Source of the DNA: Bacteroidales bacterium
Lineage (GTDB): Bacteria; Bacteroidota; Bacteroidia; Bacteroidales; UBA932
Reading direction: 5' to 3'
Assembly (NCBI GenBank): GCA_017509685.1
Contig: JAFWPA010000051.1
Location: 1-53,111 of the forward strand
Length of the DNA stretch: 53,111 nt
The notes under the pieces are model-generated. The model had not been told where the DNA came from and searched no databases. It saw only the letters and a list, made by a program, of their open reading frames with translations. The position numbers and the translations under genes were made by a program. This document shows positions 1 to 53,111 of this stretch, piece after piece (position 1 is the stretch's first letter; the number at the start of each line of letters is the position of its first letter).

Positions 1-2928
<2,928 letters not shown>

Positions 2929-2932
<4 letters not shown>

Positions 2933-4272
2933 AGCAGATCCTGCTTGAGGTTTTCGATATACCGGGCAATTCTTCGGAGTTGGCCCGGTATTGCTATACT
3001 CTGGGGGCAGTGGCTCAGGCATTCGCCGCAGGCGATGCAGTGGTCGGCCTGGCGCACGGTGGGAACGGCGCGGTCATAGCTCACCAGATAGGCTTTCTTG
3101 AGTTTGGCGTAATCCTTCTGGTCCTTGCTCTGGGCGTAGGTGCCTTCGGTGACGGCCCGGTTGTAGTGCTGGAAGGTGCCCGGGATGTCAATGCCCCAGG
3201 GGCAAGGCATGCAGTACTTGCAGTCGGTGCAGTTGATTAAAGGGTACTCCTTCATCTGCACGGCCATCTGCTCCAGAAAATCCAGTTCCTCGGGGGTGAG
3301 CGGCTGGAAGTGCCCGAAGGTCTTCACGTTATCCATGAGCGGGTCCATGTTAGTCATGCCCGACAGGGCGCACAGCACGCGCGGATAAGTGCCGCAGAAG
3401 CGGAAAGCCCAAGATGCGATGCTCTTGTCCGGTTCCCTTTCCTTCATCTGGCGGGCAATCCCTTCCGGCACGTTGGCCAGGCGGCCGCCCAGGAGGGGTT
3501 CCATGATTACGATGGGGAGTTCCCGCTTGTCCAGCTCTTCGTACAGGTAGTCTGCGTTCACGTTACGCACGCCGTCGGCGTGCTTCCAGTCCACGTAGTT
3601 CATTTCAATCTGGACGAAGTCCCAGATCATTTCCCCGCTGTCGAACAGCTCCATGAAATAGTCGAACTCGTGCTTGGCGCCGTGGAAGGAGAAGCCCAGG
3701 TTGCGGATGCGCCCGGCGGCTTTCTCGGCCCGCAGGAAGTCCAGCATGCCGTTCTGCACATAGCGCTGGTTGAAAGCGTCTTTTCCGCCGCGGCCGATGG
3801 AGTGCAACAGATAGTAGTCGAAGTAGTCCGTATTGAGCTGCCGGAAGGAGTTGCGGTACATCTCCAGGGACGCCTTGGGGGACTGGTCGCCGAAGTTGGA
3901 CAGCTTGGTGGCAATGTAATAGCTGCTGCGGGGATAACGGCTGAGGGCGATGCCGGCCGCCTGTTCGCTCAGGCCCTGCAGGTAAGCGGGGGATGTATCA
4001 AAGTAGTTGATGCCGTGCTCGATGGCATAGTCCACCATCTGGTTCACGGCCTCCTGGTCTATGACGTCCTTGCCGTCGGCGTCCTTGATCATGGGCCAGC
4101 GCATGCAGCCGAAACCCAGCAGGGACACCCGGTCTCCGTTCTTGGGATTGTCCCGGTAGACCATCTGTTCGGGGCCTTCTTCCTTAGTGCCCTTGGACTG
4201 TGCGGTTTTGGGTGCGCAGGCTGCTGCCAATGCCGCTGCGCCGCTTATCTTGAGGAATTCTCTTCTTTCCAT
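2929..4272 (-). CDS. Tat-signal aldo/keto reductase with C-terminal 4Fe-4S ferredoxin domain
   Basis: Predicted oxidoreductase of 447 residues. The ATG at 4272 begins a twin-arginine-like signal (MERREFLKISGAAALAAAC) that also ends in a lipobox-like Cys19, suggesting export in folded form with possible lipid anchoring. The AKR barrel has GFGCMRWP and the tetrad Asp92 and Tyr97 (FDTSPAY), Lys123 (ATKLSNF) and His157 (YYLLHS). The C-terminus adds two cysteine clusters, CTDCKYCMPCPWG and CIACGECLSHCP, typical of the ferredoxin-fused AKR group. It starts 4 bases after the stop of the membrane polyferredoxin gene, so the two are almost certainly cotranscribed; inference: the polyferredoxin passes electrons to this reductase. 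Substrate cannot be read from sequence. Confidence 0.9.
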
Positions 4273-4276
4273 AACC

Positions 4277-5764
4277 TTAATCATTGTAATGGTTATACAT
4301 ACCATTCACCGTAATGGCGCTGATGGGACGCACCGGGCACAGGTATTCGCAGGCGCCGCAGCCGGTGCAAATCTCTTCGGCCACCACCGGACGGCGGGTG
4401 TCTCCGTCCTTGATGAGGACCACCGCGCCGGACGGGCAGGCCTGGACGCATTTGCCGCAGGCGGACTTTCCGGTGGCCATCAGGCACAGCTCCGTGTTCA
4501 CGTGGGCGTAGCCGATGTGATATTGCGTCTTTTCTTCGCGGGAAATCTTGCGGATGGCGCCGGCCGGGCATAGCTCGCTGCAGCGGGTGCATTCTGGACG
4601 GCAGAAGCCTTTTTCGTAGCCCATCTCGGGCTGCATCAGGTTCTCCAGCCTGCCGGAAGGCCGAAGCACGTTGTTGGGGCATTCGGCCACACACAGCTGG
4701 CAGGCCGTGCAGTGCTGGTAGAAGTCCTTGACGCTCTTGGAGCCGGGCGGGGTGATGGGAATGTCGCGCTGAGGAGCCTGCTTGGGAAGAACCTCGGCAA
4801 AGCCGCCGTCCACCTTTTTGGCCGCCTCCTGCGCACGGGCTTCCACGCCCTTGAGCGCCGCGGCACCCACCGCCACGGCCGCGCCGGTCATGAACGCCCG
4901 CCGGCCGCTGTTCTGAGCCGCAGGCGAAGAATCTTTCTTCCCCCAGGCGAAGCGGTACTTGAGGCCGCCTTTGGGGCAGGAGTCGATGCAGTTGAAGCAG
5001 TCCACGCAGCGGCTGTGGTCGATGCTCACTTCTTCCTTGGTGATGGAGATGCAGCCGGCCTTGCACTGGCGTTCGCAGGTGTGGCAGCGCACGCACTGGC
5101 TGGCGTCGATCATGGGCCGGAACATGGCGAAGCGGGAGAAGAAACTGAGGGTGGTGCCCACGGGGCAGATGTCGTTGCAATAAGTGCGGCCGCCCTTATA
5201 GGCAAGGATGGCAATGACCACCAGGGTAACCACGGCTACCACGAAGGTGGGAACCCCGCGCAGCCACACTTCCTTCTGATAGAAGGCATAGCTGCCGGCG
5301 CGTTCGGCCAGGCCGGCCAACAGGTTGTTGCCCCATATATATAAAGGTTGTAGCAGGTTCTGCACCATACGGCCGTAGGCGCTGTAGGGGGCCAGCAGAG
5401 ATACAATTACGTGCACACCGGCCACCAGGGCAATGACAAACAGGGCCCAGACACCGTAACGCAGCCACTTGTTTTCCTTCCTGTACTGGAAGGCCTTTTT
5501 GTTCTTGTGGGCCCGCAGCCAGGAAATGCCGTCCTGGAAAACGCCCAGAGGGCAGATGACGGAGCAGTACACCCGTCCGAAGACCAGGGTAAGGAGGATG
5601 AGCCCCACGATGACACCCAGGTTGAGTGCCAGTACGGCCGGCAGGAACTGGAGTTTGGCCATCCAGCCCAGGTAGGCGTGCAGCGTTCCCGTGAAATCCA
5701 GCAGGAGAAGGGTGATTCCCAGCCAGAATATCACTGCAAATGTCACTCTTAGTTTCTTTAGCAT
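4277..5764 (-). CDS. Membrane-bound polyferredoxin (NapH/FixG-like 4Fe-4S protein)
   Basis: Integral membrane iron-sulfur protein of 495 residues, probably moving electrons between the quinone pool and an exported partner. The N-terminal half has several membrane helices and two NapH-type CxxxCP motifs (GRVYCSVICPLG, GRTYCNDICPVG). Classical ferredoxin clusters follow: CVRCHTCERQCKAGC, CVDCFNCIDSCPKG, CTACQLCVAECPNN, CRPECTRCSELCPAG, CGKCVQACPSG and CTGCGACEYLCP. A Tat-like stretch (GRRAFMTGAAVAVGAAAL) sits between the first and second halves, so the gene looks like a NapH-like protein joined to a NapG-like ferredoxin. ATG at 5764 was preferred over an upstream TTG. A TATATTTG -7 box precedes it. 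Partner: the AKR gene 4 bases downstream. Confidence 0.88.
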   Translation of the reverse strand: MLKKLRVTFAVIFWLGITLLLLDFTGTLHAYLGWMAKLQFLPAVLALNLGVIVGLILLTLVFGRVYCSVICPLGVFQDGISWLRAHKNKKAFQYRKENKWLRYGVWALFVIALVAGVHVIVSLLAPYSAYGRMVQNLLQPLYIWGNNLLAGLAERAGSYAFYQKEVWLRGVPTFVVAVVTLVVIAILAYKGGRTYCNDICPVGTTLSFFSRFAMFRPMIDASQCVRCHTCERQCKAGCISITKEEVSIDHSRCVDCFNCIDSCPKGGLKYRFAWGKKDSSPAAQNSGRRAFMTGAAVAVGAAALKGVEARAQEAAKKVDGGFAEVLPKQAPQRDIPITPPGSKSVKDFYQHCTACQLCVAECPNNVLRPSGRLENLMQPEMGYEKGFCRPECTRCSELCPAGAIRKISREEKTQYHIGYAHVNTELCLMATGKSACGKCVQACPSGAVVLIKDGDTRRPVVAEEICTGCGACEYLCPVRPISAITVNGMYNHYND

Positions 5765-5789
5765 AATCAATTATGAATTGTTGCAAAAA

Positions 5790-5797
5790 CAAATATA
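5790..5797 (-). promoter_or_regulatory. -7 box for the polyferredoxin/AKR pair
   Basis: Read on the minus strand this is TATATTTG, fitting the Bacteroidetes -7 consensus TAnnTTTG, 25 bases before the ATG at 5764. No convincing -33 TTTG at the right distance. Divergent from the frr promoter. Confidence 0.55.
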
Positions 5798-5817
5798 ACA
5801 ATTTTGTGAATTATTGC

Positions 5818-5825
5818 TATCTTTG
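5818..5825 (+). promoter_or_regulatory. -7 box for frr and the aromatic operon
   Basis: TATCTTTG, 22 bases upstream of the frr ATG. No clear -33 element. Only 20 bases separate it from the divergent minus-strand -7 box at 5790-5797, so the two promoters probably compete. Confidence 0.65.
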
Positions 5826-5847
5826 TAGACATACAAAACGAAAAAAT

Positions 5848-6414
5848 ATGTTACCTCAGGCTAAAACTATTGTGGACGGTCAGTCTGTAAAGATGCAGAG
5901 CGCCGTGGAATATCTGGAAGAGGATCTCAAGAATTACCATGTGGGCAAGGCCTCCCCGGCCATCCTGAATCCCGTGGTGGTAGACTACTACGGAACCCCC
6001 ACTCCCATCAACCAGGTGGCTTCCATCACCACGCCGGACGCCAAGACCATCGCCATTCAGCCCTGGGAGCGTTCCCTCATCGGCAAGATTGAAAAGGCCA
6101 TCCTGGACGCCAACGTGGGCCTCACCCCCTCCAACAACGGGGAAATCATCCGTTGCATGGTGCCCGCCCTCACCGAGGAACGCCGCAAGGAGCTCATCAA
6201 GAAGGCCAAGGCCCAGGGCGAGACCACCAAGGTAACCATCCGCAACGCACGCCGTGACGGCATCGACCTCCTCAAGAAGGCCCAGAAGAACGAAGGCCTG
6301 TCCGAGGACGGCGAAAAGGAGGGCGAGGACGAACTCCAGAAGGTCACCGACAAATGGGTGAAGAAGGTAGACGAGATCATCGCCGCCAAGGAGAAGGACA
6401 TCCTCACCGTGTAA
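5848..6414 (+). CDS. frr: Ribosome recycling factor
   Basis: Splits the post-termination ribosome together with EF-G, freeing subunits from mRNA. The ATG at 5848 gives 188 residues, the usual family size (about 185); the frame extends further upstream but that extension runs over the promoter. Family features: VEYLEEDLKNYHVGKASPAI near the N-terminus, YYGTPTPINQVASI in the beta-rich domain, and the basic helix RNARRDGIDLLKKAQK. Its TAA overlaps the ATG of pheA by one base, making frr the first gene of an operon for phenylalanine and tyrosine synthesis. This coupling of a translation factor to amino acid synthesis is likely historical rather than functional. Confidence 0.97.
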   Translation: MLPQAKTIVDGQSVKMQSAVEYLEEDLKNYHVGKASPAILNPVVVDYYGTPTPINQVASITTPDAKTIAIQPWERSLIGKIEKAILDANVGLTPSNNGEIIRCMVPALTEERRKELIKKAKAQGETTKVTIRNARRDGIDLLKKAQKNEGLSEDGEKEGEDELQKVTDKWVKKVDEIIAAKEKDILTV

Positions 6415-7241
6415 TGGACAAACGCGTAGCTATACAAGGATTCAAGGGCTGCTTCCACGAACAGGCAGCCCGTCTTTTTTATTCTTCCACGCCGCTTTCC
6501 ATCGTGGAATGCGACACTTTTCCCGCCTTGTACACCGCTATGGAAGAAGGCCGGGCCGATGCTGCCGTGATGGCTATCGAGAACACGGTCTCGGGCGGTC
6601 TCATCCACAACTTCGAGCTCCTGCGGGAGCAGGGGATGCGCGTGAAGGGAGAAGTGTACCTGCGCATCCAGCAAAACCTGATGGCCCTGCCCGGCCAGCG
6701 GCTGGAGGACATCCGGGAGGTGCACACCCACTATATGGCCATCAACCAGACCCGTCCGTACTTTGAGAAGAACTGCCCCTGGATCAAACTGGTGGAGTCC
6801 GAAGACACCGCGGGGAGCGCCCGGGACGTGGCCGAGATGCAGCAGGAAGGAGTGGGCGCCGTGGCAGGGGCCCTGGCGGCCGAACTCTATGGCCTGGAAA
6901 TCCTGGCCCCCGGCATCGAGACCTACAAGCAGAACTTCACCCGCTTCCTCATCCTGGACAACTACCTTACGGTGCCCGAGAAAGACATCGACAAGGCGTC
7001 CCTGTGCTTTGTGCTGCCCCACAAGCCTGGCTCCCTGGCACAGATCCTCACCATCCTGTCCTTCTACGAGATGAATCTCACCCGCATCCAGTCCCTGCCC
7101 ATCCCGGGCCGCGAGTGGCAGTATTTCTTCTACGCCGACATCAAATTCAACGACATTCTCCGCTACCGCCAGGCCCTGTCGGCGGTGCGGCCCCTCCTGG
7201 AGGACCTCCAAATCCTGGGAGAATATAAAGCAGCCTTATGA
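6414..7241 (+). CDS. pheA: Prephenate dehydratase with ACT regulatory domain
   Basis: Converts prephenate to phenylpyruvate, the committed step to phenylalanine. 275 residues, monofunctional (no chorismate mutase part). The catalytic domain (about 1-180) starts VAIQGFKGCFHEQAARLF, carries ENTVSGGLIHN, and has the family TRF motif with Thr176 in NFTRFLIL. The ACT domain (about 195-270) has LPHKPGSLAQIL and SLPIPGREWQYFFY, the site where phenylalanine normally feeds back. The ATG overlaps the frr stop by one base and the gene end overlaps the aminotransferase start as ATGA, indicating translational coupling. Confidence 0.96.
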   Translation: MDKRVAIQGFKGCFHEQAARLFYSSTPLSIVECDTFPALYTAMEEGRADAAVMAIENTVSGGLIHNFELLREQGMRVKGEVYLRIQQNLMALPGQRLEDIREVHTHYMAINQTRPYFEKNCPWIKLVESEDTAGSARDVAEMQQEGVGAVAGALAAELYGLEILAPGIETYKQNFTRFLILDNYLTVPEKDIDKASLCFVLPHKPGSLAQILTILSFYEMNLTRIQSLPIPGREWQYFFYADIKFNDILRYRQALSAVRPLLEDLQILGEYKAAL

Positions 7242-8410
7242 TCATAGAACCCGCCAACAGGACCCTTTCGGTCAAAGAATATTACTTTTCCCTCAAGAAC
7301 AAGGAGATAGCCCGGCTGAACGCGCAGCGTGCGGCCGAAGGCAAGGACCCGGTGATCAACCTGGGCATCGGCTCCCCGGACGGTTCTCCGTCCCCGGAGG
7401 CCGTGGAGGCCATGAGCGCCTGCGCCCGCAGGGCCGGCACCCATGGTTACCAGAGCTATGTGGGCATCCCCGAGATGCGTCAGGCCATGGCCGATTGGTA
7501 TCAGCGCTGGTACGGCGTGCAGTTGGACCCTGCCTCCGAAATCCAGCCCCTTACGGGCTCCAAGGAGGGTATCCTGCTGCTGTCCCTGGCCTTCCTGAAC
7601 GCCGGAGACAAGGTGCTGGTGCCCAACCCCGGCTACCCCACCTATACATCGGCCACGCTGATGTGCGAAGCCCAGGTGGTGAAGTACGACCTGGTGGAGG
7701 CAGATGGCTGGTATCCGGACTTCGGCCAGCTGGAAGCGATGAATCTGGACGGTGTGAAGCTGATGTGGGTGAACTATCCCAATATGCCCACCGGCGCCCC
7801 CGCCCGGCGGGATGTGTTTGAAAAACTGGTGGCTTTCGCCCGCAAGCACAAGATTCTGCTGGTGAACGACAATCCTTACAGTTTCGTGCTCAACGAGCCG
7901 CAGTCCATCCTCTCCGTTCCCGGCGCCCGCGAGTGCTGTATGGAGATGAACTCCCTGTCCAAGAGCCACAATATGGCCGGCTGGCGCGTGGGTATGCTGG
8001 TAGGGGATGCCGATGTCCTCAAGGAACTGCTGAAAGTGAAGTCCCAGATGGACTCCGGTATGTTCCGCGGCATCCAGGAAGCCGCCGTGGCCGCCCTGAA
8101 CGCCGGGCCGGAATGGTACGAGGCCCTGAACGCCGAATACCGCCGCCGCCGGGAAGTGGCCTGCAAGATTATGGATGTACTGGGCTGTAGGTACGACGCC
8201 GCTGCCGGCGGACTCTATGTCTGGGGTCGCGTTCCTTCCGGCGAAGCCGTGGAATGGAGCGACAAAATCCTCTATGAAGCCGGTGTGTTCCTCACTCCGG
8301 GCTTCGTCTTTGGCAGCAACGGCGCCAAGCATCTGCGCATTTCCCTGTGCGCCAATGTGCCCACGCTGGAGAAAGCATTGAAAAAAATTGAAGCAGTATG
8401 TGTACGGTAG
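7238..8410 (+). CDS. Class I/II PLP-dependent aminotransferase, probably aromatic
   Basis: Fold-type I aminotransferase of 390 residues. The PLP Schiff-base lysine is Lys242 in NSLSKSHNMAGWRVG; PNPGYPTYT and NDNPYSF are the usual substrate and cofactor loops, and the C-terminal Arg is in LRISLC. Annotators often call this group aspartate or LL-diaminopimelate aminotransferase. Its place between pheA and tyrA, with a 4-base ATGA overlap upstream and a 13-base overlap downstream, argues that it performs the last transamination of phenylpyruvate and 4-hydroxyphenylpyruvate to Phe and Tyr. That substrate assignment is inferred from context only. Confidence 0.9.
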   Translation: MIIEPANRTLSVKEYYFSLKNKEIARLNAQRAAEGKDPVINLGIGSPDGSPSPEAVEAMSACARRAGTHGYQSYVGIPEMRQAMADWYQRWYGVQLDPASEIQPLTGSKEGILLLSLAFLNAGDKVLVPNPGYPTYTSATLMCEAQVVKYDLVEADGWYPDFGQLEAMNLDGVKLMWVNYPNMPTGAPARRDVFEKLVAFARKHKILLVNDNPYSFVLNEPQSILSVPGARECCMEMNSLSKSHNMAGWRVGMLVGDADVLKELLKVKSQMDSGMFRGIQEAAVAALNAGPEWYEALNAEYRRRREVACKIMDVLGCRYDAAAGGLYVWGRVPSGEAVEWSDKILYEAGVFLTPGFVFGSNGAKHLRISLCANVPTLEKALKKIEAVCVR

Positions 8411-9243
8411 GTGTAGTTGGCTTAGGCCTCATTGGCGGTTCCCTGGCGCTGGACCTCAAGCGGAGGGGTTTTGCCGCCCGTACGCTGGGCGTTGAGGCCG
8501 ATTCTGTGGCGGCTGAGGCTGCCCATACCATTGGCCTGGTGGACGAAGTGGTGGACCTTGATACCTGTATCCAGGAGGCCGACATCATCGTCCTGGCCGT
8601 TCCGGTGGGCGTGGCCGTGAAACTGGCCACCCAGGTACTGGACCAGGTGAAGGACGGCCAGATTGTCATTGACGTATGTTCCACCAAGGAGCAGATTTGC
8701 CGGGAGGTGCAGTATCATCCCCGCCGGGGCCAGTTCGTGTGCACGCACCCCATGGCCGGTACCGAGTACAGTGGCCCCTGGGCGGCACAGCCGGGCCTGT
8801 TCGACGGCCGTGCCTGCATTTTCTGCGACAGTGAGGAAAGCAATCCCCAGGCGCTGAAGACCATTGAGGATATGTATGCCGTGCTCAATATGCGCCCGCT
8901 CTATATGCGTTCCAACCAGCATGATATCCATACCGCATACGTGTCCCACATCTCCCACGTCACTTCCTTTGCCCTGGCCCTTACCGTACTGGACAAGGAA
9001 AAGGACGAAAAGCACATCTTTGACCTGGCTTCGGGCGGTTTTTCCAGCACCGTGCGCCTGGCCAAGTCCAACGCCGACATGTGGGTTCCCATCCTCACCC
9101 AGAACCACGACAACGTGCTGCAGGTGATGGACACCTATATAGAAAAAATGCAGGCTTTCCGGGACGCCGTGGCCACCTACGACGAGGCCCGCATCCGGGA
9201 GCTGATTCAGGAAGCCAACAAGATTAAACGTATACTCCGATGA
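8398..9243 (+). CDS. tyrA: Prephenate dehydrogenase
   Basis: NAD(P)-dependent oxidative decarboxylation of prephenate to 4-hydroxyphenylpyruvate on the tyrosine branch. 281 residues. The Rossmann fingerprint GVVGLGLIGGSLALDLKRRG lies at the very N-terminus, followed by DVCSTKEQICREV and THPMAGTEYSGP, with the family's catalytic-region His in HPMAG, and the helical dimerisation part with HDIHTAYVSHISHV. There is no C-terminal ACT domain and no fused chorismate mutase; the mutase activity is supplied by the next gene, which starts in an ATGA overlap. Start at 8398 overlaps the aminotransferase by 13 bases. Confidence 0.95.
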   Translation: MCTVGVVGLGLIGGSLALDLKRRGFAARTLGVEADSVAAEAAHTIGLVDEVVDLDTCIQEADIIVLAVPVGVAVKLATQVLDQVKDGQIVIDVCSTKEQICREVQYHPRRGQFVCTHPMAGTEYSGPWAAQPGLFDGRACIFCDSEESNPQALKTIEDMYAVLNMRPLYMRSNQHDIHTAYVSHISHVTSFALALTVLDKEKDEKHIFDLASGGFSSTVRLAKSNADMWVPILTQNHDNVLQVMDTYIEKMQAFRDAVATYDEARIRELIQEANKIKRILR

Positions 9244-10328
9244 GTCATAACCTAGATATCGTACCCGCTTCGGAGTGGGGATTCTTTACCCTGCCCCGTC
9301 CCATGTGCATCGCCGGTCCCTGCAGCGCAGAGACCGAGGAGCAACTTTATGCCACGGCCAAAGGCCTGAGCGAATTCGGCATTCACGTATTCCGTGCCGG
9401 CATTTGGAAGCCGCGCACGCACCCGGGCTCCTTCGAGGGCGTGGGTGCGCCGGGCCTCAAGTGGATGCGCCGCATCAAGCAGGAGCTGGGGATGCACATC
9501 TGCACCGAGGTTGCCTCCGAGAAACATGTGCTGGAGTGCATCAAGTACGGCGTGGACATGGTTTGGGTGGGCGCCCGCACATCGGCCAACCCCTTCCTGA
9601 TGCAGGAGATTGCCGATGCCCTGGAGGGGACGGATATGCCCGTGCTGGTGAAAAACCCCGTGAACCCGGACCTGGACCTGTGGATAGGCGCGCTGGAGCG
9701 TCTGAACCGCGCCGGCCTGCGCAAGCTGGGTGTGATCCATCGCGGCTTCTCCACATCGGCCAGCATCCCTTACCGCAACGACCCCGGCTGGAGAATAGCC
9801 ATTGAAATGCGCACCCGCTATCCGCAGATGCCGTTCTTCGCCGACCCTTCCCATATGGCCGGAGACCGCAAATACCTGCTGGAACTGTCCCAGCGGGCGA
9901 TGGACCTGGGCCTGGACGGCCTGATGGTGGAAAGCCACTGCTGCCCGCAGGAAGCCTGGTCCGACGCCAAGCAGCAGCTCACGCCCCCGGACCTTCAGAA
10001 TCTTCTGGAGAGCCTGGCCATCCGCGAGAACACTTCGGAGAACGAGGCTTATCGCGAGGGCATTGACGCCCTGCGCGCCCGCATCGACGTCATCGACGAG
10101 AACCTCCTCAAACTCCTGAAGGACCGCAATGCCGTTAGCCAGGCCATCGGCCGATACAAGAAGGAACACAATGTGGCCATCCTCCAGGCCGTCCGATGGG
10201 AGCAGCTGCTGGCCGATATGATAGCCCGCGGCGCCGCCCTGGGTCTGTCGGAGCGTGCCATCACCGCCATCATGACCGCCATCCACGACGAATCCGTGCG
10301 CGTGCAGAACGAAGTGTTGGAAGGGTAG
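9240..10328 (+). CDS. Bifunctional DAHP synthase / chorismate mutase
   Basis: 362-residue fusion. The N-terminal part (about 1-265) is a type I-beta 3-deoxy-7-phosphoheptulonate synthase, condensing PEP and erythrose 4-phosphate: CIAGPCSAETEEQL, RAGIWKPRTHPGSFEG, VGARTSANPF, VKNPVNPDLDLWIGALER and FADPSHMAGDR. The C-terminal part (about 275-362) is an AroQ-type chorismate mutase with IDALRARIDVIDENLLKLL, RNAVSQAIGRYKK and the last helix ending HDESVRVQNEVLEG. It thus catalyses the first shikimate step and the chorismate-to-prephenate step; the mutase part often acts as a feedback sensor in this family. It overlaps tyrA by ATGA and ends 31 bases before pfkA. Confidence 0.95.
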   Translation: MSHNLDIVPASEWGFFTLPRPMCIAGPCSAETEEQLYATAKGLSEFGIHVFRAGIWKPRTHPGSFEGVGAPGLKWMRRIKQELGMHICTEVASEKHVLECIKYGVDMVWVGARTSANPFLMQEIADALEGTDMPVLVKNPVNPDLDLWIGALERLNRAGLRKLGVIHRGFSTSASIPYRNDPGWRIAIEMRTRYPQMPFFADPSHMAGDRKYLLELSQRAMDLGLDGLMVESHCCPQEAWSDAKQQLTPPDLQNLLESLAIRENTSENEAYREGIDALRARIDVIDENLLKLLKDRNAVSQAIGRYKKEHNVAILQAVRWEQLLADMIARGAALGLSERAITAIMTAIHDESVRVQNEVLEG

Positions 10329-10359
10329 AACAGCTGGTGAAGATTAAAATGTTTACTAT

Positions 10360-11349
10360 ATGGAAAGAAAAATAAAAACCATCGGTGTACTTACTTCCGG
10401 AGGAGACGCTCCGGGAATGAATGCGGCCATCAGGGCCATCACCCGGACGGCGCGCTATCACGACATGAATGTCATTGGCATTATGCGCGGCTACCAGGGC
10501 CTCATCGAGAAGGAGTTTGTGAAGTTCACGTCCTCGTCTGTATCCAACACCATCCAGCGTGGCGGCACCATCCTCAAGACAGCCCGCTGCACGGCGTTCC
10601 TGGAGGCCGAGGGCCGGAAGAAAGCCTATGAGAATATGGTAGAGGCCGGCATCGACGCGCTGGTGGTCATCGGCGGAAACGGGTCTCTCACGGGCGCCCA
10701 GCTCTTCGCCCGGGAGTACGACATCCCCATCATCGGCCTGCCCGGCACCATCGACAACGACCTGTACGGGACAGACAGCACCATCGGCTACGACAGCGCC
10801 CTGAACACTATCGTGGAATGCGTGGACAAAATCCGCGACACGGCCAACAGCCACGACCGCATTTTCTTCATCGAGGTAATGGGGCGTGACGCCGGCTTCT
10901 TGGCACAGAACAGCGCCATCGCTTCCGGCGCCGAGGCCGCCATCATCCCCGAGGGAAAGACCGACGTGGACCAGCTGGCCGAATTCATCGAAAGGGGCAA
11001 GCGCAAGAGCAAGAACAGCGCCATCGTGCTGGTGAGCGAGGCCCAGAAAGACGGAGTGGGCGGCGCCCTGTACTATGCCGACCGTATCAAGAAGGAATTT
11101 CCGCAGTTCGACGCCCGCGTCACCATCCTGGGCCACCTGCAGCGCGGCGGAACCCCTACCGCCTATGACCGCATCCTGGCTTCCCGTATGGGCTATGCCG
11201 CCATCGAGGCCCTGCTGGAAGGCCAGCGCAATGTGATGATTGGCATCAAGAACGACGAAATTGTGTACGTTCCCATTTCCCGGGCCATCAAGATGGACAA
11301 GCCCATCAATAAGGAACTCATCGACGTGCTGAACGTGCTTTCTATGTAA
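10360..11349 (+). CDS. pfkA: ATP-dependent 6-phosphofructokinase
   Basis: Phosphorylates fructose 6-phosphate in glycolysis. 329 residues, close to the family norm of 320-330. GGDAPGMN at residues 14-21 and GGNGS at 105-109 bind ATP; Gly108 and Gly129 occupy the positions that distinguish ATP users from pyrophosphate users, so ATP is the expected donor. PGTIDND carries the catalytic Asp132, and MGRDAGFLA and [13 protein letters not shown] are also family hallmarks. Follows the aromatic operon after 31 bases with no visible terminator or -7 box, so it may be read from the frr promoter. lpxK begins 7 bases downstream. Confidence 0.96.
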
Positions 11350-11356
11350 ATTACCT

Positions 11357-12352
11357 ATGATATATCGTCTTATACTGTCTCTGAGGCATCTGTTTTATGA
11401 CAAGGGCTGGAAGAAGACCGTCACCGCGGCGGTTCCCACCATCTGCGTGGGAAACATCACCGTGGGTGGTACGGGCAAGACCCCGCATACGGAAATGATT
11501 CTGCGCAAGCTCCAGGAAAACGGCCGGAGTAACCTGGCCGTCCTGTCACTGGGGTACAAGCGCAAATCCGTAGGCTTCCAGGTGGCCGGCCCGGACGCTA
11601 CCGCCCGCCTGGTGGGAGACGAACCCCTGCAGATGGCCCGGAAGTTCCCTTCGGTGAAGGTGGCTGTGGACAAGAACCGCATCCAGGGCTGTGAGAAACT
11701 CGCCGATGCCTCTCTCATCATCCTGGACGACGCCTTCCAGTACCGCAAGCTGACTCCCACCTTGAACATCGTACTGGTGGATTACAACCGGCCCATCTTC
11801 GAAGACCGGCTGATGCCCTGGGGCAACCTGCGGGACCTTCCTTCCCAGATCAAACGCGCGCAGATAGTGATTGTTACCAAATGCCCGGCCGAACTGGACG
11901 AGGTGGAACGCGGGGAATGGCGCAAGCGCCTGAAACTTACGGAGGAGCAACAGCTCTTTTTCAGCACCATCCAGTACTGCCCGGCCCAGGCCGTCTTCCC
12001 CGAGGCCGACCAGCACTATCTCTATGCCCAGCGGCTGGTTCTCATCTCCGGCATCGCCAACAACGCACCCTTGCGGCAGTATCTGTCGGATACCTATAAG
12101 ATTGTAGAGCGCCTGGAGTTCCCGGACCACCACCGCTTCACGGCCGGTGACATCCGCTCCATCGGATCGGCCCTCAAAGCCAACCCCACGGCTTGCCTGA
12201 TGACTACGGAAAAGGACGCCCAGCGCCTGCGGGACTGCAAAAACGTCCCCGAGAACATCCGCCAGCGTCTGTTCTTTGTTCCCATCCAGTCCGCCTTCCT
12301 GTCGGAAGAGGAGGATGCGGCGTTTACAGCCCGTATACTCCTTCCACTATAG
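11357..12352 (+). CDS. lpxK: Tetraacyldisaccharide 4'-kinase
   Basis: Inner-membrane kinase that adds the 4'-phosphate of lipid A. 331 residues. The Walker A is VGNITVGGTGKTPHTE with Lys41 and Thr42. LSLGYKRKS, VGDEPLQMARK, VAVDKNRIQGC and the Walker B-like ILDDAFQYRKL follow; the last part includes FPDHHRFTAGDI and TTEKDAQRL, typical of LpxK. The N-terminal segment before the P-loop is short (about 30 residues) and carries the membrane-associated helix. It indicates an LPS-making, diderm organism. The 3' end overlaps dusB (opposite strand) by 29 bases. Confidence 0.93.
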   Translation: MIYRLILSLRHLFYDKGWKKTVTAAVPTICVGNITVGGTGKTPHTEMILRKLQENGRSNLAVLSLGYKRKSVGFQVAGPDATARLVGDEPLQMARKFPSVKVAVDKNRIQGCEKLADASLIILDDAFQYRKLTPTLNIVLVDYNRPIFEDRLMPWGNLRDLPSQIKRAQIVIVTKCPAELDEVERGEWRKRLKLTEEQQLFFSTIQYCPAQAVFPEADQHYLYAQRLVLISGIANNAPLRQYLSDTYKIVERLEFPDHHRFTAGDIRSIGSALKANPTACLMTTEKDAQRLRDCKNVPENIRQRLFFVPIQSAFLSEEEDAAFTARILLPL

Positions 12353-13358
12353 GGGTTTCGTCTCCCCAGCGCTGAGCCACATAGTCCAGTGTGGCAAAGA
12401 TTTCTTCCGGGTCTTTGGAAGTGACCAGTTTGATGCGGGTTTCCTTGAAGTCCCGCAAGCCCTTGAAGTAGCAGCTGAGGTGCCGGCGCATCTCGTACAC
12501 GCCGGTGACAGGGCCCTTGAGGTCCAGCGACAGCTGGAAATGACGTTTGGCCAGGGCCACGCGGTCTTTCACGGGCATGGGAGGCAGTTCCTCCCCGGTG
12601 TCCAGCAGGTGCCGGATTTCCGTGAAAATCCAGGGGTGGCCGAAGCTGGCACGCCCCACCATAATCCCGTCTACGCCGTAGCGGTCAAACATCTCCTTGG
12701 CCTTGGCGGCGCTGTTGATATCTCCGTTACCTATAATAGGTATGTGTATGCGCGGGTTGTTTTTCACTTCGCCGATGAGCGTCCAGTCGGCCTCACCTTT
12801 ATACATCTGACAGCGCGTGCGCCCGTGGATGGTGAGGGCCGATACCCCCACGTCCTGCAGTCTCTCGGCCAGTTCCACGATAATCTTGGAGTTGTCGTCC
12901 CAGCCCAGGCGGGTTTTCACGGTGACGGGCTTGTCGGGGACGGCCTTCACGATGGCTTCGGTGATGGCCACCAGTTTGTCGGGCTCCCGCATCATGCCGC
13001 TGCCGGCGCCGCGGCCCGCGATTTTGCTAACCGGGCAGCCCCAGTTGATGTCGATGAAATCGGCCCCGTGGCCTCCGGCCAGTTCGGCGGCTTTGTCGGC
13101 CATCCTGGCGGCATCCACCATCGCATCCGGCAGGCTGCCGTAAATTTGCACGGCCACCGGGGCTTCCTCCTCCAGCGTATGCATCTTGGCGATGGTCTTG
13201 GAGACGTCCCGCACCAGGCCGTCGGAACTCACGAATTCCGTGGTGACCATGGCGGCGCCCGCCTCCCTGCACAGGATGCGGAAAGAGGCGTCCGTGACGT
13301 CCTCCATGGGCGCCAGCGTCACGGGGCGGTTGCCAAGGTCTATGCTTCCGATTTTCAT
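12324..13358 (-). CDS. dusB: tRNA-dihydrouridine synthase
   Basis: FMN-dependent reductase forming dihydrouridine in tRNA D-loops. From ATG 13358 the protein has 344 residues. Dus hallmarks: VTLAPMEDVTDASFR at the N-terminus, the catalytic Cys in DINWGCPVSKIAGRGAGSG, VTVKTRLGWDD, LTIHGRTRCQMYKG and IIGNGDINSAAKA. The frame extends further upstream, but the extension would run through the promoter and has no conservation-like features. The -7 box TACCTTTG ends only 5 bases before the ATG, so the mRNA should be leaderless or nearly so. The gene converges on lpxK with a 29-base overlap of 3' ends. Confidence 0.94.
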   Translation of the reverse strand: MKIGSIDLGNRPVTLAPMEDVTDASFRILCREAGAAMVTTEFVSSDGLVRDVSKTIAKMHTLEEEAPVAVQIYGSLPDAMVDAARMADKAAELAGGHGADFIDINWGCPVSKIAGRGAGSGMMREPDKLVAITEAIVKAVPDKPVTVKTRLGWDDNSKIIVELAERLQDVGVSALTIHGRTRCQMYKGEADWTLIGEVKNNPRIHIPIIGNGDINSAAKAKEMFDRYGVDGIMVGRASFGHPWIFTEIRHLLDTGEELPPMPVKDRVALAKRHFQLSLDLKGPVTGVYEMRRHLSCYFKGLRDFKETRIKLVTSKDPEEIFATLDYVAQRWGDETPIVEGVYGL

Positions 13359-13363
13359 GGTTG

Positions 13364-13371
13364 CAAAGGTA
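13364..13371 (-). promoter_or_regulatory. -7 box of dusB, immediately next to its start codon
   Basis: Minus-strand TACCTTTG with only 5 bases to the ATG at 13358. A weak TTTC at -33 distance (13393-13396). In this promoter class transcription starts a few bases after the box, which places the start at or within about 2 bases of the ATG. Confidence 0.6.
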
Positions 13372-13378
13372 GTGATTA

Positions 13379-13410
13379 TTTGGTATTTTCCCGAAAAATT
13401 CCTACCTTTG
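13379..13410 (+). promoter_or_regulatory. Promoter of the rplM-rpsI-rpsB-tsf operon
   Basis: TTTG at 13379-13382, a 20-base spacer and TACCTTTG at 13403-13410: a full match to the Bacteroidetes -33/-7 promoter. It leaves a leader of roughly 55 bases before the GTG start of rplM, and it is divergent from dusB. Confidence 0.8.
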
Positions 13411-13470
13411 CGGTCCCTCTGATTATAGGGGGATCGCAACTTTTATGTTAAACCATTAATAATCAAGACA

Positions 13471-13923
13471 GTGGACACACTTAGCTACAAAACAGTCTCC
13501 CTGAACAAGGCAACTGTGAACAAGGAGTGGCTCGTCATTGATGCAACCGACATCGCGCTCGGTCGCTTGGCTTCCCGCGTAGCCCTGGTGCTGCGTGGCA
13601 AGAACAAGCCCGGCTACACCCCGCATGTGGACTGTGGTGACAACGTGATCATCATCAACGCCGAAAAGATTCGTCTCACCGGCAAGAAGATGACCGACCG
13701 CGTCTATGTCCGTTACACCGGTTATCCGGGCGGACAGCGCTTCACCACTCCCCGCGAAATCCTTGCTTCAAGACCCGAGGAACTCATCCGCATGTCTGTG
13801 CGCGGTATGCTGCCCAAGACCCGTCTGGGAAGCAAGCTCATCAACAACCTGTACATTTATGCAGGCCCTGAGCACAAGCAGCAGGCACAGAACCCCAAAA
13901 CCATTAAGTTTAACGAAATCTAA
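13471..13923 (+). CDS. rplM: 50S ribosomal protein L13
   Basis: Large-subunit protein, 150 residues. Starts at a GTG (13471); no ATG is available before the conserved domain. Hallmarks: KEWLVIDATDIALGRLASR, GKNKPGYTPHVDCGDNV, RVYVRYTGYPGG and GMLPKTRLGSKLINNLYIY. First gene of the L13-S9 pair that is conserved across bacteria, followed after 9 bases by rpsI. The leader of about 55 bases between promoter and start is long enough for autoregulation, but I see no clear fold in it. Confidence 0.97.
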   Translation: MDTLSYKTVSLNKATVNKEWLVIDATDIALGRLASRVALVLRGKNKPGYTPHVDCGDNVIIINAEKIRLTGKKMTDRVYVRYTGYPGGQRFTTPREILASRPEELIRMSVRGMLPKTRLGSKLINNLYIYAGPEHKQQAQNPKTIKFNEI

Positions 13924-13932
13924 ACAGAGCAC

Positions 13933-14322
13933 ATGGAACAGAAACACGCCCTTGGAAGACGTAAATCAGCTGTCGCTCGTGTTTATGTAGTACCCGGTAC
14001 GGGCAAGTTCGTCATCAACGACCGCCCCATGGAAGAGTACTTCAAGGAGGGCACCCTCCAGTACATCGCCAACCAGGCCCTCGAGGTCACCGGTACTGCA
14101 GGTCAGTTTGACATCAAGGTAACCCTCGTTGGTGGTGGTACCAAAGGTCAGGCCGAAGCCGTTCGTCTCGGAATCGCCCGCGCACTGTGCGAGGTGGACA
14201 AAGAGGCTTACCGCTCCACGCTGAAGGCCGCCGGCTTCCTCACCCGCGACGCTCGCGAAGTCGAGCGTAAGAAGCCCGGTCAGCCTGGCGCACGTCGTCG
14301 CTTCCAGTTCAGTAAACGTTAA
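13933..14322 (+). CDS. rpsI: 30S ribosomal protein S9
   Basis: Small-subunit head protein, 129 residues, whose C-terminal tail reaches the P-site tRNA. Begins QKHALGRRKSAVARVYVVPG, has GGGTKGQAEAVRLGIARAL and the basic end KKPGQPGARRRFQFSKR. The terminal SKR is the invariant tail. Nine bases after rplM. The following gene, rpsB, starts only after a 177-base structured spacer. Confidence 0.97.
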   Translation: MEQKHALGRRKSAVARVYVVPGTGKFVINDRPMEEYFKEGTLQYIANQALEVTGTAGQFDIKVTLVGGGTKGQAEAVRLGIARALCEVDKEAYRSTLKAAGFLTRDAREVERKKPGQPGARRRFQFSKR

Positions 14323-14338
14323 TACTGGAATTACGTCG

Positions 14339-14421
14339 GCACGGCAGGGGTGCTCATCAAATCCTGAGATCCCGGTGAGGATGAGAATCTTCCCAGGCTA
14401 CGATAAGGATTGCCCCGCCGC
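14339..14421 (+). ncRNA. Candidate structured mRNA leader upstream of rpsB
   Basis: The 177 bases between rpsI and rpsB hold no gene but fold well by eye. CGGC-a-GGGG (14342-14350) pairs with CCCCGCCG (14413-14420) to close the element. Inside, CTCATC (14353-14358) pairs exactly with GATGAG (14380-14385), and AATCTT (14386-14391) pairs with AAgGATT (14405-14411) around a loop. No -7 box is visible in the spacer, so it lies within the operon transcript. Position directly before rpsB-tsf suggests an autoregulatory site for S2, as found for S2 in other bacteria; that role is inference. Confidence 0.5.
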
Positions 14422-14499
14422 GAAAAAATCCCGGAGACCAATCAAGGATTGCTACTTCGGATTGATGAAAGAGTTAAAAACAAAGACAAAAACAAACCC

Positions 14500-15348
14500 A
14501 TGTCTAGAACAAATTTCGAACAGTTGCTTGATGCAGGTACTCACTTCGGCCACCTGGCCCGCAAGTGGAACCCCAAGATGGCTCCGTATATCTTCGATCA
14601 GAAGAACGGCATCCACATCATCGACCTGCACAAGACCGTCGTGAAAATCGACGAGGCAGCCGAGTTCCTGAAAGATATGGCCCGCAGCGGCCGCAAGGTT
14701 CTCTTCGTTGCCACCAAGAAACAGGCTAAAGACGTCGTCGCCGCCAAGGCCGCCGAGGTCAATATGCCTTCCGTGACCGAGCGTTGGCCGGGCGGTATGC
14801 TTACCAACTTCCCTACCATTCGCAAGGCCGTTAAGAAAATGAATACCATCGACAAGATGAAGGAAGATGGCACCTTCGAGAAACTCGCCAAGCGTGAGCG
14901 TCTCCAGGTGGAGCGCCAGCGGGCCAAGCTGGAGAAGAACCTCGGTTCCATCCGCGACATGTCCCGTCTGCCCAGCGCCCTCTTCGTGGTCGACGTCCAG
15001 AAAGAGGCCAACGCCGTGAAGGAAGCCGCCCGTCTGAATATCCCGGTTATCGCTATGGTCGACACATGTTGCGATCCTACCCCGATTGATTATGTGATTC
15101 CGGCAAACGACGATGCTACGAAGTCCATCGAGCTCATCATGGATGTGATGTGCCAGGCCATCAACGAGGGTCTGGAAGAGCGCAAGCTGGAGAAGGAGAA
15201 GGAAGCCCCCGAGGCCGAAGCCGAAGCTACCGCCGAGGCTGCCGCTCCTGCCAAGAAGCTCCGCGCCCGCCGCACCCCCAAGGCTGAAGCCGAGGCCGCT
15301 CCCGCCGAGGAAGCTCCCAAAGCCGAGGAAACCCCCGCTGCAGAGTAA
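14500..15348 (+). CDS. rpsB: 30S ribosomal protein S2
   Basis: Small-subunit protein of 282 residues. ATG 14500 opens SRTNFEQLLDAGTHFGHLAR, the canonical N-terminus; upstream in-frame extension runs into the structured leader and was rejected. Other hallmarks: WNPKMAPYIFDQKNGIHIID, FVATKKQAKDVV, RWPGGMLTNFPTIRK and MVDTCCDPTPIDYVIPANDD. The last about 55 residues are an Ala/Glu/Pro-rich tail with basic patches, an extension beyond the E. coli protein and presumably disordered. Followed by tsf after 28 bases, the nearly universal S2-EF-Ts pairing. Confidence 0.97.
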   Translation: MSRTNFEQLLDAGTHFGHLARKWNPKMAPYIFDQKNGIHIIDLHKTVVKIDEAAEFLKDMARSGRKVLFVATKKQAKDVVAAKAAEVNMPSVTERWPGGMLTNFPTIRKAVKKMNTIDKMKEDGTFEKLAKRERLQVERQRAKLEKNLGSIRDMSRLPSALFVVDVQKEANAVKEAARLNIPVIAMVDTCCDPTPIDYVIPANDDATKSIELIMDVMCQAINEGLEERKLEKEKEAPEAEAEATAEAAAPAKKLRARRTPKAEAEAAPAEEAPKAEETPAAE

Positions 15349-15376
15349 TCAACCATTTTAAAGCAAGTAAACAGTT

Positions 15377-16375
15377 ATGGCTATTGCATTAGCAGACATC
15401 AAGAAACTGCGCGACATGACCAGCGCCGGCATGATGGATTGCAAAAAGGCCCTGGAAGAGGCCGCAGGCGATTTCAAGCGTGCCGTAGAAATTCTTCGTG
15501 AGAAGGGCAAATCCACCCTCGCCAAGCGTGGTGACAACGAGACCACCCAGGGCGCCGTCCTCAGCCGTATCAACGGTGGAAAGGCCGTCCTCGTGTGCCT
15601 GGGTTGCGAAACGGACTTCGTTGCCGCAACGCCCGACTTCAAGAAGCTCGCCGGCGAAATCGCAGACGCTGCCATCACCGCTTTCCCCGCCGATGTCGAG
15701 GCCCTGAAAGCCGTGAAACTTGCAAGCGGTTACTCCCTGGAGGAAGACATCACCAACCAGGCCGGTAAGACCGGTGAGAAGCACGTCCTGGCTTACTACG
15801 GCGCCCTCGAGGCCCCGTTTGTGAGCGAGTACGTACACTTCAACGGCAAGCTGGGCGCTATCGTGGCCTTCAACAAGCCCGTTCCCGCCGAGATTGCCCG
15901 CGGTATCGCCATGCAGGTGGCTTCCATGAACCCCGTGGCCGTTGATCCCGCTTCTGTTCCCGCCGAAGTCATCGAGTCCGAAAAGACCGTGGCCGAGCAG
16001 AAGACCAAGGACGAGCAGGTTCAGAAGGCTGTTGACAACGCCCTCAAGAAGGCTGGCATCAACCCCGCCCACGTGGACAGCGAAGACCACATCGAATCCA
16101 ACACCGCCAAGGGCTGGCTCACTCCCGAGCAGGCTCAGCAGGCCCGTGACATCATCGCCAAGGTGGGCGCCGAGACTCTTGCCTCCCTCGCCTCCAAGGT
16201 ACAGATGATCGCCGGCATCGTGAACGGCCGTATCCAGAAGTTCATGAAGGAGAACACCCTCATGGAGCAGGAATACCAGCTGTCCGACGACAAGGCCACC
16301 GTGGCCGCCGCCCTCAAGGCTGTGGATCCCGAGGCCAAGGTGCTTGGTTTCAAGCGCTTCTCCCTGGCCGACTAA
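15377..16375 (+). CDS. tsf: Translation elongation factor Ts
   Basis: Nucleotide exchange factor for EF-Tu; 332 residues. The N-terminal UBA-like domain reads ADIKKLRDMTSAGMMDCKKA, followed by the core with CETDFVAATPDFKKL, the motif contacting EF-Tu. The second dimerisation subdomain holds YYGALEAPFVSEYVHFNGKL and AMQVASMNP, and the C-terminal module ends with LGFKRFSLAD. Last gene of the rplM operon; a strong hairpin with a T-run begins 21 bases after the stop. Confidence 0.97.
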   Translation: MAIALADIKKLRDMTSAGMMDCKKALEEAAGDFKRAVEILREKGKSTLAKRGDNETTQGAVLSRINGGKAVLVCLGCETDFVAATPDFKKLAGEIADAAITAFPADVEALKAVKLASGYSLEEDITNQAGKTGEKHVLAYYGALEAPFVSEYVHFNGKLGAIVAFNKPVPAEIARGIAMQVASMNPVAVDPASVPAEVIESEKTVAEQKTKDEQVQKAVDNALKKAGINPAHVDSEDHIESNTAKGWLTPEQAQQARDIIAKVGAETLASLASKVQMIAGIVNGRIQKFMKENTLMEQEYQLSDDKATVAAALKAVDPEAKVLGFKRFSLAD

Positions 16376-16396
16376 TCAGTTGGATGGTAAAAAATA

Positions 16397-16427
16397 AGCG
16401 GCAACCCGAAAGGGCTGCCGCTTTTTT
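16397..16427. terminator. Bidirectional intrinsic terminator between tsf and the minus-strand envelope locus
   Basis: AGCGGCA and TGCCGCT arms plus an inner CCC/GGG around a GAAA tetraloop, followed by six T on the plus strand. On the minus strand the same hairpin is followed by TTATTTTTT. It can therefore end both the ribosomal operon and the convergent lipoprotein operon. Confidence 0.9.
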
Positions 16428-16440
16428 CGTGTCGGATAAA

Positions 16441-16875
16441 TTAATAGTATCTCCTGAACGTTGTGGATTCCACGCACTGCTTACCCATAAACAGTACGTC
16501 GCGGAACAGGATGAGGTCTGTGAGATTGGCCGTTTCAATCTTATAGACTTCTTTCCCGGTGGTGAAGTTCAGGTAAAGGGTGCTTCCGTCAATATACCAG
16601 GTTCCTGTTTGGGTGGAACTGAGAGCCGAGTTGACCTTGTTCTCGGAACAGACGACCTCTCCGTCCACCAGGAATTCATAGATGATGGTAATGCCGTCGG
16701 CGCCGGGCGTCCAGGTGTTGATGGGCGCGGCCAGATTATTGATATCGTAAGTAAGGACGTGGACCATCTCCCATTCCCCGGTAATGGCAAACTTGTTGAG
16801 GGATGTCTTGGTGCAGGACACGGTGAGCAGGCTGGCGGCCAGCACGCAGAAAAGGGCGCGAATAGCTTTTTTCAT
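16441..16875 (-). CDS. Small lipoprotein, lipocalin-like, function unknown
   Basis: 144 residues with a lipoprotein signal (ALFCVLAASLLTVSC, Cys at about 21). The mature part is predicted beta-rich, with GEWEMVHVLTYDINN, FLVDGEVVCSENK, GTWYIDGSTLYLNF and LTDLILFRDVLFMG. That pattern (GxW near the start, antiparallel strands) resembles the small lipocalin-like lipoproteins common in Bacteroidales, but I cannot name a family. It is the last gene of a four-gene minus-strand operon, 12 bases after the peptidase/ATP-grasp fusion, and ends at the shared bidirectional terminator. Confidence 0.75.
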   Translation of the reverse strand: MKKAIRALFCVLAASLLTVSCTKTSLNKFAITGEWEMVHVLTYDINNLAAPINTWTPGADGITIIYEFLVDGEVVCSENKVNSALSSTQTGTWYIDGSTLYLNFTTGKEVYKIETANLTDLILFRDVLFMGKQCVESTTFRRYY

Positions 16876-16887
16876 ATAGAAGGTTGT

Positions 16888-18816
16888 TTATTGTTCTGTG
16901 ACAAAGTCGAAGAAAGGCTGGATTTCCTTCTTCTCCTTGAAGCGGGCCATAAAGGCAAAGTCGCACAGGTCGTCGGCCAGGGCGGCGGGGACGCGTTCTG
17001 CCATGCAGATGGCGCTGCCGTAGCGGTCCCAGATATCCTGGTGACTGTGTTTGTAAGCCTTTCCGTCCCGGCGGCCGGCATAGGCGCAGTAGTACTGCTC
17101 GCCCATAGGCTTGCGGACTTCGTCGAAGGCCACCATATCGGCCCAGATCTGGAAGACGTCGGTGCTGTGGGCGAAGTTCATCATATCGGGCGTATAGCCT
17201 CCCGGCGGGCGCATGTTCACTTCCAGGCCCACATAGTCGCCCTTCTTGCCCAGGCCGGTGCGGTCGCGATCCAGCTGGAAGAACTCCAGGTGCACGAAAC
17301 GGCTCCTGATGCCGAAGGCCTTCACCGTGCGGCGGCCGATGGCGGCCAACTTGGCGGGCACGGTCTGGTTGGTCCAGTAGCAGGTTTCCAGATTGCCGTG
17401 GACAATCTCCATGATGGGCGTAGGGAAGATGGTGTTGTTTTCGAAGATGGGTTCTCCCTTGGAATCATAGATGGCGTCGTAACTCACCAGCAGGCCGGTG
17501 ATGAACTCCTCCAGCACAAAGTACTTGTAGTCGTGTTCGTGTTCCTTGAACCATGCTTTCAGTTCTTCGTCACTGTGGAACTTGAAGGTGCCGGAGGCGC
17601 CCATTCCGCTGTCGGGCTTGGCAATCACGGGGTAACCGGTCTTTTTCACGAAGGCCTGTACCTTGAGCAGTCCTTCGGAGCACTTGATCTGGCGGGCCGT
17701 GGGGATTTTTCCATAAGCATAGTACTTCTTCATCTCGCTCTTGTTGCGGATGGCGGCTACGCTGTCGCTCTTGATGCCGGTGTTCACATTGAAGTCTGTA
17801 CGCAGGCGGGCGTCCTGCTCCAGCCAGTATTCGTTGTTGGATTCTATCCAGTCAATCTTGCCCCATTTGTGGGCGAACCAGGCCACGGCGCGGTAAATCT
17901 CGTCGTAGTTCTCCAGGCTGTGTACCTGGTAGTAGTCCGAGAGACTGCTCCGAAGCTCCTGGGGCAGGTTCCAGTAGTCGGTGTCGGCAATGCCCAGCAC
18001 ATTCACGCCGTTGGCCTTGGCTCCGGCGCAGAAATGCCAGTACGTCTGGGGGAAATGGGGAGAGATAAATACTAAGTTCATAAAGCTGTAGGATTGGTTT
18101 TCTTCACAAATGCGACGCATGGCGCCGCGGGTAATTTCGAAGGCTTCGCCGCGCAGTTCGGCCGGAAAGCCTTCCTTTTTCATCACGTAACCACCGTCCC
18201 GGAAGGTGTAGAACCGGTGCCCCCAGCTGTCGGGATAGGCAATGTCCTCGAACAGCCGCAGACCGTCTACCTTGGCATAGCACACCTGCTCGAAGTGCGG
18301 GACCAGCTGGATGTCCGTAAGGCCCAGCCCCTTGAGCCATCGGCGGTAGTTGGGGTCCGAGGCTTCGCCGGGATTCTCCGGATGGGAATACACGTCATCG
18401 GCACAGTTCATGCTGCCCGCGCTGCAACCCATCACTACGCCCCGATACCCTTTCAGCAGGTCTTTGAGGCCGATTTCGTGGATAAATTTGTTCTGGGTGG
18501 GGACGTGCCCGCCGCAGAGGATGACCCAGTGGGCCCGCTGCACCAGTTCGGGGGCCTGGGCGGCGTTCTTCCGCTCCAGCATCACAATTTCGGCCGTCTT
18601 GATGCCGGACTTGTGGATACATTCGCTCATTCCCTTCTTTACCGACGCCGTAAAGCCCTTGTCGTCGGGGGCGGCGCTCACCAGCAGCACGCGGGGCAGG
18701 CAATCCGGCCTGGTGACGGCGGCCAGGGCGGCCTTGACCTCGGCCAGAAAGCCGTTGTCCTCCGTGAAACTGGGTTCCCCGAAACGCGTGGGGCTGCCGG
18801 TAAGGAACAGTGTCAA
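16888..18816 (-). CDS. Fusion protein: S51 peptidase-like domain plus ATP-grasp ligase
   Basis: 642 residues, cytoplasmic (no signal peptide). Residues 1-245 resemble the S51 peptidase E/cyanophycinase group: LFLTGSPT start, LCGG, nucleophile Ser132 in GCSAGSMN and His174 in LVPHFEQ. Residues 246-642 are an ATP-grasp protein with its own pre-ATP-grasp domain starting MNLVFISPHFPQTYWHF, then WIESNNEYWLEQDARLR, the nucleotide loop AKPDSGMGASG (400-409) and metal ligands in GLEVNMRPPGGYTPDM (Glu532, Asn534). Met246 could also be an internal start making the ligase alone. The start codon is TTG, directly after the TAA of the PCMD gene; the next in-frame Met is at 63. Likely joins and cleaves an amide or peptide bond; substrate unknown. 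Confidence 0.85.
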   Translation of the reverse strand: MTLFLTGSPTRFGEPSFTEDNGFLAEVKAALAAVTRPDCLPRVLLVSAAPDDKGFTASVKKGMSECIHKSGIKTAEIVMLERKNAAQAPELVQRAHWVILCGGHVPTQNKFIHEIGLKDLLKGYRGVVMGCSAGSMNCADDVYSHPENPGEASDPNYRRWLKGLGLTDIQLVPHFEQVCYAKVDGLRLFEDIAYPDSWGHRFYTFRDGGYVMKKEGFPAELRGEAFEITRGAMRRICEENQSYSFMNLVFISPHFPQTYWHFCAGAKANGVNVLGIADTDYWNLPQELRSSLSDYYQVHSLENYDEIYRAVAWFAHKWGKIDWIESNNEYWLEQDARLRTDFNVNTGIKSDSVAAIRNKSEMKKYYAYGKIPTARQIKCSEGLLKVQAFVKKTGYPVIAKPDSGMGASGTFKFHSDEELKAWFKEHEHDYKYFVLEEFITGLLVSYDAIYDSKGEPIFENNTIFPTPIMEIVHGNLETCYWTNQTVPAKLAAIGRRTVKAFGIRSRFVHLEFFQLDRDRTGLGKKGDYVGLEVNMRPPGGYTPDMMNFAHSTDVFQIWADMVAFDEVRKPMGEQYYCAYAGRRDGKAYKHSHQDIWDRYGSAICMAERVPAALADDLCDFAFMARFKEKKEIQPFFDFVTEQ

Positions 18817-19926
18817 TTAATACGTGAGTTTAAATTCATCCAGGTAGAGCACAGAGCCGGAACCGCCGGTGAAGTAGTCTCCCATATAGCTGGAAGAGCA
18901 TACGATGGCAATGTATTTTGGGGTGCGCTCGTTGCGGTAGGTGATATCCAGGTGGAAGGACTCATAGGCGGTCATTTCCTTGTCGAAGAGGATTTTGCCG
19001 TAGCCGATGATGCCGGGATTGGTTTCCGGATCCAGCAACTGGTCTGGCGCGCACACCATGAAGGGTTCGTCCCAGTCGGCCAGGATGATGGCTACGCTGC
19101 CTTTGTCCAGCTGGCCTTTCAGCTGCTTATAGTCGTCCTGAACCCAGTCAATGGGCACGGGCTTGTAGCAATAGAAGCCTTCCAGGGCCTTGGGACGGTC
19201 TGTGAACGGCACGCCCCAATAGATCTTGGCGCTCATCTTGGAAATCTCGATATCGCCGGTCTTGCCGTTGAATACGGAACCCGCGGCCAGCTTCTTCACC
19301 AGGCCGAAGAGGGCTTCGACGCCCTGCGTCTGGAGTTTGAGGGCCCGTTTGTTTGCGCCGCTTTGGGCCAGGAATGTCTCTTCCTTGATTACGGTGTGGT
19401 ACCCCAGCATTTCCGTGGAGGCCGATGCCGACCCCCACACGGCCTTCTCCGCTTCGGTAGCGTCGGCGTCGTACAGGGCGTCATAGGAGGTGCCCAGCAG
19501 CTTGTCCTTGGCCGTGCACCAGTGGTCGAAGCTCATATTGTACAGCTGCGGGCCTTCCTTTGGCGGATCCGGCGGGGCCGGCTGCGACACCTGCGCCTTC
19601 AGGGTCCAGGTATAGGCATCGAAGGTGGTGAGGGTAACGGTGATGTCGCTGCTCATATCCAGCACCATCCCCACTTCCAGTGACGGATTGCACACGGCGC
19701 CTTCGGTAATGGCAAGAGTCTTGATTTTCTGTTTGGTGAGGTCGGCGCCTTCGGGGACCACCACGGTAACCGTGTTCTGGGCCCGGCTGATGGTGGCAGA
19801 CACCTGTCCCTCCAGTTCAAAGGCCTCGATGTAGGCGGGCACTTCCTCGTGCACCAGATTGTTCATCCACTTGCTGCAGGAAAGCGTAAGCAGGGCTGCG
19901 CCCAGCAAGATCAATACTTTTTTCAT
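18817..19926 (-). CDS. PCMD domain-containing lipoprotein
   Basis: 369 residues with a lipoprotein signal (LILLGAALLTLSC; Cys17). After an Ig-like N-terminal part (VSATISRAQNTVTVVVPEG and TTFDAYTWTLKAQ), a larger beta-sandwich follows with YNMSFDHW, ANKRALKLQTQ, AGSVFNGKTG, WGVPFTDRPKALEGFYCYKP and the end GSGSVLYLDEFKLTY. This matches the putative carbohydrate-metabolism domain (PCMD, BT_4147-like) lipoproteins, presumably displayed on the outer membrane and binding glycans. The stop codon abuts the TTG of the fusion gene; it follows the outer-membrane barrel gene by 6 bases. Confidence 0.85.
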   Translation of the reverse strand: MKKVLILLGAALLTLSCSKWMNNLVHEEVPAYIEAFELEGQVSATISRAQNTVTVVVPEGADLTKQKIKTLAITEGAVCNPSLEVGMVLDMSSDITVTLTTFDAYTWTLKAQVSQPAPPDPPKEGPQLYNMSFDHWCTAKDKLLGTSYDALYDADATEAEKAVWGSASASTEMLGYHTVIKEETFLAQSGANKRALKLQTQGVEALFGLVKKLAAGSVFNGKTGDIEISKMSAKIYWGVPFTDRPKALEGFYCYKPVPIDWVQDDYKQLKGQLDKGSVAIILADWDEPFMVCAPDQLLDPETNPGIIGYGKILFDKEMTAYESFHLDITYRNERTPKYIAIVCSSSYMGDYFTGGSGSVLYLDEFKLTY

Positions 19927-19932
19927 AGGCCT

Positions 19933-20676
19933 TTAAAAATGGAAGATGACACCCAGGTTCAGGCCCAGCAGATTGGGCTTGTAGTTGAAGAAACCGTGCG
20001 TGAGGCTGCTGTCGTGCGCCTGCCCCTTGACCTGCAGGTTCCACTCGTGGCCGCCTTCCAGCAGCGGGAGGGAGACTTCTAAGGACACGAAATCGGCCAG
20101 AAAAACGGACACGCCGGGATACAGGCCCAGCGACAGCTGGAACAGGTCTGAATAGGTTCCTTCCTTGCCGCGCTCGGTTTGGGCGTAGTCCTTTCCGTAC
20201 CCGAAACCGCCGGTGAGGCGCGCTTCGGCGAACAGGGCGAATATCTTGCTGTTGAACAGCGGCATATAGGCCCGGAAGGCCAGGGCGCCGCTGAACATGC
20301 TGTTCACTACGTGCTTGTTGGACAGTTTCAGGGCATCCATCAGGTTGGCGTTGTTCACGTCTACCTGCGTGTTGGTGTAGCCCAGCCGCAGGCCCACCGC
20401 CATATTGTCGGCCACGAAAAGGTAAGCGTTGGCCAATGCGTTCCACACACGGACGCCGCCGTCCACATCCGTCACCACGTTGAGTAGGGTTGCGCCGGCC
20501 GAGGACGTGGCCCCGGCGGCATTGTACTGATTGTAGCCCACGGCGGCGCCCAGCGAGAAGGTTCCCTGGGGGATATAGACCGAGTAGGGGTTGCCCAGGC
20601 CACGGTCTATGCGCTTGGCCTCAAGCGATCCGCAGATGAGGATGGCCAGCGTGGCCAGCAGTAGAAATCTTTTCAT
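19933..20676 (-). CDS. Outer-membrane beta-barrel protein, function unknown
   Basis: 247 residues. Signal peptide FLLLATLAILICGSLEA with cleavage after about residue 20. The rest alternates polar and hydrophobic residues as in barrel strands (GTFSLGAAVGYNQYN, MAVGLRLGYTNTQV, LFALFAEARLTGGFGYGK-type strands) and ends ...LGLNLGVIFHF with the C-terminal Phe expected of outer-membrane barrels. First gene of the OMP-PCMD-fusion-lipoprotein operon, with its own promoter. A porin or glycan-handling role beside the PCMD lipoprotein is plausible but unproven. Confidence 0.8.
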   Translation of the reverse strand: MKRFLLLATLAILICGSLEAKRIDRGLGNPYSVYIPQGTFSLGAAVGYNQYNAAGATSSAGATLLNVVTDVDGGVRVWNALANAYLFVADNMAVGLRLGYTNTQVDVNNANLMDALKLSNKHVVNSMFSGALAFRAYMPLFNSKIFALFAEARLTGGFGYGKDYAQTERGKEGTYSDLFQLSLGLYPGVSVFLADFVSLEVSLPLLEGGHEWNLQVKGQAHDSSLTHGFFNYKPNLLGLNLGVIFHF

Positions 20677-20698
20677 AGTGAAGGCACATTTTAAAACA

Positions 20699-20728
20699 CA
20701 AAATTACGAATAATTTGTTTTCATCAAA
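20699..20728 (-). promoter_or_regulatory. Promoter of the OMP/PCMD/fusion operon
   Basis: Minus strand: TTTG (20728-20725), 18-base spacer, TAATTTTG (20706-20699), 22 bases before the ATG at 20676. It interleaves with the plus-strand promoter at 20714-20744. Confidence 0.7.
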
Positions 20729-20744
20729 GAATTCCGTACCTTTG
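20714..20744 (+). promoter_or_regulatory. Promoter of the small lipoprotein gene
   Basis: TTTG (20714-20717), 19-base spacer, TACCTTTG (20737-20744): a full match to the Bacteroidetes consensus. Leaves about 38 bases of leader before the ATG at 20788. Its -33 element lies within the spacer of the opposing promoter. Confidence 0.8.
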
Positions 20745-20787
20745 CGACTTAAAATGAGGTTAATTAACAACTAATAATAATAGTACT

Positions 20788-21162
20788 ATGAAAAAGATTA
20801 TTGCAATCATTGCCAGCGTCGCCCTCGCAGTGACCGCTATCGCCCTCACCTCTTCCTGCCAGAAGGACATCAACAACGCCAAGTCCCTGATTGGCACCCT
20901 CTGGATTTGCCAGGATAAGGTAGAAGGTTCCACCTATGAGCTCACCTTCACCAGCACCACCGAGTTCAAGATGACTTACAACGGCGCCCAGCAGGTGACG
21001 GGTGTCTACATCATCGCTGGCAACATGAGCAGCCTGGCCGGCAGCTCCATCGTTCTCACTCCCGACGATGCATGGTCTGGTCATGAATCCTTGTCCGGTA
21101 AGTTCGAGACCGAGTCCAAACTGGTTCTGGACCGCATGATTTTCAACAGAAGTGTCAAATAG
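20788..21162 (+). CDS. Small lipoprotein, function unknown
   Basis: 124 residues. A hydrophobic signal ends in a lipobox-like ALTSSC (Cys24), so lipidation is likely. The mature part (LIGTLWICQDKVEGSTYELTF-like start, then FKMTYNGAQQVTG, LTPDDAW and DRMIFNRSVK) looks like a small beta-barrel, similar in size and pattern to the lipoprotein at 16441-16875. It is monocistronic: its own consensus promoter upstream and a strong intrinsic terminator 22 bases downstream. Function cannot be read from sequence. Confidence 0.7.
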   Translation: MKKIIAIIASVALAVTAIALTSSCQKDINNAKSLIGTLWICQDKVEGSTYELTFTSTTEFKMTYNGAQQVTGVYIIAGNMSSLAGSSIVLTPDDAWSGHESLSGKFETESKLVLDRMIFNRSVK

Positions 21163-21181
21163 TAGAAACTTCTGATATTTT

Positions 21182-21212
21182 AGGGGGATGGCCAATGGTC
21201 ATCCCCTTTTTT
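21182..21212 (+). terminator. Intrinsic terminator after the small lipoprotein gene
   Basis: GGGGATGGCC (21184-21193) pairs with GGTCATCCCC (21197-21206) around a 3-base loop, with one G-T pair, followed by TTTTTT. The T-run ends 3 bases before the -33 element of atpD. Confidence 0.9.
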
Positions 21213-21214
21213 GC

Positions 21215-21246
21215 TTTGGGCGTATGCGGAAAAAATGTTACCTTTG
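21215..21246 (+). promoter_or_regulatory. Promoter of the ATP synthase operon
   Basis: TTTG (21215-21218), 20-base spacer, TACCTTTG (21239-21246), 24 bases before the atpD ATG. The only consensus promoter I find for the eight-gene operon. Confidence 0.85.
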
Positions 21247-21255
21247 TAAGAATAG

Positions 21256-23026
<1,771 letters not shown>

Positions 23027-23030
<4 letters not shown>

Positions 23031-24091
23031 TGCTCACACTCCTCATATCACTTCTGTTATCAGCCGCCTGGCCCACGGCCGAAGAAAATTATTTTTCGCA
23101 AGGCTTTGCGAAAAACCAATTTTCTTCGACCATTGCGATGCCAACGCAGTCGGCGGCTTCGGAGGATGAGGATATTAATATCTCCGAGATAATTTTTGAT
23201 CATATCGGCGACGATTACGAGTGGCACATCACGGAGTGGAAGGGAAAGCCTATTGCCATTCCGCTGCCGTGTATTGTGATAGAGAACGGCGTGCACATTT
23301 TTACGGCGCATCATGCGGCGGAGAATGGATATGCGTTCAACGAGAACGGCAAGCTGGTGAATGCCAATACGGGCAAGCGCCCCATTGACATATCCATCAC
23401 CAAGAATGTGCTGTCGCTGATGATCAGCACGCTTTTGCTGCTTATCATCATCCTGTACACGGCGAACTGGTATAAGAAGCACGATGTCCTCAAAGAGGTG
23501 CCTACGGGCCTGGCGGCGTGTATGGAGCCGCTGGTGATGATGGTGCATGAGATGGCGCGGGAGAATATCGGCGAGGAGGATTACCGCCGGTTCTCGCCGT
23601 ACCTGTGCATGGCTTTCCTGTGGATCCTGCTGAACAACTTCCTGGGCATCCTGCCTTTCTTCCCGGGGGGCGCCAACCTCACGGGCAACATTGCCATTAC
23701 GCTGGTGCTGGCCCTGTTCACTTTCTTCACGGTGAACCTGAACGGTACCAGGCATTATTATAAGGAGATTTTCGCCCCGGACGTTCCGGGCTTCCTCAAA
23801 CCCATCATGCCGGTGATCGAGGTCTTCAGCGCCATCATGAAACCGGTGTCCCTCACCATCCGTCTGTTCGCCAATATGCTGGCCGGCCATATCATGATCC
23901 TGTCCATGGTGTGCATCATCTTCATCATGGCCAAGTACGGTCCGCTGCTGGGCGGTTCCATGACGGTGGTTTCGGTACTCTTCGGCGTGTTCCTGGATGC
24001 GCTGGAGTGCCTGGTGGCTTTTATCCAGGCCTATGTTTTCACCATGCTTTCCAGCATTTACATCGGCCTTGCACGCGTTAAACATGAATAA
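23027..24091 (+). CDS. atpB: F1Fo ATP synthase subunit a
   Basis: Membrane stator subunit forming the proton half-channels; 354 residues, longer than the roughly 270 of E. coli because of an N-terminal exported region. It starts with a signal-like helix (MLTLLISLLLSAAWP), then a hydrophilic domain of about 110 residues (ISEIIFDHIGDDYEWHITEW, VHIFTAHHAAENG) before the first true membrane helix at about 125. The essential Arg279 is in SLTIRLFANMLAGH; LLNNFLGILPF and GVFLDALECLVAFIQAYVF are conserved helices. Residues 17-36 are encoded by a large AT-rich palindrome (see separate feature). ATGA overlap with atpC. Confidence 0.95.
23077..23131. repeat. Large palindrome inside the atpB coding sequence
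   Basis: Two nested perfect inverted repeats: outer CGAAGAAAATT (23080-23090) with AATTTTCTTCG (23118-23128), inner TTTTTCGCAA (23092-23101) with TTGCGAAAAA (23106-23115), loop GGCT. Only 1 and 2 unpaired bases separate outer from inner arms, and GG/CC adds pairs outside, so 21-23 base pairs could form. The block is in frame, encodes about residues 17-36 of subunit a (NYFSQGFAKNQFSST), and is much more AT-rich than its surroundings. Confidence 0.85.
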
Positions 24092-24110
24092 CTTTTAAAT
24101 ACCTTATATT

Positions 24111-24371
24111 ATGATCCTTTCTGCAATCCTTCTTCAGGCTGCCGCGGGTGCGGCCCTCGGAAAAGCCGGTGCGGCCCTGGGCGCCGCCATCGCCGCCATC
24201 GCTGCCGCCATCGGCATCGGCAAGATTGGTAAATCCACTATGGAAGCCATCGCCCGTCAGCCGGAAAGCGCCGGCAACCTGCGTACGTCCATGATTATCG
24301 CCGCCGGTATGGTGGAGGGCGCCGCCCTGTTCGCCATCATCGTCGCCCTGCTGGCCATCGTCATCAAGTAA
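24111..24371 (+). CDS. atpE: F1Fo ATP synthase subunit c
   Basis: Ring-forming proteolipid of 86 residues with two membrane helices joined by a polar loop, here ARQPESAGNLR (Arg-Gln-Pro being the classic loop). The ion-carrying carboxylate is Glu69 in IIAAGMVEGAALFAII. The Gly after Glu69, instead of the Ser/Thr found in sodium-binding rings, favours proton coupling; that is an inference from known ring types. Helix 1 is very Ala/Gly-rich (GAALGAAIAAIAAAIGIG), giving tight helix packing. Starts 19 bases after atpB. Confidence 0.96.
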   Translation: MILSAILLQAAAGAALGKAGAALGAAIAAIAAAIGIGKIGKSTMEAIARQPESAGNLRTSMIIAAGMVEGAALFAIIVALLAIVIK

Positions 24372-24374
24372 GTT

Positions 24375-24881
24375 ATGAACCTGGTTACGCCCGATTTCGG
24401 CCTCCTGTTCTGGATGGTCGTGATTTTCGGCCTTGTGTTTTTCCTCCTGGCGAAGTTCGGATTCCCGATCATCACCGACATGGTGGACAAGCGCAATGCC
24501 AAGATCGCCCAATCCCTGAAGGACGCCGATGAAATAGAGGCGCGTATGGCAAGCTGGAAACAGGAACAGGCGCAGATGATGGAGGATGTCCGTCGGGAAC
24601 AGAGCGCCATCCTGCGCGAAGCCACCGAGACCAAGGCCAAGATTGTGGCCGATGCCAAGGCGCAAGCCAAGGCCGAGGCCGACAAGATCCTGGCTGAAGC
24701 CAAACAGCAGATTGCGGCCGAAAAGGAGAGCGCCCTCCGCGATGTGCGGAAGGAAGTGGCCCTTCTGAGTGTGCAGGTGGCCGAAAAGGTGCTCCGTCAA
24801 GAGCTGAAGGATGAAGGCAGCCAAAGGGCCTTCATCGACAAACTGGTAGATGAAGCCAGTGAAGCCAAACTCCGCTCATGA
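24375..24881 (+). CDS. atpF: F1Fo ATP synthase subunit b
   Basis: Peripheral stalk, 168 residues. One N-terminal membrane helix (FGLLFWMVVIFGLVFFLLAKF) and then a long, charged, Ala/Glu/Lys-rich coiled coil (DADEIEARMASWKQEQAQMM, ADAKAQAKAEADKILAEAKQ) ending in the region that meets delta. One b gene only, so the stalk should be a homodimer. Starts 3 bases after the atpE stop; overlaps atpH by ATGA. Confidence 0.95.
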   Translation: MNLVTPDFGLLFWMVVIFGLVFFLLAKFGFPIITDMVDKRNAKIAQSLKDADEIEARMASWKQEQAQMMEDVRREQSAILREATETKAKIVADAKAQAKAEADKILAEAKQQIAAEKESALRDVRKEVALLSVQVAEKVLRQELKDEGSQRAFIDKLVDEASEAKLRS

Positions 24882-25438
24882 ACCGCAGCATCGTCATAAC
24901 CCGCTATGCCTACGCCCTGGTCAAGTATGTCCGTGAAAGCGGGCAGGGGGAGCTTGTGTGCTCCGAGGCGGAGACGCTGTTGAAAGCCCTGCGCACGGTA
25001 CCGGATCTTCGCCGGATGGTAACCGCGGCCCAGGATGCCGTTTCGGCCTTCGACAAGAAGAAACTGCTGCAGAGTGCCCTGGGCAACCGGATGTCGCAGG
25101 AGATGAGCCGCTTCCTCACGCTCTTGAACAAGAACGGCCGGATGGAAATGGTAGAGGATATCCTGCGGGATTTCGTAGAGATCTACCACCGCAGCGTGGG
25201 CATCCGCAGGGCCTATCTGACCACGGCCACGGAGCCGTCGGAACGCCTGTTGCAGCGCCTCAAGGCCCTGGTGAAGCAAAAGATGGGTGACGATGTCATC
25301 ATTGAAGTGGAGGTGGATCCGTCCATCATCGGCGGTTTTGTCTTTGACATAGACGAATACCTGCTGGATGCCAGCGTAAAGCGGCAACTGGACCTGATCC
25401 GCGAACAGTATATTGAAAGAAATAGAAGAATCATCTGA
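24878..25438 (+). CDS. atpH: F1Fo ATP synthase subunit delta
   Basis: Connects the b stalk to the top of F1; 186 residues. N-terminal helical domain with [20 protein letters not shown] and [20 protein letters not shown], then the C-terminal beta part with [28 protein letters not shown]-type sequence (the usual PSIIGG motif). ATGA overlap with atpF and one base gap to atpA. Sequence divergence is normal for this subunit; the operon position makes the call firm. Confidence 0.94.
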
Positions 25439-25439
25439 T

Positions 25440-27023
25440 ATGTCAACTTCTCTGAAACCCTCGGAAGTGAGCGACATCCTGCTGGGACAGCTCAAGGATA
25501 TGAAAAACAATCTCCAGTTCGAGGAGATTGGCAAGGCCCTGCAGGTGAGTGACGGCGTGGTGCGCATTTACGGTCTGGACCATGCCGAGGCCGGCGAACT
25601 GCTGGACTGCGGCAGCGGCGTGATGGCCGTGGTGATGAACCTGGAGGTGGACAATGTGGGCGCCGTGCTCATGGGCCCTACGGACCACGTGAAGGAAGGT
25701 ATGGTGGTACGCCGTACGGGACGCATCGCCTCCATCGGCGTGTGCGACGCGCTGCTGGGACGCGTGATCGACCCGCTGGGCAATCCGCTGGACGGACTGG
25801 GCCCCATCGACGGGGAGAAGGTGGATATGCCGCTGGAACGCAAGGCTCCGGGCGTCATTTTCCGTCAGCCGGTGAGCGAGCCGCTGCAGACGGGCCTCAA
25901 GGCCATCGACGCGATGATTCCCATCGGCCGCGGCCAGCGCGAACTCATTATCGGAGACCGTCAGACGGGTAAGACGGCCATTGCCATCGATACCATCATC
26001 AACCAGCGCAAGGAGTACGAGGCCGGGAAGCCGGTGTTCTGCATCTACGTGGCCATCGGCCAGAAGGGTTCTACCGTGGCGTCCATCGTGAAGACGCTGC
26101 GGGAACACGGGGCCATGGATTATACGGTGGTGGTGGCGGCTACGGCGGCCGATCCCGCCGCGCTGCAGTACTACGCTCCGTTCTCCGGGGCGGCCATCGG
26201 CGAGTATTTCCGCGATACGGGCCGGCACGCCCTGGTGGTCTACGACGACCTTTCCAAGCAGGCGGTGGCCTATCGCGAGGTTTCCCTCATCCTGCGCCGT
26301 CCTTCCGGCCGTGAGGCGTATCCCGGCGATATCTTCTACCTGCACAGCCGTCTGCTGGAGCGCGCCGCGCGCATTATCGACCAGCAGGAGGTGGCGGCAG
26401 CCATGAACGATCTCCCCGCGGCCCTCAAGGACAAGGTAAAGGGGGGCGGTTCCCTCACGGCCCTGCCCATCATCGAGACGCAGGCGGGGGATGTATCGGC
26501 CTATATTCCTACCAACGTGATTTCCATCACCGACGGCCAGATCTACCTGGAGCAGTCCCTGTTCAACCAGGGTGTGCGCCCGGCTATCAATGTGGGTATT
26601 TCGGTATCCCGTGTAGGCGGCAGCGCGCAGGTGAAATCCATGAAGAAGGTGGCCGGTACCCTCAAGATAGACCAGGCCCAGTGGACGGAACTGGAGGCGT
26701 TCTCCAAGTTCTCCTCCGATATGGACAAGGTAACGGAACTGGCGCTGGACAAGGGCCGGAAGAACAACCAGCTGCTCATCCAGCCGCAGTACAGCCCCAT
26801 GCCTGTGGGAGAACAGGTGGCCATTCTGTACTGTGGAACCCACGCCCTTATGCGGGACATTCCCATTACTTCTGTACGCGCATTCCAGGATGCCTTCCTG
26901 GATCGTCTGCGCGCCGCACACGCCGCGGATGTGCTGCAACCGCTGGAAGAGGGCAAACTCACGCCTGAAATTGAGAAGATCCTCATAGATACGGCCGCTT
27001 CGGTAATCCTTTCCATGCAGTAG
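25440..27023 (+). CDS. atpA: F1Fo ATP synthase subunit alpha
   Basis: Regulatory nucleotide-binding subunit of F1, 527 residues. ATG 25440 gives [18 protein letters not shown]; nine extra codons upstream overlap atpH and were rejected. Walker [15 protein letters not shown] begins at residue 172 with the alpha-type Gln. Other hallmarks: [14 protein letters not shown]-type segment (here [18 protein letters not shown]), [41 protein letters not shown], and [16 protein letters not shown]. Gamma follows after 3 bases. Confidence 0.98.
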
Positions 27024-27026
27024 CAG

Positions 27027-27893
27027 ATGCCCACGTTAAAGGAAATAAAGGGACGCATTTCGTCGGTCAAGGGGACGCTGAAGATCACTTCGGCCATGAA
27101 ACTGGTGTCTTCGGCCAAACTGCGCAAGGCGCAGAAAGCCATCGAAGCCATGCGCCCCTACGAGGCCCAGCTCCAGGCCATGCTGGCCACCGTGGGCGGT
27201 ACTCTGAGCACGGATAGCGCCTCTACGGTGCACGGACCCGTCATGCCCGGCTCCGACCGGGCATCCCTGCCCAGCGCCATCGTGGCCATCGCGTCCAATT
27301 CCTCCCTTTGCGGCGGGTTCAACGCCAACGCCATTGCCAAGGTGCGTAGCGTGCGGCACGCGGGGGATGTGGTGTATTCCATCGGCCGTAAGATGGCCGA
27401 TGCCATGCGCAAGGACGGCTTTGCCAGTCCGGCCGATTTTACCGCCCTGTCCGACCATCCGGAGTACGCCCCGGCCGCAGCCCTGGTGGAAAAACTGCTG
27501 GAGGAGCAGCAGGACGGCCACTTTGACCGCGTGCTCCTGGTGTACAACCATTTTGTCTCCACCGCCCGTCAGGAAACTGTTGTGGAAGATTTGCTGTCCA
27601 CTACTATGGAAGGCTCTTCTTTTGATCCGTCCCTGTCCCCGGACGTAATCATCGAACCGGGCAGGAAGGAACTGCTGGAGATTCTGGAACCCAAAGTGAT
27701 GAAGCTCAAGCTGTACGCCGCCTTGCTGGACAGCGCCGCCGCCGAGCACGCCGCCCGCACCGTAGCCATGCAAACCGCCACGGACAACGCCGAAAACCTT
27801 CTTCAGGAACTCACCCTCCAGTACAACAAAGGCCGCCAGCAAAAAATCACCTCCGAAATCCTGGACCTCGCCGGCGGCCAGGCGCAGGAATAG
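27027..27893 (+). CDS. atpG: F1Fo ATP synthase subunit gamma
   Basis: Rotor shaft, 288 residues. N-terminal coiled-coil helix LKEIKGRISSVKGTLKITSAMKLVSSAKLRK-type sequence (MKLVSSAKLRKAQ is the hallmark), central Rossmann-like domain with SNSSLCGGFNANAIAK, and the C-terminal helix AMQTATDNAENLLQELTLQYNKGRQ followed by TSEILDLAGG. Last gene of the ATP synthase operon. No terminator is seen after it: 15 bases further on lies the left copy of the 26-bp inverted repeat that bounds the glycosyltransferase. Confidence 0.97.
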   Translation: MPTLKEIKGRISSVKGTLKITSAMKLVSSAKLRKAQKAIEAMRPYEAQLQAMLATVGGTLSTDSASTVHGPVMPGSDRASLPSAIVAIASNSSLCGGFNANAIAKVRSVRHAGDVVYSIGRKMADAMRKDGFASPADFTALSDHPEYAPAAALVEKLLEEQQDGHFDRVLLVYNHFVSTARQETVVEDLLSTTMEGSSFDPSLSPDVIIEPGRKELLEILEPKVMKLKLYAALLDSAAAEHAARTVAMQTATDNAENLLQELTLQYNKGRQQKITSEILDLAGGQAQE

Positions 27894-27907
27894 TTTTCCG
27901 TTACCAA

Positions 27908-27933
27908 TACAGGGTGCCCTATGCACTTCGGGC
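27908..27933 (+). repeat. Left copy of a perfect 26-bp inverted repeat flanking the glycosyltransferase gene
   Basis: Begins TACAGGGTGCCC and ends CACTTCGGGC. Its exact reverse complement is at 29488-29513, 1.6 kb away. The unit contains smaller internal symmetries (AGGG..CCCT; GTGC.....GCAC). It ends 11 bases before the preferred ATG at 27945. If the repeat is counted as 25 bp, the trinucleotide AAT flanks it outside on both ends, like a 3-bp target duplication. Confidence 0.9.
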
Positions 27934-27944
27934 CAAACCAATCT

Positions 27945-29411
27945 ATGAAAAAAGTAGGATTATTCATAGACACCTGGTATCCGATGGTGGACGGTGTCAT
28001 CAAGGTGGTGGACAATTACGCCCGCCGGCTCACGAAGTATTGCGGCGTCGTGGTGTTTTGCCCGGAGACGCGCGGCTACAGCAAGGAAGACGACGAAAAA
28101 CTGCCCTACAAGGTGGTACGCTGCCATTCTTTGCCGATAATCGGCTACGATTATGACCTCCCGGCACCGGTGCTGGATCCGGTCTTTGAAGCCCAAATCC
28201 TCAGCAGCGGCATTGACCTTGTGCACATCCATTCGCCGTTCTCGGTGGGCCTGGCCGGGGTCCTCTACGCAAAGCTCCACAAGCTTCCGGCGGTGGCCAC
28301 GCTCCACAGCCAGTACAAGCAGGACTTTGAGAAGCCGCTGCGCACCAAAATGGGCCTGAACGTTGTGATGGGCGGCATAATGCGCGTCTTCAACGCCTGC
28401 GACGAATGCTGGGCTGTCAACGCCGGCATCAAGGACCTCTATGAGGCCGATTATGGCCTCACCGCTCCCTGCAAGGTGCGTCTCAATGCAACGGACCATC
28501 GGCCCGTTGAGGACCCGGTAGAGGCGGCAAGGATAGTCAACGAGACCTACGGCGTCCCTGCCGACGCCACCGTTTTTCTATTCGTTGGCCGCATCAATTT
28601 CATAAAGAATATCGACTTCACCCTCCGTGCACTGGCTCGCGCCAAAGAGCTGGGCCTCAAGAACTTCCGTATGCTCTTCGCCGGTCGGGGGCAGGACGAG
28701 GATAAGCTATCGGCCCTTGTCCAAGAGCTTGGCCTGCAGGACGAGGTCATTATGTGCGGTCTCACGGACAGGCCAATGCTGGAGCGCCTCTATTCCCGCG
28801 CCAAGCTTTTCCTGTTCCCGTCGCTATACGACGCTAATTCGCTGGTGCAGATTGAGGCCGCCTGCCAGGGCACGCCCACGCTGTTCCTCGAAGGCGCCCG
28901 CACCGCCGCCACCGTCACCCCCGGCGTCAACGGCTATATATCGGCCCCCGGGGAAGATAATTACGCCAGGGCCATTCTGGACATTTTGGCCGATTCCGAC
29001 GCCTACGCCCGCATTTCCGCCGCCGCCCGCCGGGATTTGTATTTGAATTGGGACGACGTGGTCCGCGAAGTTTATGCCGATTACTGCGCCCTCTGCGGCG
29101 AGGAACCCGCCCCTCAGCGTGTAGACCGCCTGGGACTGGTTTATAGGGAGCTTCAAGAGCGTGTTTCTCAGGCCCTGCCGGCCCTGGAGGGAATTGTGAA
29201 GGACGTGGACGCCATCCATGAGCTGGAGGAGTACCTTGACTCCGGCCTCTGGCTCAAGGACTTTGAGGCCGATGAGCGCGGAGACCTTCCCGCCGACATC
29301 CACCGCGACGCCCTCACCGAAGACGCCGTCCCCGACCTCCTGGACGATATTCACGACCTCCGAACCCTGATGAACCGCTTCATCCACGCCACCGCCAAGC
29401 GCCGGAAATAG
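27945..29411 (+). CDS. GT4 family glycosyltransferase with C-terminal DUF4298-like domain
   Basis: 488 residues. The GT-B fold starts MKKVGLFIDTWYPMVDGVI, a start typical of diacylglycerol glucosyltransferase-like GT4 enzymes, and contains DLVHIHSPFSVG, ATLHSQYKQDFEKPL, FVGRINFIKNIDFTLRA and FLFPSLYDANSLVQIEAACQ; in the EX7E motif the first acidic residue is Asp. Residues about 393-488 form an extra helical tail with LDSGLWLKDFEADERGDLP and LTEDAVPDLLDDIHDL, closely resembling DUF4298. Likely makes a membrane glycolipid or surface glycan; acceptor unknown. An ATG at 27921 lies inside the inverted repeat and was rejected. No promoter is visible, so transcription probably comes from the ATP synthase operon. 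Confidence 0.88.
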   Translation: MKKVGLFIDTWYPMVDGVIKVVDNYARRLTKYCGVVVFCPETRGYSKEDDEKLPYKVVRCHSLPIIGYDYDLPAPVLDPVFEAQILSSGIDLVHIHSPFSVGLAGVLYAKLHKLPAVATLHSQYKQDFEKPLRTKMGLNVVMGGIMRVFNACDECWAVNAGIKDLYEADYGLTAPCKVRLNATDHRPVEDPVEAARIVNETYGVPADATVFLFVGRINFIKNIDFTLRALARAKELGLKNFRMLFAGRGQDEDKLSALVQELGLQDEVIMCGLTDRPMLERLYSRAKLFLFPSLYDANSLVQIEAACQGTPTLFLEGARTAATVTPGVNGYISAPGEDNYARAILDILADSDAYARISAAARRDLYLNWDDVVREVYADYCALCGEEPAPQRVDRLGLVYRELQERVSQALPALEGIVKDVDAIHELEEYLDSGLWLKDFEADERGDLPADIHRDALTEDAVPDLLDDIHDLRTLMNRFIHATAKRRK

Positions 29412-29741
29412 CGTCAGTGGCATTATTCGCTCCGGGAAGTATTGGTGTCAAAACCCTTCGTTCGCTGAAGACACGGGCGTCTACGCCGCCCGAAGTGCAT
29501 AGGGCACCCTGTAATATGTTAAATGCTCATGCTTTAACTAACTCATTATCAAGCACTTTACGCTACGAGCATAGGGGAGCGGGGATCTCAATGTGTACGT
29601 ACACCCACCCCCACGAGTGCTTTATGGGTAAAGAATTTCCCCGCAAGCGAATTTCACAATTGGCTGCGGGGATTATGGTAAGGTATCAATATTTATGTCT
29701 GATACCACATTATTCTAATATCGTGCCAAAACTGGCAAAAC
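29412..29741. other. 330-base intergenic region packed with inverted repeats
   Basis: No convincing gene. Contents: the right 26-bp repeat (29488-29513); GTTAAA/TTTAAC hairpin (29518-29538); AAGCACT (29551-29557) with AGTGCTT (29616-29622), enclosing the 12-bp palindrome GTGTACGTACAC (29593-29604); CCCCGCA (29639-29645) with TGCGGGG (29665-29671), extended inward by GC/GC and AATT/AATT; and GGTATCA (29682-29688) with TGATACC (29700-29706). From about 29515 on it is clearly more AT-rich than the flanks. No T-run typical of an intrinsic terminator. Confidence 0.7.
29488..29513 (-). repeat. Right copy of the 26-bp inverted repeat
   Basis: Exact reverse complement of 27908-27933, starting GCCCGAAGTGC and ending GGGCACCCTGTA. 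Lies 76 bases after the glycosyltransferase stop codon. The AT-rich hairpin region begins directly outside it. Confidence 0.9.
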
Positions 29742-30668
29742 TTATCTAATTTTCTTTTTCTTGTTGGTTTTCGGGTTCCATTCGCCGTAAATTTCACTTA
29801 CGTTGCCGGCGGTGATAAAGCCGTGGATGTCGTTGGCCTTGATGTAATCCATGAGGCTGGCGAACTCGTTCTTGGTGAGGAGGGCCTGGATTTCGATATT
29901 CTGATGGCCGTTGTAGCCGCCCGTTACGTTGTACAGGGAGCAGCCGCGCTGGAGGTCTTCAATGATGTATTTGCGGATGCGTTCGTGTTGGGAGGTGATG
30001 ATGCACACGCGTTTGCGGCGGTTGAGGCCGGCGGTGAAGTAGTCCAGGGCCAGGCCGTTGATCCAGGTGCCGATGAGGCCGATGACCACCAGCCGGAAGG
30101 GGTTGATGGCGAAAGCCGTGCAGCAGATGATGGCGCCGGCTACGGAAACGGAGGTGCCGATCTCGAAGTGCAGGTACTTGTTGATAATCTTGGCCAGGAT
30201 GTCCAGGCCACCGGTGGAGGCGTTGATGTGGAAGAGGATGGTCTGGGATGCGCTGAGGATGAGCACAAAGCACAGAAGGTCGAACCAGGGGTCTCCCATC
30301 ACGGAGGTGTCGCCGGGTTCCATGATGCGGCTTACGGGCAGTACCTTTTCCCAAAATTCGATGAAGGGACCCAGGATGAGGGCGGTGTACACGGTTTTGG
30401 CGCCGAATTCGTGGCCGATGAGCAGCCAGGCCATTACCAGCAGGATGGCGTTGATGATGGTAACCACCAGGGATACCTTCACATTCATGCCGAACAGGCC
30501 GAAAATACCGGAGATGACCATGGACAGACCGGTGATGGACCCGATGACCAGATTGCTGGGCATGAGGAAATAATACACGGCAGCGGCGGCAATGAGCATG
30601 GCTACCGTCATGATAAAGAATTCCTTCCAGAACTTCCAGGTTCCCAGTGTGGCGAGAAGGTCTTTCAT
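29742..30668 (-). CDS. YitT-family membrane protein with C-terminal DUF2179 domain
   Basis: 308 residues. Five to six membrane helices in the first 210 residues (FFIMTVAMLIAAAAVYYFLM, VSLVVTIINAILLVMAWLL, FDLLCFVLILSASQTILF, SVAGAIICCTAFAI), with STGGLDILAKIINKY, the pattern shared by YitT proteins. The soluble C-terminus (about 215-300) is DUF2179-like: RKRVCIITSQHERIRKYI, GYNGHQNIEIQALLT, FITAGNVSEIYGEW. The charged tail ends NKKKKIR. Function of the family is not established, transport has been suggested. Stands alone, with a variant -7 box TACCTTTA. Confidence 0.87.
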   Translation of the reverse strand: MKDLLATLGTWKFWKEFFIMTVAMLIAAAAVYYFLMPSNLVIGSITGLSMVISGIFGLFGMNVKVSLVVTIINAILLVMAWLLIGHEFGAKTVYTALILGPFIEFWEKVLPVSRIMEPGDTSVMGDPWFDLLCFVLILSASQTILFHINASTGGLDILAKIINKYLHFEIGTSVSVAGAIICCTAFAINPFRLVVIGLIGTWINGLALDYFTAGLNRRKRVCIITSQHERIRKYIIEDLQRGCSLYNVTGGYNGHQNIEIQALLTKNEFASLMDYIKANDIHGFITAGNVSEIYGEWNPKTNKKKKIR

Positions 30669-30688
30669 TTTGTTTAGTTTTAGCTTCG

Positions 30689-30696
30689 TAAAGGTA
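30689..30696 (-). promoter_or_regulatory. Variant -7 box for the YitT-like gene
   Basis: Minus-strand TACCTTTA, one base off TAnnTTTG, 20 bases before the ATG at 30668. No clear -33. Confidence 0.4.
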
Positions 30697-30709
30697 ATGA
30701 TTTTTTCAG

Positions 30710-30717
30710 TAACTTTG
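30710..30717 (+). promoter_or_regulatory. -7 box of the HAD/OPA transporter/dipeptidase operon
   Basis: TAACTTTG, 10 bases before the ATG at 30728, giving a very short leader. A TTCG at 30685-30688 (21-base spacer) could serve as a weak -33. Confidence 0.6.
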
Positions 30718-30727
30718 CATCACCATC

Positions 30728-31339
30728 ATGATAAAAGCCATCGTATTTGATATAGGAGGAGTGCTCATCGGCCTGGACCTGGGCCGATGCATCCACGCGT
30801 TCCAGGAAATCCTGGGCTATGAACGGATCACCAGTCTGCTGGACCCTTATCACCAGAAGGGAATCTACGGCGATATGGAAGGCGGCCTTATCAGCGCCGA
30901 CGACTTCCGCCGCATGGTGCTGGCCGAATCCCGCCCGGGCTGCACGCCCGCCGACGTAGACCGCTGTATGGGCGCCCTTATCACGGGGATGGCCCCGGAC
31001 ACGGTGGCCACGGTGAAGGAACTGGCCACGCGGTATCCGCTGTACCTGCTGTCCAACAACAACCCCATTGCCATGGGCATCATCAACGGTATCTTCCGGG
31101 ACAATGGCATAGAACCTTCCACTATCTTCAAGGGCCAGTTCATTTCCAGCGAGATGCGCATGCTCAAACCCTCGCAGGCTATCTACCGGGCAACCATAGC
31201 CGGTATCGGGCTTCCGGCAGGGGAGATCCTCTTCATCGACGACAACGAGGCCAACGTGTTGGCTGCACGGGAGGCGGGGATGCAGGCGCGGGTGTATGTG
31301 CCCGGCACTCCTTTATCGGCCCTCTTATCCGACTGCTGA
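30728..31339 (+). CDS. HAD family phosphatase (YihX-like)
   Basis: 203 residues. HAD motif I VFDIGGVLI with nucleophile Asp8, motif II LYLLSNNNP, motif III lysine in MLKPSQAIY and motif IV ILFIDDNEANVLAAREAG. The D-x-G-x-V form of motif I, together with a helical cap after it, is typical of YihX-type sugar-phosphate phosphatases. Starts an operon with an organophosphate transporter (3-base gap) and an M20 dipeptidase. A phosphatase next to an organophosphate:phosphate antiporter suggests a shared sugar-phosphate substrate, which is inference. Confidence 0.88.
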   Translation: MIKAIVFDIGGVLIGLDLGRCIHAFQEILGYERITSLLDPYHQKGIYGDMEGGLISADDFRRMVLAESRPGCTPADVDRCMGALITGMAPDTVATVKELATRYPLYLLSNNNPIAMGIINGIFRDNGIEPSTIFKGQFISSEMRMLKPSQAIYRATIAGIGLPAGEILFIDDNEANVLAAREAGMQARVYVPGTPLSALLSDC

Positions 31340-31342
31340 CCT

Positions 31343-32695
31343 ATGTCCCTGTACTCCTACTTCCGTATCAGCAAGCCCCTGGCGCAGAAAGTGCCTGCGG
31401 CGCAGGTGGAGAGTACGTACAGGCGGCTCCGTTCCCGCACCTTCTGGGGCGTGACGGTGGCCTATACCCTCTATTACGTGTGCCGGATGACGCTGGGCGT
31501 GGTGAAACAGCCGCTCATCGACGGCGGCATCCTTACGGCGGGGCAGCTGGGTATCATCGGGTCGGCCTTCTACTTCGTGTATGCGGTGGGCAAGTTCCTG
31601 AACGGGTTCATCGCCGATTACTGCAACATCCGCCGGTTCATGGCGGTGGGAATCGGCATATCGGCCCTGGTGAACCTGCTGCTGGGTCTGGCCGGGCTGC
31701 TGAACGGGGCGCTGGGGTTCGGGTCCGTGCTGCTGTTCGTCTTCTTTGCGGTCCTGTGGGGCGTGAACGGCTGGATGCAGTCCATGGGCTCGCCGCCCGG
31801 AACCATCAGCCTTTCCCGCTGGTTCCCGCTGCGGCAAAGGGGTACGCGTTACAGCATCTTCAGTTCCACGCCGCAGCTGGGCAAGGCCGTTTCTATGATT
31901 ATGACCGGCTTCATTGTGGCGGCGGCGGGCTGGCAGTGGGGCTTCCTGGCCGCCGGCGTGGCGGGTATCATCGGCCTGGTGGTTTCGCTGGTTTTCATCT
32001 CCGACACGCCCGAGAGCGAGGGTCTGCCTTCCGTGCAGGAACTCTCCGGGGAAGAGGTGAAGCCGCTGGACCAAAAGCCCACCCGGGAGCTTCAGAAATG
32101 GGTTTTCAAACATCCGGGCATCTGGGTCATTGCCATTTCCACGGCTTTTCTCTATATTACCCAGCATGCGGTGAGCGACTGGGGCGTGCTTTTCCTGCAG
32201 AAGCAGAAGGCGTTTACACTGGAGGGGGCTACGCAGATTATCGGCCTGGCCGAAATCTTTGGCGTGGCGGGCAACCTGGCCGCCGGCTGGCTGTCCGACG
32301 TCCTTTTCCGCGGCAACCGGGCCCGGCCTGTGATTGCGGCCGGCATCCTGGCGGTATTCTCCCTGGCGGGATTCCTGTTTCTGGACGGCGGTTTCGCCTT
32401 GAACATGGTCTGTGTGGCCGTGTTCAGCTGCTCTTTCTCCGTGGTATTCTGCATTGTGGCCGGCCTGATGGCCCTGGACTTTGTTCCCCGTAAAGCCACC
32501 GGTGCAGCCCTGGGCATCGTGGGCATCTCCAGTTATGCTGCCGCCGGCCTCCAGAGCGTGGTCAGTGGTTATCTCATCCAGGGGTTCGAGACCGATGGCC
32601 TCTTCAACTTCACCCCCGTTTCCATTTTCTGGATTGTGGCCTGCTTCCTGGCCTTCTCCCTGCCGGTTATTGGTTGGAAATACTTGAAACGATAA
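31343..32695 (+). CDS. MFS transporter, organophosphate:phosphate antiporter (OPA) type
   Basis: 450 residues with about 12 membrane helices and a cytoplasmic N-terminus. The sequence RSRTFWGVTVAYTLYYVCR near residue 32 and GILTAGQLGIIGSAFYFVYA then GKFLNGFIADYCNIRRFMA follow the GlpT/UhpT/UhpC pattern (family signature around helices 2-3). QSMGSPPGTISLSRWFP and AAGLQSVVSGYLIQGFE are also typical. It may import glycerol 3-phosphate or a hexose phosphate, or act as a UhpC-like sensor, although no cognate two-component system is nearby. Cotranscribed between the HAD phosphatase and dipeptidase. Confidence 0.88.
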   Translation: MSLYSYFRISKPLAQKVPAAQVESTYRRLRSRTFWGVTVAYTLYYVCRMTLGVVKQPLIDGGILTAGQLGIIGSAFYFVYAVGKFLNGFIADYCNIRRFMAVGIGISALVNLLLGLAGLLNGALGFGSVLLFVFFAVLWGVNGWMQSMGSPPGTISLSRWFPLRQRGTRYSIFSSTPQLGKAVSMIMTGFIVAAAGWQWGFLAAGVAGIIGLVVSLVFISDTPESEGLPSVQELSGEEVKPLDQKPTRELQKWVFKHPGIWVIAISTAFLYITQHAVSDWGVLFLQKQKAFTLEGATQIIGLAEIFGVAGNLAAGWLSDVLFRGNRARPVIAAGILAVFSLAGFLFLDGGFALNMVCVAVFSCSFSVVFCIVAGLMALDFVPRKATGAALGIVGISSYAAAGLQSVVSGYLIQGFETDGLFNFTPVSIFWIVACFLAFSLPVIGWKYLKR

Positions 32696-32696
32696 T

Positions 32697-34067
32697 ATGT
32701 TGACGATGAAAAGCTATATCCAGCAAAACAAAGAAAGGTTTTTTGAGGAACTGTTTTCCCTGTTGCGCATCCCTTCCATCAGTGCCAAGCCGGAGCACAA
32801 AGCCGATATGTACCGCTGTGCGACACGCCTGACCGAACTGCTGAAGGAGGCGGGCGCCGACCGGGCCGATGTCTATGAGACCGCCGGTCATCCCGTTGTG
32901 TTCGGCAGCAAGGATATGGGGGCCGACAAGACCGTGCTGGTGTACGGCCACTACGACGTTCAGCCGCCGGAGCCGCTGGAGAAGTGGCGCACGGACCCCT
33001 TCGAGCCCGTTATCGGCCCGGACCCTGCCACCGGCGAGGAAGCCATTTGGGCCCGCGGCGCCAACGACGACAAGGGGCAGCTTTTCATGCACCTGAAGGC
33101 CTTCGAGTACCTGTTGAGGAACGGCCTTCTGAAGCACAACGTGAAATTTATCTTCGAGGGTGAGGAGGAAATCGGCAGTCCTTCGCTGCCGGCCTGGGTG
33201 AAAGAGCACAAGGACCTGCTCAAGGCCGATGTCATCCTGGTGTCCGACACCACCATGATTTCCGAAAAAGTGCCGTCCATCAACTGCGGCATGCGCGGTC
33301 TGGCGTACCTGGAGGTGAAGGTGACCGGCCCCAACAAGGACTTGCACTCCGGCCATTACGGCGGCGCCGTGGCCAACCCCATCAACGAGCTCTGCGCCCT
33401 CATCGCCTCCCTGCACGATGCCGATGGCCGGGTCACCATCCCCGGTTTCTACGACGATGTGGTGGAACTGAGCGCCGATGACCGGGCCCTGCTGAACAAG
33501 GCGCCCTTCGACATGGACGAGTACAAGCGGTTCCTGGATATCCGGGAGGTAAAGGGCGAGAAGGGTTACACCACCCTGGAGCGTACGGCCATCCGTCCCT
33601 GCCTGGACGTGTGCGGCATCTGGGGCGGCTATACGGGCGTGGGCGCCAAGACGGTGCTGCCCTCCGTGGCCTACGCCAAGGTGTCCATGCGGCTGGTGCC
33701 CTGGCAGACATCGGCCAAGATTACCCGGCTGTTCCTGGAGCATCTCCAGCGCATTGCACCGCCGTACATCAAAGTGGAGGTGACGCCCTGCGAAGGCGGT
33801 GACGGCTTCCTGATTCCCATCAGTTCCCCGGCCTACCAGGCGGCCTCGCGCGCCATGGCGCAGGTCTACGGCATCGAGCCCGTCCCGGCCCGCGGCGGCG
33901 GTTCCATCGCCATCCTGGCCGATATGCAGCAGATCCTGGGCATCGACCCGCTCCTGATGGGCTTCGGCCTGGAGCGCGACACCATCCATTCCCCCAACGA
34001 AAGCTATCTGCTGCGCCAGCTCTTTGCCGGCATGGAGAGCATCGCGCTGTTCTACCAGTACTGGTAA
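32697..34067 (+). CDS. M20 family dipeptidase/metallopeptidase
   Basis: 456 residues. Zinc ligands are recognisable: His in VLVYGHYDVQPP, the following Asp in ARGANDDKGQ, the acid/base pair Glu-Glu in FIFEGEEEIGSPSL, and a later Asp in ILVSDTTMI; the lid/dimerisation domain contains GLAYLEVKVTGPNKDLHSG. This is the M20 (ArgE/DapE/CPG2, dipeptidase-like) fold, with closest look to broad dipeptidases annotated 'dipeptidase, M20/M25/M40'. Cytoplasmic. ATG 32697 follows the transporter stop by one base; a second Met at 32706 is possible. Confidence 0.92.
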   Translation: MLTMKSYIQQNKERFFEELFSLLRIPSISAKPEHKADMYRCATRLTELLKEAGADRADVYETAGHPVVFGSKDMGADKTVLVYGHYDVQPPEPLEKWRTDPFEPVIGPDPATGEEAIWARGANDDKGQLFMHLKAFEYLLRNGLLKHNVKFIFEGEEEIGSPSLPAWVKEHKDLLKADVILVSDTTMISEKVPSINCGMRGLAYLEVKVTGPNKDLHSGHYGGAVANPINELCALIASLHDADGRVTIPGFYDDVVELSADDRALLNKAPFDMDEYKRFLDIREVKGEKGYTTLERTAIRPCLDVCGIWGGYTGVGAKTVLPSVAYAKVSMRLVPWQTSAKITRLFLEHLQRIAPPYIKVEVTPCEGGDGFLIPISSPAYQAASRAMAQVYGIEPVPARGGGSIAILADMQQILGIDPLLMGFGLERDTIHSPNESYLLRQLFAGMESIALFYQYW

Positions 34068-34076
34068 CTGCCTCAC

Positions 34077-34142
34077 TATCAGCACCTTTTCGGTTTTTCT
34101 TTAGTCCGTTTGACCTAAAGAAAATTCACAAGTGCGCTGATA
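34077..34142. terminator. Two-tier hairpin between convergent genes
   Basis: Outer arms TATCAGC (34077-34083) and GCTGATA (34136-34142); inner arms TTTTCTTTAG (34095-34104) and CTAAAGAAAA (34115-34124). It occupies the space between the dipeptidase and the convergent MATE gene, so a bidirectional terminator is the likely role; the inner arm supplies T-rich sequence on both strands. Confidence 0.6.
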
Positions 34143-34151
34143 ATCAGCGTG

Positions 34152-35540
34152 TTACGCGGGGAGTACGGCGGGTGCGCGGAGGGTGAGATAGAGGGCGCGG
34201 ATGGCCAGATGTGCGAAGTAGGCGGCCATGAGCAGATGGATGGCGCTTTCGGGGCTGCCGATGAACGCCTGGCCGATGAACCATACGGCGAAAAAGCCCA
34301 CGGCGCAAAGCAGGGTGCTGTTGCGGAGGTCCTTGGAGGCCGTTGCGCCGATGAAGATGCCGTCCCAGATAAAGGCCGGACAGCCGATGAGCGGCATCAG
34401 GAGCAGCCATGGCAGGAAAGCCCGGCTGGCTTCCAGAACGGATACGTCGCGGGTCATCAGGTGCATCATCGGCATGCCGCCCACGCCATAGACCAGCATA
34501 AAGAGCGCCGCCACGCCCATTCCCCAGAGGAAGGTGCCCCGGATGGTGCTTTTCACGCCTTCCACCGAACGCTCGCCCACAAATCGGCCCGTAAGCGCCT
34601 CCCCGGCATAGGCAAAACCGTCCGAGAAGTAACTGAAGAACATGAGCAGTTTCATCAGGATGGCGCTCACCGCCAGCATCACGTCCCCGTATCGCGCACT
34701 GATTACCGTAAAGCCGATATATACCGCAATCATCCCCAGCGACCGCAGGAACAGGTCGCGGTTCAATGTGAAGAACCGTCCGTTTTTGCTAATTGCCTTA
34801 GAATCAGTCAGTTCCATATTTTCCTCCGGGTCATTTTGCCTGGAGGACATTGTGTAATTCGTTGGGCCAGAGCGCTTTAACGAAAACGCCTGGAAATGAT
34901 AGCGGTGCCTGGCTGCCAGGGCGCAGTAGGTGAACCCGGCCCATTGGGCGATGACGGTGCCCAGGGCGATGCCGGGGAAGCCCAGGGCGGGGAGGGGACC
35001 CGGGCCGAAAGCCAGCACCACGGAAAGCAGGATGTTGAGGCCGTTCACCAGCAGGTCCGCGGTCATGGGCCGGACGGAATCCTGCAGGCCGATGAACCAG
35101 CCCTTGAAAGCGAAGAGCGACAGCGTTGCCGGCGCCGCCCAGATGCGGATGTAGAAGTACCGCGTGGCCAGTTCCCGCACCTCGGGGCTGCAATCCACCA
35201 CCAGGAAGGCCAGCTGCACTACCACCCACTGCAATACCAGCAGGGCCACGCCGGATATCAGCGCTATCCGCAGCGCCCGCCGAAGGATACCCCCCGTGTC
35301 GTCGCCTCGCCCATAGGCCTGGGCCGTAAGGCCACCAGTGCCAACGCGCAGGAAGCCGAAGTTCCAGTAGAGCAAATCGAACAGCATGGCGCCCACGGTG
35401 ATGCCGCCGATGAGGGCGGCGGAGGAAGTGCCCGGCAGATGCCCGGCCACAGCCATGTCCACCATGCCCACCAGGGGGACGGTAATGTTGGCCAGGATGC
35501 TGGGAATGGCCAGGCGGAGTATTTCCCGATGGAGTTTCAT
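34152..35540 (-). CDS. MATE family efflux transporter
   Basis: 462 residues, 12 predicted membrane helices in two halves. Starts EILRLAIPSILANITVPLVGMVDMAVAGHLP, the DinF/NorM-like N-terminus, with WNFGFLRVGTGGLTAQAYG, AFKGWFIGLQDSVRPM and the second-half counterpart FSYFSDGFAYAGEALTGRFVGE. A charged loop (about residues 228-255, with SSRQNDPEENMELTDSK) separates the halves. Likely proton- or sodium-driven drug or metabolite exporter of the DinF branch. ATG overlaps the stop of rsgA by 4 bases, so it is the second gene of that operon. Confidence 0.9.
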   Translation of the reverse strand: MKLHREILRLAIPSILANITVPLVGMVDMAVAGHLPGTSSAALIGGITVGAMLFDLLYWNFGFLRVGTGGLTAQAYGRGDDTGGILRRALRIALISGVALLVLQWVVVQLAFLVVDCSPEVRELATRYFYIRIWAAPATLSLFAFKGWFIGLQDSVRPMTADLLVNGLNILLSVVLAFGPGPLPALGFPGIALGTVIAQWAGFTYCALAARHRYHFQAFSLKRSGPTNYTMSSRQNDPEENMELTDSKAISKNGRFFTLNRDLFLRSLGMIAVYIGFTVISARYGDVMLAVSAILMKLLMFFSYFSDGFAYAGEALTGRFVGERSVEGVKSTIRGTFLWGMGVAALFMLVYGVGGMPMMHLMTRDVSVLEASRAFLPWLLLMPLIGCPAFIWDGIFIGATASKDLRNSTLLCAVGFFAVWFIGQAFIGSPESAIHLLMAAYFAHLAIRALYLTLRAPAVLPA

Positions 35541-36466
35541 CGGAATTTCTTATCCTCTTCCAACATACCCAGATAGGAGTTGTAGCGCTCCGGGGAGATG
35601 ATTCCGGCGTCTACGGCGTCCTTGACGGCGCAGCCGGGTTCGTGGGTATGGGTGCAGGGGGTGAAACGGCAGCCTGCCGATGCCTTGAGCATTTCCGGGA
35701 AGTATTTGGCAATCTCCTCCTTCTCCACATCCACCAGGCCGAAGCCGCGGATGCCGGGGGAGTCAATCACATAGCCGCCGGAGGTCAGGGGATACATCTC
35801 ATAGAGGGAGGTGGTGTGCTTGCCCTGCAGATGGGCCGTGGAGATGGCTCCTATCTTGGGATCCAGGGAAGGGTCCAGGGCCTTGATGAGTGACGATTTT
35901 CCCACGCCGGACTCTCCGGAAAACAGGTTCACCTTCCCTTTGCAGGCCTCCAGGATGGCGTCGATGCCTTCTCCGGTATGAACGGAAGTCTCAATCACCG
36001 GGTAGCCGGCGCCTTCGTAGATGGCCTTGAAGTGCGCGATTTCATCGGCCGCCAATTCCCGGTACATATCCGTCTTGGACAGCACGATGGTGGCGGGGAT
36101 GCCGTAGAGTTCGCAGGTGACCAGGATCCGGTCCAGGAAGGGGAGTTTTACCTCCGGGAAAAAGAGGGAGACCACCAGGTAGGCGCGGTCCACGTTGGCG
36201 GCGATGATGTGTGCCTGACGGGACAGGTTGGTGCTGCGGCGGATGACATAGTTGCGGCGGGGGAGAATCTCCGTGATGACGCAGGAGCCGTCCTCTTCCC
36301 GGGCATAGCAGACCCGGTCTCCCACGGCGATGGGATTGGTGATGGAACTCTCCTTGAGCCGGATCTTACCGCGCAGCACGGCCGGAAAAACCTCCCATTC
36401 CGGGAGGGCGCTCAGCAGGTAGTGACTGCCTGCGTTTTTGACTACGGTGGCGGTGGGTTTATCCAT
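35537..36466 (-). CDS. rsgA: Ribosome small subunit-dependent GTPase A
   Basis: Circularly permuted GTPase for late 30S maturation; 309 residues from ATG 36466 (a TTG three codons upstream is weaker). OB-fold N-terminus (VFPAVLRGKIRLKESS, AVGDRVCY), then permuted motifs in the order G4 (IVLSKTDMY), G1 (NLFSGESGVGKSSLIKAL) and G3 (VIDSPGIRGFGL). The C-terminal zinc knuckle is complete: CRFTPCTHTHEPGC. A -7 box TATCTTTG precedes it, divergent from malQ. The MATE exporter gene overlaps its stop codon. Confidence 0.95.
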   Translation of the reverse strand: MDKPTATVVKNAGSHYLLSALPEWEVFPAVLRGKIRLKESSITNPIAVGDRVCYAREEDGSCVITEILPRRNYVIRRSTNLSRQAHIIAANVDRAYLVVSLFFPEVKLPFLDRILVTCELYGIPATIVLSKTDMYRELAADEIAHFKAIYEGAGYPVIETSVHTGEGIDAILEACKGKVNLFSGESGVGKSSLIKALDPSLDPKIGAISTAHLQGKHTTSLYEMYPLTSGGYVIDSPGIRGFGLVDVEKEEIAKYFPEMLKASAGCRFTPCTHTHEPGCAVKDAVDAGIISPERYNSYLGMLEEDKKFR

Positions 36467-36495
36467 TCGTCGCAAAATCTGCTCTGTTCGTGCTA

Positions 36496-36503
36496 CAAAG
36501 ATA
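36496..36503 (-). promoter_or_regulatory. -7 box of rsgA
   Basis: Minus-strand TATCTTTG, 29 bases before ATG 36466. No good -33 element. Lies just upstream of the malQ promoter on the other strand. Confidence 0.55.
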
Positions 36504-36512
36504 GCGCATTGT

Positions 36513-36543
36513 TTTGTAAATCCTTTCCCAATGCGTAAATTTG
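36513..36543 (+). promoter_or_regulatory. Promoter of malQ
   Basis: TTTG (36513-36516), 19-base spacer, TAAATTTG (36536-36543), 18 bases before ATG 36562. Probably drives malQ and the following small genes. Confidence 0.75.
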
Positions 36544-36561
36544 TTTACTAACACTATTGCT

Positions 36562-38991
36562 ATGACAACCAACATTCAACTGCAGTATCATACAGAATGG
36601 GGCGAGACCATCCAGCTCCGTCTGGGCAAGCGCCGTATCCCCATGGAATATTCCTACGGAGGCCTGTGGCAGATCATGCTCACCGGCCGGGATATCCACG
36701 ACGGAGACGTTTTCACTTTCGAGATTGTCCGGGACGGCAAGGTGGTCAAGCGCGAATGGCGGGAACACCATTTCAAGGCTCCGTCGGCCCAGAAAAATAT
36801 CATCGTGCGCTCCCGCTGGATGGACAGGCCGTCCAATTCGGCCTTCTATTCATCGGCCTTCAGCGACGTCATCTTCCGCCGCCCGGACGGTGCCTCTTTC
36901 CGGAACCAGCGCTACGAAGGACCGGATCTGGGCAATGTGTGCATCCGCATTCCCGCCGCCGAGGTCCGCAGCAACGAGGCCGTGGGCCTGGTGGGCTCCA
37001 GCAAGGAAATGGGCAGCTGGAAAAAGGTGAAACTGCTCTCCGACGCCAGCTTCCCCTGGTGGTTCATCACCATGGATATCACGGAGCCCATGGAGTATAA
37101 GTTCGTGATTGTGGACACCAGGACCAAGGCCATCAAGATGTGGGAGGAAGGCCCCAACCATTTCTTCGGCGAGGTCCCGCCCAAGGATACGCAGCTCATC
37201 ATTGCCGATCTGCAGCCGCAGTTCCCCACGCGGCCCTGGAGGGGCGCCGGCGTGGCCGTGCCCGTGTTCTCCCTCAAGACGGAGGAGAGTTTCGGCGTGG
37301 GTGAATTCAACGACATCAAGCGCCTGGTGGACTGGGCGGTGAAGGCGGGTCAGAACGTGATCCAGTTGCTGCCCATCAATGACACCACCATGACCCGCAG
37401 CTGGCGGGATTCCTACCCCTACAATGCGGTGAGCTCCTTCGCCCTGCATCCGCAGTTTATCCATCTGCCTGCCGCCGGCGTGCGCCAGGATGCCTCTTAC
37501 AAGGCTATGAAGGAGCATCTGGAATCCCTTCCGGCCGTAGACTACGAAGCTGTGAACGGCACCAAGATGGAATATCTCCACAAGCTTTTCGAAGGTGCCA
37601 AGGGCAAGGCTGTCCTGGCATCCAAGGAGTACCAGGACTTTGTTCAGGCCAATCCCTGGCTTCTGCCTTATGCCGTTTTCTGCGTGCTAAGGGACATGAA
37701 CGGAACGCCCGATTTCAGCCAGTGGAAACAGCTGGGCGTGTATCAGCCCAAGAAGGTACAGGCCTTTGCCGAAGCACACCGGAAAGAGGTGGATTTCTAC
37801 TGCTACGTGCAGTTCCTGCTGGACCAGCAGCTGCGGGAAGCCGTGGACTATGCCCATCTGCACGGCGTGGCCCTGAAGGGAGACCTTCCCATCGGCGTGA
37901 GCCGCTGCAGTGCCGATGCCTGGCAGTTCCCCAACCTGTTCCACATGGACAGCCAGGCCGGTGCACCGCCGGATGCCTTCGCTGCAGACGGTCAGAACTG
38001 GGGCTTCCCCACCTACAACTGGGAAGAGATGGCCAAAGACAATTACGCCTGGTGGCGCGCCCGTATGGGCAAGATGGCGCAGTACTTCGACGCCTTCCGC
38101 ATAGACCATATCCTGGGCTTCTTCCGCATCTGGGAGATTCCCATCCCTCACGAGAGCGGCCTCATGGGCCATTTCAGCCCCGCTTTGCCGTATTCGGAAG
38201 AAGATCTTCGCAACCAGGGATTCGACCCTCACGCGGGCGTTGGAACGGATGTCCTCTTTGTGGAGGATCCGCGTCGTCCGGGCTGGTGGCACCCGCGTAT
38301 TTCCGGCAACCTGACGGCCCATTATGCCATCCTTTCCCCGGAACTGCAGCATCGCTATAATCAGCTTTCCGAGGAATTCTTCTGGCGCCGTCACAACGAG
38401 TTCTGGCGGGAATCGGCCATGAAGAAACTGCCGGCCCTGCTGCGCTCGACGGGTATGCTGGCCTGTGGTGAAGACCTGGGTATGATCCCGGCCTGTGTGT
38501 CTTCCGTGATGGAGGAACTGAACATCCTGAGCCTGGAAATCCAGCGTATGCCCAAGGACCCCAAGGATGCCTTCGGCTATCCGGACCGCTATCCTTACTG
38601 GAGCGTATGCGCCACGGGTACGCACGATACCTCGCCGCTGCGCGCATGGTGGGAAGAGGACCGCGCCCTCACCCAGCGCTATTTCAACGGCGTTCTGGGT
38701 TGCGAAGGGGATGCCCCTTACTTCTGCGAGCCCTGGGTGGCCGACCTCATCGTGGCCCAGCACATGAAGTCCCCGGCCATGCTGGCCATCCTGCCCCTGC
38801 AGGACTGGCTGGCTACCGACGGCGAAGTGCGCTATTCCGGCAACCCTGCCGACGAACGCATCAACGTTCCGGCCATTCCCCGCTATTACTGGCGTTACCG
38901 CATGCACTGCACGCTGGAGAGCCTCATCGCCGATGACAAGCTGAACAACCATCTGCGCACGCTGGTGGAGGCATCGGCCCGCAATCAATAG
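36562..38991 (+). CDS. malQ: 4-alpha-glucanotransferase with two N-terminal CBM20-like domains (GH77)
   Basis: Amylomaltase for maltodextrin and glycogen metabolism; 809 residues. Two starch-binding modules (about 5-105 and 115-225; the second has VGLVGSSKEMGSWKKVKLL and MEYKFVIVDTRTKAIKMWEEG) precede the GH77 barrel, as in plant DPE2 and Bacteroides enzymes. Catalytic residues: nucleophile Asp515 in AFRIDHILGFFRIWEIP, acid/base Glu637 in LACGEDLGMIP and Asp689 in GTHDTSPLR. ATG 36562 is used; a TTG 7 codons earlier lies within the -7 box. No signal peptide, so cytoplasmic. Followed after 3 bases by an eIF1-like gene. Confidence 0.95.
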   Translation: MTTNIQLQYHTEWGETIQLRLGKRRIPMEYSYGGLWQIMLTGRDIHDGDVFTFEIVRDGKVVKREWREHHFKAPSAQKNIIVRSRWMDRPSNSAFYSSAFSDVIFRRPDGASFRNQRYEGPDLGNVCIRIPAAEVRSNEAVGLVGSSKEMGSWKKVKLLSDASFPWWFITMDITEPMEYKFVIVDTRTKAIKMWEEGPNHFFGEVPPKDTQLIIADLQPQFPTRPWRGAGVAVPVFSLKTEESFGVGEFNDIKRLVDWAVKAGQNVIQLLPINDTTMTRSWRDSYPYNAVSSFALHPQFIHLPAAGVRQDASYKAMKEHLESLPAVDYEAVNGTKMEYLHKLFEGAKGKAVLASKEYQDFVQANPWLLPYAVFCVLRDMNGTPDFSQWKQLGVYQPKKVQAFAEAHRKEVDFYCYVQFLLDQQLREAVDYAHLHGVALKGDLPIGVSRCSADAWQFPNLFHMDSQAGAPPDAFAADGQNWGFPTYNWEEMAKDNYAWWRARMGKMAQYFDAFRIDHILGFFRIWEIPIPHESGLMGHFSPALPYSEEDLRNQGFDPHAGVGTDVLFVEDPRRPGWWHPRISGNLTAHYAILSPELQHRYNQLSEEFFWRRHNEFWRESAMKKLPALLRSTGMLACGEDLGMIPACVSSVMEELNILSLEIQRMPKDPKDAFGYPDRYPYWSVCATGTHDTSPLRAWWEEDRALTQRYFNGVLGCEGDAPYFCEPWVADLIVAQHMKSPAMLAILPLQDWLATDGEVRYSGNPADERINVPAIPRYYWRYRMHCTLESLIADDKLNNHLRTLVEASARNQ

Positions 38992-38994
38992 AGA

Positions 38995-39336
38995 ATGGAA
39001 AACGACTGGAAAGCACGCCTGGGAGTGGTCTATTCCACCAACCCGGACTTTCAATATCAGACGCAGCAGGAGGAAGAGGCCGAAACCCTTCCTCCTGCCA
39101 AGCAGCGTCTCATCGTGGGCATCGACCGGCGCAACCGCGGCGGCAAGCAGGTGACCCTGATTACCGGTTTCGTGGGTACGGCCGATGACCTGAAGGAGCT
39201 GGGCCGGGTGCTCAAGACCAAACTTGGCGTGGGCGGCAGCGCAAAAGACGGAGAAATTACCATTCAGGGTGATTTCCGGGACAAAGTGGTATCTATTTTG
39301 CAGGGCTTGGGCTACAACGCCAAAAGAGGGAATTAA
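38995..39336 (+). CDS. yciH: Translation initiation factor eIF1/SUI1-like protein (YciH family)
   Basis: 113 residues. The SUI1 fold occupies the second half: RNRGGKQVTLITGFVGTADDL, LKTKLGVGGSAKDGEITIQG and DKVVSILQGLGYNAKRGN, matching YciH/eIF1. The first 35 residues are a variable Gln/Glu-rich linker with a VYSTNPDF motif shared by bacterial relatives. May influence start-codon fidelity, but the bacterial role is not firmly settled. Three bases after malQ, and its TAA overlaps the ATG of the DUF4271 gene. Confidence 0.93.
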   Translation: MENDWKARLGVVYSTNPDFQYQTQQEEEAETLPPAKQRLIVGIDRRNRGGKQVTLITGFVGTADDLKELGRVLKTKLGVGGSAKDGEITIQGDFRDKVVSILQGLGYNAKRGN

Positions 39337-40043
39337 TGCTGCTTCAAGCGCTTTTCAAATCCGGTCAGTTACTGCTGGAAGACACACCTGTGAACGAGGT
39401 CGCAGAACCTGCGACGGGGATGCCCGTTTTGTTCACCGTCCTGGTGCTGGCGTTCATGCTGGCGGCCATCCTGTTCCTTCCCCGGTTCCTGAGCATCGCT
39501 CCGCTGCTCTTCGACAGCCTGTTCCGGGCGCGCGGCAGTGTTTCCCTGGAAACCAGCGTACGCGCCAGCAACGACCGTCGTCTGATTGCCGCCGTCCTGC
39601 TCATTCCCGCCGCACTGCTCACTTACCGTTACCGGATTTATGACGCTGCTTTCCTGCGGGATCTCAGTGAAGGCTGGCGGCTGCTGGCCGTCATGGGGGT
39701 CATCTTCGCCTTTGCTCTTTTGCGTCTGGCTATATACAATATCCTGAAACCCCGACGCAACAATGACTTTTACCGCCTGGCGCGCCGTACATCCTACACT
39801 TATTTCATTCTCCTGATTATCCTGGCGCTGGTAAGTGTGGGAATTTTATCACTTTTCGGGTGCGATGACGATCTGGTGCGCAAGGTTTTACTTATAGAAA
39901 TTATTCTTCTCTATCTTAGCTTTTTGGTGCGTCGTGCGCAAATTTTAGCATTATCTTGCAATCCTTTGCGAACTTTTTTGTACCTTTGCGCCCTCGAAGT
40001 AATCCCCACTTCGGCGTTGGTAGTTTCGGCAATCTTACTGTAG
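39336..40043 (+). CDS. DUF4271 membrane protein
   Basis: 235 residues with five to six hydrophobic helices (VLFTVLVLAFMLAAILFLP, RLIAAVLLIPAALLTYRY, LLAVMGVIFAFALLRLAIY, TYFILLIILALVSVGILSLF, VLLIEIILLYLSFLVRRAQ), a short N-terminal hydrophilic part and Arg-rich loops. Proteins of this kind sit directly before hemD throughout Bacteroidetes and are annotated DUF4271; no function is known to me. Here too it is just upstream of hemD, whose -7 box lies inside its 3' end. GC falls and T-richness rises towards the end of the gene, consistent with the embedded promoter. Confidence 0.85.
   Translation: MLLQALFKSGQLLLEDTPVNEVAEPATGMPVLFTVLVLAFMLAAILFLPRFLSIAPLLFDSLFRARGSVSLETSVRASNDRRLIAAVLLIPAALLTYRYRIYDAAFLRDLSEGWRLLAVMGVIFAFALLRLAIYNILKPRRNNDFYRLARRTSYTYFILLIILALVSVGILSLFGCDDDLVRKVLLIEIILLYLSFLVRRAQILALSCNPLRTFLYLCALEVIPTSALVVSAILL
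39981..39988 (+). promoter_or_regulatory. -7 box of hemD inside the DUF4271 gene
   Basis: TACCTTTG, about 74 bases before the hemD ATG; a CTTG 22 bases upstream is a poor -33. In the leader, CGAAGT (39995-40000) can pair with ACTTCG (40008-40013). Confidence 0.55.
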
Positions 40044-40061
40044 AGAAGAGAAGAAAGAAAA

Positions 40062-40805
40062 ATGAGCATCCAGAAGATTTTGGTTTCCCAGAACGCACCG
40101 CGCGTTCTAACTCAATATGAGACGGTTACGGAGAAGTTTGGCGCCCAGTTCCAGTTTACTCCTTTTTTCAGAATAGAACCTCTGACTTCCCGTGAATTCC
40201 GCGCCCAGCGCATCAATTTCCTGGATTACACGGCAATCGTCTTTTCCTCCCGCCACGTCATTGACGCGTTTTTCGCGCTGGCCGAGGAACTGCGGGTGAA
40301 GATTCCCGAGACCATGAAGTACTTCTGCACCACGGAAGCTGTGGCTATGTATCTGCAGAAGCACATCGTGTACCGCAAGCGCAAGATCTTCTTCGGCAAC
40401 GGTACCCCGGAAAGCGTGATCACCCTCATCGGCCCCAAGCACAAGGGAGAGAAATTCCTCATCACCATGACGGAAGGCTCCTCCGTGGACGCCCTGGCTT
40501 CCCTGTTCCGGGATCGTAAGCTGGAGTTTGCCACCGGCGTGTTCGTGAAGCCCGTGAGCAATGACCTCAAGGACCTGGATATCAAGTCTTTCGATATGAT
40601 TGTCTTCTACAATCCGGCCGATGTCAAGTCCCTCCAGGAGAATTTCCCCGACTTCCAGCAGGGCGATGTGAAGATGGTCTCCTACGGCCGTTCCATCGTG
40701 CGCGCCATGGAGGAAGCCGGCCTGCGCATAGACGTGAAGGCTCCCTCTCCGGAAGCCCCTTCCGTGGCCCGCGCCATTGAACTCTATCTGGAAAGCCTCA
40801 AGTAA
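40062..40805 (+). CDS. hemD: Uroporphyrinogen-III synthase
   Basis: Cyclises hydroxymethylbilane in tetrapyrrole synthesis; 247 residues. The family is poorly conserved, but the two-domain alternation and motifs fit: INFLDYTAIVFSSRHVIDAF (first domain), KYFCTTEAVAMYLQKHI, SVITLIGPKHKGEKFLITM, FDMIVFYNPADVKSLQENFP and MVSYGRSIVRAMEEAGL. No other heme genes are in the window. Its TAA overlaps the ATG of rnpA by one base, indicating cotranscription of hemD-rnpA-yidD-menG. Confidence 0.88.
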   Translation: MSIQKILVSQNAPRVLTQYETVTEKFGAQFQFTPFFRIEPLTSREFRAQRINFLDYTAIVFSSRHVIDAFFALAEELRVKIPETMKYFCTTEAVAMYLQKHIVYRKRKIFFGNGTPESVITLIGPKHKGEKFLITMTEGSSVDALASLFRDRKLEFATGVFVKPVSNDLKDLDIKSFDMIVFYNPADVKSLQENFPDFQQGDVKMVSYGRSIVRAMEEAGLRIDVKAPSPEAPSVARAIELYLESLK

Positions 40806-41194
40806 TGGCCGATGAAACCCTTCCCAAGAGCGAACGTCTGTGCGGCGCCACTGCCGTGGCAGACCTCTTCGAGCACGGGAAAGGCGTAACCGAGGGCTGT
40901 TTCCGCTGCAAATACCTCGTACGGGCCGATGACGGTCCCTCCCGCCTGGTGGTCTCCGTCCCCAAGCGGCATTTCAAACGCGCCGTCAAACGCAATCTCC
41001 TCAAGCGCCGTATCCGGGAAAGCTACCGCAGGCAGAAAGACCTGCTGGGCGCCGGCGTGGACGTGCTGTTTATCTACACCCTCCGTGAGGTCCTCCCTTA
41101 CGAGACCATTTATGCCGATATGACCGCTGCCCTCACCGCCATCGCCAGTGCATCGGCTTCCACCCGTGGCGCGGATATGTCTGACACAGAGTAA
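40805..41194 (+). CDS. rnpA: Ribonuclease P protein component
   Basis: Protein subunit that helps the RNase P RNA process tRNA 5' ends; 129 residues. Begins LPKSERLCGATAVADLFEHG and contains the diagnostic basic helix FKRAVKRNLLKRRIRESYRR, plus DVLFIYTLREVLPYETI. In most bacteria rnpA sits with rpmH near oriC; here it lies between hemD and yidD with no rpmH in sight, the usual Bacteroidetes arrangement. One-base overlap with hemD. Confidence 0.94.
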   Translation: MADETLPKSERLCGATAVADLFEHGKGVTEGCFRCKYLVRADDGPSRLVVSVPKRHFKRAVKRNLLKRRIRESYRRQKDLLGAGVDVLFIYTLREVLPYETIYADMTAALTAIASASASTRGADMSDTE

Positions 41195-41251
41195 GTTACA
41201 CGTTTACGGGTGCACGGGCAAGTGCACCCCAATTGCAGTAAGTTGTTAATA

Positions 41252-41494
41252 ATGAGTAAGTTCGGTGACACGACCAAAAAAGTGTTAATCTTTCCTGCAG
41301 TGGTGTTGATCAAATTTTACCAGATTTGTATCAGCCCTTTCACGCCGCCAACCTGCCGATTCACCCCCACTTGCTCCCAGTATGCCCTGGAGGCCTTCCG
41401 CAAGCATGGGCCCTTCAAGGGACTCTACCTCACCGTAAGACGCCTCCTCCGCTGCCATCCTTGGGGCGGAAGTGGCTATGATCCTGTGCCGTAA
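41252..41494 (+). CDS. yidD: Membrane protein insertion efficiency factor YidD
   Basis: 80 residues. ATG 41252 gives [20 protein letters not shown], an amphipathic N-terminus, followed by the family core [21 protein letters not shown], split here only by length limits, and [20 protein letters not shown]. Three conserved cysteines are present. Peripheral inner-membrane helper of YidC-dependent insertion. The common rnpA-yidD neighbourhood supports the call. Its TAA overlaps the menG ATG by one base. Confidence 0.94.
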
Positions 41495-42192
41495 TGCCTA
41501 AAAAAGAGAAAATACAGGAAATGTTCGACGGGATTGCCCCGTCTTACGACCGTTTGAATCACATGATGTCCCTGAATGTGGATAAGCTGTGGCGCAGGCA
41601 CGCCCTTAAGGAGATAGTGGACGGAACGCCGCAGCAGATTCTGGATGTGGCTTGCGGAACGGGGGACAGCACCATTTCCATTGCCAAAGCGGCCGGTTCC
41701 GGTTCCAAGGTGACGGGTGTGGATATTTCCAAGGGGATGATGGCGCTGGTGATGGAAAAAGCCGCCCACGAGGGTGTACATGACCGCATTCATCTGCAGG
41801 TGGCCGACGGCGAAAACCTGCCGTTCGAAGAAGGCTCCTTCCACCGGGTAACCTGTGCCTTTGGTATCCGTAACTTTGAGCACAAGGAGAAGGGCCTGGC
41901 GGAGTTCCATCGGGTTCTCAAACCCGGCGGCAAGGCCGTTATCCTGGAACTGTCCGTGCCGCAGAACAAGACCGTCCGGTGGTTCTATGACCTCTATTTT
42001 ATGCACATGCTACCTTGGATCGGCGGTAAGGTGTCCGGAGACAAAGCGGCCTATCAGTACCTTCCCGCATCGGTGCACGCTTTCCCGTCCCCGGTGGTGT
42101 TTGGCACCATGATGCAGGAAGCCGGTTTCCGCCACGTGCGTTTCAAAACCTTCACCCTGGGTCTCTGCCGCATGTACGTGGGCGAAAAGTAA
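41494..42192 (+). CDS. menG: Demethylmenaquinone methyltransferase
   Basis: SAM-dependent C-methyltransferase for the last step of menaquinone synthesis; 232 residues (UbiE/MenG family). Motif I is ILDVACGTGDSTISIAK; the family signatures MFDGIAPSYDRLNHMMSLNVD at the start, shortened here, and RVTCAFGIRNFEHKEKGLAE and EFHRVLKPGGKAVILELSVP are all present. Menaquinone is the quinone expected in anaerobic Bacteroidales, so the ubiquinone alternative is unlikely. End of the hemD-menG run. Confidence 0.95.
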   Translation: MPKKEKIQEMFDGIAPSYDRLNHMMSLNVDKLWRRHALKEIVDGTPQQILDVACGTGDSTISIAKAAGSGSKVTGVDISKGMMALVMEKAAHEGVHDRIHLQVADGENLPFEEGSFHRVTCAFGIRNFEHKEKGLAEFHRVLKPGGKAVILELSVPQNKTVRWFYDLYFMHMLPWIGGKVSGDKAAYQYLPASVHAFPSPVVFGTMMQEAGFRHVRFKTFTLGLCRMYVGEK

Positions 42193-42240
42193 TGTCCTCC
42201 TAAAACATTACGGATTTCTCCTAAAAAAAATAGGAGTTTT
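42191..42240 (+). promoter_or_regulatory. Candidate BlaI-type operator upstream of the repressor gene (possible weak terminator for menG)
   Basis: CTCCTAAAA occurs twice in direct orientation 21 bases apart (42197-42205, 42218-42226), with an inverted partner TAGGAGTTTT at 42231-42240. AATGT/ACATT (42191-42195, 42205-42209) adds another dyad. All lie just before the -7 box. The CTCCTA/TAGGAG hairpin plus TTTT could instead end the menG transcript. Confidence 0.5.
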
Positions 42241-42253
42241 AAAAATTATGTTT

Positions 42254-42261
42254 TATCTTTG
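42254..42261 (+). promoter_or_regulatory. -7 box of the BlaI/M56/TPR operon
   Basis: TATCTTTG, 20 bases before the ATG at 42282. No consensus -33; the inverted TAGGAG copy of the repeat sits at about the -33 distance, where a bound repressor would block polymerase. Confidence 0.65.
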
Positions 42262-42281
42262 CCACAGAAACGCTGGAAAAG

Positions 42282-42647
42282 ATGAAACAGAAACTTACGG
42301 CAAAAGAGGAAATGCTCATGAACATCTTCTGGGAACACGGAAGTATGTTCATCCGGGATTTAATCAATTATTTACCGGAGCCCAAGCCGCACTACAATAC
42401 GGTGGCCACTCTGGTCAAGTTCCTGGAAGAGAAGGGGTTCCTGGAGCGGGAGCCCATGGCCAACTCGTTCCGCTACAAGGTGAAAACCACCGAGCGGCAG
42501 TACCGGGGCAGCACGGTTTCCGACGTAGTGGCCCAGTACTACAACAATTCCTATACTTCCCTGGTATCCCAGTTTGTGGAGGAAGACAAGATAGATCTGG
42601 AGGAGCTCAAGGCCCTCATTGCCACCATCGAAAGCAAGAAAGTATGA
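42282..42647 (+). CDS. BlaI/MecI/CopY family transcriptional repressor
   Basis: 121 residues. Winged-helix start KLTAKEEMLMNIFWEHGSMF, recognition region KPHYNTVATLVKFLEEKGFL and wing LEREPMANSFRYKV; the C-terminal helix forms the dimer (SLVSQFVEEDKIDLEELKAL). In the family the dimer is inactivated when a cognate membrane peptidase (BlaR1/MecR1) signals. The next gene, starting in the stop codon (ATGA), is exactly such an M56 protein. Repeated CTCCTAAAA elements before the -7 box are plausible binding sites. No beta-lactamase gene is nearby, so the regulon is unlikely to be simple drug resistance. Confidence 0.92.
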   Translation: MKQKLTAKEEMLMNIFWEHGSMFIRDLINYLPEPKPHYNTVATLVKFLEEKGFLEREPMANSFRYKVKTTERQYRGSTVSDVVAQYYNNSYTSLVSQFVEEDKIDLEELKALIATIESKKV

Positions 42648-43900
42648 CCGCATTCCTATTATATATGTTACGCAGCGGGCTGTACCTGGGCGTGTTCTAT
42701 GCGTTTTACCTGCTGGTAATGCGCCGTACCACGTTCTTCCGGTTTAACCGCCTGGCCCTGCTGCTGGGATCGGCTCTGTGCGCCCTGCTTCCGCTGCTTC
42801 GGGTTCGTTCGGCGCCGCTGGTGGCAGCCGCCGGACCGCTTTCCATCATCGGCACGGGGAATACAGCCCCGGCCGAAACCGCGACTTCCTTTTCCTGGAG
42901 CGCGCTGCTTCTGGCCCTGTACATAGCCGGTGCGTGCGCGGTGGCGGGACACACGTTCATCAGCGCCATGCTGCTGCACCGGAAGGTGGCCAGCGGCACA
43001 AAAACCCGCATCCAGGGCTTCAAAACCGTGATTCTTGCCGATGACATTCCTTCCTTCACTTTTGGGAAGACTATCTTCATCGGCCGCAGGGACCTGGAGG
43101 AGAACCCCGCCATCTTTGCCCACGAGACCCAGCACGTCACGTGCCTGCATTACCTGGACCTCTTCCTGTTCCGCGCCGTCCAGATCCTCTGGTGGTGGAA
43201 TCCGCTGGTGTGGATTGCACGGACGGAACTGGGCCTCCTGCATGAATATGAGGCCGATGAAGGCGTTATTCAAAAAGGCATCGATGCAACCCAATATCAA
43301 CTGCTACTTGTGCGAAAAGCCGTAGGGGAACAGCGCTTTTCCCTCTCCAGCGGCTTCCAGCACGCCCAACTTAAAAACCGTATTGAAATGATGCTCAAAC
43401 CCACTACCTGCGGCCGGATGCGCCTGGCGTACCTGGCTCTTATCCCCGTGCTGGCCGTACTTGTATACGCCTGCAATTCTCCCAAGAAAAACAAGGCTGC
43501 CGCCCCGGCCGAGGCCGAAGAGATTGCCGCCCCGGCTCCGGAGGCCGAGACTTACCAGGTGACGGTAACGGACGAACCCGTTCCTTTCGATATTATTGAG
43601 GTAAAGCCCGGCTTCAACGGCGGCGACGCCAACGAATTTGCCAAATGGGTGAACGCCCATCTGAACTATCCGGATGCCGCCAAGAAGGCAGGTGTCCAGG
43701 GCCGTGTGCTCCTGCAGTTCACGGTGAATGCGGACGGTTCCATGTCCGATGTGAAAGTTTTGAAAGGCGTAAGCCCGGAACTGGACGAAGAGTCTGTTCG
43801 CATCGTGAGCAGCTGTCCCGTCAAGTGGACGCCCGGCATGCAGGACGGCAAGCCCGTTCCGGTTACCTTCAACTTCCCCATTGTCTACCAGCTCAAGTGA
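42644..43900 (+). CDS. M56 family (BlaR1-like) membrane metallopeptidase with C-terminal TonB domain
   Basis: 418 residues. N-terminal helices (LLYMLRSGLYLGVFYAFYLLV and following) and a cytoplasmic zinc protease loop with FAHETQHVTCLHYLDL: His160, Glu161, His164 form HExxH. Helix after WWWNPLVWIARTELGLLHEYEADE supplies the third ligand region. After another membrane segment (LAYLALIPVLAVLVYAC) and a Pro/Ala/Glu spacer comes a TonB C-terminal fold with LNYPDAAKKAGVQGRVLLQF, VLKGVSPELDEE and PVTFNFPIVYQLK. So a BlaR1-type sensor has a TonB module in place of the penicillin-binding domain, a design common in Bacteroidetes. ATGA overlap with the repressor gene; GTGA overlap with the next. Confidence 0.9.
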   Translation: MTAFLLYMLRSGLYLGVFYAFYLLVMRRTTFFRFNRLALLLGSALCALLPLLRVRSAPLVAAAGPLSIIGTGNTAPAETATSFSWSALLLALYIAGACAVAGHTFISAMLLHRKVASGTKTRIQGFKTVILADDIPSFTFGKTIFIGRRDLEENPAIFAHETQHVTCLHYLDLFLFRAVQILWWWNPLVWIARTELGLLHEYEADEGVIQKGIDATQYQLLLVRKAVGEQRFSLSSGFQHAQLKNRIEMMLKPTTCGRMRLAYLALIPVLAVLVYACNSPKKNKAAAPAEAEEIAAPAPEAETYQVTVTDEPVPFDIIEVKPGFNGGDANEFAKWVNAHLNYPDAAKKAGVQGRVLLQFTVNADGSMSDVKVLKGVSPELDEESVRIVSSCPVKWTPGMQDGKPVPVTFNFPIVYQLK

Positions 43901-45066
43901 GAAGGCTTTTCCTGCTGATGACGGTGATGGTCTGCGTTCCGCTGGGGGCGCAGACCGTTCATCGTGATTCCGTCATCGCCCAGGCCCGTTATCTCAAAAG
44001 CATTTACCGGACCGACGAAGCTATAGAAGCCTTGGAGGCCCTGGTGAAGCCGGGCCTGCCCGACGAGGAAGTGCTTGCCGAACTGGCCGATTGCCACTTC
44101 CAGAGCGGAGATTACGAGAGTGCCGCGGGCACGTACTTTATGCTGGCCTCTCTGAAGCCGGACAACATCCTCTACAGGATCCGGCAGATGCAACTTTACG
44201 CGCGCCTGAAAGCCTGGCCGCAAAGCATCCAGGCCGGCCGGGAGGTGCTGCGGATGGACTCCATTCCGGCGGTGCTGAGCTCCGTGGGGGATTCCTTCCG
44301 CCAGCTGGAGGAGGCCGATTCGGCCCTCTGGTACTATCGGCGCTCCCTGGCGCTGAAGCCGATAAACGCCTCCGTAGTATCCAAGGCCTTCGACGTCCTT
44401 TTGCGCAGGGAGGCCTACGACGAAGCCATCGCCCTCACGGACAGTTATCTGCAGGCCGATCCCGACAACCCGGTGGTAGCTCCGCTCCAGGGCCTGGCCC
44501 TCTACCGGAAAGGAGATTACCAGGCAGCGGCCGGTGTGTTCCAGCGCCAGCTGGACCTTGGGAACGACACGTATTCCATCCATTACTACCTGGGCCAGAG
44601 CTATTGGCACACGGACCGTCCTTACCGGGCCCATCCGGAACTGCAGGCCGCCTGGCAGATAGATTCCAGTGACGTAAACCTGGCTTTTACCCTGGCCGCC
44701 GTGGATATAGAACTGATGCTTCCCTTCCAGGACTACAGCAAGGTGTGGCTGGACAAGGCCTGGGAGATGTCCCAGCCGGACTATGCCCTCTGGTCCCGCA
44801 TCCAGCAGCAGTACGGTCTGGGGTATTATCGGCTGGAGAACGATTATGCCAAGGCCATCCCGTATTACAAGGAGGCCTACCGGTACAACCCCAAGTTTAT
44901 ATCGGCCCTCTCCACCATCGGCTACTGCTATGAGTGCCTGAATGACTATACGCAAGCCCTGGAGTGGTATGAGAAGTATTTGAAGCAGGCCGAACCCGGC
45001 TCCAAGGGGTACGAACAAGTAGCCTCCAGGATTAATCACCTGAAGGCCGAAGCGTTTATGCAATAA
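43897..45066 (+). CDS. Tetratricopeptide repeat protein, exported
   Basis: 389 residues. GTG 43897 is chosen because it overlaps the preceding TGA (GTGA) and starts a good signal peptide (RRLFLLMTVMVCVPLGAQ); an ATG at 43918 would shorten it. The mature protein is almost all TPR-like helix pairs: SIYRTDEAIEALEALVKPG, HFQSGDYESAAGTYFMLASL, QLEEADSALWYYRRSLALKP, ALYRKGDYQAAAGVFQRQL, ENDYAKAIPYYKEAYRYNP and CLNDYTQALEWYEKYLKQA. Predicted periplasmic scaffold, cotranscribed with a BlaI-type repressor and TonB-linked M56 sensor, so probably part of that signalling or envelope function. Confidence 0.87.
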   Translation: MRRLFLLMTVMVCVPLGAQTVHRDSVIAQARYLKSIYRTDEAIEALEALVKPGLPDEEVLAELADCHFQSGDYESAAGTYFMLASLKPDNILYRIRQMQLYARLKAWPQSIQAGREVLRMDSIPAVLSSVGDSFRQLEEADSALWYYRRSLALKPINASVVSKAFDVLLRREAYDEAIALTDSYLQADPDNPVVAPLQGLALYRKGDYQAAAGVFQRQLDLGNDTYSIHYYLGQSYWHTDRPYRAHPELQAAWQIDSSDVNLAFTLAAVDIELMLPFQDYSKVWLDKAWEMSQPDYALWSRIQQQYGLGYYRLENDYAKAIPYYKEAYRYNPKFISALSTIGYCYECLNDYTQALEWYEKYLKQAEPGSKGYEQVASRINHLKAEAFMQ

Positions 45067-45069
45067 CCG

Positions 45070-45102
45070 TTGGCTGTATGTAAAAGAAAATTAGTATCTT
45101 TG
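45070..45102 (+). promoter_or_regulatory. Promoter of the GNAT-like gene
   Basis: TTGG (45070-45073), 21-base spacer, TATCTTTG (45095-45102), 20 bases before ATG 45123. Confidence 0.65.
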
Positions 45103-45122
45103 CGTTACTAAAACCAAACCTA

Positions 45123-46247
45123 ATGCAAGACTTGACCATTGTTCCCGTACAGGGGAAACGAATGCTGCGGCAGTTTATCCAGTTCCCGCTGGACCTCTAT
45201 AAAGACTGTGACAAATGGGTGCCTGCCTTCGAGGACGACGAATACAAGTCCCTGGGCAATGAAAACCCCTCCCTGGCTTTCTGTGACCGGGAATTGTACC
45301 TGGCTTTAAGGGACAATAAAGTAGTGGGCCGCGTGGCCGCCATCATCAACCATAACGCCAACAAAAAGTGGGGAGAAGAAGTGGTGCGCTTCGGCTGGAT
45401 AGACTTCATCGAAGACTTCGAGGTGGCCAAAGCGCTCATAGACAAGGTGATTGAGTGGGGCAAGGTGCGCGGTGCACAGAAGGTCAAGGGCCCGCTGGGT
45501 TTCACCGATATGGACCGCGAAGGCCTGCTGGTAGAAGGCTTTGAAAAAGAAAGCCCTTTCACCGTTATCTACAATTATCCTTATTACGGCGAATACCTGG
45601 AGCGCATGGGCTTCACCAAGGATACGGACTGGACGCAGCGTGTCATTGAATTCTCCGACACCCTGCCGCCCATGATGCAGTATGCCGACCTTGTGGAAAA
45701 GCGTTACGGCGTACACCTGTACCGGGCTTCCACCCTCAAGAAGATGGCCCGTCGCGGCCGGGAGATGTTCCATGTGCTGAACGACGCCTTCGCCGGCCTG
45801 TATGAATACAGCAAGCTCACCGAGGAGCAGATTGACGGTTATGTGAACCAGTACGTTCCCGTGCTGAACAAGGATATGGTGGCGTTTGTGGTGAATGACA
45901 AGGACGAACTGGTGGGCTTTACCGTGACCATGCCGCATATCTCCTCGGGCGTGCGCAAGGCCAAGGGCAAGATTCTGCCTTTTGGCTGGATCCACATCCT
46001 GCCGCAGCTCAACCCCAAGCGGAACCACATGGCCGAAGGCCTCCTTATCGGCGTTCTGCCGGAATATCAGGCAAAAGGTGCGGCTCTGCTCATGTTCAAG
46101 TACCTGCACGAGAACTATATTAAATTGGGCATCAAGCAGCTGCTGCTGAACCCCCAGCTGGAAGACAATCACAAGGTACAGACCCTGTTCGGAGACTATA
46201 ATCCGCAGCCTTACCAGCGTCGCCGCTCCTACGTAAAGGAACTGTAA
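45123..46247 (+). CDS. GNAT-like N-acetyltransferase family protein, function unknown
   Basis: 374 residues, no signal peptide. The first part (LRQFIQFPLDLYKDCDKWVP, DRELYLALRDNKVVGRVAAI, KVKGPLGFTDMDREGLLVEG) and the last (FVVNDKDELVGFTVTMPHIS, GVLPEYQAKGAALLMFKYLH) each look like a GNAT half, so the protein is probably a tandem-GNAT fold; the acetyl-CoA loop would be EYQAKGAALLMF. Similar 370-380 residue proteins are widespread in Bacteroidetes, usually listed as hypothetical or GNAT. Substrate unknown. The stop codon is built into a perfect 8-bp hairpin. Confidence 0.75.
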   Translation: MQDLTIVPVQGKRMLRQFIQFPLDLYKDCDKWVPAFEDDEYKSLGNENPSLAFCDRELYLALRDNKVVGRVAAIINHNANKKWGEEVVRFGWIDFIEDFEVAKALIDKVIEWGKVRGAQKVKGPLGFTDMDREGLLVEGFEKESPFTVIYNYPYYGEYLERMGFTKDTDWTQRVIEFSDTLPPMMQYADLVEKRYGVHLYRASTLKKMARRGREMFHVLNDAFAGLYEYSKLTEEQIDGYVNQYVPVLNKDMVAFVVNDKDELVGFTVTMPHISSGVRKAKGKILPFGWIHILPQLNPKRNHMAEGLLIGVLPEYQAKGAALLMFKYLHENYIKLGIKQLLLNPQLEDNHKVQTLFGDYNPQPYQRRRSYVKEL

Positions 46248-46265
46248 GCAAATCGTATTGCTTAC
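46244..46265. terminator. Hairpin overlapping the stop codon of the GNAT-like gene
   Basis: GTAAGCAA (46244-46251) pairs exactly with TTGCTTAC (46258-46265) around a 6-base loop; the TAA stop at 46245-46247 is inside the left arm. No T-run follows. Confidence 0.45.
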
Positions 46266-46272
46266 ATACGAA

Positions 46273-46319
46273 TGCAACCTGTAACGCACTTTTGCTGGGA
46301 AACCGCGTTACAGGTTGCA
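46273..46319. terminator. Perfect 15-bp inverted repeat between convergent genes
   Basis: TGCAACCTGTAACGC (46273-46287) and GCGTTACAGGTTGCA (46305-46319) are exact reverse complements with a 17-base loop. It sits between the GNAT-like gene and the convergent acyl carrier protein gene. Lacks a T-run, so it may be an RNA-stabilising 3' end, a protein-binding site or a repeat copy rather than a classical terminator. Confidence 0.55.
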
Positions 46320-46339
46320 GAACTCGAGGTAGGAACGTC

Positions 46340-46582
46340 TTATGCCTTGGCTTTTACCACTGCATCGCACACTTCACCTACCGTGACGGGCACGGGGGCG
46401 CCGTCGGGGAAGTGCATGCCGAATTTCTCTTCGGCCGCCAGGGAGAGCAGCAGCATGGTGAGGGAATCGATACCGAGTTCCCGCACCAGTTCTGTCTGGA
46501 ATCCAACGTTGGTGAGGTCCGTGTTGGGACGGATGACGCCGATAATCTCTTTCAGGCCGTCAAATACTTCTTCCCGGGTCAT
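46340..46582 (-). CDS. Acyl carrier protein
   Basis: 80 residues, all-helical carrier. The phosphopantetheine site is Ser40 in LVRELGIDSLTMLLLSLAAE. Loop NTDLTNVGFQTE before it and ending helix VGEVCDAVVKAKA fit the fold. This is not the fatty-acid synthesis acpP neighbourhood (no fabF, fabD or rnc nearby): the gene overlaps the stop of an adenylate-forming ligase by ATGA. Together they look like a loading unit that activates an acid and attaches it to this carrier; the later enzymes are not here. Confidence 0.9.
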   Translation of the reverse strand: MTREEVFDGLKEIIGVIRPNTDLTNVGFQTELVRELGIDSLTMLLLSLAAEEKFGMHFPDGAPVPVTVGEVCDAVVKAKA

Positions 46583-48063
46583 ACGCGTGCCACTTTCATG
46601 CTGCCGGTGCGCTTGAAGTCTTCCGTGCGCACGGTCACTTTACGGATGTGGTGGGTAGAAGGCAGGGTGGCGTTGATCTTGTCCACCAGGGCGTTCATGT
46701 AGGCCACTACCTCTTCCCAAGGCTTGCCGTCGAAGGCGGGCATGAAGGGCAGCACCTCCACGGCGATGATGCCTTCGTCTTCCTTCACCATGGCGTCGCG
46801 GACGCAAGGATCGGCGTAGAAGGGCTCTTCCAGGCTTTCGGGGCTCACGTTCTCACCGTTGGAGAGGATGATGAGGTTCTTGATGCGGCCGGTGATGTAC
46901 AGGAAGCCTTCTTCGTCGAAGCGGCAGAGGTCTCCGGTGCGCAGCCAGCCGTCGGGGGTGAGGGCCTCGGCCGTCTTCTCGGGATCCTTGTAGTAGCCGG
47001 AGAACACGTTGTCACCCTTGACCCACAGTTCGCCGTCCACCAGCTTGGTCTCCTGGCCGGGATAGATGCGGCCGATGGAAGTGGGCTTGCGCACGGCGTC
47101 GGCGTTGGCCGATGTGAGGTTGGCGGTTTCCGTGAGGCCATAGCCGAAGCAGAATTCCACACCCAGTTTGGTGAAGATGTCCACCAGGCGCGGAGGTACG
47201 TTGGCAGCGCCGGAGATGATCATGCGCAGGCTGCCGCCCAGGAACTGGGGACCGTACATTTTCACGAGACCGCTCAGGATGTCGCAGATGCCCGGGACAA
47301 TCACCAGGAGGGTGGGCTTGATGGCGGGCAGCTTGCCGATGGTGGCCTTCATATCTTCGGCCGTGAAGAGCAGGTTGCCGGTGTAGAAGCAGCCGGCGGT
47401 GCCGGCGATGGCGCCGAACACGTGGCTCAGGGGCAGAAGGGCGATATAGCGGTGCTGGCCGATGACCTTGCCCGGCTTGAAGATGGCGTTGTAGTTACCG
47501 CGCATGAGGGCACGGTGGCTGAGGACGGCACCCTTGGGAGCGCCGGTGGTACCGCCGGTGAAGAAGATGGCGGCGGGGCTTTCGGGGTCGATTTCGGCCA
47601 CGGGAGCCTCATTGTCGGCCAGGCTGGCGGCGGGGAGCACCTTGGTGCCCTGGATCTTGGCGGTCTGGGGCATGAATTCTTCGCGTACGAAGATGGCGGC
47701 GATGTCAAACTTCATGCAGCAGCCCACCACGGCCATTTCCGGCAGCATGGACGGGAACATCATGGCCACGTAACCGGCGCTGGTGATGGCCAGATACAGC
47801 TCGATGGCATCCTGGCTGTTGCGGTCCCATACGGCGATGTGGGCACCCTTGGGCAGGCCCAGGCCATTGATGAAAGCACGGCGGCGGGCTACCCGCTGTC
47901 CCAGCTCTTTATAAGTAATGGTATTCACCGTGTCGGACAGGGCCGGCATATCGGCATATTCCTTTGTGAACCAGTCTACGAACTGCCCCATGGTAGGGAG
48001 ATAGGGGATTCTCTCAAACTCCTCCTTGGGGAGCATGCTGTGGAAATACTCTTGGTTGGTCAT
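46579..48063 (-). CDS. Adenylate-forming acyl ligase (AMP-binding family)
   Basis: 494 residues. ANL superfamily motifs: P-loop-like FFTGGTTGAPKGAVLSHRAL, LLPLSHVFGA, SGAANVPPRLVD, FGYGLTETANL, GWLRTGDLCRFDEEGFLYI, GRIKNLIILSNGENVSPESL and the C-terminal catalytic Lys in TGSMKVARV. This resembles acyl-CoA synthetases and fatty acyl-AMP ligases. Because an ACP gene overlaps its end by 4 bases, the acyl group is probably transferred to that ACP rather than to CoA, but sequence alone cannot exclude CoA. -7 box TATCTTTG 31 bases upstream, divergent from the DUF2723 gene. Confidence 0.9.
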   Translation of the reverse strand: MTNQEYFHSMLPKEEFERIPYLPTMGQFVDWFTKEYADMPALSDTVNTITYKELGQRVARRRAFINGLGLPKGAHIAVWDRNSQDAIELYLAITSAGYVAMMFPSMLPEMAVVGCCMKFDIAAIFVREEFMPQTAKIQGTKVLPAASLADNEAPVAEIDPESPAAIFFTGGTTGAPKGAVLSHRALMRGNYNAIFKPGKVIGQHRYIALLPLSHVFGAIAGTAGCFYTGNLLFTAEDMKATIGKLPAIKPTLLVIVPGICDILSGLVKMYGPQFLGGSLRMIISGAANVPPRLVDIFTKLGVEFCFGYGLTETANLTSANADAVRKPTSIGRIYPGQETKLVDGELWVKGDNVFSGYYKDPEKTAEALTPDGWLRTGDLCRFDEEGFLYITGRIKNLIILSNGENVSPESLEEPFYADPCVRDAMVKEDEGIIAVEVLPFMPAFDGKPWEEVVAYMNALVDKINATLPSTHHIRKVTVRTEDFKRTGSMKVARV

Positions 48064-48094
48064 TATAATTAAGGTTTAGATTTTTCAAAACATA

Positions 48095-48102
48095 CAAAGA
48101 TA
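48095..48102 (-). promoter_or_regulatory. -7 box of the acyl ligase/ACP pair
   Basis: Minus-strand TATCTTTG, 31 bases before ATG 48063; AT-rich surroundings, no clear -33. Divergent from the box at 48125-48132. Confidence 0.6.
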
Positions 48103-48124
48103 CAAAACATTTTTCAAAAATGCG

Positions 48125-48132
48125 TATCTTTG
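48125..48132 (+). promoter_or_regulatory. -7 box of the DUF2723 gene, adjacent to its start codon
   Basis: TATCTTTG followed after only 6 bases by ATG 48139. The transcript should start at or very near the A of the ATG, so it would be leaderless. Confidence 0.6.
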
Positions 48133-48138
48133 CAGTCT

Positions 48139-51100
48139 ATGGACAAGAAGACATTCAACAAGTGGAACTGGATAGTGGCCCTGGCCGTGCTGGTCATCTC
48201 ATCGGCCACCTATCTTTCCACGATAGAGCCTACCGCGTCGTTCTGGGACTGCGGGGAATTCATCGCATCGTCGTACAAGCTGGAAGTGGGACACCCCCCG
48301 GGAAACCCGGTGTTCCAGCTCATCGCCCGCTTTTTCACCATCCCCTTTGACGCCGCGCACGCCGCTGTGGCCGTCAATGCCATGAACGCCCTCCTGAGCG
48401 CGCTTACCATCTTCTTCCTGTATTTCACCATCGTCTTCTTTGCCAAGCGTGTGGTGAAGAATCCCGTCGCCATTCTGGGTGCAGGCGCCGTGGGCGCCCT
48501 GGCCTACTGCTTCTCGGATACGTTCTGGTTCAGCGCCGTGGAGGGAGAGGTATATGCCATGAGTTCGCTGTTTACGGCGCTGGTCTTCTGGGCCATGTGC
48601 CGGTGGTACGAGACCGCCGACGAACCCCACGCCAACCGCTGGATTGTGCTCATCGCCTTCCTGATGGGCCTCAGTATCGGCGTGCACCTGCTCAACCTCC
48701 TTACCATTCCGGCGTTCGTATTCATGTACTACTACCGGAAGAACGAGGACAAGACGCTGCCGTTCGGGAAACTGGTGGGGATCTTTGCCATCGGCGTGGT
48801 GATTGAATTCCTGCTGGTGTACCTGTTCATCCCGTACCTGCCCAAGCTGGCGGCCTTCTTCGACCGCATCTTCGTGAACGGATTCGGCCTGCCGTACAAC
48901 AGCGGCGCCGTCTTCTTCCTGGTGGGGCTGCTGGCCCTGTGCTTCTGGCTGCTGTTCAAGACGCTCAAGAGCGGAAAGGTGTTCTGGAACACCGTGGTCC
49001 TGTGCGTGACCACCCTGGTGATAGGTTTCTCCCTCTTCTCCATCGTGATCATCCGCTCCAGCGTGAAGACGCCCACCAACGAGTATCAGCCCGATAACCC
49101 GTACACGCTGGTGCGTTACCTCAGCCGTGAACAGTACGGCAGCACGCCGCTGGTCTACGGCCAGTACTTCGACGCTCCCTATGACCTGAAGCAGGACAAA
49201 TACTGGGCTCCGCTGGACGGCAAGTACATCCGCGCCACGGCTCCCGCCGACGCCGACTACCTCCCGGAAGGGAAGATGCTGTTCCCGCGCATGTGGTCGT
49301 CGGCCGACCCCCGCTACATAGAATTCTATGAGCAGTACACGCACGGCAAGGGCACTCGCATCAAGGGTACCAAGTACCGCAAGCCCACTTTCGGGGCCAA
49401 TATGTCCTATTTCTTCGACTATCAGCTGAACTGGATGTACTGGCGCTACTTTATGTGGAACTTCGTGGGACGCCAGAACGAGATCCATTCCCCGCTGCCG
49501 GGCAATGTCTTCTACGGTAACTGGGAAAGCGGAATCGGTTTTCTGGACGCCATCCGCCTGGGAGACCAGAGCGACGCTCCTTCCACTTTGGCCGACAACA
49601 AGGGTAAGAATCACTACTTCTTCCTGCCGCTGCTGCTGGGCCTGCTGGGGCTGGTGTTCCAGTTCGACAAAGACAAACGCGGCAGCTGGCTGGTGTTCCT
49701 GATGTTCTTCATGACGGGCATTGCCATTGTGCTGTACCTGAACCAGCCGCCTTATCAGGTGCGCGAGCGCGACTACGCGTACGCGGGTTCGTTCTATATG
49801 TTCGCCATCTGGATAGGCCTGGGCGTAGCGGCCATCTATCAGTGGATTGCCGACGCCGCTCAGGAGAAGGTTTCCCAGCCCGTGCTGGCGGGGGGCGTAT
49901 CGGCCCTCTGTCTCCTGGTGCCCGTGCTGATGGCCGCCCAGAACTGGGACGACCACGACCGCTCCCACCGCTATACCGCCCCGGAGATGGCCTACAATTA
50001 CCTGAATTCCGTGGGCCCTAACGGCATGTTGGTGACGCACGGGGACAACGATACCTTCCCGCTGTGGTATGCTCAGGAAATTGACGGCGTACGCACCGAC
50101 GTCCGCGTGGTGAACACCTCCCTGCTGGGCACCGACTGGTACATAGACCAGATGAAATGGGCCTGCAACGAGAGCGCCCCGCTGCCGCTCACGGTGCCCG
50201 CCAGCCAGTACCTGTACGGAACCAACGAGTTCGTGTACATCGCCTACGACGACGGCTCACCCATGCTGCTGTCCGACGTAATGGACGTGTTCCGGGATCC
50301 CAAGATGAAGGTGACGCTGGAAAGCGGCCAGAAACTGGATTTCATCTGCGCCCGCAACGTGGTGATCCCCGTGGATAAGGAGAACTGCCTCAAATACGGC
50401 ATTGTGCCGGAGAAGTTTGCCGATGAAATCCCGGAGGCCATCATGCTCACCATGTCCAAGGACAAGAACTACATCACCAAGCCGGAACTCTTCCTGTTGG
50501 ACCTGCTGTCCAACTACAAGTGGGACCGTCCGCTGAACTTGCTGAATATGGGCGGAGACCTGAACGTGGGCATCAAGGATTACCTGATGTACGACGGTTA
50601 CTCCTACCGCTTCACGCCCATCAAGAACAAGATTGGCTCTACAGATGCCGGCAAGGTGGACGCCCTGGAACTGTATGACAAGATGAAGACCGTGTACAAG
50701 TGGGACGCCCTCAAACGCACGGACTACTTTGTGGACTACCAGAACATCTATACCTTCTTAGGCGTTCTTTCCCAGCGCCAACTGTTCCTGACGGTGGCCA
50801 ACGCGCTCATCGACGCTGGAGAAGCGGACAAGGCCGTGGAGATGCTGGACCTGTGCCAGGAGAATTTCCCGGAAGAGAATTTCCCGCTGGAATCCATCCC
50901 GCTGGGCTTCACCGGCAACGACTATATGGTGGCCCAGATTATCGAGGACTACTATTACCTGGGTGAGGATGAGAAAGCCCGCTCCCTGGCCACCCGCATG
51001 GGTGAAGAACTGATGATCACCGCCGGTTTCTACCTGGAGTGGGGCCGCCTGGGAGAGGCCGAGTTCGAGGCCGCCAGCCGCGTGCTCCTGTACATCGCCG

Positions 51101-51231
51101 ATGTGTGCAAGCAGTACGGCGACAAAGACCTGGCCGACGCCATGATTGACGGCCTGGAGGCCATGATTCACCACCTGGCCGGCACCGATTACGCCCTCGA
51201 GCGGGACGATACGCTGAATGTTGCGGAGTAA
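48139..51231 (+). CDS. DUF2723 (glycosyltransferase family 117-like, TMEM260-type) membrane protein
   Basis: 1030 residues. N-terminal multi-span part (about residues 10-320) opens WIVALAVLVISSATYLSTIE and has the DUF2723 hallmark SFWDCGEFIASSYKLEVGHP followed by PPGNPVFQLIARFF: Asp and Glu here match the acidic luminal loop of GT-C mannosyltransferases. More helices at about 490-600, then a large exported soluble region with AGSFYMFAIWIGLGVAAIY before it and a helical, TPR-like end (ANALIDAGEADKAVEMLDL). Human TMEM260, of the same family, O-mannosylates proteins; a protein O-glycosylation role is therefore plausible. ATG 48139 is preferred over a TTG at 48130, which overlaps the -7 box. Converges with the next gene, 2-base gap. 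Confidence 0.88.
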   Translation: MDKKTFNKWNWIVALAVLVISSATYLSTIEPTASFWDCGEFIASSYKLEVGHPPGNPVFQLIARFFTIPFDAAHAAVAVNAMNALLSALTIFFLYFTIVFFAKRVVKNPVAILGAGAVGALAYCFSDTFWFSAVEGEVYAMSSLFTALVFWAMCRWYETADEPHANRWIVLIAFLMGLSIGVHLLNLLTIPAFVFMYYYRKNEDKTLPFGKLVGIFAIGVVIEFLLVYLFIPYLPKLAAFFDRIFVNGFGLPYNSGAVFFLVGLLALCFWLLFKTLKSGKVFWNTVVLCVTTLVIGFSLFSIVIIRSSVKTPTNEYQPDNPYTLVRYLSREQYGSTPLVYGQYFDAPYDLKQDKYWAPLDGKYIRATAPADADYLPEGKMLFPRMWSSADPRYIEFYEQYTHGKGTRIKGTKYRKPTFGANMSYFFDYQLNWMYWRYFMWNFVGRQNEIHSPLPGNVFYGNWESGIGFLDAIRLGDQSDAPSTLADNKGKNHYFFLPLLLGLLGLVFQFDKDKRGSWLVFLMFFMTGIAIVLYLNQPPYQVRERDYAYAGSFYMFAIWIGLGVAAIYQWIADAAQEKVSQPVLAGGVSALCLLVPVLMAAQNWDDHDRSHRYTAPEMAYNYLNSVGPNGMLVTHGDNDTFPLWYAQEIDGVRTDVRVVNTSLLGTDWYIDQMKWACNESAPLPLTVPASQYLYGTNEFVYIAYDDGSPMLLSDVMDVFRDPKMKVTLESGQKLDFICARNVVIPVDKENCLKYGIVPEKFADEIPEAIMLTMSKDKNYITKPELFLLDLLSNYKWDRPLNLLNMGGDLNVGIKDYLMYDGYSYRFTPIKNKIGSTDAGKVDALELYDKMKTVYKWDALKRTDYFVDYQNIYTFLGVLSQRQLFLTVANALIDAGEADKAVEMLDLCQENFPEENFPLESIPLGFTGNDYMVAQIIEDYYYLGEDEKARSLATRMGEELMITAGFYLEWGRLGEAEFEAASRVLLYIADVCKQYGDKDLADAMIDGLEAMIHHLAGTDYALERDDTLNVAE

Positions 51232-51233
51232 GG

Positions 51234-52181
51234 TTACCGTTTCAGCCGCACGTAGATACTGAGCGGCAGCACCTTGTCAAAGGAATCGTTGAAAGCCAGT
51301 TCCCCGGAAGCCATTTCGCGGAACTGGCTTTTAAATGCTTCTCTCACCACGGTTTCTCCCAGAGCGGCGCTATAGCCGTTAGAGTAGAGGTTCAGGACCA
51401 TAAAGGCGTCACGGTCGTTCAGGATGGCCGCCACGTTCTGCAGCAGGCCGAAGAGAAGTTCGTCCAGTTTCCACTTTTCACCGTCGGGGCCGTGGCCGTA
51501 GGCCGGCGGGTCCAGGATGATGCCGTCGTACTTGTTACCGCGCTTGGCCTCGCGCTTGGCAAATTTCAAGGCGTCTTCCACCACCCAGCGGATGCCGTCC
51601 AGGCCGCTGCGTTCCATATTCTCGCGGGCCCAGGTGACCACCTGGCGCACGGAGTCCAGGTGGGTGACATCGGCCCCGGCGCACTTGGCGGCCAGGGAGG
51701 CGCCTCCGGTGTAGGCGAAGAGGTTGAGCACCTTGGGTGCGGGCAGGCCGTTGGCCTTGTGGATGCGCACCAGGCGGCTGGTTTCCTTATAGATAAATTC
51801 CCAGTTGGGGGCCTGCTCCGGGAACACGCCCACGTGCTTGAAGGAGGTTAGGCCCAGGCGCAGGGCGATGTGGAGATCGCTGGCGGCATGGGTTTCCGGA
51901 TCCGGCTGGCCGTTGTAGGCGATGCCCCACTGGTCGTCCATCTTTTTGGACTTGTTCCAGGTACCGCTGTCCTCCTTGCCGGCTTTGCCGAAGCCCGCGC
52001 CGGGCACGAAGGTGACGTGGCTCAGGCGCTTCCAGTCGGCTTCCGGCATGGACGGCGTCCACAGGGCCTTGGGTTCGGGCCTGCGCAGCACGTACTTGCC
52101 AAAGCGCTCCAGCTTTTCCCCGTTTCCGGAGTCCAGCAGCTCATAGTCTTTCCAGTAACTTGCAGGGAATTCGACAGCCAT
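51234..52181 (-). CDS. RlmI/RlmK-like class I SAM-dependent methyltransferase
   Basis: 315 residues. The first 120 residues form a substrate-recruiting region (YELLDSGNGEKLERFGKYVL, RRPEPKALWTPSMPEADW). The methyltransferase core has motif I VLNLFAYTGGASLAAKCAGA, THLDSVRQVVTWARENMERS, and motif IV DGIILDPPAYGHGPDGEKW, the order and wording of the RlmI/RlmK/YccW family acting on 23S rRNA cytosine or guanine. The exact target base cannot be given. Divergent from pgk through a palindromic pair of -7 boxes. Confidence 0.87.
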   Translation of the reverse strand: MAVEFPASYWKDYELLDSGNGEKLERFGKYVLRRPEPKALWTPSMPEADWKRLSHVTFVPGAGFGKAGKEDSGTWNKSKKMDDQWGIAYNGQPDPETHAASDLHIALRLGLTSFKHVGVFPEQAPNWEFIYKETSRLVRIHKANGLPAPKVLNLFAYTGGASLAAKCAGADVTHLDSVRQVVTWARENMERSGLDGIRWVVEDALKFAKREAKRGNKYDGIILDPPAYGHGPDGEKWKLDELLFGLLQNVAAILNDRDAFMVLNLYSNGYSAALGETVVREAFKSQFREMASGELAFNDSFDKVLPLSIYVRLKR

Positions 52182-52185
52182 ACCT

Positions 52186-52216
52186 TTTGAATTTTTTACA
52201 AAGATAACTATCTTTG
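52186..52216 (+). promoter_or_regulatory. Promoter of pgk
   Basis: TTTG (52186-52189), 19-base spacer, TATCTTTG (52209-52216), 33 bases before ATG 52250. Its -7 box is mirrored two bases upstream by the -7 box of the methyltransferase gene. Confidence 0.8.
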
Positions 52217-52229
52217 CGGACTGGACAAC
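52199..52229 (-). promoter_or_regulatory. Promoter of the RlmI-like methyltransferase gene
   Basis: Minus-strand TATCTTTG (52206-52199), 17 bases before ATG 52181, with GTTG (52229-52226) at a 19-base spacer. Overlaps the pgk promoter almost completely. Confidence 0.65.
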
Positions 52230-52249
52230 AAATTTAATTCATTATACTT

Positions 52250-53111
52250 ATGCAACAGTTCATCGACAAGTACGATTTCAAAGGCAAGAAAGCCATCGTT
52301 CGCGTAGACTTCAACGTTCCGCTCAACGAAAACTTCGAAATCACGGACGACACCCGTATCCGCCGTGCCATGCCCACCCTCAAGAAGGTGCTGGCCGAAG
52401 GTGGTTCCCTCATCATCATGTCCCACCTGGGCCGTCCCAAGAAGGTAGATCCCAAGTTCTCCCTCAAGCACATTGTGGGCCGCGTGAGCGAATGCCTGGG
52501 CGTTCCCGTCCAGTTCGCCGATGACTGCCAGAAGGCAAAGGCCCAGGCCGATGCCCTGAAGCCCGGTGAAGTTCTCCTGCTTGAAAACCTGCGTTACTAC
52601 GCCGAGGAAGAAGGCAAACCCCGCGGCCTGGCCGAAGACGCTTCCGACGAAGAGAAGAAGGCCGCCAAGGCTGCCGTGAAGGCTTCCCAGAAGGAATTCG
52701 TGAAGACCCTGGCCAGCTACGCCGACTGCTACATCAACGACGCATTCGGTACGGCTCACCGCGCCCACGGTTCCACCGCCCTCATCGCCGAGTACTTCCC
52801 CAACGACAAGATGTTCGGCTACCTGATGGAAGGCGAGATCAAGGCCATTGACAACGTGCTGAAGAACGCCAAGCGCCCTCTCACCGCTATCATCGGCGGC
52901 TCCAAGGTCAGCTCCAAGCTCGCCGTTCTGAAGAACCTGGTTGGCAAGGTGGACAACCTCATCATCGGCGGCGGTATGGGCTATACCTTCATCAAGGCCC
53001 AGGGCGGCCATATCGGCAACTCCCTGCACGAGGACGACCTCATTCCCGACGCTCTCGAGATCATGAAGGAAGCCAAGGAGAAGGGTGTGAACCTGTCCCT
53101 GAGCGTGGCCA
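52250..53111 (+). CDS. pgk: Phosphoglycerate kinase, N-terminal part (3' end outside window)
   Basis: Transfers phosphate from 1,3-bisphosphoglycerate to ADP. The frame is open to the last base: 287 of roughly 420 residues. N-domain substrate motifs are complete: [56 protein letters not shown] and [14 protein letters not shown]; the start of the C-domain has [17 protein letters not shown] and [17 protein letters not shown]. An insertion of about 20 Ala/Lys/Glu-rich residues ([17 protein letters not shown]) follows the ENLR loop, as in other Bacteroidales. Together with eno at the other edge and pfkA inside, three glycolytic enzymes are in this window. Confidence 0.96.

Follow-up and report, generated by a model that had tools for sequence, protein, structure and literature searches.

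The window, as the whole stretch of DNA analysed here is called, comprises 53,111 nucleotides and represents an entire contig of a Bacteroidales MAG (G000). In it, a glycosyltransferase gene lies between atpG, the last gene of the atp cluster, and a gene encoding a YitT-family membrane protein, and is enclosed by a perfect inverted repeat. The features of the locus, with their evidence in brackets, are as follows:

21215..21246, plus strand: Bacteroidota-type promoter match upstream of the atp genes (pattern scan)
27027..27893, plus strand: atpG, last atp gene before the segment (Pfam PF00231)
27894..29629, no strand: segment found in G000 and missing from the co-linear relative G078 (locus L241, in which atpG is followed by the sequence of window position 29630 onward)
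27908..27933, plus strand: putative left arm of a palindromic element, 26 bp (sequence; inner 18 nt compared with three other G000 copies)
27945..29411, plus strand: GT4 glycosyltransferase fused to DUF4298 (Pfam; the orthologues start at the site corresponding to 27945)
29139..29363, plus strand: C-terminal DUF4298 domain of the fused protein, at residues 407-481 in the 496-aa reading (Pfam)
29422..29451, minus strand: sigma-70-like match, 11/12, antisense to the glycosyltransferase (scan; a consensus of little weight in Bacteroidota)
29459..29513, plus strand: putative right half of the element core together with the arm (BLAST; covariance model R1)
29488..29513, minus strand: putative right arm, exact reverse complement of the left (sequence, repeat search)
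29630..29732, plus strand: conserved region at the yitT 3' end, ancestral neighbour of the site (BLAST: G005, G019, G028, G034)
29742..30668, minus strand: YitT-family membrane protein, ancestral neighbour (Pfam PF02588)

The sequence TACAGGGTGCCCTATGCACTTCGGGC at 27908-27933 recurs as its exact reverse complement at 29488-29513, with a spacing of 1554 nt. Reading of the sequence and a repeat search thus agree with the first-pass annotation, which had described a perfect 26-bp inverted repeat, 1.55 kb apart, around one gene. This pair is the longest exact inverted repeat in the 53-kb window among those up to 5 kb apart; the next longest measures 18 bp (31018/35158) and lies between two genes encoding similar residues. 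In 40 dinucleotide shuffles of the window, the longest inverted repeat reached only 13-15 bp, bearing out the earlier statement that chance is excluded. When further copies of the 26-mer were sought in the 79%-complete, 2.3-Mb MAG, none with up to three mismatches was found, making it unique to this locus, but diverged relatives of the 26-mer do exist.

The arms enclose one ORF only (27921/27945-29411), the alternative ATG at 27921 being located inside the left arm. Many GT4 families of NCBIfam were matched, all far below their curated cut-offs, and the substrate is not indicated. The C-terminal DUF4298 domain, overlooked in the first-pass annotation, is missing from all eight complete orthologue matches of the glycosyltransferase (G009, G014, G019, G034, G061, G062, G075, and G078), whereas G005 and G122 provided partial matches only. 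DUF4298-like stretches occur separately elsewhere in relatives.

Relative to G078, the segment 27894-29629 is an insertion: in this genome atpG is directly followed by the sequence found from 29630 onward in the window, with yitT in the same orientation, and the glycosyltransferase gene (83%) sits on another contig. A match to atpG was detected in 49 out of 61 genomes, from which 30 loci were fetched, and only in one of them, the window's own, does the glycosyltransferase adjoin atpG. Once the window itself and L244, which ends inside atpG, were dropped, no glycosyltransferase was found behind atpG in the 28 evaluable relatives, within the at most 1.5 kb inspected in each (0.9 kb in L251). The closest of 11 relatives by atpA (G028, 94%; 87% complete) gave no glycosyltransferase match at E 1e-30. 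By eye, the orthologues occupy at least six neighbourhoods, with G019, G061, and G062 sharing at least one neighbour. Mobility of the gene by means of repeats in relatives was considered and discarded, as no inverted repeat of at least 16 bp surrounds the glycosyltransferase in L004-L008; a 15-bp pair in L004 (207/2948), located in neighbouring genes, is probably due to chance. Presence of this glycosyltransferase and its repeats at an identical position in every relative, an outcome that the first-pass annotation had regarded as adverse to its proposals, is not what the relatives show, and a gene between arms behind atpG was found in this genome only among those read. Since gene order is labile in the genus, the position or the move of the glycosyltransferase alone proves little and is no proof of special mobility. 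Relative to the window, 29630-32682 is inverted behind atpG in G028, and about 29640-30664 is inverted in G019 and G005.

Inside the right arm, a further stretch of about 30 bp belonging to a dispersed repeat (29459-29487) had also gone unnoticed in the first-pass annotation. A BLAST search with 29409-29742 as query matched 29459-29511 to contig C9 of G000 (87%, E 7e-10) and 29469-29510 to contig C61 (90%, E 1.3e-9), and the same right-end part also matched elements of G022 and G019. The sole window match of covariance model R1 was 29408-29497 (24.9 bits, E 1e-5; runner-up E 0.67). The right end of the window copy reads ...GAAGACACGGGCGTCTACGCCGCCCGAAG followed by the arm. With up to three mismatches, this right-end motif was found at four places in G000, including the window, and at single places in 6 out of 80 relatives; the sites of four of those six relatives were read and proved to be diverged copies of this element. 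In G000, the 23-mer pattern of this search was present without mismatch on C9, C56, and C61, and with two mismatches on C10. The G000 copies on C61, C9, and C10 are complete elements, with arms resembling those of the window. The 22-base core of the 26-mer, with up to two mismatches, was absent from 100 relatives and had one further site in its own genome, C61:56205, where a complete element of about 140 bp begins that ends in ...ACACGGGCGTCTATGCCGCCCGAAGGGCACAGGGCAACCTT. Arms are more similar to one another within the G000 lineage than in the family at large: over its inner 18 nt, the window arm is identical at 15-17 positions to the left arms of three other G000 copies. These exhibit 1-2 mismatches per 22 between their own two arms; the arms at both ends of the window copy are complementary at 26 out of 26 positions. 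With its right end matching other copies of a dispersed palindromic element, the inverted repeat can be accounted for as the two arms of such an element.

In the window copy, the interior of this structure is lost or degraded. The conserved right core CCCGTTCACGAAGxCACGGGCGxCTACG is present, although GTTCACGAAG shows an additional base and a single change. The left core CGGTACGGGCC..CTATCCCTCCC is absent behind the left arm, where the bases are CAAACCAATCTATG, and model R1 found nothing there better than E 6.1. The left end retains only the arm and about eight conserved bases (CTTCGGGCC) before the leader of the glycosyltransferase gene starts. With the left core gone beyond these bases, membership of the left end in the family rests on the arm and, since the right half is kept, the window was filed as a damaged copy and not as a complete member.

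The element consists of a conserved core of about 55-105 bp and long arms, mostly of 15-30 bp, whose sequence differs between copies. A core pattern with up to two mismatches, which misses degenerate copies, was found in 72 out of 151 genomes in the genus, counting that of the window, with a maximum of 17 places per genome, and the reversed control pattern produced one match. Order-wide, the core pattern was present in 3 out of 295 genomes, corresponding to the window's own and to 2 out of 293 genomes of other genera: G087, with five places, and G368, with one place and two mismatches. Nothing element-like was read around the latter match, which is probably due to chance. Among the matches listed (80 of 120 stretches), the organisms were Bacteroidales, Bacteroidia, and one Bacteroidaceae MAG, and included Candidatus Cryptobacteroides and Candidatus Merdivivens. 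An inverted arm was detected at most 250 bp upstream of 119 out of 174 right-half motifs in the fetched loci; 54 had no arm at the threshold, including copies cut by contig ends, and the motifs overlap, so that some may be one copy fetched twice. Only one of the 174 motifs had a distant arm alone, an 11-mer that is probably a chance match. No second copy with a gene between its arms was found among these motifs, a search that would miss copies as degenerate as that of the window.

The arms are specific to each copy. The pairwise identity of their outer 10 nt was 28%, versus 27% in shuffled sequences (n=81, ungapped), and the right core was 95% identical (n=102), a value inflated by the fact that the copies had been found by this motif. 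In an alignment of 46 copies, hand-picked out of 104 for moderate length and variety, 9 of the 12 predicted core pairs had changed on both sides. Compensating changes were also observed in the arms: two between L188 and L324 (T-A to C-G and A-T to G-C, by eye), and likewise two between L131 and L223. The copies of L171 and L213 measure 125 bp, and their apical loop holds a long terminator-like hairpin between A and T runs. A larger repeat unit in G105 (L076-L088) contains many copies whose arms are nearly identical, in contrast to the copy-specific arms seen otherwise. The copies of L298 and L299 (G087) come from another family of the order and are found within a longer repeated stretch, at which contigs start or end.

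The AAT trinucleotide that the first-pass annotation had seen just outside both ends, taking the repeat as 25 bp, is real, but a fixed target-site duplication is absent in 103 copies of the family. No length from 2 to 10 stands out, identical flanks at the arm boundary being found in 5 out of 103 copies for 3-mers (1.6 expected) and in 0 or 1 out of 103 for each length from 4 to 10. As had been stated, there is no transposase inside, no such ORF being seen between the arms. A RAYT/Y1 transposase was contemplated as the mover of the family: elements were present in 46 out of 78 genomes with PF01797 and in 7 out of 23 without it (p 0.019 by Fisher's test, with no correction for kinship or completeness and with 3 of the 23 placed by elimination), and G001 and G013 contain 11 copies each with no Y1 match. 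This association is weak and confounded, and no convincing transposase link emerged. Other candidate relationships were discarded as well. When the window and seven copies were compared with Rfam at gathering thresholds, the only hit was a tRNA. No match to phages was found, and among plasmids only Azospirillum matches appeared (14 records), with no single place covering 80% of the query. In the four Azospirillum regions read, of the 10 listed, the common part is the centre only, CCCTCCC..GGGCCCCTCCC. Repeats with roughly the element's centre, CCCTCCCACCGC..GCGGCGGG.CCCCTCCC, occur in the Azospirillum plasmid loci L304-L307, and this likeness is probably convergent.

Copies of the element occur within open frames of conserved genes. 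A count of spanning open frames gave 63, with several per element and many of them spurious. Pfam searches of seven element-bearing stretches revealed matches on both sides of the element in four (xerC-like, gltD-like, aminotransferase, the second match being weak in this case, and ribF-like) and on one side in three (tilS-, pmbA/tldD-, and uvrD-like). The aminotransferase site was compared across 31 loci, consisting of L188 and 30 others fetched from the 73 out of 151 genomes with a match, elements being recognised by loose patterns. In five of them (L188, L324, L327, L331, and L332) an element is present in frame, in a variable linker. The close homologues L319, L321, L322, and L323 have no element and show a 16-residue loop, and L320 carries only a right-half remnant. 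The possibility that the arms are duplicated target sequence was dismissed: by eye, and at this one site, no resemblance exists between either arm and the empty loops, which suggests that the arms arrived together with the element. In L327, L331, and L332 this linker is occupied by elements that differ in subfamily or orientation and have different arms, which marks it as an insertion hot spot, and other long in-frame inserts, not recognised by the element test, are present in L318, L329, L335, and L345. Recurrent peptides encoded by the element, identified by eye, include PPVHEATGGHG, GPLPFTRPRAAT, and AARGLVNGR. In-frame insertion in conserved genes is a property of the family and does not apply to the window copy.

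Promoters in Bacteroidota follow the pattern TTTG-N17-23-TAnnTTTG, for which the window contains 7 matches versus 0.31 expected. One of them precedes the atp genes, and no match was found on either strand between 21246 and 36513. The first-pass annotation had seen no promoter inside the left end, and none of this pattern lies in the segment. A sigma-70-like scan, however, gave an 11/12 match inside the right end, on the minus strand at 29451-29422; four matches of that grade, all on the minus strand, were detected in 27700-29760, versus 1.1 expected. As no terminator-like site was found between atpG and the glycosyltransferase gene, the latter is probably expressed by read-through from the atp promoter.

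Taken together, the option that fits best among those put forward in the first-pass annotation is a non-autonomous element with a passenger gene, its ends belonging to a dispersed family and the segment being absent from the relatives readable behind atpG. The repeats would be the arms of one damaged, dispersed palindromic element with a gene between them, located behind atpG and not expected to invert, a reading to which we assign a probability of roughly three in four. According to this proposal, the element would insert, arms included, into intergenic and coding DNA, and in frame in the genes examined. In the window copy, half of the core would have been lost on the left, and a 1.5-kb stretch with the GT4-DUF4298 gene would have come to lie between the arms, the gene having either entered the element or come with it. 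Transcription of the glycosyltransferase by atp read-through would then allow the arms to pair in the mRNA, or they might do so as a DNA cruciform, and the segment would keep its orientation. The window is known from one MAG assembly, with one genome per species.

Two origins remain for the window copy: entry of the gene into a single element, or independent formation of the left repeat. In the second case, a degenerate element would lie behind the glycosyltransferase gene, and the copy at 27908 would be an inverted copy of its arm generated by template switching, or the leftover of another element. The covariance model lends this some credit, since it aligns 29408-29497 as a whole degenerate core, with a weak left half, and so do the family arms, which change and yet stay complementary, as a copying process would give. 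Nevertheless, the left repeat stops where the left arms of other G000 copies pass into the core (CTTCGGGCC), and long-distance arms were not seen elsewhere, so that such a double event is possible but doubtful. An error of assembly, namely a chimeric join of the MAG at a repeated element, deserves mention because such repeats break assemblies, as illustrated by the G087 contigs C10, C13, C23, and C27, which start or end at element copies. However, on the window contig the segment is flanked by its ancestral neighbours, atpG on the left and yitT on the right, as in G078, and the 26-mer is found only here in the genome, making an artefact very improbable.

The remaining proposals ascribe a function to the repeat. 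In an invertible cassette, a recombinase would flip the segment, thereby joining the glycosyltransferase gene to the atp transcript or parting it from it. Such a switch would be in keeping with a perfect inverted repeat around one whole gene, with an enzyme of glycan type devoid of a Bacteroidota-type promoter of its own, and with the single internal sigma-70-like match (11/12), which lies close to the right end on the minus strand. However, the repeats belong, as arms, to a dispersed element that in its other copies has only a short core between them, the orthologues in L004-L008 lack such repeats, and a Pfam scan of 15 window ORFs revealed no recombinase, the remaining window ORFs having been read by eye. 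Moreover, near-perfect arms are common in a family whose cores are too short for switches, so a perfect repeat requires neither recombinase nor inversion. The cassette, which had headed the options of the first-pass annotation, therefore finds little support and is very unlikely. The other functional proposal, a duplex between the untranslated ends of the message, fares better as physics than as regulation. Provided that the arms are co-transcribed, pairing follows: the arm duplex reaches -56.1 kcal/mol, all 26 pairs form in the MFE fold of 27894-29560, and the left arm lies 11 nt before the start codon at 27945, so that the predicted pairing may affect start-codon access or 3' stability. On the other hand, any GC-rich inverted repeat of 26 bp would pair likewise, none of the relatives read showed the arrangement, and the duplex would be a consequence rather than an origin. 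A regulatory role, in which paired arms at the ends of the glycosyltransferase message control translation or stability, is accordingly unlikely.

In the Bacteroidales, invertible capsule promoters are governed by Mpi/Tsr systems. The locus described here shares with them inverted repeats near a glycan gene, but differs in that the repeats surround an entire gene, no Bacteroidota-type promoter was found between them, and they come from a dispersed palindrome family. Like MITEs, the elements are short and dispersed, have inverted ends, and are found within and between genes; unlike MITEs, they show no fixed target-site duplication (103 copies), no terminal repeat is common to the copies of the genus, the outer arms being at random-level identity, and no parent transposase was identified. 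The nearest described kind appears to be the Rickettsia palindromic element (RPE), reportedly the subject of work by Ogata and colleagues in 2000 and 2002. RPEs are about 150 bp long and are found in frame in unrelated genes (PMC10969869). By that description, the likeness lies in palindromes of similar size, present in many copies, in frame in unrelated genes and with a recurrent encoded peptide (PMC10969869). The family described here differs in its host, which belongs to another phylum, in its copy-specific arms with compensating changes, and in the one copy with a gene between the arms. In Nematomorpha mitochondria, perfect inverted repeats are kept inside working genes and both arms encode conserved protein (PMC6649704). 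The presence of inverted repeats inside working genes is common to both cases, but the element described here sits, where tested, in a variable linker and not in conserved protein. Among the titles and abstract openings listed from an open-access library, none describes such an element for Bacteroidales, although it may still be in print. The window copy is best read as a damaged, gene-carrying member of a new RPE-like family.

A bolder proposal, drawn from a single case as regards cargo, is that of a hairpin family that enters genes without breaking them, rewrites both arms together, which would preserve their complementarity even though copies have hardly any arm sequence in common, and can carry a host gene. 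We consider it rather unlikely as a whole but, if true, the window would hold the first cargo-bearing copy, and a palindrome, not a transposon, would have brought a gene to its place behind the atp operon. In-frame palindromic elements are known from Rickettsia, and here a family with copy-specific, complementary arms is found in uncultured gut Bacteroidales, whose filled, empty, and half-deleted sites make it possible to study how selfish hairpins enter genes and by what means their arms are kept alike. For the window, a story of phase variation is replaced by a testable one of a passenger gene.
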